Source of the DNA: Cyclobacteriaceae bacterium | GTDB taxonomy: Bacteria > Bacteroidota > Bacteroidia > Cytophagales > Cyclobacteriaceae | DNA: 47,346 nt | Assembly (NCBI GenBank): GCA_026989535.1 | Contig: JALSJD010000217.1 | Location: forward strand, 1-47,346 | Reading direction: 5' to 3' | Shown here: positions 1 to 47,346 of the stretch, piece after piece | Layout: every line of letters begins with the position of its first letter | Numbering within the stretch: position 1 is the first letter of the stretch | Position numbers and translations under genes: made by a program | Notes under the pieces: model-generated | Told to the model about the DNA's origin: nothing | The model's input: the letters and a program-made list of their open reading frames with translations, nothing else | Databases searched by the model: none

Positions 1-1
1 T

Positions 2-1579
2 ATTAATCGAGTAATGGAAGACCGTAAAAAGGAATTACTCCAAGAGATGAAAACCCAATTACCAACCATTTCCGGGTTTCATTCGGTAATACCTGCAGAC
101 CCAATACTAAGTAGCCCAACACTGCAGGAGGTTGCCGATCAGCTAGGTGCTCACGTGCTTTTTGGAGAAGATAAATTAGATAATTTAGCCACTTCGTTTC
201 AATCGGTAGCTATGCAGCTAAATAACTACCTTAAAATGATGAAAGATGGAAGCGTAGCCATCACCCCCGGAGACAGGCTCGATATTTTAATGGGAGCCTT
301 GCAAGCCAATAGTTCTCAAAATTTTCCAAGTATTTCTGGTATGGTGTTAACAGGAGGTTATAATCCTCCTAAAGAAGTATTTAAGTTACTAGAAGGTCTG
401 CCTACTATTTTCCCAGTGCTTTCTGTTAAAGAATTTACGTTTCAAACTTCGGTAAATGCAGGCAATATAAAATCGTCTATTTCCAACTCAAGCCATCGTA
501 AAATAAATATAGCTTTAGAGCTATTTGATAAGCACGTAGATTTAAAAGCATTTGAAGAGCGGGTGGTAAGCACCCAGGCTGCAGGTATGACCCCTAAAAT
601 GTTTGTCTATCAATTGCAAAAATTAGCAGCCAGCAATCGTAAACGCATTGTGTTGCCTGAGGGTAATGACGATCGCATTCTACAAGCTATTGAAATACTG
701 CAGAAAAAAGATGTGGTGGATATGATTGTTTTGGGCAATGTAGAAGAAATTAAGAACCGAGCCAATACGCTAGGCTTGATAATCGATTTTGATAAAACAC
801 CGATTATCGACCCCGATGATACTCATAAGAGCAAAGAATATGCCCAAGAACTGTTCGAATTGCGGAAAGCAAAAGGAGTTTCGTTAGAAATGGCTACTGA
901 TTTAATGCACGATGTGTCTTATTTTGGCACTATGATGGTGCATAAAGGCGAAGCAGACGGAATGGTTTCCGGGGCTGCACATACTACCCAACATACCATC
1001 AGGCCTGCTTTGCAATTTATTAAAACCAAACCAGGTTATAAAGTAGTTTCTTCTGTATTTTTTATGTTATTAGATGATCGGGTGGTGGCCTATGGCGATT
1101 GTGCCGTAAACCCTAACCCTACTGCAGAAGAATTGGCTGAAATAGCCATTTCATCGGCAGAAACCACCCAACGATTTGGCATTGAGCCTAAAGTAGCACT
1201 ACTTTCTTACTCCTCTGGAGATTCGGGCAAAGGAGCGGAAGTGGAGAAGGTGAGAAGTGCCACCCAACTATTTAAAGAGAAAGCTCCCCAATTTAAGGTG
1301 GAAGGGCCCATTCAATACGATGCGGCAGTTGATGCAATAATAGGCAAGAAAAAAATGCCGGGGTCAGAAGTTGCGGGGGAAGCCTCCGTATTAATTTTCC
1401 CTGATTTGAATACAGGCAATAACACTTACAAAGCAGTGCAACGCGAAACAGGGGCTATTGCCATTGGCCCCGTATTGCAAGGCCTCAATAAACCCGTAAA
1501 CGATTTAAGCCGTGGTTGCTTGGTAGAAGATATTGTAAATACGGTTATTATAACGGCAATTCAGGCACAGGAAGGATGA
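2..1579 (+). CDS. pta: Phosphate acetyltransferase, 5'-truncated by window edge
   Basis: Pta converts acetyl-CoA and phosphate to acetyl phosphate, the partner step to the acetate kinase that follows on the same strand. The frame is open to the left edge (residues INRV precede the first Met at position 14), so the N-terminal P-loop/dethiobiotin-synthase-like domain is missing here and Met at 14 is internal. What remains is a DRTGG-type regulatory domain (from about SSPTLQEVADQLGA, residues 35-150 counted from position 14) and the catalytic PTA_PTB domain (about residues 195-515), with RKRIVLPEGNDDRILQA, ADGMVSGAAHTTQHTIRPALQ, and the FPDLNTGNNTYKAVQR stretch near the end. Complete enzymes of this three-domain type are about 700 residues. 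It ends with TGA 174 bp upstream of ackA; a tandem repeat array fills much of that gap. Confidence 0.95.
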   Translation: MNRVMEDRKKELLQEMKTQLPTISGFHSVIPADPILSSPTLQEVADQLGAHVLFGEDKLDNLATSFQSVAMQLNNYLKMMKDGSVAITPGDRLDILMGALQANSSQNFPSISGMVLTGGYNPPKEVFKLLEGLPTIFPVLSVKEFTFQTSVNAGNIKSSISNSSHRKINIALELFDKHVDLKAFEERVVSTQAAGMTPKMFVYQLQKLAASNRKRIVLPEGNDDRILQAIEILQKKDVVDMIVLGNVEEIKNRANTLGLIIDFDKTPIIDPDDTHKSKEYAQELFELRKAKGVSLEMATDLMHDVSYFGTMMVHKGEADGMVSGAAHTTQHTIRPALQFIKTKPGYKVVSSVFFMLLDDRVVAYGDCAVNPNPTAEELAEIAISSAETTQRFGIEPKVALLSYSSGDSGKGAEVEKVRSATQLFKEKAPQFKVEGPIQYDAAVDAIIGKKKMPGSEVAGEASVLIFPDLNTGNNTYKAVQRETGAIAIGPVLQGLNKPVNDLSRGCLVEDIVNTVIITAIQAQEG

Positions 1580-1640
1580 TAAAAACGAGTTATTAGTTAG
1601 TGAATTATTTGTTAATAGTAATTGCCAATTAATTATCCAA

Positions 1641-1745
1641 CCTAATAACCATTAACCTAATAACCATTAACCTAATAACCATTAACCTAATAACCATTAA
1701 CCTAATAACCATTAACCTAATAACCATTAACCTAATAACCATTAA
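1641..1745 (+). repeat. Seven perfect 15-bp tandem repeats between pta and ackA
   Basis: The unit CCTAATAACCATTAA is repeated seven times without a mismatch, and the last copy ends 7 bp before the ackA start codon. Every unit carries in-frame stops, so the array is not coding. There are no spacers, so it is not a CRISPR. Its position would place it in the leader of ackA or in the pta-ackA intercistronic mRNA. Confidence 0.95.
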
Positions 1746-1752
1746 CTAAGCC

Positions 1753-2976
1753 ATGAAAGTACTCGTTATAAATACAGGAAGCTCTTCCATTAAATACCAA
1801 CTTTTTACCATGCCAGCAGGTGATGTGCTATGCACAGGGTTGATAGAACGCATTGGAGAAAAGGCAGGTGTACTTACCCATAAAATTTATCCATGCTCTA
1901 ATAAAGAAGTAAAACATATTGAAGAAAAGGCTGTTAGAAACCATTCGGTGGGTATGGAACGCATTGCCGCTTTACTTATAGATGCTAAATTTGGCGTATT
2001 GGCTTCTGCCAACGAAGTGGAGTTGGTAGGGCATAGGGTTGTTCATGGGGGTGAAACATTTTCGAGTACTACAGAAATTACAAAAAGAGTAAAAGATAAA
2101 ATTAAGGAATTGTCTCCACTAGCGCCTTTGCATAACCCCGCTAATTTAATAGGTATTGAGGTGGCCGAACAAATTTTTACAAAGGCCAAACAAGTGGCGG
2201 TGTTTGATACGGCCTTTCATCAATCTATTCCGGAGGAAGCTTATCGCTATGCGATTCCTTCCAAATTCTATACTGAAAATGGTGTGCGTGTCTATGGCTT
2301 TCATGGTACCTCGCATCGGTATATTACTAAACGAGCGGCTAGTTTAGTAAATAAGCCATTAGATAAAGTAAATTTAATTACCATTCATCTTGGTAACGGA
2401 GCCAGCATGGCAGCCATTAAAAATGGCAAAAGCATCGATACTACCTTAGGTCTTACTCCATTGCCAGGTTTAGTTATGGGTACGCGCAGTGGTGATATTG
2501 ACCCAGGTGTAATTTTTTACTTGAACGAAGCCTTAGGCTACGAGCTAAATGATATTAAGAATATTCTTAATAAAGAAAGTGGCCTTAAAGGGCTTGCCAA
2601 TGATAATGATATGCGTGGTGTTACTGAGCGCGCAGCAAAAGGTGATAAAGAAGCGCAACTGGCATTGGCTGTTTATACGTACCGTATAAAAAAGTATATT
2701 GGAGCTTATTTAGCTGCTATTGAAGCACCGCTGGATGCCCTTATTTTTACCGCTGGTGTAGGCGAAAATAGTGCTATTATTCGTGCGAAGTCAGTAGCAG
2801 GATTAGCGCACCTAGGCATTGATTTAGATATTGAGCTAAACAAAGTGAGAGGAGGAGAGCGTAAAATATCCACCAAAAACTCAGCAATCGATATCTGGGT
2901 AATACCCACAAATGAGGAATTAGAAATAGCGAGGCAAGTGTATGAGCTGAAAAGTATTACACGTTATGTGAGCTAA
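1753..2976 (+). CDS. ackA: Acetate kinase
   Basis: AckA interconverts acetyl phosphate + ADP and acetate + ATP in the cytoplasm. The 407-residue protein has the usual family length and the ASKHA signatures: N-terminal [12 protein letters not shown] (about residues 7-18), GHRVVHGG (about 95-102), the [21 protein letters not shown] segment, [19 protein letters not shown] followed by the [18 protein letters not shown] segment, and [13 protein letters not shown] near the C-terminus. The ATG at 1753 is the first Met and matches the family N-terminus. It follows pta on the same strand, as in most acetate pathways, but the intergenic gap is filled by a 15-bp repeat array. Its last 20 bp overlap the 3' end of the convergent sdhB gene, and no hairpin terminator is seen. 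Confidence 0.97.
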
Positions 2977-3709
2977 ACTTAGCACTCATATACTCTCGGT
3001 GAGCTCTAGCAATATGCTCTAGGCTTATGCCTTTGGGGCATTCTACTTCGCAAGCACCTGTGTTTGTACATCCACCAAATCCTTCTTCTTCCATTACGGC
3101 AATCATTTTTTCTGCTCGGTTAGCCCGCTCGGCATTACCTTGAGGCAATACAGCGAGTTGAGAAATTTTAGCAGCCGTAAATAGCATGGCCGAGGCATTT
3201 TTACAAGTAGCCACACAAGCACCGCACCCAATACATTGGGCTGCATCCATTGCTGTATCGGCCAAATGTTTGGCAATAGGAATTGCGTTGGCATCGGGGG
3301 TGCCACCAGTATTTACGCTTACATAACCTCCTGCCTGAATAATTCTATCCATAGGGGTTCTATCTACCACCAAATCTTTGATAACAGGAAAAGGCTTGGC
3401 TCTCCACGGTTCGATGGTAATTTCTTCACCATCCGAAAAGCTACGCATATGCAATTGACAGGTTGTAATTAACCCTTTTGGCCCGTGTGCGTGGCCATTA
3501 ATTACCATGCTGCAAGCACCACAAATTCCTTCGCGGCAATCGTGATCAAAGTGTACAGGGTCTTCCCCCTTACGAGTAAGGTCATCGTTTAACTCGTCAA
3601 TCATTTCTAAAAACGACTGATCGGGCGATACACCACTTACTTCATACGTGTAAAATTTCCCTTTATCGTTGGCATTTTTTTGACGCCATATATTTAGTTT
3701 GTGATTCAT
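2957..3709 (-). CDS. sdhB: Succinate dehydrogenase/fumarate reductase iron-sulfur subunit
   Basis: Electron-transfer subunit of membrane complex II; it carries electrons between the SdhA flavin and the quinone site. The 250-residue protein has the plant-type [2Fe-2S] ligands in CREGICGAC...C (about residues 59-83) and two ferredoxin-like clusters in [13 protein letters not shown] and [15 protein letters not shown]. These supply the [4Fe-4S] and [3Fe-4S] sites. It is the last gene of the sdhC-sdhA-sdhB set, but a four-helix-bundle gene lies between it and sdhA, so the gap from the sdhA stop to the sdhB start is about 445 bp instead of the usual few bases. The 3' end overlaps ackA by 20 bp tail to tail. 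Confidence 0.96.
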
Positions 3710-3742
3710 TTTCTTAATTGTTATTGGTTACTAAGTTATTGG

Positions 3743-4126
3743 TTAATGGTTGTTGTTCTTTTTCGCATTAGATAAATATTTAATATATCCGTTAAGAACT
3801 TTCAAGAAGGTATTGATAAGCCCTTTTGCATTATCCAATTCTGATTGGGTTATGTACGATTCTTCAGTTGCAACTAATAAATGATCAATGGTTTCATACG
3901 CAGAACCCCTGCTAATTCTGCAGAACTGAATGTTTTCTTGAAAATGAAATCTGCCATACCCTTCTGCAATGTTTGCAGTTATCGACCGTGCAGCTCTTTT
4001 TAATTGGCTTCCTAAATCATATTTTTCTTCGGGTGGCAGTGACCTTACTATTTGCATACTAAGTTTTCTTATTTCAACTCCAATTTTCCAACACTCTAAA
4101 TCTTCAAATGATCTTATATCAGACAT
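3743..4126 (-). CDS. Four-helix bundle protein (23S rRNA intervening-sequence/S23 family)
   Basis: A 127-residue, mainly helical protein with the family hallmarks: N-terminal SFEDLECWKIGVEIRKL, the SQLKRAARSITANIAEGYGR motif (about residues 40-60), the SRGSAYETIDHL motif (about 73-84), and a final helix. Relatives occur inside intervening sequences of bacterial 23S rRNA genes and also, very commonly in Bacteroidota, as stand-alone genes; their biochemical role is not established. Here it sits on the same strand between sdhA and sdhB. That is not its usual place and looks like an insertion into the operon. The boundaries carry an AACCATTAAC-like sequence that resembles the array before ackA. 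It starts 28 bp after the sdhA stop and ends 33 bp before the sdhB start. Confidence 0.93.
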   Translation of the reverse strand: MSDIRSFEDLECWKIGVEIRKLSMQIVRSLPPEEKYDLGSQLKRAARSITANIAEGYGRFHFQENIQFCRISRGSAYETIDHLLVATEESYITQSELDNAKGLINTFLKVLNGYIKYLSNAKKNNNH

Positions 4127-4154
4127 TGTTTTACCATTAACTCATTTCTATTAA

Positions 4155-6077
4155 CTATTTATAGCTTCTCTGGGTTAGTTTAACATTCTCAAAAACAAGT
4201 TCTTCTTTGTTCAAGGTTTCTTCCTTGCCTTCTCCATTATACTGCCAAGCAGCTACATACGAATAGGCATCGTCAATTCTCAGTGCTTCGCCTTCTTCGG
4301 TTTGAGACTCTTCTCTAAAGTGGCCGCCACACGACTCTTTACGATTTTGCGCATCGTCAACCATTAACTCGGCAAGCTCCAAGAAATCGGCTACACGGTT
4401 AGCTTTTTCTAACGACAGATTCATTTCTTCATTAGTGCCAACTACTTTTACATCTTTCCAAAATGCTTCCCGAATGGCTTTAATCTGCTCTTTTGCTTCT
4501 TTAAGACTGGCTTCGGTACGAGCCATACCTACATTATTCCACATTACCTTGCCTAGTTCTTTATGAAAATCATCTACTGTTTTAGTGCCATTGATTGATA
4601 ATAATTTATCAATTCTCTCTTTTACGACTTTTTCAGCATTCTTAAAAGCGGCAGAGTCAGTACTTGCTTTTTCATATCCAGCATCGGCTAAATAATCGCC
4701 AATGGTATAAGGCAATACAAAATAGCCATCGGCTAACCCTTGCATTAAGGCACTAGCACCCAATCGGTTGGCGCCATGGTCAGAAAAATTACATTCGCCA
4801 ATGGCGTATAACCCAGGTATGTTCGTCATTAGGTTGTAGTCAACCCAAAGGCCACCCATCGTGTAGTGTACCGCAGGGTAAATCATCATGGGTACTTCGT
4901 AGGGGTTATCACCCTGAATTTGCTGATACATATCAAACAAATTACCGTACTTCTCTACAATGGCATCTTTGCCTAATCGGTTGATGGCATCGGAAAAATC
5001 TAAGAATACCGCTTGACCGGTAGAGCCAACACCACGACCTTCGTCACATACCATTTTGGCATTTCGTGAGGCCACATCTCTGGGAACTAAATTACCAAAG
5101 GATGGGTATCTACGCTCTAAGTAGTAATCTCTTTCATTTTCGGGCAATTTTACTGCATCGGCAGCAGTTAGCCCTGGAATGGCTTTTTTAGGCACCCAAA
5201 TACGCCCATCGTTGCGCAAACTTTCCGACATAAGTGTAAGCTTGCTTTGGTGTTCGCCCGAAACCGGAATACAGGTTGGGTGAATTTGTGTAAAGCTAGG
5301 ATTGGCAAAATTGGCTCCTTTTTTATGTGCTCTCCAGGCAGCAGTAGTATTAGAACCCATGGCATTGGTAGAAAGGAAAAATACATTGCCGTAACCCCCA
5401 GTAGCAAGTACAACCGCATTTGCAGAGTGTGATTCTATTTTGCCTGTAATTAAATTACGGGTAATAATTCCACTTGCTTTTCCATCGGTCATTACCAAGT
5501 CGAGCATTTCGGTTCGGTCGTGGAGTTCCACTTTTCCTTTACCAATCTGTCGGCTAAGAGCACTGTAAGCACCAAGCAATAATTGTTGCCCTGTTTGACC
5601 ACGGGCGTAAAAAGTACGTGATACTTGCGCACCACCAAACGATCGGTTATCTAACAGCCCACCATACTCTCGTGCAAAAGGAACTCCTTGTGCTACGCAT
5701 TGGTCAATTATTTCGTTACTTACTTCTGCAAGCCTATAAACATTGGCTTCTCTTGATCGGTAATCACCTCCTTTAATGGTATCGTAAAATAATCTATAAA
5801 CGCTATCACCATCATTTTGGTAATTTTTGGCAGCATTTATACCGCCTTGAGCTGCAATACTATGTGCTCTACGAGGGCTATCTTGATAGCAGAAGTTTTT
5901 TACATTATAGCCCAGTTCGGCTAAAGAGGCCGCAGCAGATGCGCCACCTAAACCAGTACCTACTACAATGATGTCGTATTTTCTTTTATTAGCAGGATTA
6001 ACCAGCTTGCTATTAAATTTATGTTTTGTCCATTTTTCAGCCAATGGGCCTTCAGGAACTTTAGAGTCTAATGCCAT
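4155..6077 (-). CDS. sdhA: Succinate dehydrogenase/fumarate reductase flavoprotein subunit
   Basis: Catalytic subunit oxidising succinate to fumarate (or the reverse). The 640-residue chain shows the FAD dinucleotide motif [15 protein letters not shown] (about residues 35-49), [14 protein letters not shown] with the His that normally carries the covalent [12 protein letters not shown] in the substrate domain, [10 protein letters not shown] with the proton-shuttle Arg, HYTMGG and [14 protein letters not shown]. The length and the C-terminal helical domain fit the B-type enzymes of Bacteroidota and epsilonproteobacteria. It begins 2 bp after sdhC and is presumably co-transcribed from the promoter upstream of sdhC. 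Confidence 0.97.
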
Positions 6078-6079
6078 AA

Positions 6080-6766
6080 TTATCCAGCGTTATTTAGGTA
6101 CATATAAATAGGAATCAGCGCAAATAGGGCAGGAATTATAACTGCGTATAATTTACCCATGCCACTAATGATGCCGTTGTATTTTGGGTGGTTAAGCCCC
6201 AGTGATTGAAAAGCACTGGCAAAGCCGTGCCATAAATGGAAGGCCAGTACAATCATTGAAAAAATATAAAATGCAACCACACCTGGTATTGTATAGGATT
6301 CTGCAACTAAAGCGTAAGCGTTATGCATACTTACGCCATCTATGGTCACCATGGCAACTTCACCAAATTTGAGGTTAAACCAAAAGCCATACAGATGTAA
6401 ACCAATAAATATCAAAATAAACGTGCCAAGCAAAGCCATACTACGTGATGACCACGTGCTATTGGAATTGCCTGCCGACACTTTGTAGCCAATAGGCCTG
6501 GCTTTTTTATTTCGTACATAAAGCGTAAGCGATACAAAAATATGCAGAAAAATAAAGAAAAAATTACCCTTGGATACAATCTGAATTAATGGATTGTGTG
6601 CCATAAACTGGGTATAAAGGTTGAATGCTTCTCCCCCATCGTGGTAAAGTAACTGCAAGTTGCCCACCAAATGTACTGCTAAAAATAAAATGAGGAAAAG
6701 CCCGGTGAGTGCCATAATAACTTTGCGTCCTATGGTACTGGTTAACGTGTTGATAATCCAACTCAT
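6080..6766 (-). CDS. sdhC: Succinate dehydrogenase cytochrome b subunit (B-type, five helices)
   Basis: Single membrane anchor of complex II, binding haem and quinone. The 228-residue protein has five hydrophobic segments. Likely haem-ligand His residues lie in [26 protein letters not shown] and [11 protein letters not shown], the pattern of the di-haem cytochrome b of Wolinella/Bacillus-type complexes. One large anchor in place of separate SdhC and SdhD defines the B-type arrangement. It is first in the operon, followed after 2 bp by sdhA. A TTGG-19-TACCTTTG promoter is seen about 40 bp upstream. Confidence 0.95.
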
Positions 6767-6803
6767 AATGTAGGCTTAAATATTTAAGATTTTTTAATGA
6801 TGC

Positions 6804-6834
6804 CAAAGGTACATACCAAGCCTGAACTAGCCAA
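6804..6834 (-). promoter_or_regulatory. Promoter of sdhC-sdhA
   Basis: Read on the minus strand: TTGG (6831-6834), a 19-bp spacer, then TACCTTTG (6804-6811). This fits the Bacteroidota vegetative consensus of TTG near -33 and TAnnTTTG near -7. It lies about 38 bp upstream of the sdhC start codon. Confidence 0.7.
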
Positions 6835-6887
6835 TAACTTTTGTTGGACTATATTATCTATAATGATTCTAAATAATAGTTTTGGGT

Positions 6888-6905
6888 GTTTTCGGAGTAG
6901 GCTCA
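6888..6905 (+). repeat. Solo copy of an 18-bp element end
   Basis: GTTTTCGGAGTAGGCTCA matches, with two differences, the right arm of the inverted-repeat element at 9845-10006. It lies just upstream of the sdhC promoter and has no partner arm nearby. Confidence 0.6.
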
Positions 6906-6939
6906 TTATTGTATTTTGAGATTTATTTGAGTATTGGTA

Positions 6940-6980
6940 TTTGTTATTTCTGAAAATATTGACTTTATGGACAGGCACTA
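6940..6980. repeat. Dispersed ~41-bp repeat, copy 1
   Basis: A stretch ending ACTTTATGGACAGGCACTA is closely similar to 11648-11689, including the shared core ACTTTATGGACAGG. Both copies sit at the 3' end of a minus-strand gene; this one is about 40 bp beyond the XRE regulator stop. Confidence 0.6.
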
Positions 6981-7019
6981 AATAAGGTAGCTTTAAATGG
7001 CTGAATAGCTACTTCTAAA

Positions 7020-8507
7020 CTAATTGAGTGCGTTTTGAATCTCTTTTCTAAGACTAACCAATTCTTGCTCTCTGGCTAAAATGGGCGTGTTCGAAATGCT
7101 ATCATATACATTGGTTTGCCCTTTTAGCCACTCGTAAGTTACGGTATGCTCTTTTATAGATGGGTCGTGGGCAAATTTGGTTTGTGCCATAAACCGGTTG
7201 TCCATTAAAAAACCTACCGAAATAGTACAGTTTAGGTGGTTGCCGGGCAGTACTGCGTGGGTCATCGAAATAACTAAGTACTGCTTGTTGCTGCTTTCAA
7301 ACCTAATTTTATGAATGGAGCAAATGGTTGAATTCTCGGGTTTTTCTTCCTGTATTTTTTTAAAACGACTTAACGTTTCCAACGCTACCCAGCGTTGGCA
7401 GGCCTTATCTTCAAAATGATTCGTGTTGCTTTGCGATAAGCCTGCTCCATTAAGTGCTTTACTTAAGGTGTAGGTGTTATTGTTAAGTGAATGGTTGTAT
7501 CGGGTAAAAAATAGGTTGGAGTACCTAAAATACCGTGGCACTAAGTTGGTTATTCGCAGCATAAAAGCTTCGGCACTCACAGTAGTTTCTTTTATGAGGG
7601 TAACCACTTCTTGCGGTTTAAAAATAGTTTTTTTGGTAAAATCAACGAGGCCTTTGGTAAAAGAGCGTTCATCTAATAATAAAGCGCTGGCCATATAATA
7701 CGACCTAAAATTGTTTAAAACGTGTTCAAACGATTTCGTCTCAATCCACGAAGAAGTTTGAGGGCGTTTTTTTGCCTTTAAGGTATTAAAACTAACCTCA
7801 CGGCTTAAAATAAAAATTATTTGTGTAAAAGAAAGCTTCTTATTAATTAACAAAGTGGGGTAACTGCCTGGTACTAATAAGTAGCGTAAGTTTTCCAAGG
7901 CAGGTTTATTCTTAAACCCATCTAAATCAATTGCATAGTTATATTCTGTCACTAATAACTGGATCAGTTTTTCTTTAATATGGGTTAATTTTGCATCTAA
8001 TATTAGCTCTTTTCTAAGTTTTTTAGCGGCTGCTTCCAGTTCATAAAAATAATTATTATTCATTTCTTGAAAAGAACGCAATACTGAAAAATAGAGGCTT
8101 TCCACTTTAAAATCGTGCTCTTTACCTATGCGAATAATGGCATCTACAAAGGCACTAAACTGAATGGGCGCATTGGCCAATAGCACCAAAAGGTCGTTGG
8201 CTGTGAGCCCAAAAAAATCTAAGGGAAGTTCGTTAAGCACATCTGATTTTACCAAGGCCGAAATTGGTGCAAGCTGCTTGCCTAACTGGAGCGACACTAA
8301 ATTGTCGTAACTTGTGTTTAGCGCTTTAGCAAGGTATCCTATTTTTTCGGGCTTAGGGTATTTCTTCCCTTTCTCAATCTCGTTAAGGTAAGATTTTGAA
8401 ATATTGGTTAAGGCCGATAATTGCGAGAGTGAATAGTTGTTTTCTGCTCTAAGCTGTTTTAATTTGAGGCCGAATATAAATCGTACGTTTTGAGCAGATA
8501 TTTGCAT
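7020..8507 (-). CDS. XRE-family regulator resembling RamB/ScfR short-chain-fatty-acyl regulators
   Basis: The 495-residue protein begins with a cro/C1-type helix-turn-helix (about residues 12-68: LKQLRAENNYSLSQLSALTNISKSYLNEIEKG). A long middle region follows, with a weak relative of an IrrE/ImmA-type segment (FTQIIFILSREVSF, about 230-243) that lacks the HExxH zinc motif. The C-terminal half (about 310-480) has spaced Cys/His residues. This order and length fit regulators typified by RamB, which controls acetate genes in Corynebacterium. The family assignment beyond the HTH is my inference. It is on the same strand as, and directly upstream of, sdhCAB, with pta-ackA just beyond. A palindrome lies 3 bp upstream of its start codon and could be an autoregulatory site. 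Confidence 0.75.
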   Translation of the reverse strand: MQISAQNVRFIFGLKLKQLRAENNYSLSQLSALTNISKSYLNEIEKGKKYPKPEKIGYLAKALNTSYDNLVSLQLGKQLAPISALVKSDVLNELPLDFFGLTANDLLVLLANAPIQFSAFVDAIIRIGKEHDFKVESLYFSVLRSFQEMNNNYFYELEAAAKKLRKELILDAKLTHIKEKLIQLLVTEYNYAIDLDGFKNKPALENLRYLLVPGSYPTLLINKKLSFTQIIFILSREVSFNTLKAKKRPQTSSWIETKSFEHVLNNFRSYYMASALLLDERSFTKGLVDFTKKTIFKPQEVVTLIKETTVSAEAFMLRITNLVPRYFRYSNLFFTRYNHSLNNNTYTLSKALNGAGLSQSNTNHFEDKACQRWVALETLSRFKKIQEEKPENSTICSIHKIRFESSNKQYLVISMTHAVLPGNHLNCTISVGFLMDNRFMAQTKFAHDPSIKEHTVTYEWLKGQTNVYDSISNTPILAREQELVSLRKEIQNALN

Positions 8508-8510
8508 AAT

Positions 8511-8522
8511 GCGAACTTTCGC
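8511..8522. promoter_or_regulatory. Palindromic operator candidate of the XRE regulator
   Basis: GCGAACTTTCGC is a perfect GCGAA-N2-TTCGC dyad in the 46-bp gap between the regulator and the divergent Nudix gene. It lies between a TATATTTT -7-like sequence and the regulator start codon on the minus strand. It resembles the AAANTTTGC-like palindromic sites described for RamB. Binding is inferred only. Confidence 0.4.
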
Positions 8523-8553
8523 TAAAAATATACTATTTTTTTAAAATTCCAAT

Positions 8554-9183
8554 ATGATTCCGCTTATTACTAAACTGAAACAACGATTAAAACAGCAATT
8601 ACCGGGTAAAAAGGCTCAAAAACGAATGATGCCCAAAGCCGATTGGTTGCAGGATAGGTTTGCTATTGATATTAAAAAAGGAGCGAACGAAGCAGCTGTT
8701 TTGGTTTTACTCTATAAAAAAAAGGAAGAAATATACTTTCCGCTTATCCAACGCCACACGTACGATGGTGTGCATTCAGGGCAAATAAGTTTTCCGGGGG
8801 GCAAAGTAGAACCAGCCGATGCTTCTGTTGAAGCTACCGCCTTGCGCGAAACGGAGGAGGAAATAGGCGTGCCTACTACATCAGTTAACGTAATGGGTCG
8901 CTTAACCGACCTTTTTATTATTGTAAGTAATTTTAATGTACGGCCTGTTATGGGGTATTTAGATGCCCCACCAAAGTTTAAGTTAGATGCGCACGAAGTG
9001 GCTAATGTATTGGAGATATCTATTAATCAATTATTAAATACAGACTTGGTTAAAGAAAAAAGGATTGAAGTTAAACAAGGGATTTTTTTAACCGCCCCTT
9101 ATTTCGATTTTGATGACCATCATGTATGGGGTGCAACAGCTATGATGTTGGCAGAGTTGAAAGAAGTGTTGAAGAGTATGTAA
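8554..9183 (+). CDS. Nudix hydrolase, CoA pyrophosphatase (NudL) type
   Basis: Cytoplasmic hydrolase expected to split CoA and related nucleotides into a phosphopantetheine moiety and 3',5'-ADP. The 209-residue protein has the Nudix box from Gly83 (GGKVEPADAS...ALRETEEEIG), ending in the metal-binding REtxEExG. It is preceded by the PLIQRHTYDGVHSGQISFPGG signature that separates CoA pyrophosphatases from other Nudix families. The Asp at the sixth box position, where most Nudix boxes have Glu, is usual for this subgroup. It is divergent from the XRE regulator with a 46-bp shared promoter region, so it may be affected by the same operator; acyl-CoA and CoA turnover would fit such a link. Confidence 0.88.
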   Translation: MIPLITKLKQRLKQQLPGKKAQKRMMPKADWLQDRFAIDIKKGANEAAVLVLLYKKKEEIYFPLIQRHTYDGVHSGQISFPGGKVEPADASVEATALRETEEEIGVPTTSVNVMGRLTDLFIIVSNFNVRPVMGYLDAPPKFKLDAHEVANVLEISINQLLNTDLVKEKRIEVKQGIFLTAPYFDFDDHHVWGATAMMLAELKEVLKSM

Positions 9184-9353
9184 ATAGCGGTTTAAATGCA
9201 AGTGGTTTAAGCGAGTCGTAAGATAAGACTAGTAAACGGAATTTTAATGAAATATCAGCTGCAAGGGAGGTATCCGGACTATAACCCTAACATTCCGACT
9301 AAATCTAAATCTACGTGTACAAATTATTTGATAAAAACTGAAAAACTTTTAAC

Positions 9354-9668
9354 ATGGCTACAAGAGAAGTTATAAAATTATTAAAAAAATATATAGCACT
9401 TTTAAATACCGAAGGGATTTCAGTAAATCGGGCTTTTTTATTTGGGAGCTATTCTAATGATACAGCCTCTGAAACTAGTGATATTGATGTTATGATTGTG
9501 CCTAATAACTACGATGAAGCTGATGATGCCACGGTTGGTAAAATTTGGAGTCTAACCCGAAAAATAAATACGAAAATTGAACCTTTTGTAGTTGGAACAA
9601 AAAAATTTAAAGATAACTCTTTGCCATTAGTTCAAATGATTAAGACAAGTGGAATTGAAATTGTATAA
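9354..9668 (+). CDS. Minimal nucleotidyltransferase (MNT) domain protein, orphan
   Basis: A 104-residue single-domain protein of the DNA polymerase-beta superfamily. The GS motif (Gly31-Ser32) and the metal-binding Asp43 and Asp45 (GSYSN...SDIDVMIV) are intact, and a third acidic residue is likely Glu76 (TKIEPF). Such proteins usually pair with a HEPN partner as a toxin-antitoxin module, where the MNT protein transfers nucleotides to the HEPN RNase. No HEPN gene lies in the 170 bp before it or the roughly 370 bp after it, so it stands alone. Flanking sequence is non-coding and carries inverted-repeat elements. Confidence 0.85.
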   Translation: MATREVIKLLKKYIALLNTEGISVNRAFLFGSYSNDTASETSDIDVMIVPNNYDEADDATVGKIWSLTRKINTKIEPFVVGTKKFKDNSLPLVQMIKTSGIEIV

Positions 9669-10040
9669 CAACACTGTGCAAGTTATTTCTTTACAGTCTC
9701 TTAGGTAAGGGGTGTTTTTAGGTATTCTAAATTACCCATAAACCCGATAGGTTAACCCTGTCCGTCTTGGGCTGTGTCTTCACTATTCATATTTGGGAGG
9801 GGTAGTTTATAGACGAATTCTCAATACTTTAGTCGCTTAAAAATTGAGTCCGCTCCGAAAACAGGCAATTTTCACAAAAAGAGTTGTTTTGGATAAAATT
9901 TTCATTTTTCGAGATTCGGTAATGCTTGAGTATTAGCTAATTGAGAAAGATGGGAATATTGCCAAAAGAAACTTTTTTGGGGTTGAGTGTTTTCGGAGTG
10001 GACTCAAAATTATATTATTGCACCCAAACTTATAATACCT
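9669..10040. other. Gene-free stretch with an inverted-repeat element
   Basis: No credible coding sequence is seen between the nucleotidyltransferase and the DUF819 gene. The right half (9845-10006) is a MITE-like inverted-repeat element, listed separately. The left part (9669-9844) has no recognisable feature. Confidence 0.6.
9845..10006. mobile_element. MITE-like element with 18-bp terminal inverted repeats
   Basis: Left end TGAGTCCGCTCCGAAAAC (9845-9862) and right end GTTTTCGGAGTGGACTCA (9989-10006) are inverted copies with one mismatch. They enclose 126 bp of non-coding, AT-rich DNA. A related end sits alone at 6888-6905. No transposase and no clear target-site duplication are visible. 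Confidence 0.5.
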
Positions 10041-11291
10041 ATGCACGAATCTGCCCCATTAATTACCAATGATGCCATTGTTTTTGGATTGCTAATGACC
10101 ATTTTAATGGTGATATTCAAAACTTCAAGCAGTACCAAAACTGTGTTTGTAAAATTTTATAAATATGTACCTGCATTATTACTTTGTTATTTTATTCCTT
10201 CCATTTTTAACTCAATGGGTATTATTGATGGTGAGCAAAGCAACCTTTATTTTGTAGCCTCTCGGTATCTGTTGCCAGCCAGTTTAGCCTTGCTTACGCT
10301 TAGTGTAGATATGAAAGAAATTAAGAAGCTTGGCTTTAAAGCTATTATTATGTTTTTGGCGGGTACGGTGGGCATAATCATTGGTGGGCCGTTGGCGATT
10401 TTGTTAACATCCATTATTGCCCCCGATGTAGTAGGTGGCGTAGGACCCGATGCGGTTTGGCGTGGTATGACCACCATTGCCGGCAGTTGGATTGGTGGAG
10501 GAGCCAACCAAGCGGCTATGTACGAAATGTTTAAGCCGAGCAATGATTTATACTCAACCTCTATTGCAGTAGATGTAATTGTAGCTAATATTTGGATGGC
10601 TTTTTTGCTGTTTGGAGCGGCTCGCTCTGCCAAAGTAGATAAATTTTTTAATGCAGATGCATCGGCCATTGAACATGTAAAAGAGAGGGTAGAGGCCTAT
10701 CGAGCAGGAATAGCTAAAATTCCGAACTTAACTGATGTAATTACAGTACTAACCGTAGGCTTTATTGCAGCCGCCATTGGGCACGCTGTGGCGGGTATGG
10801 TGGCTCCGTTTATCGAAACTAACTACCCATTTTTAAATGATTATAGCTTAAATAGTACATTCTTTTGGATTGTAATTACTGCCACTATTGTGGGCTTAAT
10901 ATTATCGTTTACAAAAGCTAAAGAGTTAGAGGGAGTAGGGGCATCGCGCATGGGCAGTGTAATGATTTATATTTTGGTAGCCACCATAGGTATGAAAATG
11001 AATGTGCTGGCCATTTTTGATAACCCCGGGTTTTTCTTGGTAGGAGGTTTATGGATGGTTATTCATGTAACCGTATTATTGGTTGTTGCCAAAGTTATAA
11101 AAGCGCCTTTCTTTTTTGTGGCTGTTGGTAGCCAAGCCAATGTAGGCGGTGCTGCGTCTGCCCCCGTGGTGGCGGCAGCTTTTCATCCTTCGTTAGCACC
11201 GGTTGGAGTGCTTTTGGCTGTAATGGGTTACACTCTAGGCACGGCTGGGGCTTATTTTTGCGGCTTACTAATGCAGATGGTGGCTCCGTAA
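10041..11291 (+). CDS. DUF819 (YjcL-like) family membrane protein
   Basis: A 416-residue integral membrane protein with roughly ten to eleven hydrophobic helices. It has the family's glycine-rich blocks GSWIGGGANQAAMYE (mid-protein) and GSQANVGGAASAPVVAAAFHP (near the C-terminus). The two halves look like an internal repeat, as in transporters. DUF819 proteins have no firmly established substrate. I placed the start at the ATG at 10041 (MHESAPLITNDAIVFGLL); the frame stays open upstream to 9987, but that part runs through the end of the inverted-repeat element and would add an unlikely leader. It seems to be a single-gene unit. Confidence 0.88.
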   Translation: MHESAPLITNDAIVFGLLMTILMVIFKTSSSTKTVFVKFYKYVPALLLCYFIPSIFNSMGIIDGEQSNLYFVASRYLLPASLALLTLSVDMKEIKKLGFKAIIMFLAGTVGIIIGGPLAILLTSIIAPDVVGGVGPDAVWRGMTTIAGSWIGGGANQAAMYEMFKPSNDLYSTSIAVDVIVANIWMAFLLFGAARSAKVDKFFNADASAIEHVKERVEAYRAGIAKIPNLTDVITVLTVGFIAAAIGHAVAGMVAPFIETNYPFLNDYSLNSTFFWIVITATIVGLILSFTKAKELEGVGASRMGSVMIYILVATIGMKMNVLAIFDNPGFFLVGGLWMVIHVTVLLVVAKVIKAPFFFVAVGSQANVGGAASAPVVAAAFHPSLAPVGVLLAVMGYTLGTAGAYFCGLLMQMVAP

Positions 11292-11326
11292 GTTTTAAAG
11301 TAGCTGCCAACTTCCGTAATAACTTA

Positions 11327-11620
11327 TTATAATTCATAATCCACCACGACACGGTTAGCGCAAACTTGCCCAATGTATTCTTTTACTTTTACATGTTCTG
11401 GATGCACTTGGTAAGCATCTAAATCCGCTTTGGTATTAAAAGTAGAGTACAGGGCACAGTCATACGCCAATTCCGACTGGCTAAAGTCAACCCCAAATTC
11501 TAAATGCTTTAGTGAAGGAACGCTTTTATTCAAAGCAAGTAACTTGGCTTTTAGCTCAGCTACTATGTTAGATTTATCTAAATCTGTTTTTACGTTAAAA
11601 AATACAATATGTGTTATCAT
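11327..11620 (-). CDS. Dabb (stress-responsive A/B barrel) domain protein
   Basis: A 97-residue protein starting MITHIVFFNVK with His4 in the usual Dabb position. It continues through LKHLEFGVDFSQS, ALYSTFNTKADLDAYQVHPEHVKVKEYI and a C-terminal VVVDYEL strand. This matches the whole ~95-residue dimeric ferredoxin-like barrel. The family includes plant stress proteins and polyketide cyclases, and most bacterial members have unknown function. It lies alone, convergent with the DUF819 gene (35 bp between stops). Confidence 0.9.
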   Translation of the reverse strand: MITHIVFFNVKTDLDKSNIVAELKAKLLALNKSVPSLKHLEFGVDFSQSELAYDCALYSTFNTKADLDAYQVHPEHVKVKEYIGQVCANRVVVDYEL

Positions 11621-11647
11621 TTTTTTAGGTTATTAATGAATATTATT

Positions 11648-11689
11648 ATTTGTTATTTTTTAAAACATTTACTTTATGGACAGGGGCTA
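11648..11689. repeat. Dispersed ~42-bp repeat, copy 2
   Basis: Close match to 6940-6980, sharing ACTTTATGGACAGG and the flanking AT-rich stretch. It overlaps the stop codon of the lipoprotein gene at 11687, again the 3' end of a minus-strand gene. Confidence 0.6.
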
Positions 11690-12055
11690 TTTATAATATA
11701 CTACTTCGTGTACTCTGCCTAAAGCATTAAATCGGAGCGTTAAATTAGCGTTAGTTTTATTAGCAACGTGCTTAGTGCAGCTTGCCCCTGGTTCAATCGA
11801 ATAAACATAAAAGCGTTGAGCCCTTCTGTAAATTTCGTGCATATCGGGCTTTCCAAGTAATTCCTTAATTTGGCTTTGGTCTTTTCCTAAAAGAACGTCT
11901 TTATTTAATACAAGCACATCTACCAACTCAGCCCGTTGCCCTTTACACCCATCTTGGTCTTGAGCCCATGCCTCTTTATCGAACCCATCAATAGTTAATA
12001 AATTTGTACAAGACGTAAATATAAGAATCAATAAAACCCAATTATACCTATTCAT
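11687..12055 (-). CDS. Small lipoprotein, BamE/SmpA-like fold candidate
   Basis: A 122-residue protein with a short signal peptide and lipobox (LIFTSC, Cys16), so probably a lipoprotein. The mature part has a DQSQIKELLGKPD motif followed by two or three beta strands (RFYVYSIEP, NLTLRFNALGRVHEVVYY). That is the pattern of BamE/OmlA-type domains, where a helix and the xLGxPd loop precede a beta-hairpin; this is a fold-level suggestion only. Its first 8 bp overlap the end of the upstream AGMO-like gene, so translation is probably coupled. Its own 3' end is overlapped by a dispersed repeat. Confidence 0.75.
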   Translation of the reverse strand: MNRYNWVLLILIFTSCTNLLTIDGFDKEAWAQDQDGCKGQRAELVDVLVLNKDVLLGKDQSQIKELLGKPDMHEIYRRAQRFYVYSIEPGASCTKHVANKTNANLTLRFNALGRVHEVVYYK

Positions 12056-13268
12056 TAGTAGTAGTTTTTAAAGCCAGTGTTAACCAAATTTTAGAAATTA
12101 TGTAATAATTTGCTACTAGTATAAGTACCCACATATTGGCCATTTCGAAAAAACCAAGAGCCGCTCCTATTGCCAATACAGCCATAAGCCGAAATTTTTC
12201 TGCCCAATGCACCCATTTTTTCATTTCGAACATGCCGCCTGCGGTTATAGCCGTAATCATTATTAAAACAGCTGCACCTGCTTTGAGCAATAGCGCTAGT
12301 TGGGCTTGGTTAAACAAAAACCAAGTGGTAAATGCTAGTATGGATAAAAATTGAAAAAACACATAGCTATTAATTTTCTTCGAAACAACAGTCTCATATT
12401 TTGCATAAGTAGTACGATTTACAGCCTGAGCAGGCCGATAACCGCCAAGATTCGCAGGCAGCCAACCGGGCTTATAAAAAACATAGTTTATTTTGTCAGC
12501 AAAACGAGGCATTCGCTTCATCTCTTTCCACATAACTTTAAAGTGCACAAAATTTGCCCATACGGGGTTCCAACTGTTTATGGGTGTGGTTACACCATAA
12601 GTAGGCTGCTCTTCTTCTTTTTGATAAGTGCCAAATAACTTGTCCCATATAATAAAAGTACCCCCATGGTTTTTATCAATATACTTGGGGTTGCGCCCAT
12701 GATGCACTCGGTGGTGCGATGGCGTAACAAATATATATTCGATAAAGCCGAGTTTGCCAATCAGTTCTGTGTGTATCCAAAATTGGTAGAGCGTTGTGAG
12801 AGCAGCCATTAAAGCAAAATCCAAGGTGTTAAACCCAATGATTGCTAGCGGAAAGAAAAAAATAGAGGTCCATATTGTTTGAAAAGAGCTTTGCCTTAAA
12901 GCGACAGATAGGTTATAATCTTCGCTTTGGTGATGTACTACATGGGCACTCCAAAACAAATTTATTTCATGGCTCATACGGTGTGCCCAATAATAGGCAA
13001 AGTCTGTGGCTACAAACAATAGTATTAATGTGTACCAGTTGGTAGGTATTTGCCAAATGGCCCAATGCTCAAAAATAAATTGATAAATACCAAGCGCAAA
13101 TAGTTTTAAAAATATACCAGAAATTTGCTGTGTTATGCCACAATTAATATTAGTTACCGCATCGTTTAACCTGTATAACTTACGTTTATTAACCCATTGG
13201 ATAATAACCTCTATTATAATAAGCACTGCAAATATGGGTATTGATAATACTATTGGGTTAACGTCCAT
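12048..13268 (-). CDS. Sterol desaturase/fatty acid hydroxylase family protein, AGMO-like
   Basis: Predicted membrane di-iron oxygenase of 406 residues. The histidine boxes are HRMSHEINLFWSAHVVHHQSEDYN (two boxes, about residues 94-117) and SHHRVHHGRNPKYIDKNHGG (about 185-204). N- and C-terminal hydrophobic helices give at least six membrane segments. The HEINLFWSAH...SEDYNLSVALRQS stretch is strikingly like animal alkylglycerol monooxygenase (TMEM195), which cleaves ether lipids with tetrahydrobiopterin, so a role on lipid ethers or related lipids is plausible but unproven. It overlaps the downstream lipoprotein gene by 8 bp. A TACATTTG -7 candidate lies about 42 bp upstream. Confidence 0.88.
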   Translation of the reverse strand: MDVNPIVLSIPIFAVLIIIEVIIQWVNKRKLYRLNDAVTNINCGITQQISGIFLKLFALGIYQFIFEHWAIWQIPTNWYTLILLFVATDFAYYWAHRMSHEINLFWSAHVVHHQSEDYNLSVALRQSSFQTIWTSIFFFPLAIIGFNTLDFALMAALTTLYQFWIHTELIGKLGFIEYIFVTPSHHRVHHGRNPKYIDKNHGGTFIIWDKLFGTYQKEEEQPTYGVTTPINSWNPVWANFVHFKVMWKEMKRMPRFADKINYVFYKPGWLPANLGGYRPAQAVNRTTYAKYETVVSKKINSYVFFQFLSILAFTTWFLFNQAQLALLLKAGAAVLIMITAITAGGMFEMKKWVHWAEKFRLMAVLAIGAALGFFEMANMWVLILVANYYIISKIWLTLALKTTTNE

Positions 13269-13309
13269 CCAAAAATTTGTTTATAACCTTAGCCTGATTA
13301 ATAATTTTT

Positions 13310-13317
13310 CAAATGTA
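13310..13317 (-). promoter_or_regulatory. -7 element candidate for the AGMO-like operon
   Basis: TACATTTG on the minus strand fits TAnnTTTG and lies 42 bp upstream of the start codon. No good -33 TTG at 19-20 bp is visible. An element end begins at 13330, where the upstream promoter part would be. Confidence 0.35.
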
Positions 13318-13329
13318 TTTAATTCTATT

Positions 13330-13348
13330 CAATTAATAGAGGTGTCCT
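13330..13348 (+). repeat. Solo terminal repeat identical to the 21-kb MITE-like element
   Basis: CAATTAATAGAGGTGTCCT is identical to the right end of the element at 21036-21149. No inverted partner is found nearby, so this is a solo end or a deletion remnant. Confidence 0.8.
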
Positions 13349-13387
13349 TAATCTAAATTTTGGGTAAACTTGCACTCTAAAATTTTA

Positions 13388-13843
13388 ATGCAAATGACTT
13401 TTAAGATTATAAACGCACTACGAATTATTTCTCTCATAGTGTTGACACTCGTATTTTTTATTGCCTATGCAGGCTTGCCCGAGCAAGTATTGGTTTTACT
13501 TAATAATGACGGAAGCCCAACTCGGTATGTAGATAAAGATTATTTTTTTTACGGAAGTTTGCTCGTATTATTAGTTACTAACCTGTTATTTTATGTACTG
13601 GCCAACCTGTTAGCAAAATCAGTCACAAAACAAGCAGCAGTAAGCAGCAGATATATACTATCATTATCAATTATTGTAAATATATTCTTTTCGGTGGCAC
13701 TCACGTTTATGGCTATTCTTAATGGGCAAGAGAATTTTGACTATGATTCGTTTGCTCCATTTATCTACTTAAGCTTAGGCTTATTTATAGTTTGGTTGCT
13801 TGCTTACCTTTTTTCTTTAGCAAAGTTAAAAAAAAATGTTTAA
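13388..13843 (+). CDS. Four-helix membrane protein of unknown function
   Basis: I do not recognise the family. The 151-residue protein has about four hydrophobic helices (roughly residues 8-28, 46-70, 82-105 and 118-140). Two short charged stretches probably lie on the same side (LLNNDGSPTRYVDKDYFFYG and NGQENFDYDSFAP), and the C-terminus is basic. The start is set at the ATG at 13388 (MQMTFKI); the frame extends 18 bp further to a TTG that has no visible ribosome-binding site. It stands alone between the AGMO-like gene (divergent) and parE. Confidence 0.6.
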   Translation: MQMTFKIINALRIISLIVLTLVFFIAYAGLPEQVLVLLNNDGSPTRYVDKDYFFYGSLLVLLVTNLLFYVLANLLAKSVTKQAAVSSRYILSLSIIVNIFFSVALTFMAILNGQENFDYDSFAPFIYLSLGLFIVWLLAYLFSLAKLKKNV

Positions 13844-14056
13844 AGTAATTATTTTTTAATTACAACCAATTAGCAGGCTTCGAGATAGTTAAGTGCTGTT
13901 TTTCCTTATTTTGCCCTCTACTTGTAGTTGCGCATATTAACAAAAAGCACTTAATTAGTGGCTCAAATAAACTTTTTCAATCTTTAATTAATAAAGTTGA
14001 ACTAGTTTGTTGTATTGAATAATCACTTTTAAAAACACAAATTCCAAATAATATCG

Positions 14057-15916
14057 ATGGCAGAAGTTAGTAATTATGATGAAGGGAGTATAAAATCGTT
14101 AGATTGGAAAGAACATATTAGGTTGCGGCCCGGTATGTACATTGGTAAACTAGGCGATGGGTCGGCTCAAGATGATGGTATTTATGTGCTTGTAAAAGAA
14201 GTGATAGATAACTGCATTGATGAGCACATGATGGGCTTTGGCAAAACCATCGAAGTAAAAATATCGGAGCAAAGAGTAGAAATTAGAGACTATGGCCGAG
14301 GAATCCCATTAGGTAAAGTAGTCGATTGTGTTTCTAAAATAAATACGGGTGGTAAGTATGATTCAGGCGCCTTTCAAAAATCGGTAGGGCTTAATGGGGT
14401 AGGAACCAAGGCTGTAAATGCACTCTCCAATTATTTTAAGGTGCAATCTTTCCGTAATGGAGAAACTAAATTAGCAGAGTTTACCAAGGGAGAAATAACC
14501 AAAGATGCCAAAGTGGAACCAAGCAATGGAAGAAATGGCACATTCGTTGCATTTGAGCCCGATGATGACGTTTTTAAAAACTACCATTATATACCGGGCT
14601 ATCTTGAAGACCTTATTTGGAATTACGTTTTTCTTAATTCGGGGCTTACCATAAGCCTTAATGGCAAAAAATATTTTTCCGAAAATGGCTTATTGGATTT
14701 GCTCACTCGCAAAGTGCAACAAGATGCGCTACGGTATCCAATTATCCAATTAAAAGGAGAAGATATTGAAGTAGCCATTACACATACAAACCAATACGGG
14801 GAGGAGTATTACTCATTTGTAAACGGGCAATACACCACTCAGGGAGGCACCCATCAGGCCGCTTTTAGAGAGGCGGTTGTGCGTACCGTACGCGACTTTT
14901 TTAAAAAAGAATACGATGCGGCTGATATAAGAGGAAGTATTGTAGCCTCTGTAGCAGTAAGAGTGCAGGAGCCTGTTTTTGAATCGCAAACCAAAACTAA
15001 ACTCGGCTCGCAAAATGTGACCCCCGATGGCCCTACGATGCGAACTTTTGTAAATGATTTTCTTAAAAAAGAACTCGATAACTATTTACATACAAACCCC
15101 GATACTGCTGAGGCACTTCAAAAAAGAATTTTGCAGAGTGAGCGGGAGCGTAAGGAGATTGCAGGCATTAAGAAATTAGCTAATGACAGAGCTAAAAAAG
15201 CCAATTTGCATAATAAAAAATTACGAGATTGTAGAGTCCATCTCAATGATAAAAAAGGAGATTTAAGAGAAGAATCGATGGTTTTTATTACTGAGGGTGA
15301 CTCTGCAAGTGGCTCCATTACAAAATCAAGAAACGTGCAAACACAAGCGGTTTTTAGCCTGAGAGGTAAGCCACTTAATTGCTATGGCCTTACCAAGAAA
15401 GTGGTGTATGAAAACGAAGAGTTTAACCTCTTACAGCACGCCCTTAATATAGAAGATGGCATAGAAGGCTTGCGTTACCGCAAAATTGTGGTAGCCACCG
15501 ATGCCGATGTAGATGGGATGCACATTCGATTATTACTACTAACCTTCTTTTTGCAATTTTTTCCAGATTTAATTAAACATGGGTATGTGTTTATATTGGA
15601 TACACCCTTGTTTAGAGTGCGTAACAAAAAGCAAACCATTTACTGCTACGATGAAACTGAAAAACAAGCAGCCATCGCAAAATTAGGTTCAAAACCAGAG
15701 ATTACACGCTTTAAAGGATTAGGAGAAATTTCGCCCGATGAATTTGGCGAGTTTATTGGCGATGGCATTCGGCTCGACCCTGTAATTCAGCGTGAAGACA
15801 CCAGTATTGAAAAGTTATTAAGCTTTTATATGGGTAAAAACACTCCAGATAGGCAAAAATTTATCATTGATAAATTGCGTGTTGAAAAAGATTTTGTGGA
15901 AGAAGAAATAACATAG
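14057..15916 (+). CDS. parE: DNA topoisomerase IV subunit B (ParE)
   Basis: ATPase and TOPRIM subunit of topoisomerase IV, which unlinks daughter chromosomes. The GHKL ATPase motifs are EVIDNCIDE (about residues 48-56), YGRGIP, and [14 protein letters not shown]. The transducer Lys lies in [10 protein letters not shown]. The TOPRIM domain carries EGDSASGS (about 414-421) and the acidic [10 protein letters not shown]. The 619-residue length fits ParE/short GyrB. Its pairing with a GyrA-like gene that ends in an acidic/proline tail supports parE over gyrB. The next gene, a nuclease, begins 13 bp after the stop and separates it from parC. Confidence 0.93.
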
Positions 15917-15929
15917 ACAATCTGTTTTA

Positions 15930-16991
15930 ATGAAAAGCAATCTCCTTAATTCAAATTTTCTTGAACGTGCAGTTGGTTTACTTCAATCGGCAAGGCAGCA
16001 AGTTGTACAACAAGTTAATTTAATAATGGTGCATACCTATTTCGAAATAGGTAGAATGATTATTGAAGAGGAACAGGGAGGAGAAAAGAGAGCTGGCTAT
16101 GGTAAAGGGTTATTAAAAGAGTTATCCAATGTGTTAACTCAAGAATTTGGGAAGGGGTTTTCGGTAGATAATCTTGAGAAAATGCGTAAGTTTTATAGAA
16201 CGTATGGAAAATCCGAAACACTGTCTCGGATTTCTAAAAAAACCATTACCAAAACCCAAAATCATTTCAGATGGAGAGATTTAGAGCAAACTACGTTTAA
16301 ACTAAGTTGGTCGCATTATATAACGTTAATGCGAATGGAGGATGAAAATGAGCGTAGCTTTTATGAAATTGAAGCTGCAAAAAATAATTGGAGCATAAGA
16401 GAGCTTAAAAGGCAATATAATTCGGCTTTATATACCCGACTTACATTGAGTAGAGATAAAAAACAAGTAAAAAAACTAGCTAAAAAAGGGTTAGTAATTG
16501 AAAGTGCAAAAGATGCCATTAAAGATCCGTATGTGCTTGAGTTTATTGGTTTGCCAGAACAGACATCTTATTCTGAAAACGAACTTGAGCAAGCTATCAT
16601 TAATAAATTAGAGATGTTCTTACTTGAGTTAGGTACCGGATTTACATTTGTTGCCCGACAAAAACGAATATCATTTGAAGGAAAACATTTTTACATCGAT
16701 TTAGTTTTCTTTAACAGAATTTTGAACTGCTTTGTGCTTATCGATTTAAAAATTGGAGAGCTAAAGCATCAAGACTTAGGACAAATACAGATGTATGTGA
16801 ATTATTACGACAGAAAAATTAAATTGGAAAGTGAACATAAAACCATTGGAATAATTCTTTGTCAGGATAAAAATGAGGCGGTAGTAAAGTACACATTACC
16901 AGAGAATGAGAAACAAATTTTTGCCAGCAAGTACAAAACGGTATTGCCAAGCAAAAAAGATTTAAAACATTTAATTAAAGAGGTTGGATAG
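15930..16991 (+). CDS. DUF1016/YhcG-type PD-(D/E)XK nuclease domain protein
   Basis: A 353-residue protein with an N-terminal helical DUF1016 domain (about 10-180; ARQQVVQQVNLIMVHTYFEIGRMI, YGKGLLKELSNVLTQEFGKGFS, FKLSWSHYITLMR). A C-terminal PD-(D/E)XK fold follows (about 200-350). The catalytic pattern is visible as FYIDLVFFNR (Asp), then VLIDLKIGELKHQDLGQIQMYVNYYD with a D-L-K in place of the commoner E-L-K. YhcG relatives often occur in accessory regions and restriction-modification loci, and their substrate is not well established. Here it is packed between parE (13-bp gap) and parC (7-bp gap) on the same strand, so it is probably co-transcribed with topoisomerase IV. This placement is unexpected. 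Confidence 0.9.
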   Translation: MKSNLLNSNFLERAVGLLQSARQQVVQQVNLIMVHTYFEIGRMIIEEEQGGEKRAGYGKGLLKELSNVLTQEFGKGFSVDNLEKMRKFYRTYGKSETLSRISKKTITKTQNHFRWRDLEQTTFKLSWSHYITLMRMEDENERSFYEIEAAKNNWSIRELKRQYNSALYTRLTLSRDKKQVKKLAKKGLVIESAKDAIKDPYVLEFIGLPEQTSYSENELEQAIINKLEMFLLELGTGFTFVARQKRISFEGKHFYIDLVFFNRILNCFVLIDLKIGELKHQDLGQIQMYVNYYDRKIKLESEHKTIGIILCQDKNEAVVKYTLPENEKQIFASKYKTVLPSKKDLKHLIKEVG

Positions 16992-16998
16992 AAATATA

Positions 16999-19734
16999 AT
17001 GAGCGAAGAACAATCAACCAACGGCCAACATGAAGAAACCCATACCATTGTGCCCTTAGCCGGCATGTACGAAAACTGGTTTCTCGATTATGCCTCTTAC
17101 GTTATTTTAGAAAGAGCCGTACCTGCTATTGACGATGGCCTAAAACCTGTGCAAAGGCGGATAATGCATGCTATGAAGGAGATGGATGATGGCCGATTTA
17201 ATAAGGTGGCCAATGTAATTGGCACCACCATGCAATATCACCCACATGGCGATGCTGCCATTGGTGATGCCATTACTAACTTGGGGCAAAAAGAATTACT
17301 ATTTGAAACTCAGGGAAACTGGGGCGATATACGAACAGGAGATAGAGCGGCTGCTGCTCGATACATTGAGGTAAGACTTTCTAAATTTGCACTGGATGTA
17401 GCCTTTAATGGCCAAACCACCGAATGGCAACTTTCGTATGATGGCCGTAAGAAAGAACCTATTGCACTACCTGTAAAATTTCCATTGCTCTTAACCCAAG
17501 GGGTAGATGGAATTGCGGTAGGCCTTTCCACCAAAATTATGCCTCATAATTTTAATGAGCTTATCAAAGCATCTATTGATATACTAAAAGGAAAAAACCC
17601 TAAAATTTATCCTGATTTTCTTACTGGAGGCACCATAGATATTGCCGATTATAAACAAGGAGAGCGTGGAGGAAAAGTAAAGGTTAGAGCTAAGATTGAA
17701 GTAGTTGATAAAAAAGAAATCATCATCAAAGATATTCCTTATGCCACAACTACCAGCTCCATAATCGACTCCATTATTAAGGCCAATGATAAGGGCAAAA
17801 TCAAAATTAAAAAGGTAATTGATAATACCGCAAAGGATGTTGAAATAGCCGTGAGCTTAGCTCCTGGCATGTCACCAGATGTTACCATTGATGCCCTGTA
17901 TGCCTTTACCGATTGCGAAGTGTCTATTTCGCCCAATGCCTGCGTAATTGTTGATGATAAACCCATGTTTTTGTCGGTAAACGAAATTCTTAAAATAAAC
18001 ACCAACCAAACGGTTGAATTATTGCGAAGAGAGCTTGAAATTAGGAGGGCTGAGTTGCTCGAAAAAATCCTCTTTTCATCACTCGAAAAAATATTTATCG
18101 AAAATAGGATTTATCGCAATATTGAAGAATGTGAAACATGGGAAGCTGTAATTAAAACTATTGACGAGGGATTAACTCCTTTTAAGCCTCAGTTTTACCG
18201 CAAAATAACCGAAGATGATATTATAAGGCTAACGGAAATTAAAATTAAGCGTATTTCTAAATTCGATACATTTAAAGCAGATGAGCTTATGAATAAGCTC
18301 GAAGAGGAGCTTAAAGAGGTTGCTCATAATTTAGAAAATATCATAGATTACTCCACCGCTTATTTTACCAAATTATTAGATAAATATGGCAAAGGGAGAG
18401 AGCGGAAAACGGAAATTAAAACATTTGATGAAATTAAAGCCACTTCGGTGGTTGCAAACAACCAAAAGCTATACGTAAACCGTGCCGATGGTTTTATTGG
18501 TTATGGGCTTAAAAAAGATGAGTTTGTGAGCGATTGCTCCGATATAGATGACATCATTGTTATTCGTAAAGATGGTGTTTGCATGGTGTCGCGAATTTCA
18601 GAAAAAATATTTATGGGCAAGGATATTTTGCACGTTGGTGTTTGGAAGAAAAACGATGAACGCATGGTGTATAATCTTATTTATATAGATGCAGGCTCTG
18701 GCAGAACGATGGTAAAACGGTTTAATGTATTGGGAGTTACCCGCGATAAGGAGTATGACTTAACCAAAGGCAAAAAAGGTTCTAAAGTGCTATATGTGAG
18801 TGCTAACCCTAACGGTGAGGCTGAGTTAGTTACCATAAAACTTACCTCGGGTTGCTCTGCCAGAACCAAGGTGTTTGACTTCGATTTTTCTTCTATTGAA
18901 ATTAAAGGCCGTGGAGCAGGTGGTAATATTCTCACCAAGTATCCAATACGCAGAATCGACTTTAAGTCGGAAGGGGTTTCCACCTTATCAGGCATTGATA
19001 TTTGGTACGATGCATCCGTGGGTAGGCTCAATAAAGATACGAGAGGAGACCTTATAGGTAATTTTGATGGAGAAGATCGTGTGCTTGTTTTATATAAAGA
19101 TGGACAGTGCGAGCTTACTACTTATGAACTATCCAACCATTACGAAGTAGATAAAATAAGTATTATTACCAAGTTAGAAAATGAGTTGGTGGTTACCTTG
19201 GTACACCAAGAAGGCAAAACTAAAAATCATTTTATCAAGCGTTTTCAAATCGAAACCAACACTACGGGTAAAAAATATAGTTTAATAAGTGAAACCACAG
19301 GGTCAAAGTTAGTTGCCCTATCTGTTCATCCTAACCCAGCGGTTAAAATGGATTTGATAAAAGGAAAGACCAAAGAAAAAGAAACAATTACGCTAACTGC
19401 TAAAGAACTTATAGATGTAAAAGGATGGAAAGCCATAGGTAATCGATTATCAGCACATCAAGTTAAAAAAGTAGTATTTATTGAGCCTGAAGTAGAAGCA
19501 GAGCCAATAAAAAAAGAAGAATTATCAAACGGTAATTCAACCGAAACTGGTTCAGAATCAACTTTCGGAGCAAAAACAAAGATAGAAACACCAACGAAAC
19601 AAGAACCTATAAAAACGGAGACCGCAATAGAAGAAAAACCCAAAGTAGAGCAAGAAAAAAAGCCCACTCCCAAACCCCCTAAAAAAGAGGGTGGAGGCGA
19701 CTACGAGGTAGGTACTACGTTGGAACTTTTTTAG
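16999..19734 (+). CDS. parC: DNA topoisomerase IV subunit A (ParC)
   Basis: DNA-breaking subunit. The N-terminal winged-helix/tower domains contain RAVPAIDDGLKPVQRRI, HPHGDAAIGDAI and GDRAAAARYIEVRL with the catalytic Tyr122. About 400 residues of coiled-coil and tower follow, then a C-terminal region with beta-pinwheel-like blades (about 480-800). The last ~75 residues are rich in Glu, Lys, Pro and Thr and end YEVGTTLELF. The start is set at the ATG at 16999 (MSEEQST), 7 bp after the nuclease stop; the TTG at 16984 would overlap that gene. The position matching GyrA Ser83 is Ala86, which may matter for quinolone binding. It is followed after 2 bp by the TrmH-family gene. Confidence 0.94.
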   Translation: MSEEQSTNGQHEETHTIVPLAGMYENWFLDYASYVILERAVPAIDDGLKPVQRRIMHAMKEMDDGRFNKVANVIGTTMQYHPHGDAAIGDAITNLGQKELLFETQGNWGDIRTGDRAAAARYIEVRLSKFALDVAFNGQTTEWQLSYDGRKKEPIALPVKFPLLLTQGVDGIAVGLSTKIMPHNFNELIKASIDILKGKNPKIYPDFLTGGTIDIADYKQGERGGKVKVRAKIEVVDKKEIIIKDIPYATTTSSIIDSIIKANDKGKIKIKKVIDNTAKDVEIAVSLAPGMSPDVTIDALYAFTDCEVSISPNACVIVDDKPMFLSVNEILKINTNQTVELLRRELEIRRAELLEKILFSSLEKIFIENRIYRNIEECETWEAVIKTIDEGLTPFKPQFYRKITEDDIIRLTEIKIKRISKFDTFKADELMNKLEEELKEVAHNLENIIDYSTAYFTKLLDKYGKGRERKTEIKTFDEIKATSVVANNQKLYVNRADGFIGYGLKKDEFVSDCSDIDDIIVIRKDGVCMVSRISEKIFMGKDILHVGVWKKNDERMVYNLIYIDAGSGRTMVKRFNVLGVTRDKEYDLTKGKKGSKVLYVSANPNGEAELVTIKLTSGCSARTKVFDFDFSSIEIKGRGAGGNILTKYPIRRIDFKSEGVSTLSGIDIWYDASVGRLNKDTRGDLIGNFDGEDRVLVLYKDGQCELTTYELSNHYEVDKISIITKLENELVVTLVHQEGKTKNHFIKRFQIETNTTGKKYSLISETTGSKLVALSVHPNPAVKMDLIKGKTKEKETITLTAKELIDVKGWKAIGNRLSAHQVKKVVFIEPEVEAEPIKKEELSNGNSTETGSESTFGAKTKIETPTKQEPIKTETAIEEKPKVEQEKKPTPKPPKKEGGGDYEVGTTLELF

Positions 19735-19736
19735 CA

Positions 19737-20414
19737 ATGAATAGTACTGGCGAGTTTACTAAATTTTTAGCACCTTATGTAAGCGAGCATAAGAAAGCAC
19801 TCATTAATAAGGTGTTGGGCAAACGAACTCGATACCTAACTGTGGTACTCGAAAATATTTACCAAGCGCGTAATGCAAGTGCGGTAGTTCGCAGTTGCGA
19901 TTGTTTTGGCGTACAAGATGTGCATGTAATTGAGGGCGATAACGAATATGATATTAACCCTTATGTAGTGCGAGGAGCTTCAAAATGGATTTCGGTGTAT
20001 AAATATGAGCAGTCGGAACATAGCAATAATTGCTTTAATCAACTAAAAGCAAAAGGCTATAAACTGGTTGGTACTTCGCCTAACCCTGCACATAAATCAA
20101 TTGCAGAATTGCCTATTGATACCAAAACGGCTTTAGTATTTGGCACAGAAGAAACTGGATTAAGCGACTATGCCATTTCTCAAATGGATGATTTGGTGCA
20201 TATTCCAATGGTAGGCTTTACCGAAAGTTTAAACATTTCGGTAAGTGCAGCTATTAGCTTGTATGCACTTACCCAAAAAATGCGCTCATCTTCTTTAAGT
20301 TGGCAACTTTCTGATAATGAAAAAGATAGCCTTACCTTGGAGTGGTATAAAAATAGTATTGCCCGATCGGACGTACTCGAAAGGGAGTTTTTACGTATAG
20401 GTAATGTCGATTAA
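19737..20414 (+). CDS. TrmH-family (SpoU) RNA 2'-O-methyltransferase
   Basis: A 225-residue SPOUT-class methyltransferase that uses SAM. Family motifs are NIYQARNASAVVRSCDCFG (about residues 40-58, with the conserved N-x3-R-N-x2-A-x3-R), ALVFGTEETGLSDYA, and the knotted C-terminal IPMVGFTESLNISVSAAI. The C-terminal extension after the knot (about 185-225) resembles tRNA Gm18 methyltransferase TrmH, so tRNA(Gm18) modification is the most likely role. It starts 2 bp after parC and is likely in the parE-parC transcript. Confidence 0.88.
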   Translation: MNSTGEFTKFLAPYVSEHKKALINKVLGKRTRYLTVVLENIYQARNASAVVRSCDCFGVQDVHVIEGDNEYDINPYVVRGASKWISVYKYEQSEHSNNCFNQLKAKGYKLVGTSPNPAHKSIAELPIDTKTALVFGTEETGLSDYAISQMDDLVHIPMVGFTESLNISVSAAISLYALTQKMRSSSLSWQLSDNEKDSLTLEWYKNSIARSDVLEREFLRIGNVD

Positions 20415-20445
20415 ACAAAGAAGGTACTTTAATTTACAGTAAGGT

Positions 20446-21030
20446 TTGAAAAAAATAAAAAAAATAGTTGCGGCCATTTTGGCAATAATGATTGCCATTA
20501 ATGTATGGATGGTGGTATCAACCAAAAACCAACTATTTACTTCTATTGATGATGTGCCGTATAATGAAGTAGGTTTGGTACTTGGCACTAGCAATAAAAA
20601 CAGGAATGGAAGTAAAAATATTTTTTTTGCTGAAAGGATGTCAACAACGGCTAACTTATTAAAAAATGGCAAAATTAATAAAGTGATTGTAAGTGGCGAC
20701 AACCGAAGCAAATATTATAACGAGCCACTTATGATGAAAACAGCACTTATTGAATTAGGGGTTTCCAAAGAAAAGATAATGATGGATACAGCGGGCTTTA
20801 GAACCATAGAATCTATTAAAAATGTAGAAAAAGAATTTGGGCTCAAAAAAATTACCATTATCACACAAGAATTTCACGGGTATAGGGCGTTGTATATTAG
20901 CAATTACTTTCATTTAAATGCGCAGGTTATGAGTACCAGAAGGTTACCTCTAAAAGATTCAGGTAATGTAAGAATACGCGAATTTTTTGCTCGTATTAAG
21001 GCGTTTTTAGATCTTTATTTGTTTTCATAA
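20446..21030 (+). CDS. SanA/ElyC-type DUF218 membrane-anchored protein
   Basis: A 194-residue protein with one N-terminal membrane helix (about residues 6-24) and a DUF218 domain outside the cytoplasm. It follows the SanA pattern: VGLVLGTS, NIFFAERMSTTANLLKNGKI, KVIVSGDN, NEPLMMKTALIELGV, MDTAGFRTIESI, ITIITQEFHGYRALYI and a final VRIREFFARIKAFLDLY. E. coli SanA contributes to envelope barrier function by an unknown mechanism. The start codon appears to be TTG at 20446: a TAA stop lies two codons upstream, and the first in-frame ATG falls inside the membrane helix. It follows the TrmH gene by 31 bp. Confidence 0.88.
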   Translation: MKKIKKIVAAILAIMIAINVWMVVSTKNQLFTSIDDVPYNEVGLVLGTSNKNRNGSKNIFFAERMSTTANLLKNGKINKVIVSGDNRSKYYNEPLMMKTALIELGVSKEKIMMDTAGFRTIESIKNVEKEFGLKKITIITQEFHGYRALYISNYFHLNAQVMSTRRLPLKDSGNVRIREFFARIKAFLDLYLFS

Positions 21031-21035
21031 ACCCA

Positions 21036-21149
21036 AGGACACCTCTATTAATTGATTTTTTCCTCTGTTAGAAATAAAGTGCTTAGATGTAAGGCATCCC
21101 GAGCACTCGGGATAACCCAAAGGATACAAACAATTAATAGAGGTGTCCT
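21036..21149. mobile_element. MITE-like element, 114 bp, perfect 19-bp inverted ends
   Basis: AGGACACCTCTATTAATTG (21036-21054) and its exact reverse complement (21131-21149) enclose 76 bp. Inside is a strong hairpin, ATCCCGAG-CA-CTCGGGAT (21096-21113). An identical solo end lies at 13330-13348. It follows the SanA-like stop by 5 bp and may act as its terminator. Confidence 0.75.
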
Positions 21150-21238
21150 CAAACATTAATTACTTTTATTGGTTGCCTCTAATATTTATTTAATATTATT
21201 TTGTATTCTTTAAGCATTACTCACACTTATACTAGCCC

Positions 21239-23731
21239 TTGAGATTTTTTAGCTATTATATTATCATCACTCTTTTTACAAGCATTACTGGGTTTGCCCA
21301 AACAACCATTGTGTATGGCAAAGTTAAGGATGCTGAAAATGGTGATCCTATACCTTTTGCCAATGTAATTTTTAAGGGCACAACCATCGGAATCACCACC
21401 CAGTTTGATGGCACATTTAAAATTGAAACTACGCAAAAAGTAGATTCTGTTGTTGCCAGTTATATCGGGTATAAACAAAAATCATTGCCCATTATACAGG
21501 ACAAAGAACAGCGAATAGATTTTCAGCTGGTTGAAGAAATTTTAAATCTTGAAGAAGTGGTTTTTGTGGCCGAAGAAAACCCTGCCTTTGCCATCATGCG
21601 AAAGGTAGTAAAAAATAAGAAGCAAAATGATAAACGGGCTTTATCAGCGTACGAATACGAAAGCTATACTAAAATTGAGGCTGATGTAGATAATATTACA
21701 GAAAAGTTTAAACAAAACAAGCAGGTTCAAAAAATTGTACATGTACTCGATAGCATAGAGATTATAGCAGGCGAAAATGGCAGGCCTATCTTACCTATAT
21801 TTTTCTCAGAAGCTATTTCAAAATACTACGTGCGCAATAATCCTGATATGCGCCACGAGTACATTATAAAAACGAAAGTAACAGGCTTGGGTTTAACAGA
21901 TGGCTCGTTTACTTCGCAAATAGTAGGCTCCACCTATCAAGAGTATAATTTTTATCGAAATTATATGACCATCATCGAAAAGGAGTTTGTGTCGCCTTTG
22001 GCTAATGGATGGAAGGGGGTTTATAATTTTTACCTGATAGATAGCCTTATGATTGGGGATGATTACACATACCGCCTCGATTTTGAACCTAAGCGAAAAA
22101 ATGACCTAGCTTTTAAAGGTACTATTTGGATAACAAAAAACGAATATGCTTTAAAGCAAGTTGATGTAACAGTAGGCAAAAAAGCAAACCTTAACTTTAT
22201 CGAAAAAATAAATATTAAGCAAGAGCTTGTAAAATCTGAAGCAGGGCCTTGGTTGCCTTCAAAAACACGTGTACTTATTGATGTTGCCCAGCCTACTGAA
22301 GAAGTAGCAGGGCTGCTAGCCAAATTTTATATCTCCAATAAAAACTTTATTGTTAACCAACCTCGCAACGAATCATTTTACCGACTGCCAGTAGAAATGG
22401 ATGAAGAGGTACGGATGAGTGATGATTTGTATTGGAGCGATAATAGGCATGAAAGCCTCACCAAAAGCGAAATAAATGTGTATCAGATGGTGGATACGCT
22501 AAAGAAAATTCCTTCGATTAAAACCTATATTGATATGGCCAAATTTGCTTACAGTGGCTATTATCGGTTTAATAAATTTAGAGTGGGGCCATATCCTTTA
22601 TTCTTATCTTTTAATGATATTGAGGGGCTTCGGCTAGGATTTGGGGGAGAAACAACTTTTCAGTTTAGTAAAAAATGGATATTCAAAGGCCTTATTGGGT
22701 ATGGTTTTAAAGACGAAAGATGGAAATACAAAGCAGGCGTTGACTACGTGCTATCTCGCAAACCTTGGGTTAAACTAGGTGCAGAAATCAGGTACGACAT
22801 CGACCCTGTTTACTTTACCTATCGCGATATTAACGATGAGGGAGCATTTTATGCATTTAACCGATTGGGAACAATTCGCAGGCCTTTCGACCATCGAAAA
22901 ATTCAGTTTACACTCAATAACCAATTAATACGTGATGTAAACACACGATTAACCTTGCGATACGATAAGTTAGACCCTCTTTTTGAATTTAGCTATTACC
23001 AAGATGTGGCTAAAAAAGATGTGACCAAAACTAACATTACAACGACCGAAGCACGGCTGCAAATTGAGTGGGCTAAAGACCGTAAATACCTTATAGATGA
23101 TAACGATAGAGTAAGCGGAGGCATTGGTCGGTTTCCGGTTGTTAGGTTAAATCTTACTGCAGGAATGCCCTTAATAGATGCTGATCTGCAATACCAAAAA
23201 ATTGGGCTTGAGTTTATTAAAAAAATTAAAATGGGTGAGCTTGGCACCTCTTTTTTTAAACTCGAAGGGGAATATGTGTTTGGCAATGTGCCGTACCCGA
23301 TTTTACGAAACCACTGGGGCAACGAAACACCTTTTTACACACGTTTTACCTACAACCTCATGGATAATTTTGAGTTTACTTCCGATCGATTTATAACCAT
23401 GACCTATCGACACCATTTCGAGGGTAAAATTTTAAATTACATTCCTTTATTGCGGGCATTAAAACTTAGGTTAGTGGGGGAAGCCAAGGTGCTTTATGGC
23501 GGTATGCGTCAAGAAAATGTAGATTTAATAGTGCCAATTTTAGATAATAATGGAAATGAAGTAAAACAATTTGGTGTTTTACAAACCAATTTGCCTTATA
23601 TAGAAGTAGCCTATGGCATTGAAAATATTTTTAAAGTAATTCGGGTAGATTTCTTCCATCGTCTCACTTATACCGATGATCCTTCCATCAATGATTTTGG
23701 GGTAAAGATTGGGTTTCAGTTTATTTTGTAA
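21239..23731 (+). CDS. DUF5686 outer-membrane protein with carboxypeptidase-regulatory domain
   Basis: An 830-residue protein with a signal peptide (first ~20 residues, ending GFAQ). A CarboxypepD_reg-like beta-sandwich follows (about 24-110: VYGKVKDAENGDPIPFANVIFKGTTIGITTQFDGTF and onwards), then a DUF5686 region (about 115-420) and a C-terminal set of amphipathic strands ending FGVKIGFQFIL, typical of an outer-membrane barrel. This architecture is widespread in Bacteroidota and its function is unknown. Translation must start at the TTG at 21239: a TAG stop lies one codon upstream and no ATG precedes the signal peptide. It is a single gene behind a MITE-like element. Confidence 0.85.
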   Translation: MRFFSYYIIITLFTSITGFAQTTIVYGKVKDAENGDPIPFANVIFKGTTIGITTQFDGTFKIETTQKVDSVVASYIGYKQKSLPIIQDKEQRIDFQLVEEILNLEEVVFVAEENPAFAIMRKVVKNKKQNDKRALSAYEYESYTKIEADVDNITEKFKQNKQVQKIVHVLDSIEIIAGENGRPILPIFFSEAISKYYVRNNPDMRHEYIIKTKVTGLGLTDGSFTSQIVGSTYQEYNFYRNYMTIIEKEFVSPLANGWKGVYNFYLIDSLMIGDDYTYRLDFEPKRKNDLAFKGTIWITKNEYALKQVDVTVGKKANLNFIEKINIKQELVKSEAGPWLPSKTRVLIDVAQPTEEVAGLLAKFYISNKNFIVNQPRNESFYRLPVEMDEEVRMSDDLYWSDNRHESLTKSEINVYQMVDTLKKIPSIKTYIDMAKFAYSGYYRFNKFRVGPYPLFLSFNDIEGLRLGFGGETTFQFSKKWIFKGLIGYGFKDERWKYKAGVDYVLSRKPWVKLGAEIRYDIDPVYFTYRDINDEGAFYAFNRLGTIRRPFDHRKIQFTLNNQLIRDVNTRLTLRYDKLDPLFEFSYYQDVAKKDVTKTNITTTEARLQIEWAKDRKYLIDDNDRVSGGIGRFPVVRLNLTAGMPLIDADLQYQKIGLEFIKKIKMGELGTSFFKLEGEYVFGNVPYPILRNHWGNETPFYTRFTYNLMDNFEFTSDRFITMTYRHHFEGKILNYIPLLRALKLRLVGEAKVLYGGMRQENVDLIVPILDNNGNEVKQFGVLQTNLPYIEVAYGIENIFKVIRVDFFHRLTYTDDPSINDFGVKIGFQFIL

Positions 23732-23760
23732 TCGAGTCCCTATTGTATAATTTGAATTTT

Positions 23761-23841
23761 CCTTTGTGATACTCCGTGCCTTCTTTGTGTATCTCTGTGG
23801 TATAGCCCTGTTGGCAACTATTTCACAAAGAGCCACAAAGG
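23761..23841. repeat. Intergenic repeat of the CACAAAG/CTTTGTG type
   Basis: CCTTTGTG at the left and CACAAAGG at the right form inverted ends around several CTTTGTG/CTCTGTGG words. Dispersed sequences of this kind are familiar from Bacteroidota intergenic regions. An ORF can be read through it on the minus strand, but it overlaps the end of the DUF5686 gene and looks spurious. Confidence 0.4.
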
Positions 23842-23932
23842 TTCATATAGAATTGTGGCATAAGTGGAATTTTTAGAGCGGCTATTTAGCGAACCAATTA
23901 TTGTTTAAACTATTCTTTCTATTTTTGAGCTT

Positions 23933-25339
23933 ATGGTAAATCAACGTTCAGAAATAGCACTAAAAATCACCAATCAATATGCAAAATACCACATTAATCA
24001 AATTACCACCAATCGGTTTACCCACACATCATTTATTAATGCCTTAGCTCCATTTAAAAACAATAGCAAATTAACTATTTCAACAATTGGCTATTCTCAA
24101 GAAGGGCGATTGATTAAAAGTATCAGCTTTGGTAAAGGCAAAACCAATGTGCTGCTATGGAGCCAAATGCATGGCAACGAATCTACGGCAACACGGGCAA
24201 TCTTAGATTTGTTACAGTTTCTAACTTCAAATGACGAGTTCAATTCTTTTCGAGCAGAATTAGCTAAAAAATTAACCCTGCAATTTATTCCAATGCTTAA
24301 CCCCGATGGTACCGAGCGTTTTCAGCGCAGAACGGCCACCGAAATTGATATGAACCGAGATGCAGTACAACTACAAACCCCAGAAGGCAGGCTACTGATG
24401 GATGTTGTAGATAAGTTTAAACCTGATATTGCTTTTAACCTGCATGACCAACGCAGGTTTTATAATGTCAAAAATACAGGCGTGCCTTCAAGTATTTCTT
24501 TTTTAGCACCTGCTTATAACCAAGCAAGGGAGGTTAACGCAACACGTAAACGAGCTATGCAACTCATTGCTGGAATGAATCAAACATTACAAAACTATAT
24601 TCCTGATGGCGTTGGTTTATACGATGATGCTTATAGTTACCGCTCGTTTGGAGATGCAATTCAAGCCAAAGGAATTAGTACCGTATTAGTAGAATCGGGT
24701 TGGTTGCCCCAGGATATGGAGAAAGAAGGGGTACGAAAGCTAAACTTTACAGCTTTGCTTGCCGCATTTGATATGATTTCTACGAATGGTTTTAAGGATT
24801 ACTCGGTTAAAGAGTACGAAGCCATACCTGCCATTGATGACAAGCTTTTTGACATCTTAATTAAAAACGTGTGCGTAAATGCTAGCTCAAAGTCCAGTGT
24901 AGATATAGGTGTTAGCCGAACAGAGCATTTAATAGGACATCCTAACTATTACTCGGCTGGTCAAATTAATGATTTGGGCGATTTAGCTTCTTTTTATGGA
25001 TTTGAAACCATTGATGCCCAAAAACTAACCGTTGTTGAAGGCAAAGCCAAAGCAATTCAAAACCTTCAGAATATTTCAACCGTATCTGTAAAGCGCCTTT
25101 TAAAGCAAGGGATATTATTTTTAATTACCGAAAATATCCCTCTCGAAAAACATGTACCCTTTCCAATTAATATTGTTCATCCAAGAAAATTAGTTCAGGC
25201 ACGAGAAATAAGATTTGAAGAAAAGGCCAATTTTTTATTAATTGACAAACATAAAACCATCAAATACATAATACTCAATGGTTTTGTGATGAAACCTAAT
25301 GAAATTAATACCTCTGTAAATGGGTTGGTATTGGTGTAG
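23933..25339 (+). CDS. M14-family zinc metallocarboxypeptidase
   Basis: A 468-residue protein with the carboxypeptidase core in residues ~30-285. The zinc motif is HGNES (His and Glu in SQMHGNESTATRAILDLL), substrate residues lie in NPDGTERFQRRTATEIDMNRDA, the third zinc ligand in FNLHDQ, and the catalytic Glu in VLVESGW. There is no signal peptide, so it may be cytoplasmic or exported by another route. The last ~170 residues are a separate region of unknown role (from about PAIDDKLFDILIKNV), perhaps a beta-sandwich accessory domain. It is monocistronic; an inverted-repeat element begins 3 bp after the stop. Confidence 0.88.
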   Translation: MVNQRSEIALKITNQYAKYHINQITTNRFTHTSFINALAPFKNNSKLTISTIGYSQEGRLIKSISFGKGKTNVLLWSQMHGNESTATRAILDLLQFLTSNDEFNSFRAELAKKLTLQFIPMLNPDGTERFQRRTATEIDMNRDAVQLQTPEGRLLMDVVDKFKPDIAFNLHDQRRFYNVKNTGVPSSISFLAPAYNQAREVNATRKRAMQLIAGMNQTLQNYIPDGVGLYDDAYSYRSFGDAIQAKGISTVLVESGWLPQDMEKEGVRKLNFTALLAAFDMISTNGFKDYSVKEYEAIPAIDDKLFDILIKNVCVNASSKSSVDIGVSRTEHLIGHPNYYSAGQINDLGDLASFYGFETIDAQKLTVVEGKAKAIQNLQNISTVSVKRLLKQGILFLITENIPLEKHVPFPINIVHPRKLVQAREIRFEEKANFLLIDKHKTIKYIILNGFVMKPNEINTSVNGLVLV

Positions 25340-25852
25340 TGCCTTAACCCAACTTGAAAATAAAGCATCGTAAGTTACTCATTTTTAGCATGTTACGTTT
25401 TTTTATAAATTTAAAATATTTTAAACTTACTTGTAAGTTGCTGAGTATTAGCAGGTTTATTTTTAATGAAATTTGACCTGATTTTATAAATTTTCAAGTT
25501 GGGTTAAGAGTTGTTGTTCAGCATCAGGATGAATCTTTCAAAAAAATCACAAGGTTCGTTTAGATAAAATTCTGAAGGTTTAAAGCTATGTAAAAGTTAA
25601 AACAGGGAACTTGCGAATAAATTATCAGAAGTCCCCTTAACAGTTCCTAAATATCAAATTGCTGCAGTCTGTTCAGCTTAACCCTGTAGTCTCCAAATTA
25701 GAGATTGCTTCGTTCCTCGCAAAGATGTTTTGGCTTAACTAAACGACATTGCTTTATAATATAGAACAAGGAGTTTTTTAAAGATGGAGAAGTATGGGTG
25801 GCTGCTCACCCGTAGCTTTTTAAAGCAAGCTGTGCAAGTTCTTGTAATTATA
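25340..25852. other. Gene-free stretch of 513 bp
   Basis: No convincing ORF. The left third is the inverted-repeat element at 25343-25508. Further right, GAGATTGCTTCGTTCCTCGC (25701-25720) resembles a dispersed word often seen between genes in this phylum. Nothing else is recognised. Confidence 0.5.
25343..25508. mobile_element. MITE-like element, 166 bp, perfect 19-bp inverted ends
   Basis: CTTAACCCAACTTGAAAAT (25343-25361) and its exact reverse complement (25490-25508) enclose AT-rich DNA without coding capacity. No target-site duplication is obvious. It directly follows the M14 peptidase gene, so it could also form the 3' end of that mRNA. Confidence 0.65.
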
Positions 25853-26515
25853 TCAGACCCTTTTTTTATCTACAAAATGCGCTATTGCCGCAAACAAAAA
25901 GTAAAAAAACAAAGCTGAAACAGTAAGTGATTTTATATCATCATTTGCAGGTAACACAAACAAGTTTAAGTAGTTTGTTAGCAATAAAAACAGCACAAAA
26001 CCAAGCCCGGCATATTTGCCAATAGCTGAAACAGCTTTAGTTTTTTTAAGATAATAAAGAAACCCGAAAACCAACAAAATGGCTTCTGTGCCAAAAGTAA
26101 GTACTTTATTATTCCATAAGCCAAAGCCAAATTTGGGGTCTCCGTTAATTAATGGCAAATCCGGGGTGTGTACAATTAAGTCGGTAAACCAATGCGATAA
26201 AACGCCCAATGCCATTACGGTGGCAATACTTTTTTTATCTGCCTTGTTTTTTGCAAAAACAAAAAAATACAAAGCAAAAAACAAAACAGCCCAACATAAA
26301 GAACCTAACAACCCGTGTGTAAACGGGTAATAATCCATATTAAAATCATTTACTGCGGTAAAACCCTTTACAAATTTCAAGTTTTCAATTCCTGCCAAAA
26401 CAAATGGAAAAAATAAAATATCAACAAACTGAGTAGCAATAAAAAGCATACCTAATGAGGCTCCTTTCTCTTTTCCTTTTAAAGCAAAAGCAGCTGCGTA
26501 ATGACCTACAAACAT
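25853..26515 (-). CDS. Multi-pass membrane protein, YdjM/DUF457-like
   Basis: A 220-residue protein with about six membrane helices. Conserved-looking His/Asp positions lie at membrane edges: GHYAAAFAL near the start, ATQFVDILFF, YPFTHGLLGSL (about residues 64-74) and LSHWFTDLIVH (about 106-116). This spacing is like the DUF457 family of membrane-bound predicted metal-dependent hydrolases (E. coli YdjM), but I can claim only a likely relation. A TAAATTTG -7 candidate lies about 56 bp upstream on the minus strand. Confidence 0.7.
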   Translation of the reverse strand: MFVGHYAAAFALKGKEKGASLGMLFIATQFVDILFFPFVLAGIENLKFVKGFTAVNDFNMDYYPFTHGLLGSLCWAVLFFALYFFVFAKNKADKKSIATVMALGVLSHWFTDLIVHTPDLPLINGDPKFGFGLWNNKVLTFGTEAILLVFGFLYYLKKTKAVSAIGKYAGLGFVLFLLLTNYLNLFVLPANDDIKSLTVSALFFYFLFAAIAHFVDKKRV

Positions 26516-26570
26516 AATTATGGGTATTTAAGTTTAGTACACGGATGGGTTTAGCTTCTATCCGAATACT

Positions 26571-26578
26571 CAAATTTA
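26571..26578 (-). promoter_or_regulatory. -7 element candidate for the YdjM-like gene
   Basis: TAAATTTG on the minus strand fits TAnnTTTG, 56 bp from the start codon. No clear -33 element at the expected distance. Confidence 0.35.
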
Positions 26579-26628
26579 CAAAAAAATCTTTTTTTAGATT
26601 TCGCAACAAAAATCGTCAGGCTTCTTTA

Positions 26629-26988
26629 TTAGCCTAGATTAAGTTCGATTTGCATTTTTTTAGTAAGCTTTGCCACCACTAAACGATACGAAATATCTAA
26701 CCATTTATAGAGTAATTCATCAGAAACAGAGCCATCTAAAATAACATTGCTCCAATGTTTTTTACTAAAATAAGAAGGCTCCTGCATAGCTGGGTATTTG
26801 GCTCTAAGCTCCTCTATGGTTTCTGGCACACACTTAATGCTAAAGCCCGAAAAGGTATTTATATCCGTTGCTGTAAACATTTTTCCCATTACTTTAAACA
26901 CCAATACATCGGGTAATTTAGGAAATGGGATAGATTCGGTCACCCCTTTTTTTGAGAGGCAGTATAACCGATAATTCTCGATGTTCAT
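26629..26988 (-). CDS. MmcQ/YjbR family protein
   Basis: A 119-residue protein matching the YjbR/CyaY-like fold from end to end: N-terminal IENYRLYCLSKKGVTESIPF, KVMGKMFTATDI, the SIKCVPETIEELRAKYPAMQEP segment, and the signature SYFSKKHWSNVILDGSVSDELLYKWLDISYRLVVAKL. E. coli YjbR suggests a double-winged, DNA-binding-like fold, but no function is established. It precedes the YdjM-like gene on the same strand with a 113-bp gap. Confidence 0.9.
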   Translation of the reverse strand: MNIENYRLYCLSKKGVTESIPFPKLPDVLVFKVMGKMFTATDINTFSGFSIKCVPETIEELRAKYPAMQEPSYFSKKHWSNVILDGSVSDELLYKWLDISYRLVVAKLTKKMQIELNLG

Positions 26989-27043
26989 AAGTTAAAGTTA
27001 TGTATTATTTTTTGGTTGGTGAAACTATCGCTCTTGGCTTATC

Positions 27044-27269
27044 CTGTATAATTCATGAATCTTCGTGATGAACATTTCAAGTGGCTGTTAATCAGGCACT
27101 CACGGAGAATTTCGGAACAGCTTGTCCCGATTTTTTTTTCGGGAGAGGCGTACGCCAGCTGGCGTACGTTGAGTAGCAAAATTTGAGTAAAGCCTGTACC
27201 GTACTTTAGTCGGTATGCCTGAGTGATAGTTAATTGGAATGCGTAATAGATTATTCATGAATTATACAG
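27044..27269. mobile_element. MITE-like element, 226 bp, perfect 17-bp inverted ends
   Basis: CTGTATAATTCATGAAT (27044-27060) and its reverse complement (27253-27269) bound a non-coding segment. Inside are a TCCCGA-T8-TCGGGA hairpin (27125-27144) and a perfect 20-bp palindrome, CGTACGCCAGCTGGCGTACG (27149-27168). The right end has a second, diverged copy at 44901-44951. Confidence 0.65.
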
Positions 27270-27576
27270 TAGGGGTAACACGATAAAAAAGCAGTAAAAC
27301 TAACTACTTTCTGTCCCGAATAGCTATCAGCGATACTCTGGTATTACTTTTTTATGCATGAAGTTCTATATATTAACACAAACTGCTGCAAATCAGACGT
27401 TGTGCTAAATTTATCTTAGTGCTATGCTTTTCGAACATAAACTTCTGATTTATTGCAGTTTGTTTCCTTCTAACTAATTTTTTTGCATAAAGCAGCAGGT
27501 TTAAACAATTGAATAATTTATTTATACTAATTCTAAATAACTAATGCATATCAGTTTTTAGGAGCTGCAAAGGGCA

Positions 27577-27584
27577 TAGTTTTG
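27577..27584 (+). promoter_or_regulatory. -7 promoter element of the CopD-like gene
   Basis: TAGTTTTG fits TAnnTTTG and lies 21 bp before the ATG at 27606. This argues that the in-frame TTG at 27582 is promoter DNA and not a start codon. Confidence 0.5.
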
Positions 27585-27605
27585 TATTTATTATTTATAA
27601 AAAGT

Positions 27606-28043
27606 ATGCACAAATACATTATACTCTTACATGTTTTAGCTGCTACCGTTTGGGTGGGTGGCCATTTAGTTTTGGCCATTGGCATACTGCCATCAGTTGT
27701 TAAATACGGCAATATCGATTTGCTAAATGCCTTTGAGGCTAAATATGAAAAGGTAGGAATTCCGGCACTTATTATTTTGGTTATTACAGGTTTTTATATG
27801 GCCATTAGCTATTTGCCTATTTCGGAGTGGTTCAATTTTAGTAATAATTTAAGCAAGCATATTTCTATAAAAATTATTTTGCTAGGCTTAACGGTAGCGT
27901 TGGCCTTGCATGCACGGTTAAAATTAATTCCAAACCTATCAGTAAATAACTTAATTATTTTAGTGGTTCATATTATTGCAATAACTACTGTAGCTGTAAT
28001 GTTTGTAGTTACTGGGCTTAGTTTTAGGTTAGGATTTTTATAG
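27606..28043 (+). CDS. CopD-like small integral membrane protein
   Basis: A 145-residue protein with four membrane helices. It begins HKYIILLHVLAATVWVGGHLVLAIGILP, the H-x3-A-x2-VW-x-GG motif typical of the CopD/DUF2269-like group, where such His residues may bind haem or copper. Another His (SKHISIKII) lies before helix 3, and HARLKL and VVHIIAITTVAV follow. The precise substrate cannot be told. The start is set at the ATG at 27606 because the upstream TTG falls inside a promoter element. It is convergent with the DUF6249-like gene, with a strong hairpin between them. Confidence 0.75.
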   Translation: MHKYIILLHVLAATVWVGGHLVLAIGILPSVVKYGNIDLLNAFEAKYEKVGIPALIILVITGFYMAISYLPISEWFNFSNNLSKHISIKIILLGLTVALALHARLKLIPNLSVNNLIILVVHIIAITTVAVMFVVTGLSFRLGFL

Positions 28044-28046
28044 TAA

Positions 28047-28080
28047 ACCTCTGTCAAGGTTTTATAACCTTAACAGAGGT
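28047..28080. terminator. Hairpin between convergent genes
   Basis: Arms ACCTCTGT/ACAGAGGT and AAGGTT/AACCTT with one internal mismatch and a TTAT loop make a long stem. It lies 3 bp after the CopD-like stop and 9 bp from the stop of the opposing gene. The U-tract is weak on both strands, but the place suggests a shared terminator. Confidence 0.6.
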
Positions 28081-28089
28081 AGTTGAATA

Positions 28090-28440
28090 CTACTCAGCAT
28101 CCTGTTTCTTTATTTTTCTAATTAAAAAGAAAGAAGCCAATAAGCTTAATCCAGCAAATAAAAATATACCAATAACATAGCCTTGTTCTGAGTTGTGCTC
28201 TAGCCTCAATGTATGTTCTATTATCATACCAAAGGCTGCACCTAACGAAATGCCAATAGCTAAAAGACCCAGCACAATAACAAAATACCAATTATTGCCT
28301 GCGGTACTTTTAAAGAGCTTTGCTTCTGCGCCTGCTTCAATAAGAGCTAATCGCTCTTTGTTTCTGGTAGTTAAATAGTAATATACAATGCCAAATATTG
28401 TTAAAAATATTGCTGGTACTACAATTAATTCAGATCCCAT
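28090..28440 (-). CDS. DUF6249-like membrane protein
   Basis: A 116-residue protein with an N-terminal helix, then the cytoplasmic YYLTTRNKERLALIEAGAEAKLF segment, then two further helices (about residues 52-73 and 87-107) and a basic tail. The TRNKERLALIE-G pattern is common in small Bacteroidota membrane proteins found beside ECF sigma factors. Here it is divergent from one (131-bp gap), which suggests a link to that sigma/anti-sigma pair, but the role is unknown. Confidence 0.7.
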   Translation of the reverse strand: MGSELIVVPAIFLTIFGIVYYYLTTRNKERLALIEAGAEAKLFKSTAGNNWYFVIVLGLLAIGISLGAAFGMIIEHTLRLEHNSEQGYVIGIFLFAGLSLLASFFLIRKIKKQDAE

Positions 28441-28571
28441 AGTGTTTTTGAGTTTTATGTTTAAAATTTGAGTTCAACCAATTAGACAACGGAATGTGTA
28501 AAGCGGTTGCAAATTTTAAAAAGTTTAACTTTATTGTAACCGGTAATGCAGATGTGGGGTCTATACCTTAA

Positions 28572-29150
28572 GTGAACGACACAGAAAAAAGTAAGCAGCT
28601 TATACATAAGGTGAAACAAGGAAATATTGATGCGTTTCGACTTTTAGTTGAAAACCATCAGCACTTGGCCTATACAGTTGCATTTAATATTGTAAAAAAT
28701 AAACAGGATGCAGAAGAAGTAGTTCAAGACTCGTTTGTTAAAGTATTTTCAAAAATTAGCCAGTTTAAAGAAAATGCTAAGTTTTCCAGTTGGTTGTTTA
28801 AAATTGTATATAATACAGCTTTATCTCGTATTCGTAAAAAGAAATTAGCCGTTTATACATTAGAGCCTGAAGAGTATGGCATTAAACATGGGGTAAGTTT
28901 ACATAGTGGCTGGGACAATTTAGTAGCAAAGGATCAGCAGGTTTATATTAAAAAAGCGATGGATAACTTATCGGATAAAGATAAATTGGTGCTTACATTA
29001 TTTTATTTAGCAGAGGAAAGCTTACAGGAAATTTGTAAGATTACGGATGAAAAGAAAACGACCGTAAAAGCAAGGCTGCATCGTGCTCGTGCTAAAATGT
29101 ACACTCAGCTAACTGGGCTGTTAAAAGATGAATTAACTGTGTTGATATGA
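28572..29150 (+). CDS. ECF RNA polymerase sigma factor
   Basis: A 192-residue group 4 sigma factor. Region 2 is FRLLVENHQHLAYTVAFNIV...AEEVVQDSFVKVFSKISQFK with FSSWLFKIVYNTALSRIRK (about residues 17-95). Region 4 is LSDKDKLVLTLFYLAEESLQEI and TTVKARLHRARAKM (about 135-180). The start is GTG at 28572; no upstream in-frame ATG gives a better N-terminus. The stop overlaps the next gene in ATGA, so the two are translationally coupled, and the partner is likely its regulator. Confidence 0.92.
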   Translation: MNDTEKSKQLIHKVKQGNIDAFRLLVENHQHLAYTVAFNIVKNKQDAEEVVQDSFVKVFSKISQFKENAKFSSWLFKIVYNTALSRIRKKKLAVYTLEPEEYGIKHGVSLHSGWDNLVAKDQQVYIKKAMDNLSDKDKLVLTLFYLAEESLQEICKITDEKKTTVKARLHRARAKMYTQLTGLLKDELTVLI

Positions 29151-29503
29151 AAAAATTAGAGCAAGATAAGGAAATTAAAAAAATAGTAACAAACGGTTTG
29201 TTAAAAAAAGCACCCACTGGAATGGTTGATAGAATTATGGCTAATATTGCTGTGAGCCCGGCAAGAAGAACTTCGATAACGCCTGTGGAACCCAACCCAT
29301 TAATTGCTGCCATTTTGCCTGTGTTAATAATTGCATTATTGGTGTTGGGGTTGGTGTTAAAGCCCAAAGCAATGTTTTCTTTTTCATGGGTTTCATCAAT
29401 CGAGTTAACAATTAACCCAATATGGATTGCGCCTGTAGTTGCTGCTGCCCTTACAGTTTGGGGGTATATTATTATTACGAAGCACCAGGATTCTAACACC
29501 TGA
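29147..29503 (+). CDS. Small membrane protein, putative anti-sigma partner
   Basis: A 118-residue protein with a cytoplasmic N-terminus (KKLEQDKEIKKIVTNGLLKKAPTGMVDRIM) and two membrane helices (about residues 53-70 and 88-110). It overlaps the ECF sigma gene by ATGA. There is no classical anti-sigma zinc motif; the role is inferred from the position and topology. It ends only 4 bp from the stop of the opposing beta-barrel gene, leaving no room for a separate terminator. Confidence 0.7.
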   Translation: MKKLEQDKEIKKIVTNGLLKKAPTGMVDRIMANIAVSPARRTSITPVEPNPLIAAILPVLIIALLVLGLVLKPKAMFSFSWVSSIELTINPIWIAPVVAAALTVWGYIIITKHQDSNT

Positions 29504-29507
29504 ATCA

Positions 29508-30539
29508 TTAAAACGTAAAAATTAAAGTGGTACTTAAAAAATTATTTAAAGAGGTATCTAATTCTTCGTTGGGTAATGCCACAGGCAAATTGAGTGTATA
29601 ATTTACCATTAGTGAGATTTTTTTTACCGTAAATATTACTGGCATAAAAAGCGAATAGTTCATAATGCCAAAAGCATTTGTTTCAATAGGGTACGATAGT
29701 GCTGCTTCTAATTCGTCTGGATGATTTATTTGCAGGTATCTAAATTTTTTGCGCCCAATACGATTAATTAATTGTTTTGCTTGTGTGGCATTAATTTGCC
29801 ACGAAACCACATTGGCATTGCCCATTAATAACGATAGGTTAGGCGTAAAACTAACCCTGTCAAAAATCCACCAATTACCCTTAGCAAATGTGTATGAAGT
29901 GTTTAATCTAATACGGTGTGCTGTTTCTTTACCAAAAGTAAACGAGTAGTCTATACCAAAACTTAATTTTTTTAGGTAGTAATTGGTAGAAGCATTAATG
30001 GCATCTGTAAACGGAAAACTGATGGCATCACCTTCGGTTTTAGCATAAAAATAGTGGCTATACGAAGCCCAGTAACTCCAATTAGGAGCAAAATTGCCCA
30101 TATAGCCAACATCAATAATAGTGGTGTTATAATTTGGTACTCGATCACTGTTCCAATAGCCCGATACATCTGCAAAAACACCCGATTTATGATAGTAAGA
30201 CACCCCAGCATTAAACCCATATTGGTTAATTCCTATGGTTCTGCCCGCATTTGTAATTTGGCCTGAGTATCCAATTCTAGTCGAAAATGATGATTTAATG
30301 TATTTTTCGCCCATTAAATCATCAAGCAATTGCATAAATGAAGCAGAGTCAGAAGTTAGTTCATCAAGCAAAAGAGAATCGAAATATAAGTATTCGGATA
30401 AAAGAGAATCGTAATTAATTAATAAGGTGTCCTCTTGATTCCAAATTTGTGCTTGTAATTTTGGGGAGGGCAGCAAACAGAAAAAGCCCCAAAGGGCTAA
30501 AGAGAGTATGTTGTGTATATTTTTGGGTGTTAAAGCCAT
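29508..30539 (-). CDS. Outer-membrane beta-barrel protein of unknown function
   Basis: A 343-residue protein with a signal peptide (about residues 1-31, ending LQAQ) and then a Ser/Asp/Leu-rich linker (DSLLSEYLYFDSLLLDELTSDSAS). Alternating amphipathic strands rich in Tyr, Trp and Asn run to a C-terminal TLIFTF with terminal Phe, as in outer-membrane barrels. Strand regions include SFSTRIGYSG, QYGFNAGVSYYHKSG, FGIDYSFTFG and KISLMVNYTLNLPVAL. No family is recognised. It lies 108 bp downstream of the Spy-like gene on the same strand, with a hairpin between them. Confidence 0.75.
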   Translation of the reverse strand: MALTPKNIHNILSLALWGFFCLLPSPKLQAQIWNQEDTLLINYDSLLSEYLYFDSLLLDELTSDSASFMQLLDDLMGEKYIKSSFSTRIGYSGQITNAGRTIGINQYGFNAGVSYYHKSGVFADVSGYWNSDRVPNYNTTIIDVGYMGNFAPNWSYWASYSHYFYAKTEGDAISFPFTDAINASTNYYLKKLSFGIDYSFTFGKETAHRIRLNTSYTFAKGNWWIFDRVSFTPNLSLLMGNANVVSWQINATQAKQLINRIGRKKFRYLQINHPDELEAALSYPIETNAFGIMNYSLFMPVIFTVKKISLMVNYTLNLPVALPNEELDTSLNNFLSTTLIFTF

Positions 30540-30580
30540 TAATAAAGATTCCCTTAAGTTAATCTAAAAACTGCTCCTAT

Positions 30581-30616
30581 TCCTGCTTTTGCTTTGCTAA
30601 AGTTGCAAGGGCAGGA
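30581..30616 (-). terminator. Hairpin after the Spy-like gene
   Basis: On the minus strand TCCTGC-CC-TTGC pairs with GCAA-AA-GCAGGA around a 12-nt loop, and a T5 run comes about 10 nt later. It lies 32 bp past the Spy-like stop and may end the sigma operon or attenuate read-through. Confidence 0.4.
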
Positions 30617-30647
30617 GTAGTTGTTTATTAAAATTTATAGACAAACA

Positions 30648-31157
30648 CTAATTATTCCCCTGCTGTCTCCTTTGCTCTCGCTGGTTCATCATTTGATTGC
30701 GCTGCAACTGTTGTCGTTTACGTTGCTCCAGCCTGTTTAAAATCATCTTCCTAAAATCATCTTCTGCCTTTTTTAACGCTACCATTTGCCTGGCACTAAT
30801 CACATCATTAATTCTGTTTACATATTTATTTTCTAAATCAAGTTTATCCTGCTTAAATTTTTGATGTGCTCGCACTAATTTTTTACTTTGCTCTTCGGTA
30901 AGATTTTGCATGTCTATGCCCTTGCGGGTTTGCAGCATTTGTTGTTGCATAGCCCTTCTTTCCTGGGCAAACTGGTTGTATAAAGGCCAAAATTTTTCGG
31001 CTTGTGCCGGGCTTAGGTTTAACCTTTCGGTTATCATAGCGATTCTGGCAGCTTCTAATTTAGATTTGGCATTGCCATTGCCATTAGGGGTTGGGTTTTG
31101 AGCCCAGCCAGTTAAGGTGGTAGCCATTAAAACGATTATAATTAATATCTTTTTCAT
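30648..31157 (-). CDS. Spy/CpxP-like periplasmic protein
   Basis: A 169-residue protein with a cleavable signal peptide (about residues 1-19, ending GWAQ). A long helical hairpin carries two LTxxQ-like repeats: LNLSPAQAEKFWPLYNQF and MQNLTEEQSKKLVRAHQKF. The C-terminus is very rich in Arg, Gln and Met. Spy and CpxP are periplasmic chaperone-like stress sensors induced by envelope stress. Its place as third gene after an ECF sigma factor and a membrane protein suggests it is a sensor or a target of that sigma factor. Confidence 0.82.
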   Translation of the reverse strand: MKKILIIIVLMATTLTGWAQNPTPNGNGNAKSKLEAARIAMITERLNLSPAQAEKFWPLYNQFAQERRAMQQQMLQTRKGIDMQNLTEEQSKKLVRAHQKFKQDKLDLENKYVNRINDVISARQMVALKKAEDDFRKMILNRLEQRKRQQLQRNQMMNQREQRRQQGNN

Positions 31158-31199
31158 CTGTTTATATTTTGCGAAACCTAGTTAATTATGCCAAAACAC

Positions 31200-31664
31200 T
31201 TATATATTTTCTAATTTTTGGAGGTTAAAATCTCCTATTAATATTTCTAATTCTTCGTCTGATATATTTTTCAATTCCACCGAAAAATCATCAATTTGTT
31301 CCCCTTCAAACGAAACAAGTTCTAAAAAATCTTCGCTCGATAAGTCTGTTTGATCCAAATACTCAACCATTTCTTCGGTGCTTATTTCTGCAAGCATCAA
31401 TTCGATATTATTATCTGTAATGGGTGAACTTTGCTGAAATTTATAACCAACATAGCCCACAATAAACACTAATAACAAGGCTGGAAGAGCCAATTTAAGT
31501 ACTAATCCTTTTGAAAACACAAAAGATGGCTTGGTGCTTTCTATGGCTTTGGCCTGTATAATGGTTGGCAGTGAATCAAAATAACCATCAGGCACCGAAA
31601 AAGTCTCTCTTTTAGAGGTGTCTTCTAATTTAAATGATTTTTTATGTGGGTTATTTGTTTCCAT
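31200..31664 (-). CDS. Single-span membrane protein, putative anti-sigma factor
   Basis: A 154-residue protein with a ~48-residue N-terminal cytoplasmic part (SFKLEDTSKRETFSVPDGYFDSLPTII), one membrane helix (about residues 51-70, LVLKLALPALLLVFIVGYVG) and an acidic extracytoplasmic domain. FSVPDGYFDSLP is a motif often seen in Bacteroidota proteins encoded next to ECF sigma factors. It lies between the sigma gene (33-bp gap) and the Spy-like gene, as expected for an anti-sigma factor reading envelope state. Confidence 0.78.
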   Translation of the reverse strand: METNNPHKKSFKLEDTSKRETFSVPDGYFDSLPTIIQAKAIESTKPSFVFSKGLVLKLALPALLLVFIVGYVGYKFQQSSPITDNNIELMLAEISTEEMVEYLDQTDLSSEDFLELVSFEGEQIDDFSVELKNISDEELEILIGDFNLQKLENI

Positions 31665-31697
31665 TACGTTGGTTTGATTTATTTACGGACCAAAGGT

Positions 31698-32237
31698 TTA
31701 ATTATTGGTTAAAATTTCTTCGATTTTTTTTACGGCATGGTGGTAGCTTGCCTTAAGTGCTCCTACACTAGTGTTGGTTATTTCGGCAATCTGGTCGTAT
31801 TTCATATCATCATAATATTTCATATTAAAAACGATGCGTTGTTTATCTGGTAGTTTAAGTAGTGCTTTTTGAAGTTTTATTTGAACTTCATCTCCCGAAT
31901 AATGGTGTCCACTATCTATATGAGTAGATAGCTCTTTTTCAACATCCACTAAAGGAAGAAAAAACCGTTTTTTCTTTTTGTTCAAAAAACTCAAACACTC
32001 GTTGGTAGCAATGCGGTATATCCATGTATAAAGTTGAGAGTCTCCTCTAAATTTATCGAGGTACTTCCATACTTTAACAAATACTTCTTGTACTAAATCA
32101 TCGGAGTCCTCGTGGCTAATCACCATTTTGCGAATATGCCAATAGATACGTTCTTGGTATTTTCGTACCAGTAAATTAAAGGCATAATTTTTTGTGTCTT
32201 CATTTTTTAACTTTTCTATCAGCTCCGAATCTTCCAA
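31698..32237 (-). CDS. ECF RNA polymerase sigma factor
   Basis: A 179-residue group 4 sigma factor. Region 2 is FNLLVRKYQERIYWHIRKMV...DSDDLVQEVFVKVWKYLDKFR with LYTWIYRIATNECLSFLNKKKKR. Region 4 is LPDKQRIVFNMKYYDDMKYDQIAEITNTSVGALKASYHHAVKKI. It is first of a three-gene set: sigma, membrane protein, Spy-like protein. The ATG at 32237 matches the usual N-terminus. No TAnnTTTG is seen immediately upstream, so an autoregulated ECF promoter is possible. Confidence 0.93.
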   Translation of the reverse strand: MEDSELIEKLKNEDTKNYAFNLLVRKYQERIYWHIRKMVISHEDSDDLVQEVFVKVWKYLDKFRGDSQLYTWIYRIATNECLSFLNKKKKRFFLPLVDVEKELSTHIDSGHHYSGDEVQIKLQKALLKLPDKQRIVFNMKYYDDMKYDQIAEITNTSVGALKASYHHAVKKIEEILTNN

Positions 32238-32309
32238 AATGCAGTAGTGTTGAGATAGTGATTAGAGTAGTAAAAGGGGTAAAGGTTTAAATGCCTTTTG
32301 AAGATAATT

Positions 32310-33248
32310 TTAGAGTTGCCTTATTCTATCCATAAATCCTTCAAAGTCGCCCTTCTTACGCACCATTAATATAGGAAACTCCTTTTCGTTTCTAATTAGT
32401 TTTTCTGCAACGCTGCCTAGCAAGAGAGCCGCAGTCGTTTTTCCTCTGGAACCCATAATAATGCCATCCACATTTTCTTTTTTTGCAAAGTTTCTAATGT
32501 ACGAAATTTTATTATCATTGGTATTATTAGAATAGACAGGTCTTAATTTTACGCCTTTGGTATCTAAATTTTTAATAAAATCTTTAAAGTTTTTAATGGC
32601 ATGCTTCTTCATTATTTCTGCAAACTCATCCCTGGATTTGCCCGAGTAATGATAGCCCGATGGAACAGTATAAACATTTTGACAGATTATTTCAACGGGT
32701 TCTTTTATTCTTGAAGCAATTAAAATAGCCCTTTCTAGCGCTTGCTTCGAGTAGCCTGAAAAATCGATAGGAACTAGGAATTTTTTAATAGTATGGTTGC
32801 TTTTTAGGCGCGAGCTACCACCAATTGGTACAGTTAATACATGGCAAGGAGCTCTTCGTGCTAACTTGCTTGTAAAAGTGCCACCTCCATGTTTAAGTTC
32901 TTTGCTTCCAGCCATTACCATATCAATGTTTTCGGCTTTTATAGCCTTTAACAAAGGTTTAATGCTGTTTGCTTCTTGGGTAATGGTAAACTTGGTATTT
33001 ACGTTACGTTTGGGGTTAAAATGAGATTTTATTACCTCTTCTATTTCGTTTTTTCGTTGTTTTATGGTTTCTTTTTCTAGGTTCGGAAACTCCTTTCTCA
33101 TGCTTGCTGAGAGACTAAACTCTACATCGTGCATAAAATGCACATCGGTAACTTCTGTAATGTTTACAAAAAACTGAGCATAATCCACAATTTCGCTGTC
33201 AAGTGGAGAATGGTCAAGAGCCACTAAAATTTTTCGAATAGGTTGCAT
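32310..33248 (-). CDS. Universal stress protein with two UspA domains
   Basis: A 312-residue tandem UspA protein. Domain 1 begins KILVALDHSPLDSEIVDYAQFF and has VMAGSKELKHGGGTFTSKLARRAPCHVLTVP. Domain 2 begins KFLVPIDFSGYSKQALERAILIA and ends GIIMGSRGKTTAALLLGSVAEKLI, with the Gly-rich nucleotide loop of ATP-binding UspA proteins (one residue shorter than the classical spacing). It is monocistronic, 72 bp upstream of the second ECF sigma gene on the same strand. Confidence 0.92.
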   Translation of the reverse strand: MQPIRKILVALDHSPLDSEIVDYAQFFVNITEVTDVHFMHDVEFSLSASMRKEFPNLEKETIKQRKNEIEEVIKSHFNPKRNVNTKFTITQEANSIKPLLKAIKAENIDMVMAGSKELKHGGGTFTSKLARRAPCHVLTVPIGGSSRLKSNHTIKKFLVPIDFSGYSKQALERAILIASRIKEPVEIICQNVYTVPSGYHYSGKSRDEFAEIMKKHAIKNFKDFIKNLDTKGVKLRPVYSNNTNDNKISYIRNFAKKENVDGIIMGSRGKTTAALLLGSVAEKLIRNEKEFPILMVRKKGDFEGFMDRIRQL

Positions 33249-33287
33249 AATCTATAAGGTATGGTTTTAAAAGTTGAAAGTAGTGAA

Positions 33288-34361
33288 TTACCACGTCTCT
33301 AACAAATCTGTTAGCATTTCAAATTGTTCTTTCGAGTGCGTAGGAAAGTTTGCAATTCGCACTTGGGTATCTTTCATTTTACCATAGCCTGTGCCAACAA
33401 TCAATTTTTTATTGGCCAAAAATCGAATTAATTCTTGGGTGCATCCTTCGGTATTTAGCACAATTATGGTATCAGATCTTAGCGTTTTATCTTTAACTAG
33501 CAGATTTAGTTTGGCGTGCTCCTCGGCCATCTTATAAAAAATGGCTGATTTATACTTTATTTCACTTCTAATTATTTGAATACCTCTATTGGCCATATCG
33601 GCTGTAACTTGGGCTAGCAAATAGATGTTTAGCACATTAGGGGTAGATACTGTTTGGTAGTTATTGGCTTGCTTAACTAAAGCAAGCAAATTATGATAAG
33701 AAATTAATTCGGTTTTACTTTTTAAAACTTCTTCAGCCCTCGCAATACAACGGTCATTTACCAACCAAATACCTAAGCCTGCCGGTAATCCAAAACATTT
33801 TTGCACGGATACATACAGTGCATCAATTTTAGCATAATCTATAGCTACATAAGGAAGTGACGAAACAGCATCAATTGAAATAATGGCTCCCGGGTTTTCT
33901 TCTCTTATTTTATAAATGGTATCTAAAGGGGTGGCAACACCAGTACTTGTTTCATTATGGGTAATGGCAATATGGTCGGCTTGCTTTACTAGGTCATAAT
34001 CAATTTCCGGAAAACTTCCCCACTCAGCACTTATGAGTGTGGCTTTTTTATCGGAATTAGTAACCACCTTGTAAAATTTTTCTGAAAAAGCACCATTTAC
34101 AATATGCAACGATTTTTCTTTAATTAAACTCTCTGTAGATAAATCCCATACCTCAGTAGCTGAGTTTGTAAAAAGTACGTTATAATTATCAGGTAGTTGT
34201 AATAAGGTTCTTAAATTGGTATCAACTTGTTGGTAAATATCTTTAAACCGATTGCCACGGTGCGATATGGAGGCCACACCTGTGCGTAGTGCTGTTTTAA
34301 GGTGTTGTTCAACGGTGTAGTATAAGCCCGAAGGCCCTGGTGTAAAATAGGTTTGATGCAT
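33288..34361 (-). CDS. Class V aminotransferase, phosphoserine-aminotransferase-like
   Basis: A 357-residue PLP enzyme. It has an N-terminal TPGPSGLY and SHRGNRFKDIY typical of SerC-type enzymes, TNSATEVWDLS as the PLP phosphate loop, THNETSTGV, ISIDAVSSLP (PLP-ring Asp) and the Schiff-base Lys in SVQKCFGLPAGLG (about residue 190). The C-terminal domain ends VRIANFPTHSKEQFEMLTDLL. Phosphoserine aminotransferase is the best reading, but alanine-glyoxylate-type activity cannot be excluded. It is monocistronic with a TATTTTTG -7 candidate just upstream. Confidence 0.82.
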   Translation of the reverse strand: MHQTYFTPGPSGLYYTVEQHLKTALRTGVASISHRGNRFKDIYQQVDTNLRTLLQLPDNYNVLFTNSATEVWDLSTESLIKEKSLHIVNGAFSEKFYKVVTNSDKKATLISAEWGSFPEIDYDLVKQADHIAITHNETSTGVATPLDTIYKIREENPGAIISIDAVSSLPYVAIDYAKIDALYVSVQKCFGLPAGLGIWLVNDRCIARAEEVLKSKTELISYHNLLALVKQANNYQTVSTPNVLNIYLLAQVTADMANRGIQIIRSEIKYKSAIFYKMAEEHAKLNLLVKDKTLRSDTIIVLNTEGCTQELIRFLANKKLIVGTGYGKMKDTQVRIANFPTHSKEQFEMLTDLLETW

Positions 34362-34388
34362 CCAATTATTAAATTATCTTTTCTGGTA

Positions 34389-34396
34389 CAAAAATA
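34389..34396 (-). promoter_or_regulatory. -7 element candidate of the aminotransferase gene
   Basis: TATTTTTG on the minus strand fits TAnnTTTG, 28 bp upstream of the start codon. The -33 region is AT-rich without a clear TTG. Confidence 0.4.
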
Positions 34397-34595
34397 ATTT
34401 AATCAAATTTGGAATTAATGTAAAGCCAATTAATTATTTTTGAGTAGCCACACAGATTCAACTGGTTCGGTTAACCAACATTAAGAATGAAACCGAGTGA
34501 TGTTACCGGCAAAATAAGGCCTCAACCCCTTGGGTTTAGCTTTGCTAACAGTGGACTATTGACCCGGCTAACTAGCTCAAATCCTGAATTCAGGG

Positions 34596-35570
34596 TTAAC
34601 ACTTCCCTTGGTCTGTGTGGTTTTTTATAAACTCATAAGTCCTGCGTTCCGACCAATAACTGCCATCTTTGGCAGCAGGGCCAAAACCTACATGACCTCC
34701 ATGCTTGGGGGTTTCAAACCAAACAGTAGGATGGTTTTCTAATAACTGATATGGATAGCACTCGGCAGGCAAAAACGGGTCGTTTTTTGCATTTACAATC
34801 AATGTAGGTACGCTTATCTTATCTAAAAACAACATAGCACTTGATTTTGCATAATAATCATCTGCATTTTTAAACCCGTGCAAAGGGCCTGTAAAAACAG
34901 TATCGAATGTGCGCAAGTTGGTAATTTTTCCTATTCCGTTTAAAGGAAACTCATCTCCCATTAGCTTATGTTTAGTTCTTATTTTCTTCTTTAATCTTCT
35001 TAAAAAACGAATTGCATATAATTTGTTTTTAGCTTTAGAAATTTCGTGGCAACTACTGCTTAAGTCTAGCGGAACAGAAAAAGCAACCCCACAACAAACT
35101 TGCGGGTATTTATTGGGTGCTTCGCCTAAAAATTTAAGGGTTAGGTTGCCCCCCAAACTAAAGCCTACCAGTACTATTTTAGCGTAGCCCTTGCTAATAC
35201 TATGCTTAACTATGGTTTCCAAATCATAGGTGGCTCCACTATGGTAAAATTTTGTTGTTAAATTCATTTCCCCAGAACAGCCCCTGTAGTTCCAGCCTAA
35301 AACATCTATGTTTTTTTTGTTAAAATACGTAGCCATGCCTGCTACATATTGGCTTTCGCTGCTTCCTTCTAACCCATGCGAAACTATAACCAAACTGTCC
35401 GACCCTGTTTTATGCCAATCCAAATCCAGAAAATCATTATCTGGCGTAGCTATTCTTTCTTTTTTAGGGGGAGTTAGTTTTACTTTGCGCAAGTACGAAG
35501 GTATAAATGTTTCGATATGTTGACCTATAAAAAACTTGGGTGGGCGATAAGTTGATTTTGAAACAAGCAT
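34596..35570 (-). CDS. Alpha/beta hydrolase, YheT family
   Basis: A 324-residue serine hydrolase. Features are IVSHGLEGSSES (oxyanion region, about residues 62-73), VLGWNYRGCSGE, the nucleophile elbow GFSLGGN (about 137-143), the acid in VNAKNDPFLP (about 268-277) and the catalytic His in HGGHVGF (about 290-296). These match the YheT/ABHD1-3 family, hydrolases of uncertain lipid or ester substrate. It is divergent from the TonB-dependent receptor gene with a 89-bp shared upstream region. Confidence 0.92.
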   Translation of the reverse strand: MLVSKSTYRPPKFFIGQHIETFIPSYLRKVKLTPPKKERIATPDNDFLDLDWHKTGSDSLVIVSHGLEGSSESQYVAGMATYFNKKNIDVLGWNYRGCSGEMNLTTKFYHSGATYDLETIVKHSISKGYAKIVLVGFSLGGNLTLKFLGEAPNKYPQVCCGVAFSVPLDLSSSCHEISKAKNKLYAIRFLRRLKKKIRTKHKLMGDEFPLNGIGKITNLRTFDTVFTGPLHGFKNADDYYAKSSAMLFLDKISVPTLIVNAKNDPFLPAECYPYQLLENHPTVWFETPKHGGHVGFGPAAKDGSYWSERRTYEFIKNHTDQGKC

Positions 35571-35659
35571 ATTTTAAAAAAACATAAAAATTACAACTAA
35601 AGTACTATAAATTCGTTGGTTGCTAAAAGCCATTTTAACTATTTTTTACCATCTCCTAA

Positions 35660-38023
35660 ATGCCTAACCGCCACTTGTTTAAAAAAACCTTACTGCTAGT
35701 CTTTCATTTTTTGTTTGTTATTGGGCTAACAATGGCTCAGAGTGATAAAACAACACTAAATGGGTATGTGAGAGACGCCACTAGCGGAGAAGAACTTATA
35801 GGTGTTACCATTTACTTTCCTGATTTGCAAAAAGGTGTAGTTACCAATGCTTATGGTTTTTATTCCATTACGGTTTCAAGAGGAACTCACCTCGTTTATT
35901 ATAGTTATGTTGGCTATACTAAAATTGAAAAAACAATAAACTTAGCATCAGGCACAGAACTAAATATTGATTTAGCACCGGCCGTTGAAACTATGCAAGA
36001 AATTGTTATTTCTGCCGAAGCAGCTGATGCGAATGTAACTGATTTGGCTATTAGTACCGAAAAAATAGATCTGAGAGCCCTTAAAAATATGCCTTCGGTT
36101 TTTGGCGAACCCGATTTAATTAAAATGGTGCAAATGATGCCCGGTGTAATTACTGCAGGGGAGGGCACGTCTTCTTATTTTGTGCGAGGAGGTAGTGCCG
36201 ACCAAAACCTGATTTTAATTGACGAAGCACCTATTTACGACCCTTCGCATTTATTTGGATATATTTCGGTTTTTAACTCAGATGTAATTAAAGAATCTAC
36301 CTTGTATAAAGGAGGAATACCGGCTCAATATGGAGGAAGATTATCTTCTATTTTGGATGTGCGAACCAAAGATGGCAATAATAAAAAATTTGGAGGGTCG
36401 GCTTCTATTGGCACACTGGCAAGCAAGGCAACGATTGAAGGGCCTATAAAAAAGGACAAAGGGTCATTTTTGTTATCGGCACGTAGGTCTTATGCCGATG
36501 TGTTTTTAAAAATGAGTGGCAACGAAAATAGCGTTTATTTTTACGATGTAAATGCAAAAGTCAGTTGGAAGCAAAGTAATAAAGATCGATTTTTTGCGGC
36601 TGCTTATTTTGGGCGCGATGCCTTTGATTTAGGCAATGTTTTTGGATTTAACTGGGGTAATGCCACAGGTACGTTTAGGTGGAATCATTTGTTTTCAGAA
36701 AAATTATTTTCTAATACAACTTTTATAGCCTCACAATTTGATTATGGCTTAGAGCTAAAAGAGCCGTCATTAGGGTTCGAATGGACTTCTGTAATTAACG
36801 AATTATCGTTTAAACAACATTTTAATTGGTTTATTTCACCTAAAAATGAACTAGACTTTGGGTACAACTTTATTTACAGAAGATTTGAACCAGCAAATTT
36901 TGAGCCTACTATGGAATCTTCCATTTTTACATCCACTCAATTGCAAAAGTTATATGCGTTGGATCACGCATTTTATATAGGCAATAAGCAAACGATCTCT
37001 ACTAAGTTATCTTTGGTGTATGGGTTAAGGCTCTCCATTTTTCAGAACATAGGGCCTGGCGATGTAAAGGTTTACAAAGATCCTCAAAACAATATTAGAC
37101 CGCAAGTGGATCGAGTGGACTCTTATGACAAACTGGAATCCATTATTAATTATGTAAACCTTGAGCCTAGATTATCTGCCCGTTATTTAATAAATGAGGT
37201 TAGTTCTGTTAAGTTTTCTTATAATAGAATGGTGCAAAATGTACACTTAATCTCATCAGGTACTGTTCCACTGCCTTTTAATACATGGAGCCCGAGTTCT
37301 ACCTATTTAAAACCGCAAATTGCTGATCAGGTTGCCGTAGGGTATTTTAGAAACTTTAAAGATAATCTATATGCAGTATCAGTAGAATCATTTTATAAAA
37401 AAATGCAAAATGTAACAGACTTTGCCGATAATGCCGATATTTTTTTTAACGAAGACTTGGCAACCGAATTTAGGCAGGGCGATTCTGAGGCGTATGGGCT
37501 TGAGTTTCAACTTAAAAAGAACAGAGGCAAGCTAACAGGGTTTATAAATTATACATGGTCAAAATCAACCAGAACTATCCCCGGTGTTAACTTATCAAAT
37601 CAATTTCTATCAAACTTTGATAGGAGAAATGTGATTAATATTTTGGCCGGGTACTCGTTAAGTCAGCGATGGAATTTTTCTGCAACGTTTACGTATAGTA
37701 CAGGCAGGCCTGTAACATTACCAACCGGGCAGTACGAATACCAGTTTTATAAGCCCTCTTACATCTCCGAGCGGAATGGATACCTGCTGCCTGCTTACCA
37801 TAGGTTAGATTTTTCTGCGGTACTAACGCCTTTAAAAAATAAAAACAGGCATATACAAACCAAATGGGTATTTGGCATTTATAATGCGTATAACCGAAAT
37901 AATCCTTTTACCTTGTATGCCCGTGACAAAGAAGTTAATAATGCATCCACTGGAGAAAAAGAATTTGTAATGATTTATCTGTTTCCAATTATACCCTCTG
38001 TAACCTTTAATTTAAGCTTTTAA
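35660..38023 (+). CDS. TonB-dependent outer-membrane receptor with carboxypeptidase-regulatory N-domain
   Basis: A 787-residue outer-membrane receptor. The signal peptide is about residues 1-26. A CarboxypepD_reg-like domain follows (about 31-112; LNGYVRDATSGEELIGVTIYF), then the plug (about 125-235; SVFGEPDLIKMVQMMPGV, YFVRGGSADQNLILIDEAPIYDPSHLFG, PAQYGGRLSSILDVRTKDG), then a 22-strand-type barrel ending VTFNLSF. The substrate is unknown. It is followed after 1 bp by a DUF4249 lipoprotein, a recurrent pairing in Bacteroidota, so the two probably act in one uptake complex. Confidence 0.94.
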   Translation: MPNRHLFKKTLLLVFHFLFVIGLTMAQSDKTTLNGYVRDATSGEELIGVTIYFPDLQKGVVTNAYGFYSITVSRGTHLVYYSYVGYTKIEKTINLASGTELNIDLAPAVETMQEIVISAEAADANVTDLAISTEKIDLRALKNMPSVFGEPDLIKMVQMMPGVITAGEGTSSYFVRGGSADQNLILIDEAPIYDPSHLFGYISVFNSDVIKESTLYKGGIPAQYGGRLSSILDVRTKDGNNKKFGGSASIGTLASKATIEGPIKKDKGSFLLSARRSYADVFLKMSGNENSVYFYDVNAKVSWKQSNKDRFFAAAYFGRDAFDLGNVFGFNWGNATGTFRWNHLFSEKLFSNTTFIASQFDYGLELKEPSLGFEWTSVINELSFKQHFNWFISPKNELDFGYNFIYRRFEPANFEPTMESSIFTSTQLQKLYALDHAFYIGNKQTISTKLSLVYGLRLSIFQNIGPGDVKVYKDPQNNIRPQVDRVDSYDKLESIINYVNLEPRLSARYLINEVSSVKFSYNRMVQNVHLISSGTVPLPFNTWSPSSTYLKPQIADQVAVGYFRNFKDNLYAVSVESFYKKMQNVTDFADNADIFFNEDLATEFRQGDSEAYGLEFQLKKNRGKLTGFINYTWSKSTRTIPGVNLSNQFLSNFDRRNVINILAGYSLSQRWNFSATFTYSTGRPVTLPTGQYEYQFYKPSYISERNGYLLPAYHRLDFSAVLTPLKNKNRHIQTKWVFGIYNAYNRNNPFTLYARDKEVNNASTGEKEFVMIYLFPIIPSVTFNLSF

Positions 38024-38024
38024 T

Positions 38025-38852
38025 ATGGGCAAATCTACTATTATCGTACTTGCAGTTTTTGCATTATCTTTTGCTTGCGAAAAGGTGGTGGAGTTAGACG
38101 TGCAACAATCAACCACGCAAATGGTAATTGAAGGCCTTTTAACCGATAGAGATACTACGCATTTTGTAAAAGTAAGCCGTTCTATTCAATTTTATGACAT
38201 TGGAGTAAATCCTGTTACAGATGCCATTATTAGCGTTTCGGGCGAAGGTCAAACTTATACCTATTCGCATAATCCATTCGATATAGATAGTATGAAAGGC
38301 TATTACTTTTCGGATGTTGTTTATGCAGGAAAAGTGGGAGCAACATATACGTTAGATGTAGAGGTGGAAGGTGTAAATTACAGTGCTACAGACACCATGT
38401 ATTATGTTGCTTCAATTGATAGCCTCTCCATTGCGCTGGCATTTAACCCAAGCAAAGAGGATGAAGAGGACGATAAAATTTATCAGGTATTATTGTATGC
38501 CAACGAGCCTAAAGAAACAGAAGACTATTTCCAATTTCAATTTTATAGAAATAAGGAACTGATTGCATATCCCAACACTATCTATGTGTTTTCTGATGTT
38601 GGATTGGGGCCAACACTCAACGGTTTGCCATCTCCTGTTTTGTTTAAAGAGGGGGAACTGGCAAGTGTTAAAATTTACAGTCTTTCCAAAGAGCAGTACC
38701 TGTTTTATAGCGATTTGGCAAACTTGCTAAACACCGATGGAGGTATGTTTAGTCCGCCCCCAGCCAACCCAAGAAATACCTTTACAAGCGGAGCATTAGG
38801 GTTGTGGCAGGTTTCGGCCGTTAGCGAAGATTCCATTCTAGTTATTCCTTAA
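38025..38852 (+). CDS. DUF4249 lipoprotein
   Basis: A 275-residue predicted lipoprotein with lipobox LSFAC (Cys18) and a beta-rich body. The early CEKVVELDVQQSTTQMVIEGLLTDRDTTHFVKVSRS is typical of DUF4249. The start ATG is 1 bp after the receptor's stop, implying translational coupling. DUF4249 proteins accompany TonB receptors and may be surface-exposed accessory proteins; the ligand is unknown. Confidence 0.9.
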   Translation: MGKSTIIVLAVFALSFACEKVVELDVQQSTTQMVIEGLLTDRDTTHFVKVSRSIQFYDIGVNPVTDAIISVSGEGQTYTYSHNPFDIDSMKGYYFSDVVYAGKVGATYTLDVEVEGVNYSATDTMYYVASIDSLSIALAFNPSKEDEEDDKIYQVLLYANEPKETEDYFQFQFYRNKELIAYPNTIYVFSDVGLGPTLNGLPSPVLFKEGELASVKIYSLSKEQYLFYSDLANLLNTDGGMFSPPPANPRNTFTSGALGLWQVSAVSEDSILVIP

Positions 38853-39001
38853 ATTATGTGGATGGTGTTGTCGATAAATTTCCGTCTTTTGCAGCATAAT
38901 AACAAAGTTTTATAAAATTTAGGTATTATTCATTATTGAGATGGTTTATTATTAATTAATTTTTTCTGTACGTAAAATATTATATATTACACCCCAAAGT
39001 A

Positions 39002-39412
39002 ATGCCGAAAGCAATGAGTAATAAAACTGAATTTAGAGCCGAATTTGATATTAATGCATCTAAAAAGATGCTATATCCATATATATTCTCACCTAGTGGT
39101 CTCTCACAATGGATGGCCGATGATGTAACTGTAAACGAAGACAAAATATTTAACTTTATTTGGGATGGCGAAGACCATAAGGCTAAAATGGCAGCCCACA
39201 GAGTAAATAACTTTGTAAGATTTGAGTTTATATCAGAGGATGATGAAGAGGATAAAGACCCTGCCTATATCGAAATACGGTTAGAGATGAACGAGCTGAC
39301 TCAAGCAGTATTTATTGCCATTATCGATTATTCTGACATTGACGATGACGAAGAGTCGATGGATTTATGGGGTAGCCTAGTGGACTCGCTTAAAGAAATA
39401 GTGGGCGGTTAG
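39002..39412 (+). CDS. START-like (SRPBCC) domain protein
   Basis: A 136-residue protein with the Bacteroidota START-like pattern: KTEFRAEFDINASKKMLYPYIFSPSGLSQWMADDVTVNEDKIFNFIWDG (split here for description), then a highly acidic stretch DDEEDKDPAYIEIRLEMN and a long C-terminal helix (LWGSLVDSLKEIV). The fold has a hydrophobic cavity, but ligand and role are unknown. Either the ATG at 39002 or that at 39014 (MSNKTEF) could start it. It lies upstream of the LptF/G-like gene on the same strand, with a 214-bp gap. Confidence 0.85.
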   Translation: MPKAMSNKTEFRAEFDINASKKMLYPYIFSPSGLSQWMADDVTVNEDKIFNFIWDGEDHKAKMAAHRVNNFVRFEFISEDDEEDKDPAYIEIRLEMNELTQAVFIAIIDYSDIDDDEESMDLWGSLVDSLKEIVGG

Positions 39413-39626
39413 TGTCGTGTCAACCTTCTAGTGACGGTTAAGTCTAGTCTAGTCTGGTAAAGGCAAAAAAACAGGTGCATAGCAACGGCTATGGAACTAT
39501 TTTTAACGCATAGCAGGCTAGCTTGGGGTGGCTAATAGAGGGCTGACTTAATACTAGTACAGCTAAATTCCGAATGTTATATTTTTACATTTCGTTTTGG
39601 CATATTCTTTGCCATTTTGATAGCGC

Positions 39627-41492
39627 ATGAAAAAAATTGATAAACTTATTATTAAGGCTTTTGTTGGTCCTTTTATCTTAACATTTGCCATTATAGTTTT
39701 TATTTTGCTTACCGTGCAAATGATGAACTATGTTGATCAAATTTTTGGCAAAGATTTGAGCTATGTTGATTTAGGTGTACTGGTAATGCACTTTGCCATT
39801 TTTCAAACACCTATTGCCTTTCCGTTGGCAGTTATGCTGGCCTCTTTAATGACTTTCGGAAATTTGGGAGAGCATTTTGAGCTAACTGCTATTAAGAGTG
39901 CCGGCATTTCTTTAATAAGAGCTATGATGCCCATTTTTGTGCTGGTTGTTTTTGTAACTACCATAGCCTTCTTTTCTAATAACTACCTAGTGCCAAACTC
40001 TGCATTAAAAGCTTACAGCCTGCTGTATGATATTCGGCAAAAAAAACCAGCACTCGATATAGAGCCAGGGTTGTTTTATGGAGGTATTGATAAGTATAAA
40101 ATAAAAGTTGACAGCAAATTGCCCGATGGCAAAACTTTACTGGGCGTAATTATCTACGATCATACTGATAGAAGTGGAAATAAAGATGTGACCATTGCGG
40201 ATTCGGGCATGATGTACACCATTATGAACGACCAGTATTTGAAATTTGAGTTGTTTAACGGGTCTAATTATTCCGAAGGCAAAGGGAAGTCAACCAGAGG
40301 GAGAATACAAGATTACCAGCATATTGGCCCTTTTACTCGTACCTATTTTGAAAAAAGTGAAATCATATTCGACCTATCCTCTTTTGGGATGTCGCGTACA
40401 GATGAAGGGTTATTTGCTTCAAATAGGTTAATGCGAAATTTTAATGAGTTAAATAGAGATTTAGACTCACTTTCAACTGATATTATTTTAGCTAAAGGTC
40501 AAGTATTTGATGTCCCAAAGCGATTTTTTACTTATAGTAACTTAAAAGAAACAATTGTTATACCTCCGGAAATTGTAGAAGTTCAATTAAAAGAAGACTC
40601 AATTAGGAGTGAAAGGTTAAAAAAACAAAACGAAGAAAGAGAGTTGAAGTTTAAGGAAGAGGTAGAGCAAAAAAAAGGGATTTCTTTGACAGAAACTGAA
40701 AGGCTAAAAGCCAAAGAAACCCAACAAAATAAGGTGGGAAAACCTAAAAATAAGGCAGGCAAAACTAACTTAACTAAAATAGACACTGCCAAAATAAAAC
40801 CCACGAAGAATTTTAAGCGACTAAGCAATTTAAATAAACAGAACGTGGTAGTGCCGGTAGCTCCTGATAAGCAAAAAGCGGATAGAGCAAAAAAGCCAGA
40901 AGTCGATAAAAAGAAAATAGAGGCTGCTCGAAAAAAAGCGAATTTAAAGAAAGCAAAGAACACTCCCCTAAAAGCATTATCTGACCAAGAAGTTGTTGAG
41001 GTTATTTACAAAAAATATGAAGATAAAAACCAACGTTTACGAACGCTAAAAACTGCTTTGGCTACCACTCGGCAGGCTAAAAGTAAATTATCTGTGCAAA
41101 ATAGCAGAATAGAACAATTGCAGAAGAGTTATTTCGAGTTTGACATTCAATGGCATAAAATGTTGGCAACTGCTACTGCCTGCCTCTCTATGTTTCTAAT
41201 AGGAGCACCACTGGGTGCCATTATAAAGAGGGGAGGTCTTGGGTTTCCTGTATTGGTATCAATTCTATTCTTTATTATTTACTATGTAATTAGCATTGGA
41301 GGCGAAAAATATGCTAAATCAGGGATGCTTCCAGTATTTCAAGGGGTTTGGATGGCAAATATAGTATTATTCCCAATCGGGCTGTTTTTTATGCGGCAGG
41401 CTAAAAACGATGCAAGGTTATTTGAGTTAGATTATTACTTGGTTACCATAAGTAATCTCCTGAAAAAACTAGCGCAAAAGTTTAACAAATAG
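39627..41492 (+). CDS. LptF/LptG-family permease with a long Lys-rich insert
   Basis: A 621-residue YjgP/YjgQ-family inner-membrane permease of the lipopolysaccharide exporter (LptB2FG). Three N-terminal helices (about residues 12-34, 55-80, 98-118) are followed by a beta-jellyroll (about 130-310: LDIEPGLFYGGIDKYKIKV, VTIADSGMMYTI) and three C-terminal helices (about 512-600, including GAPLGAIIKRGGLGFPVLVSI). Between the jellyroll and helix 4 lies a ~135-residue insert (about 318-455) very rich in Lys, Glu and Ala (for example DRAKKPEVDKKKIEAARKKA), followed by a heptad-like stretch. Typical members are about 350-400 residues, so this one is enlarged by the insert. It is 94 bp upstream of rpsO. 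Confidence 0.9.
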   Translation: MKKIDKLIIKAFVGPFILTFAIIVFILLTVQMMNYVDQIFGKDLSYVDLGVLVMHFAIFQTPIAFPLAVMLASLMTFGNLGEHFELTAIKSAGISLIRAMMPIFVLVVFVTTIAFFSNNYLVPNSALKAYSLLYDIRQKKPALDIEPGLFYGGIDKYKIKVDSKLPDGKTLLGVIIYDHTDRSGNKDVTIADSGMMYTIMNDQYLKFELFNGSNYSEGKGKSTRGRIQDYQHIGPFTRTYFEKSEIIFDLSSFGMSRTDEGLFASNRLMRNFNELNRDLDSLSTDIILAKGQVFDVPKRFFTYSNLKETIVIPPEIVEVQLKEDSIRSERLKKQNEERELKFKEEVEQKKGISLTETERLKAKETQQNKVGKPKNKAGKTNLTKIDTAKIKPTKNFKRLSNLNKQNVVVPVAPDKQKADRAKKPEVDKKKIEAARKKANLKKAKNTPLKALSDQEVVEVIYKKYEDKNQRLRTLKTALATTRQAKSKLSVQNSRIEQLQKSYFEFDIQWHKMLATATACLSMFLIGAPLGAIIKRGGLGFPVLVSILFFIIYYVISIGGEKYAKSGMLPVFQGVWMANIVLFPIGLFFMRQAKNDARLFELDYYLVTISNLLKKLAQKFNK

Positions 41493-41527
41493 ATTTAGCC
41501 GAATTAGGTGTTTATTTTTGGTCATCC

Positions 41528-41559
41528 TTTGTTTATCGATTTTAAGCTTAGTACTTTTG
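41528..41559 (+). promoter_or_regulatory. Promoter of rpsO
   Basis: TTTG (41528-41531), a 20-bp spacer, then TACTTTTG (41552-41559), an excellent match to the Bacteroidota -33/-7 consensus. It lies 28 bp upstream of the rpsO start codon. Confidence 0.8.
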
Positions 41560-41586
41560 CGCAGCATTTTAAAATAAAAGCTAACT

Positions 41587-41862
41587 ATGTATTTATCGAA
41601 AGAAAAAAAACAAGAGATTTTCGAGAATCATGGCCGGTTAAAGTCAAAAGCAGATACAGGTTCTGCGGAGGCTCAAATCGCCCTATTCACGTTTAGAATC
41701 GGTCATTTAACGGATCATCTTAAAACAAACAAAAAAGATTATTCAACCCAACAAGGGCTATTAAAATTAGTAGGTAAAAGAAGAAAGCTTCTTAACTACT
41801 TAAAGCAAAAAGATATTGAAAGGTATCGTGCAATCATCACAGATTTAAAATTAAGAAAATAA
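41587..41862 (+). CDS. rpsO: 30S ribosomal protein S15
   Basis: A 91-residue protein matching S15 along its full length (MYLSKEKKQEIFENHG, TGSAEAQIALFTFRI, HLKTNKKDYSTQQGLLKLVGKRRKLLNYLK). S15 binds the central domain of 16S rRNA early in 30S assembly. A strong TTTG-20-TACTTTTG promoter precedes it, and an intrinsic terminator follows 3 bp after the stop. pnp lies 100 bp downstream in the classic rpsO-pnp order, so the terminator may be partly read through. Confidence 0.97.
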   Translation: MYLSKEKKQEIFENHGRLKSKADTGSAEAQIALFTFRIGHLTDHLKTNKKDYSTQQGLLKLVGKRRKLLNYLKQKDIERYRAIITDLKLRK

Positions 41863-41864
41863 TT

Positions 41865-41888
41865 AAAAGGGGCGACTAGCCCCTTTTT
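41865..41888 (+). terminator. Rho-independent terminator of rpsO
   Basis: AAAAGGGGC and GCCCCTTTT form a 9-bp stem around a GACTA loop, and the stem's T4 continues one base (T5 in all). It begins 3 bp after the rpsO stop. Confidence 0.85.
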
Positions 41889-41962
41889 GGTTTAGGGGAT
41901 TTACCCCGACTCTCTTAGCGACATGACTGCTCAAGAGATGATGTATATAAAAAGTAAAAAGA

Positions 41963-44092
41963 ATGTCATTAAACGTAATTAAAAAAACCATCGCATTGCC
42001 CGATGGTCGTGAGATTACCATCGAAACTGGTAAACTGGCAAAACAAGCAGATGGATCTGTTGAAGTAAGAATGGGTAACACCGTGTTACTTGCCACCGTT
42101 GTGTCTAATAAAGAGGCGCGAGAAGGAGTCGATTTTCTACCGATGAGTGTAGATTATCAAGAAAAATTTGCCGCAAACGGTAAAATACCTGGAGGATTTT
42201 TAAAGAGAGAAGCTCGCCTTTCAGACTACGAAGTACTTATTTGTAGATTGGTTGATAGAGCACTAAGGCCTTTGTTTCCGAGTGATTATCACGCAGAAAC
42301 ACAAGTGATGATTAGCTTAATATCGGCTGATCCGGACGATATGCCCGATGCACTAGCTGCTTTGGCTGCTTCTGCGGCACTTTCTGTTTCTGATATCCCT
42401 TTTCAAGGGCCTATTTCAGAAGCAAGAGTTGCTCGAATAGAGGGAGCGCTTAAAGTAAACCCTTCAAGAACAGAGCTCGAAAAAGCGGACTTAAATATTA
42501 TTGTTGCTGCTACCGAAGAAAACATAATGATGGTAGAGGGCGAATTTGATGAAGTAGAAGAAGCGGACTTATTAGAGGCGTTAAAACTAGCTCACGACAA
42601 TATAAAACTGCATTGCAAAGTGCAAAAAGAACTTGCCATCGAAACTGGTAATGAAACAAAACGTGAATATAACCACGAAACAAGTGATGAAGAATTAGCA
42701 GCCACCATTGCTAAAGATCTTTATGATAAAGTGTATGCAGTTTATAACTCTCAAATAGCTAAAAAGGCTGAAAGGTCTGAAAAATTAAAGGCAATTAGAG
42801 ACGAGTATATTGATGCCTTGCCTGAAGATACTGAGGTAGATATCGATTTACTTAAAAAATACTACCACGATGTGGAGAAAGATGCTGCTCGTAATGTAGT
42901 ATTAAACGAAAACGTAAGAATGGATGGTAGAGCAATGGATCAAATTCGCCCCATTTGGAGCGAAGTAGATTATTTGCCAATGCCTCACGGCTCTGCCGTA
43001 TTTACACGTGGCGAAACGCAATCATTAGCTACCGTAACCTTAGGTTCTAAATTAGATGAGCAAATGATTGATAGTGCTTTAAATAAAGGCTTCAATAAAT
43101 TTATGCTTCATTATAACTTTCCTGCGTTTTCTACCGGAGAAGCTCGCCCTAACCGTGGCACTAGCCGTAGAGAAGTTGGGCATGGTAATTTAGCGTACAG
43201 AGCTATTAAGCCAATGTTGCCTTCTACAGAAGATTTTCCTTACACCATTAGAATTGTTTCTGATATTTTAGAATCAAATGGTTCGTCATCTATGGCCACT
43301 GTTTGTGCAGGTACGTTGGCATTAATGGATGCCGGTGTGCAAATTAAATCGCCTGTTTCTGGTATTGCTATGGGTATGATTTCTGACCCTGAAACCGGGA
43401 AATATGCAATCCTTTCGGATATACTTGGAGATGAAGATCATTTAGGTGATATGGATTTTAAAGTGACGGGTTCTGAAAAAGGCATTACTGCTTGCCAAAT
43501 GGATATTAAAGTAGATGGTTTATCGTACGAAGTATTAGCAGAAGCCTTGGCTCAGGCTAAAAAAGGACGACTTCATATTTTAGGAAAAATGAATGAGACG
43601 CTTTCGACTCCAAATTCTGAATTAAAAAGCAATGCACCTCAAAACTACGTAATCAATATTCCTAGAGATTTAATTGGTGCTGTAATTGGGCCTGGCGGTA
43701 AAATTGTTCAGGAAATTCAGAAAGAATCTGGAGCAACCGTAATTATTGAAGAAGTTGAAGACGGTGGTAAAGTAACCGTATTCTCGCCTAATCAAGAATC
43801 GATGGATGTGGCAGTTAATAAAATTAAAGCCATTGTGGCTATGCCCGAAGAAGGTGAAGAGTATGACGGAGTTGTAAAATCAGTAGTGCCATTTGGCGCA
43901 TTTATTGAGTTTATGCCCGGTAAAGAAGGCTTGCTTCATATTTCCGAAATTAAATGGGAGCGCATCGAGAAAATGGATGGTGTACTGGCAGTAGGAGAAG
44001 AAATTAGAATTAAACTAATCGGAGTTGATCCTAAATCTGGCAAATTTAGATTGTCGCGTAAAGTGTTACTACCTAAGCCTGAAAAGCAATAA
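41963..44092 (+). CDS. pnp: Polyribonucleotide nucleotidyltransferase (PNPase)
   Basis: A 709-residue exoribonuclease that degrades RNA phosphorolytically 3' to 5'. It has two RNase PH domains (about 1-230 and 310-555) with a helical linker. The phosphate site ([18 protein letters not shown]) and the acidic catalytic residues ([19 protein letters not shown]) are present. A KH domain (about 560-620, [20 protein letters not shown]) and an S1 domain (about 630-700, [26 protein letters not shown]) follow. It lies after rpsO as in many bacteria; a strong terminator follows the stop. Confidence 0.97.
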
Positions 44093-44116
44093 GCATATAA
44101 AATGTACCTATTTACC

Positions 44117-44168
44117 CTCGTAGTGCGAATATAGCCTGCGTAGAAAAATCGCACTACGAGTTTTTTTT
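44117..44168 (+). terminator. Rho-independent terminator of pnp
   Basis: CTCGTAGTGCGA and TCGCACTACGAG form a perfect 12-bp stem with a 20-nt loop, followed by eight T residues (44161-44168). It begins 24 bp past the stop codon. Confidence 0.9.
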
Positions 44169-44288
44169 GATAATTACTACTAGTACTACGAGTAGGCTTT
44201 TAAATAGATTTATTATTGTTTTTATAAATTGGGTGAATAGGTACTGTCTTAAAAAGCAAACATATTTATTGAATTATTTTTATATTTG

Positions 44289-44906
44289 TTAAACCGAACA
44301 GAAGACTTCAGGCGATTGATTGCACGGAAGTTCATCTAGTGCAGCCTCGATAGTAATCGGGGCTGTTTTATCTTTTTTCGGATGTGCCTCTATCGAGGCA
44401 ACCGAACAGAGGAGCTTTGGTTCCTGAATACCGGAAGTCTGGCAGTTTGGGTCAAAATAGGCTTCATTCTTCCATAAAGTGTACATTATGCGAAGTAGTT
44501 TAGACTGCACGGCTACATGCCCTTTCACTTTCAATCCTGACCTTTCATAAACTCTAGTGTATAGGTTTTTAAAAGTGTTAAGATACCTAACGGTATTAAA
44601 TGCAGGTAAATGCATGGCACGCCTTATATGGGCATTGCTTTTTTTGTTATCCTAGTTTTACCTGTTCTGTTTACCCGATTGCTTTTCTTTCACATCATAA
44701 CCTACATAACTTACTAGCTGTTTTACATTATTAATTAGTGCAAACCCGTTGGTTTCACCAATTACGATCGCTGCAGTAATGGTAGAAACACCTTTGATTG
44801 AAGTTATATAAGCGACTTTTTTACTTAATTCTTTGTCCTTTTCAATAATTGCAGTGATTTGCTTTTTGCAATTGGCAATTTGTTTATCAATGGTTTTAAC
44901 CTGCAT
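44289..44906 (-). pseudogene. IS110-family transposase remnant, frameshifted and 5'-truncated
   Basis: Two ORFs on the minus strand read as the C-terminal half of an IS110/IS116/IS902-type transposase. The upstream part (44658-44906) has the transposase_20 helix-hairpin region (KVAYITSIKGVSTITAAIVIGET, LVSYVGYDVKEKQSGK). The downstream part (44289 to about 44640) carries SNAHIRRAMHLPAFNTV, YTRVYERSGLKVKGHVAVQSKLLRIMYTLWKN. A one-base frameshift near 44650 (KQNR-stop against TGKTRITKK) separates them. The N-terminal DEDD RuvC-like catalytic domain is gone: the sequence stops at 44900, where a copy of the repeat found at 27 kb begins. The element cannot be active by itself. Confidence 0.85.
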
Positions 44907-44951
44907 TATTCATGAATAATCTATTATGAATCCCAACTGACTATCACCTAG
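44901..44951 (+). repeat. Diverged copy of the 27-kb element end
   Basis: Matches the right end of the 27044-27269 element (minus strand, 27269 to 27219) at 42 of 51 positions, including ATTCATGAATAATCTATTA. It forms the exact boundary of the IS110 remnant. Confidence 0.7.
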
Positions 44952-45017
44952 ATTGAGCGATTCACTAAAGCGATAAGCCTGCCTGGATTGGCAGACAGGC
45001 ACTAATGTACTGAGTTA

Positions 45018-45035
45018 CCCCGATGAAAATCGGGG
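45018..45035. other. Hairpin with GAAA tetraloop
   Basis: CCCCGAT-GAAA-ATCGGGG is a perfect 7-bp stem with a GNRA loop. It lies in the gene-free stretch between the IS110 remnant and the DeoR-type gene. No T-tract follows, so its role is unclear. Confidence 0.45.
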
Positions 45036-45188
45036 CCAAAAATACTCGCAATAGTTGCTGTGTTTTTCTGTACACTTTTAATTCTCAGTCTCTTAGCACT
45101 TCTCATCTCTACTAAATCGCCCAATTTAGGTATAAACATCCTCATCGCAAAAACAAATTGCATTTTCACCAATTGCTTAAAAGTTTTT

Positions 45189-45962
45189 TTATGCGATAAC
45201 AACCTTAATACCTAAATTCTCCAGTGCATTTTTTTTGTCTTTACTAATTTCATTGTCTGTTATTAAAATATCAATTTTTGAAACAGGACAAATGTAAGCA
45301 AGGCTTCTTTTAAAAAGTTTGCTTGAGTCGGCCAATACAATAACTTGGTTAGACATATCAATCATAGTACTGTTTAAATGAGCCTCTTCAATGTTTGGTG
45401 TGGTTAATCCAAAATCTATATCCAGTCCATCTACTCCCAAAAACAGTTTGTCGCAGTAGTAGTTTCTAAAGCTCTTTTCGGCAGGAGTGCCAATAAGCGA
45501 AAATGATTTTTTTCTAAGAAACCCTCCTGGAATAATAACATTGATATTACTATTTTTAGACAGTTGGTTAGCAATATTAAGGGCATTCGTAATCACGGTT
45601 AGTTCCTTATGATCCGCAAGATTCCTTACCAGCTCCATTGCCGTAGTTCCTGAGTCAATCATTATGGTATCTTGTTCATTCACAAATTCTGAAGCTTTTG
45701 CCCCTATCAACTTTTTTGCCTCAATATGGATTTTGTCTTTTTCCGAAATAGGGTAATCAATGCCAACAGGATCTAATTTTAAAGCCCCCCCCCTTGCTCT
45801 TATTAGTACATTTTTTTGTTCTAGCTGCGATAAATCATTTCTAATAGTTACGGCACTTACTTTAAACATATTGCTCAATTCACTCACACTTACTTTACCC
45901 TTTAGATTGAGTTCATTAATAATAATTGACCTGCGCTCAACAGTTGATTTGTTCCCATGCAT
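45189..45962 (-). CDS. DeoR/GlpR-family transcriptional regulator
   Basis: A 257-residue regulator. The N-terminal DeoR helix-turn-helix (about residues 5-58: ERRSIIINELNLKGKVSVSELSNMFKVSAVTIRNDLSQLE, then the RARGGALK wing) precedes a sugar-phosphate sensor domain (about 75-230) with IMIDSGTTAMELVRNL, VITNALNIANQL, VIIPGGFLRKKSFSLIG and KLFLGVDGLDIDFGLTTPNIEEA. I start it at 45962 (MHGNKSTVERR) because DeoR proteins are about 250-260 residues. The frame extends 27 codons upstream without family similarity. It is divergent from a broken DUF4832 gene, so it may have controlled this sugar-utilisation locus. Confidence 0.9.
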   Translation of the reverse strand: MHGNKSTVERRSIIINELNLKGKVSVSELSNMFKVSAVTIRNDLSQLEQKNVLIRARGGALKLDPVGIDYPISEKDKIHIEAKKLIGAKASEFVNEQDTIMIDSGTTAMELVRNLADHKELTVITNALNIANQLSKNSNINVIIPGGFLRKKSFSLIGTPAEKSFRNYYCDKLFLGVDGLDIDFGLTTPNIEEAHLNSTMIDMSNQVIVLADSSKLFKRSLAYICPVSKIDILITDNEISKDKKNALENLGIKVVIA

Positions 45963-46211
45963 ATAGATAGAATTTATAATAGTAATTTGGTTTATAAAAG
46001 TAAACAAATTATCTGGAATTGCTGCTTGAGCAATATTCTTCATTAAAAAAGTAGCATTTTAAATGTGCCTTGAATTACTAGATTATCTGTAGGTTTTGTG
46101 ATTTACACTCAAGCATTAAAAAATACCTATTTTTGCAAGGTGAAATGCTGCGTAATACCTACTTTGGTATATGAAATTATAAAAAAGGTTAATTGTAATA
46201 CAGGCAAGTAA

Positions 46212-46960
46212 ATGAGACTTGATAATTTAAAAACAAAAGAAAACGAAACCAAAATAAAAAGATCTAGATTGTCTTTAAAGCTGTTTGTACTCCTCTTTGC
46301 GTTAATGTCCTCTTTTTTGCTAACAGCGCAGCAGCTTCCTGAAAACACCGTAAAAATATACCCCACCGAAAGCCACGAGCTACTGCTTAACCCAGGTATT
46401 GGTTTTACAACCTTCCAACGTTTTAATGGAGATAGCCTTAATCCGGGGATAAATTGGACAGAAGGTTTCCCAATAAAATACCAAGAATTTGATGGTAACT
46501 TAACCAATAAAGACCACCCACAAACTACCATTGCCTATTTTCGTGTGTATTGGAAGTTTTTAGAAACAGCCCCGAGAGTATATAATTGGACAATGTTAGA
46601 TAAAGCATTAAAAACAGCGGAAGAAAGAGGACAGACATTAATGATTCGCATAGCTCCTTATGGAGGTAAAAAAATGAAGATGCACCCGATTGGTACAGAG
46701 AGATTGCCAACGAAAAGAACAAAGAACACCTTAAATGTAAAAAATGGCAAGTTGATGCAGAGCATCCAGCATCCAGCATACCTTAAATATTTTGGAGGTA
46801 TGAGTTAGAAATAGCTATTATTGACCCCGTAGCATACCAACCCCGTGTAAAGCTGGCCATTAAAGGCATAAACAACGATGGGTGGTACTCAATGGGTATA
46901 ATTAAGTGTGATAAAAATGCAAAAGGCTTAACAAAACCGAGCAAATCCAAATTTCCTTAA
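46212..46960 (+). pseudogene. Broken DUF4832 (glycoside-hydrolase-like) secreted protein
   Basis: The intact N-terminal part has a long basic leader plus signal peptide ending LLTAQ, then the family's YPTESHELLLNPGIGFTTFQRF and a TIM-barrel-like start (IAYFRVYWKFLETAPRVYNWTMLDKAL, MIRIAPYGG). Near 46688 one base appears to be missing: the next frame gives DWYREIANEKNKEHLKCKKW. A GCATCCA tandem duplication (46766-46779) then returns the frame to AYLKYFGG. At about 46799 the reading jumps: the next frame reads YELEIAIIDPVAYQPRVKLAIKGINNDGWYSMGII, which looks like the family's C-terminal end. The middle of a ~450-residue protein is therefore missing by deletion. It cannot make an intact protein. 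Confidence 0.75.
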
Positions 46961-47026
46961 TTAGTCACTAAGTTTATAGATAAACATTGATTAGATAAAT
47001 CGCATCATTAAAAAAAATATATTAAA

Positions 47027-47346
47027 ATGAAATTATTCCCATTAAAATATTATGCTAAACTATTAACTGTTTTTGCTGTTTCAGCTTGGCTTATATCCTG
47101 TAATTACAGCTCAAAAGAGCAGTTTAAGGAAGATATACAAACTAAAAAATCAAATCCTAATGGTAGAAATGATGCGTGGAGTTTCGTAGGACCCGGTGGC
47201 GGTGGCGCAATGTTTAATCCTGCTATAAACCCCTCAAACCCTGATAATGTATTTGTTAGTTGCGATATGACAGGCTCTTTTGTTACGTATGATGATGGAA
47301 ATAAATGGAGAATGTTTAACCTGAGAGGGGTAACTAAATTTTATAC
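47027..47346 (+). CDS. Beta-propeller (BNR/GH74-like) lipoprotein, 3' truncated by window edge
   Basis: An open frame from the ATG at 47027 to the right edge (about 106 residues). It has a signal peptide with lipobox LISC (Cys25), a short linker, and then WSFVGPGGGGAMFNPAINPSNPDNVFVSCDMTGSFVTYDDGNKWRMFNLRG (described in pieces). The PGGGGAMFNPAINPSNPDNVFVSC motif and the D-x-G-x-x-W strand are typical of sialidase-like/xyloglucanase-type seven- or eight-bladed propellers. It is probably a surface enzyme or carbohydrate-binding protein. It follows the broken DUF4832 gene by 66 bp on the same strand. Confidence 0.75.
   Translation, partial: MKLFPLKYYAKLLTVFAVSAWLISCNYSSKEQFKEDIQTKKSNPNGRNDAWSFVGPGGGGAMFNPAINPSNPDNVFVSCDMTGSFVTYDDGNKWRMFNLRGVTKFY

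Follow-up and report, generated by a model that had tools for sequence, protein, structure and literature searches.

The intervening sequences (IVS) of 23S rRNA genes, in many of which lies an ORF for a four-helix-bundle intervening-sequence protein of the S23p/IVP family, have been described in Coxiella, Leptospira, Salmonella, and other bacteria, and their stems are cut by RNase III (PMC4990558, in the part available). Tandem heptamers make up a second group of comparable sequences. Direct repeats of TAACTGA occur in Beggiatoaceae, Cyanobacteria, and some Bacteroidetes, with a sporadic distribution that is left unexplained in the available part of that article (MacGregor, 2015; PMC4679880), and GGGAATC-type heptamers have been reported in Xanthomonas and Nostoc (Rehm, 2015; available part of PMC4692102). 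Inverted repeats adjoining genes are represented by the Correia repeat enclosed elements, or NEMIS, of Neisseria (available part of PMC2649163).

The window analyzed here is a stretch of 47,346 nucleotides from a Cyclobacteriaceae bacterium (GenBank assembly GCA_026989535.1, contig JALSJD010000217.1), with a tandem array between the genes pta and ackA. Our main reading, to which we assign a probability of roughly 0.55, is that the pta-ackA gap holds a hairpin between cistrons, IVS-like but lacking an IVP gene, with a downstream arm enlarged by slippage, and that it is possibly an RNase III site. The proposed class would consist of intercistronic inverted repeats of 7-8-bp words, with a G-richer upstream arm and a C-richer downstream arm that stops a few bases short of the following start codon. 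Its copies would often enclose a PF05635 (IVP/S23p) gene, as the 23S rRNA IVS do, whereas the pta-ackA copy does not.

Likeness to the rRNA IVS lies in the complementary, stem-forming borders, which in many cases surround a PF05635 gene, in the scattered occurrence, and in the location within a longer transcript (PMC4990558, as far as the available text goes). However, the heptamer-arm elements occupy gaps between protein genes, their arms are made of 7-bp repeats whose words vary by copy, and at pta-ackA there is no ORF and RNase III cutting is putative. With the TAACTGA repeats they share short tandem words, most of them 7 bp long, which run forward immediately ahead of starts and are scattered between species, but the pta-ackA word is a different one, organized in an 8+7 unit, and neither an inverted partner arm nor an association with IVP is reported in the available part of PMC4679880. 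The terms "four helix", "intervening", and "S23" are absent from the available text of both PMC4679880 and PMC4692102. Membership of the TAACTGA family was rejected for the unit CCTAATAACCATTAA, which has the TAAC core alone in common with it. The GGGAATC repeats are likewise intergenic heptamer arrays, with about 70 inverted pairs in Xanthomonas and lengths that vary among related genomes, but they consist of one G-rich word per genome, taken as a quadruplex former, and the available part of PMC4692102 makes no link to IVP. The Correia elements, described in the accessible portion of PMC2649163, are similar as small gene-adjacent inverted repeats, cleavable by RNase III and able to alter their neighbours; they differ in combining an inverted repeat with a conserved core, whereas heptamer arms share a design and not a sequence. 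Heptamer repeats before starts (PMC4679880) and inverted heptamer pairs (PMC4692102) are already described in the available parts of these articles, while the heptamer-IVP link was not found in the literature searched (judged by titles and abstracts, with subscription papers mostly outside).

Table. Features of the window discussed in the text, with strand and basis of assignment.
Feature	Coordinates	Strand	Basis
pta, phosphate acetyltransferase, upstream cistron	14..1579	+	ORF; PF01515, PF07085; TIGR00651
Upstream arm: decayed reverse complement, ~2.5 array units	1589..1623	+	Inverted alignment; pairs with 1643-1679 in fold; repeat search also gives 1593-1623
Downstream arm: CCTAATAACCATTAA x7, perfect (8-mer + 7-mer)	1641..1745	+	Sequence; Tandem Repeats Finder
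ackA, acetate kinase, downstream cistron	1753..2976	+	ORF; PF00871; TIGR00016
sdhB-like iron-sulphur subunit	2957..3709	-	ORF; NCBIfam search
Heptamer words of the array's vocabulary (ACCATTAACCAATAACTTAGTAACC...), IVP stop to sdhB start	3713..3750	-	Sequence reading
IVP / four-helix-bundle gene (PF05635)	3743..4126	-	PF05635 E 2.8e-29; TIGR02436; PDB 2gsc E 9e-11
IVP gene upstream flank, GTTAATAG/GTTAATGG words, weak pairing with downstream arm	4127..4154	-	Sequence; own inverted score 18, rank 13/32
sdhA-like flavoprotein subunit	4155..6077	-	ORF; NCBIfam search

The identities of pta and ackA are supported by both Pfam and NCBIfam. The array of 105 bp starts 61 bases past the pta stop codon and comprises seven identical copies of its unit, a figure that depends on one assembly, a fragmented draft of 252 contigs. 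The last unit is followed by CTAAGCC (1746-1752) and the ackA ATG, and the sequence-only reading was exact in placing the end of the seven copies 7 bp before ackA. What it omitted was the composition of the unit, whose perfect period of 15 is made up of an 8-mer, CCTAATAA, and a 7-mer, CCATTAA, and also the decayed reverse-complement arm in the 60 bp before the array. Tandem Repeats Finder reported the array at 1639-1746 (period 15, 7.2 copies, 100% match) with a score of 216, against 58 for the second-best array in the window. A two-unit pattern allowing up to 3 mismatches had no second site in the draft genome (3.82 Mb, 252 contigs), and its backward control gave 0, indicating that the array is not a product of chance. 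In viral contigs the two-unit pattern had no match.

The array and leader (1639-1752) contain 1 G and 31 C, and none of GGAG, AGGA, or GAGG is present anywhere in the pta-ackA gap, in agreement with the earlier statement that a ribosome-binding purine run is missing. That the array itself forms the translation-initiation region does not follow from this, since Shine-Dalgarno runs are commonly missing in Bacteroidota and such a lack is no proof of an initiation site. A promoter in the gap was considered and rejected, as the promoter motif TAnnTTTG is present on neither strand, and a known RNA family was likewise discarded, with no Rfam match within the window. The 173-bp gap contains no ORF.

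Together with a decayed partner upstream, the array makes up an imperfect inverted repeat between pta and ackA, of which it is the downstream arm. Inverted alignment of the array with the upstream arm gave a score of 28, compared with 13.6 (sd 2.7) for dinucleotide shuffles, none of 1000 reaching the observed value, and the RNA duplex of both segments had an energy of -19.1 kcal/mol against -6.6 (sd 2.5) in shuffles (0/500 as good). When the whole gap was folded, 1589-1624 paired with 1643-1679 (z only modest at -2.03, equalled by 6 of 200 shuffles), and the majority of the array copies were left unpaired. The gap thus has borders whose complementarity would allow a stem, and the C-richer downstream arm ends just before the ATG, as in the heptamer-arm class. 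There is no PF05635 ORF between the borders, and the gap is therefore classed as IVS-like in design and not as an IVS; its period is 15 (8+7), compared with 7, 14, and 21 in the arms around IVP genes.

Relatives of ackA were found in 24 of 59 genomes searched. Within the genus, the pta-ackA gap measures 173 bp in the present genome (G000), 92 bp in G002, 53 bp in G001, and 20 bp in G003, and the 15-bp unit occurs in G000 only. The gaps of G001 and G003 have neither repeats nor a hairpin, while in that of G002 similar words build a strong hairpin (z -4.30 for the fold, 0/200 shuffles; inverted score of the arms 32 vs. 13.2, 0/1000; duplex -21.1 vs. -8.9, 0/500). In G030, which belongs to another genus, ackA is preceded by a 144-bp gap with other heptamers, in which alignment revealed no inverted pair (726 of 1000 shuffles as good) and duplex energy surpassed most shuffles (7/500 as good). 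As a separate observation, sdhB of G002 is 98% identical to that of the window and ackA just 78% (loci L202 and L008), which suggests a mixed bin or gene transfer.

Arrays of related words precede many unrelated genes, among them hisA, tpx, guaA, and sdhB (names given by eye from translated starts), and at matching gaps their lengths differ between species of the genus, about 80 bp in G000 against 29 bp in G004 before a gltD-like gene and about 99 bp against 22 bp before a gene starting MS.FDKKAA. Twenty sites with TAAC words, a selection from a longer list, were read in the genus, and 19 of them had an ORF nearby. At 12 of these 19 the array ended within 32 bp of a start on the same strand, at 3 more (L347, L356, L359) the match was the upstream arm of a hairpin, and 4 did not fit. 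Intergenic TAAC runs numbered 16 in 605,833 bp of G000, with 6 in the backward control, a count in which several runs share a gap and part of the sequence comes from picked contigs; 303,153 bp sampled from G001 gave 0, as did its backward control. A lag of 7 characterized 1 of 92 gaps in stretches of the same genome taken blind plus the window, 7 of 117 in picked contigs, and 3 of 100 in G001, with 0-4 for other lags; mainly the 117-gap set stands out, and it is biased, its contigs having been chosen from unit-like matches. Unit-like matches with 2 mismatches were not above the backward control in the genome (45 vs. 52), nor were those of a second count in G000 (75 vs. 90). The control is high because periodic arrays match it too, and these counts, not exceeding it, were given no weight.

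Gene-free hairpins built from 7-bp words were found in this genome in the gaps L161:6182-6252, L234:14835-14925, and L238:7350-7439, and the tpx gene of three species (L235, L352, L357) is likewise preceded by one. Other repeats were seen in passing. At about 200-420 of L160 (G000:C160), an arm of TATTGGT x10 and its complement surround a partly palindromic core, about 120 bp long, which has no ORF and resembles a REP or MITE unit, and L161 (G000:C170) carries at 26-268 a separate repeat with a 56-bp period (TACTCGTACTATGAG...), which precedes a gene on the minus strand close to where the contig ends. In another genus, perfect 15-bp arrays of CCAAATAACCATTAA x5 occur at two loci (L383 and L384; G336:C23 and C77), one of them 24 bp before a same-strand ORF and the other reversed between two minus-strand ORFs.

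These observations bear on how the array arose. A plain minisatellite, produced by polymerase slippage in an A+T-rich spacer and without function, its upstream arm being a chance relic or a separate event, agrees with the perfection of the copies and with their confinement to one genome; with up to 2 mismatches, the two-unit pattern was found in 4 of 196 family genomes, namely G000 and three that together belong to another genus and carry it elsewhere. Easier slippage of heptamers is, moreover, an idea cited in the available part of PMC4692102. Nevertheless, the inverted match of the upstream arm (0/1000 shuffles), the hairpin in the G002 gap, and the forward TAAC words before starts at 12 of 19 sites with an ORF speak against this explanation, which we consider unlikely. 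Slippage as such, proposed by the sequence-only reading as recent expansion or an ongoing process, is plausible as a recent expansion, given a perfect downstream arm beside a decayed upstream partner and, at other gaps, arrays whose length is not the same from species to species.

The words before start codons might instead be binding sites for a translational regulator, the role that MacGregor suggested for the TAACTGA repeats. Their forward orientation and position beside starts agree with the available part of PMC4679880, and the gap lacks a Shine-Dalgarno run; however, words vary from gap to gap in one genome, they are missing from orthologous gaps, and the matching upstream arm would be left without explanation, so that we regard a protein-binding leader as quite improbable. 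A contingency locus, in which fast changes in copy number would tune AckA against Pta, had been suggested from a perfect array adjoining the start codon, and array lengths do differ between species at other gaps. This proposal found no support and was rejected as highly improbable: the product of ackA is a housekeeping enzyme, the array codes for no protein and is missing before ackA in G001 and G003, and arrays of the same kind precede many unrelated genes. An artefact of assembly, affecting either the copy number or the join, would be conceivable in a draft of 252 contigs, but it has only the slightest probability, because a 108-bp array fits the usual short-read length and pta adjoins ackA in relatives too.

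An IVS-like hairpin at pta-ackA, the reading we prefer, draws on IVP genes elsewhere, beginning with the one in the sdhA-sdhB gap of the same window. Directly before the sdhB ATG, after the IVP gene, stands ACCATTAACCAATAACTTAGTAACCAATAACAATTAAG, and the flanks of this gene share the words of the ackA array, although its arms pair weakly. Among 29 readable genomes (L204 was dropped, the locus not showing the gap), 4 have an IVP gene between sdhA and sdhB, all 4 with TAAC-type words before sdhB; the remaining 25 gaps, of 4-105 bp and without IVP, showed no array by eye. PF05635 has six matches in this genome, of which the five readable ones all lie in gaps with repeat-like flanks. A copy at L171 (G000:C228) is interrupted by a stop codon while repeat-like words persist in its flanks, and such elements may decay in place. 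A gene for RNase III is present in this genome.

Beyond the window, PF05635 was detected in 52 of 60 family genomes and, in a phylum sample of 148 genomes, in 116, but in none of 14 control genomes. G001 has nine IVPs, yet the part of it sampled above showed no intergenic TAAC runs. Forty additional IVP loci came from the upper part of the family list. Arms were compared by setting the 110 bases upstream of the gene against a second stretch made of the final 30 bases of the gene and the 110 that follow it. At 69 Cyclobacteriaceae IVP loci, inverted matching averaged 26.3 for a locus's own arms and 16.4 for swapped ones (z 20.1, 0/5000 permutations). Left out of this set were L169 (clipped, its gene unread), L171 (gene broken, without a known start), L197 (at a contig end), L287 and L299 (with a misplaced start), and L309 (outside the 71 retained). 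Of the 69 loci, 33 lay above the 95th percentile of the swapped pairs and the other 36 did not. Swapping within genomes only gave the same outcome (0/5000; 54 loci in 20 genomes), whereas 69 ordinary genes, drawn from 127 of 90-165 aa in G000 and G001, yielded a z of -0.9. Direct matches between the IVP arms were also above chance at the 69 loci, more weakly (z 7.3). Autocorrelation peaked at 7, 14, and 21 bases on both flanks, with lag-7 values of 0.370 and 0.369 compared with 0.286 and 0.280 in the control. Base composition was skewed as well, with G exceeding C upstream at 59/69 family loci and C exceeding G downstream at 48/69, and the next ORF was co-directional with the IVP gene at 86 of 96 loci. 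A Bacteroidota sample of 29 IVP loci, which includes L331 and L335 despite start codons set too far inside, also separated own from swapped arms (z 12.5).

The same test was applied to arms at sites that share their downstream gene, here named after fadA, acyl-CoA dehydrogenase, and lpd, names that we presume from protein motifs. Own arms scored 27.6 against 18.6 at the fadA site (n = 16, z 4.9, 0/5000) and 28.1 against 17.9 at the acyl-CoA dehydrogenase site (n = 12, z 5.2, 0/5000), and at both the words vary between genomes. At the lpd site (n = 5) the words are common to the genomes and own arms were no better than swapped ones (z 1.3), and in the tpx gap no arm-specific co-change was detected either, own arms again not being better than swapped.

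A protein search of a plasmid collection returned 22 records, mainly cyanobacterial. At 16 annotated cyanobacterial plasmid loci, own arms scored 40.9 against 18.0 (z 9.7, 0/5000), with 9 of the 16 above the 95th percentile and lag-7 values of 0.442 and 0.406; this set omits L369 (unannotated), L371 (not a cyanobacterium), and the plasmid matches H6, H12, H13, and H15. The clearest case is L364, with GGGAACA repeats before the IVP gene and their reverse complement after it, and the exception is L366, which has direct repeats. Several of these plasmid IVP genes lie within operons. Some were noticed inside CRISPR operons (L361, L366, L370), in the gap between cmr2/cas10 and a cmr3-family gene or in that between cas6 and cas4.

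The pta-ackA array has a decayed complementary arm, the same design surrounds IVP genes in two phyla, and words are shared within the genome; we infer a common origin for IVP-less and IVP-bearing copies. With no ackA downstream of the gene at 98 IVP loci, and no IVP beside the scanned ackA loci other than the window's own sdh copy, nothing shows that the pta-ackA site ever held an IVP gene. The modest z of the whole-gap fold, the weak arms of the window's IVP gene, the 36 family loci not above the 95th percentile, the results at lpd and tpx, the failed alignment of the G030 heptamers, and the lack of TAAC runs in the sampled part of G001 also count against the hairpin reading. Under that reading, the arms would pair in the transcript, and the stem so formed after pta and ahead of ackA would be cut by RNase III, by analogy with the rRNA IVS, allowing the element to be tolerated between cistrons. 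The seven perfect units would have arisen by slippage that expanded the downstream arm alone, and the surplus copies, having no partner, would provide a longer G-poor leader before ackA.

A broader and more tentative proposal, which we hold as possible rather than probable, is that IVP/S23p genes and the heptamer repeats long described in cyanobacteria and other bacteria are two parts of one selfish element of operon gaps, in which inverted arms of short words flank a four-helix-bundle gene. It would be recognised by the shape of its stem and not by its sequence, and would include IVP-less copies like that at pta-ackA. Arms would then stay matched while their words turn over, which would need either hairpin-templated copying or selection on the stem. 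The S23p/IVP family, whose function is unexplained, and the scattered heptamer arrays of Bacteroidota and Cyanobacteria seem to belong together. Should they prove to be one element, culturable strains would offer a direct test of what IVP does, how the element spreads, and how its stem affects operon mRNA, and arrays like the one before ackA could be traced to a definite origin where so far a switch has been guessed.
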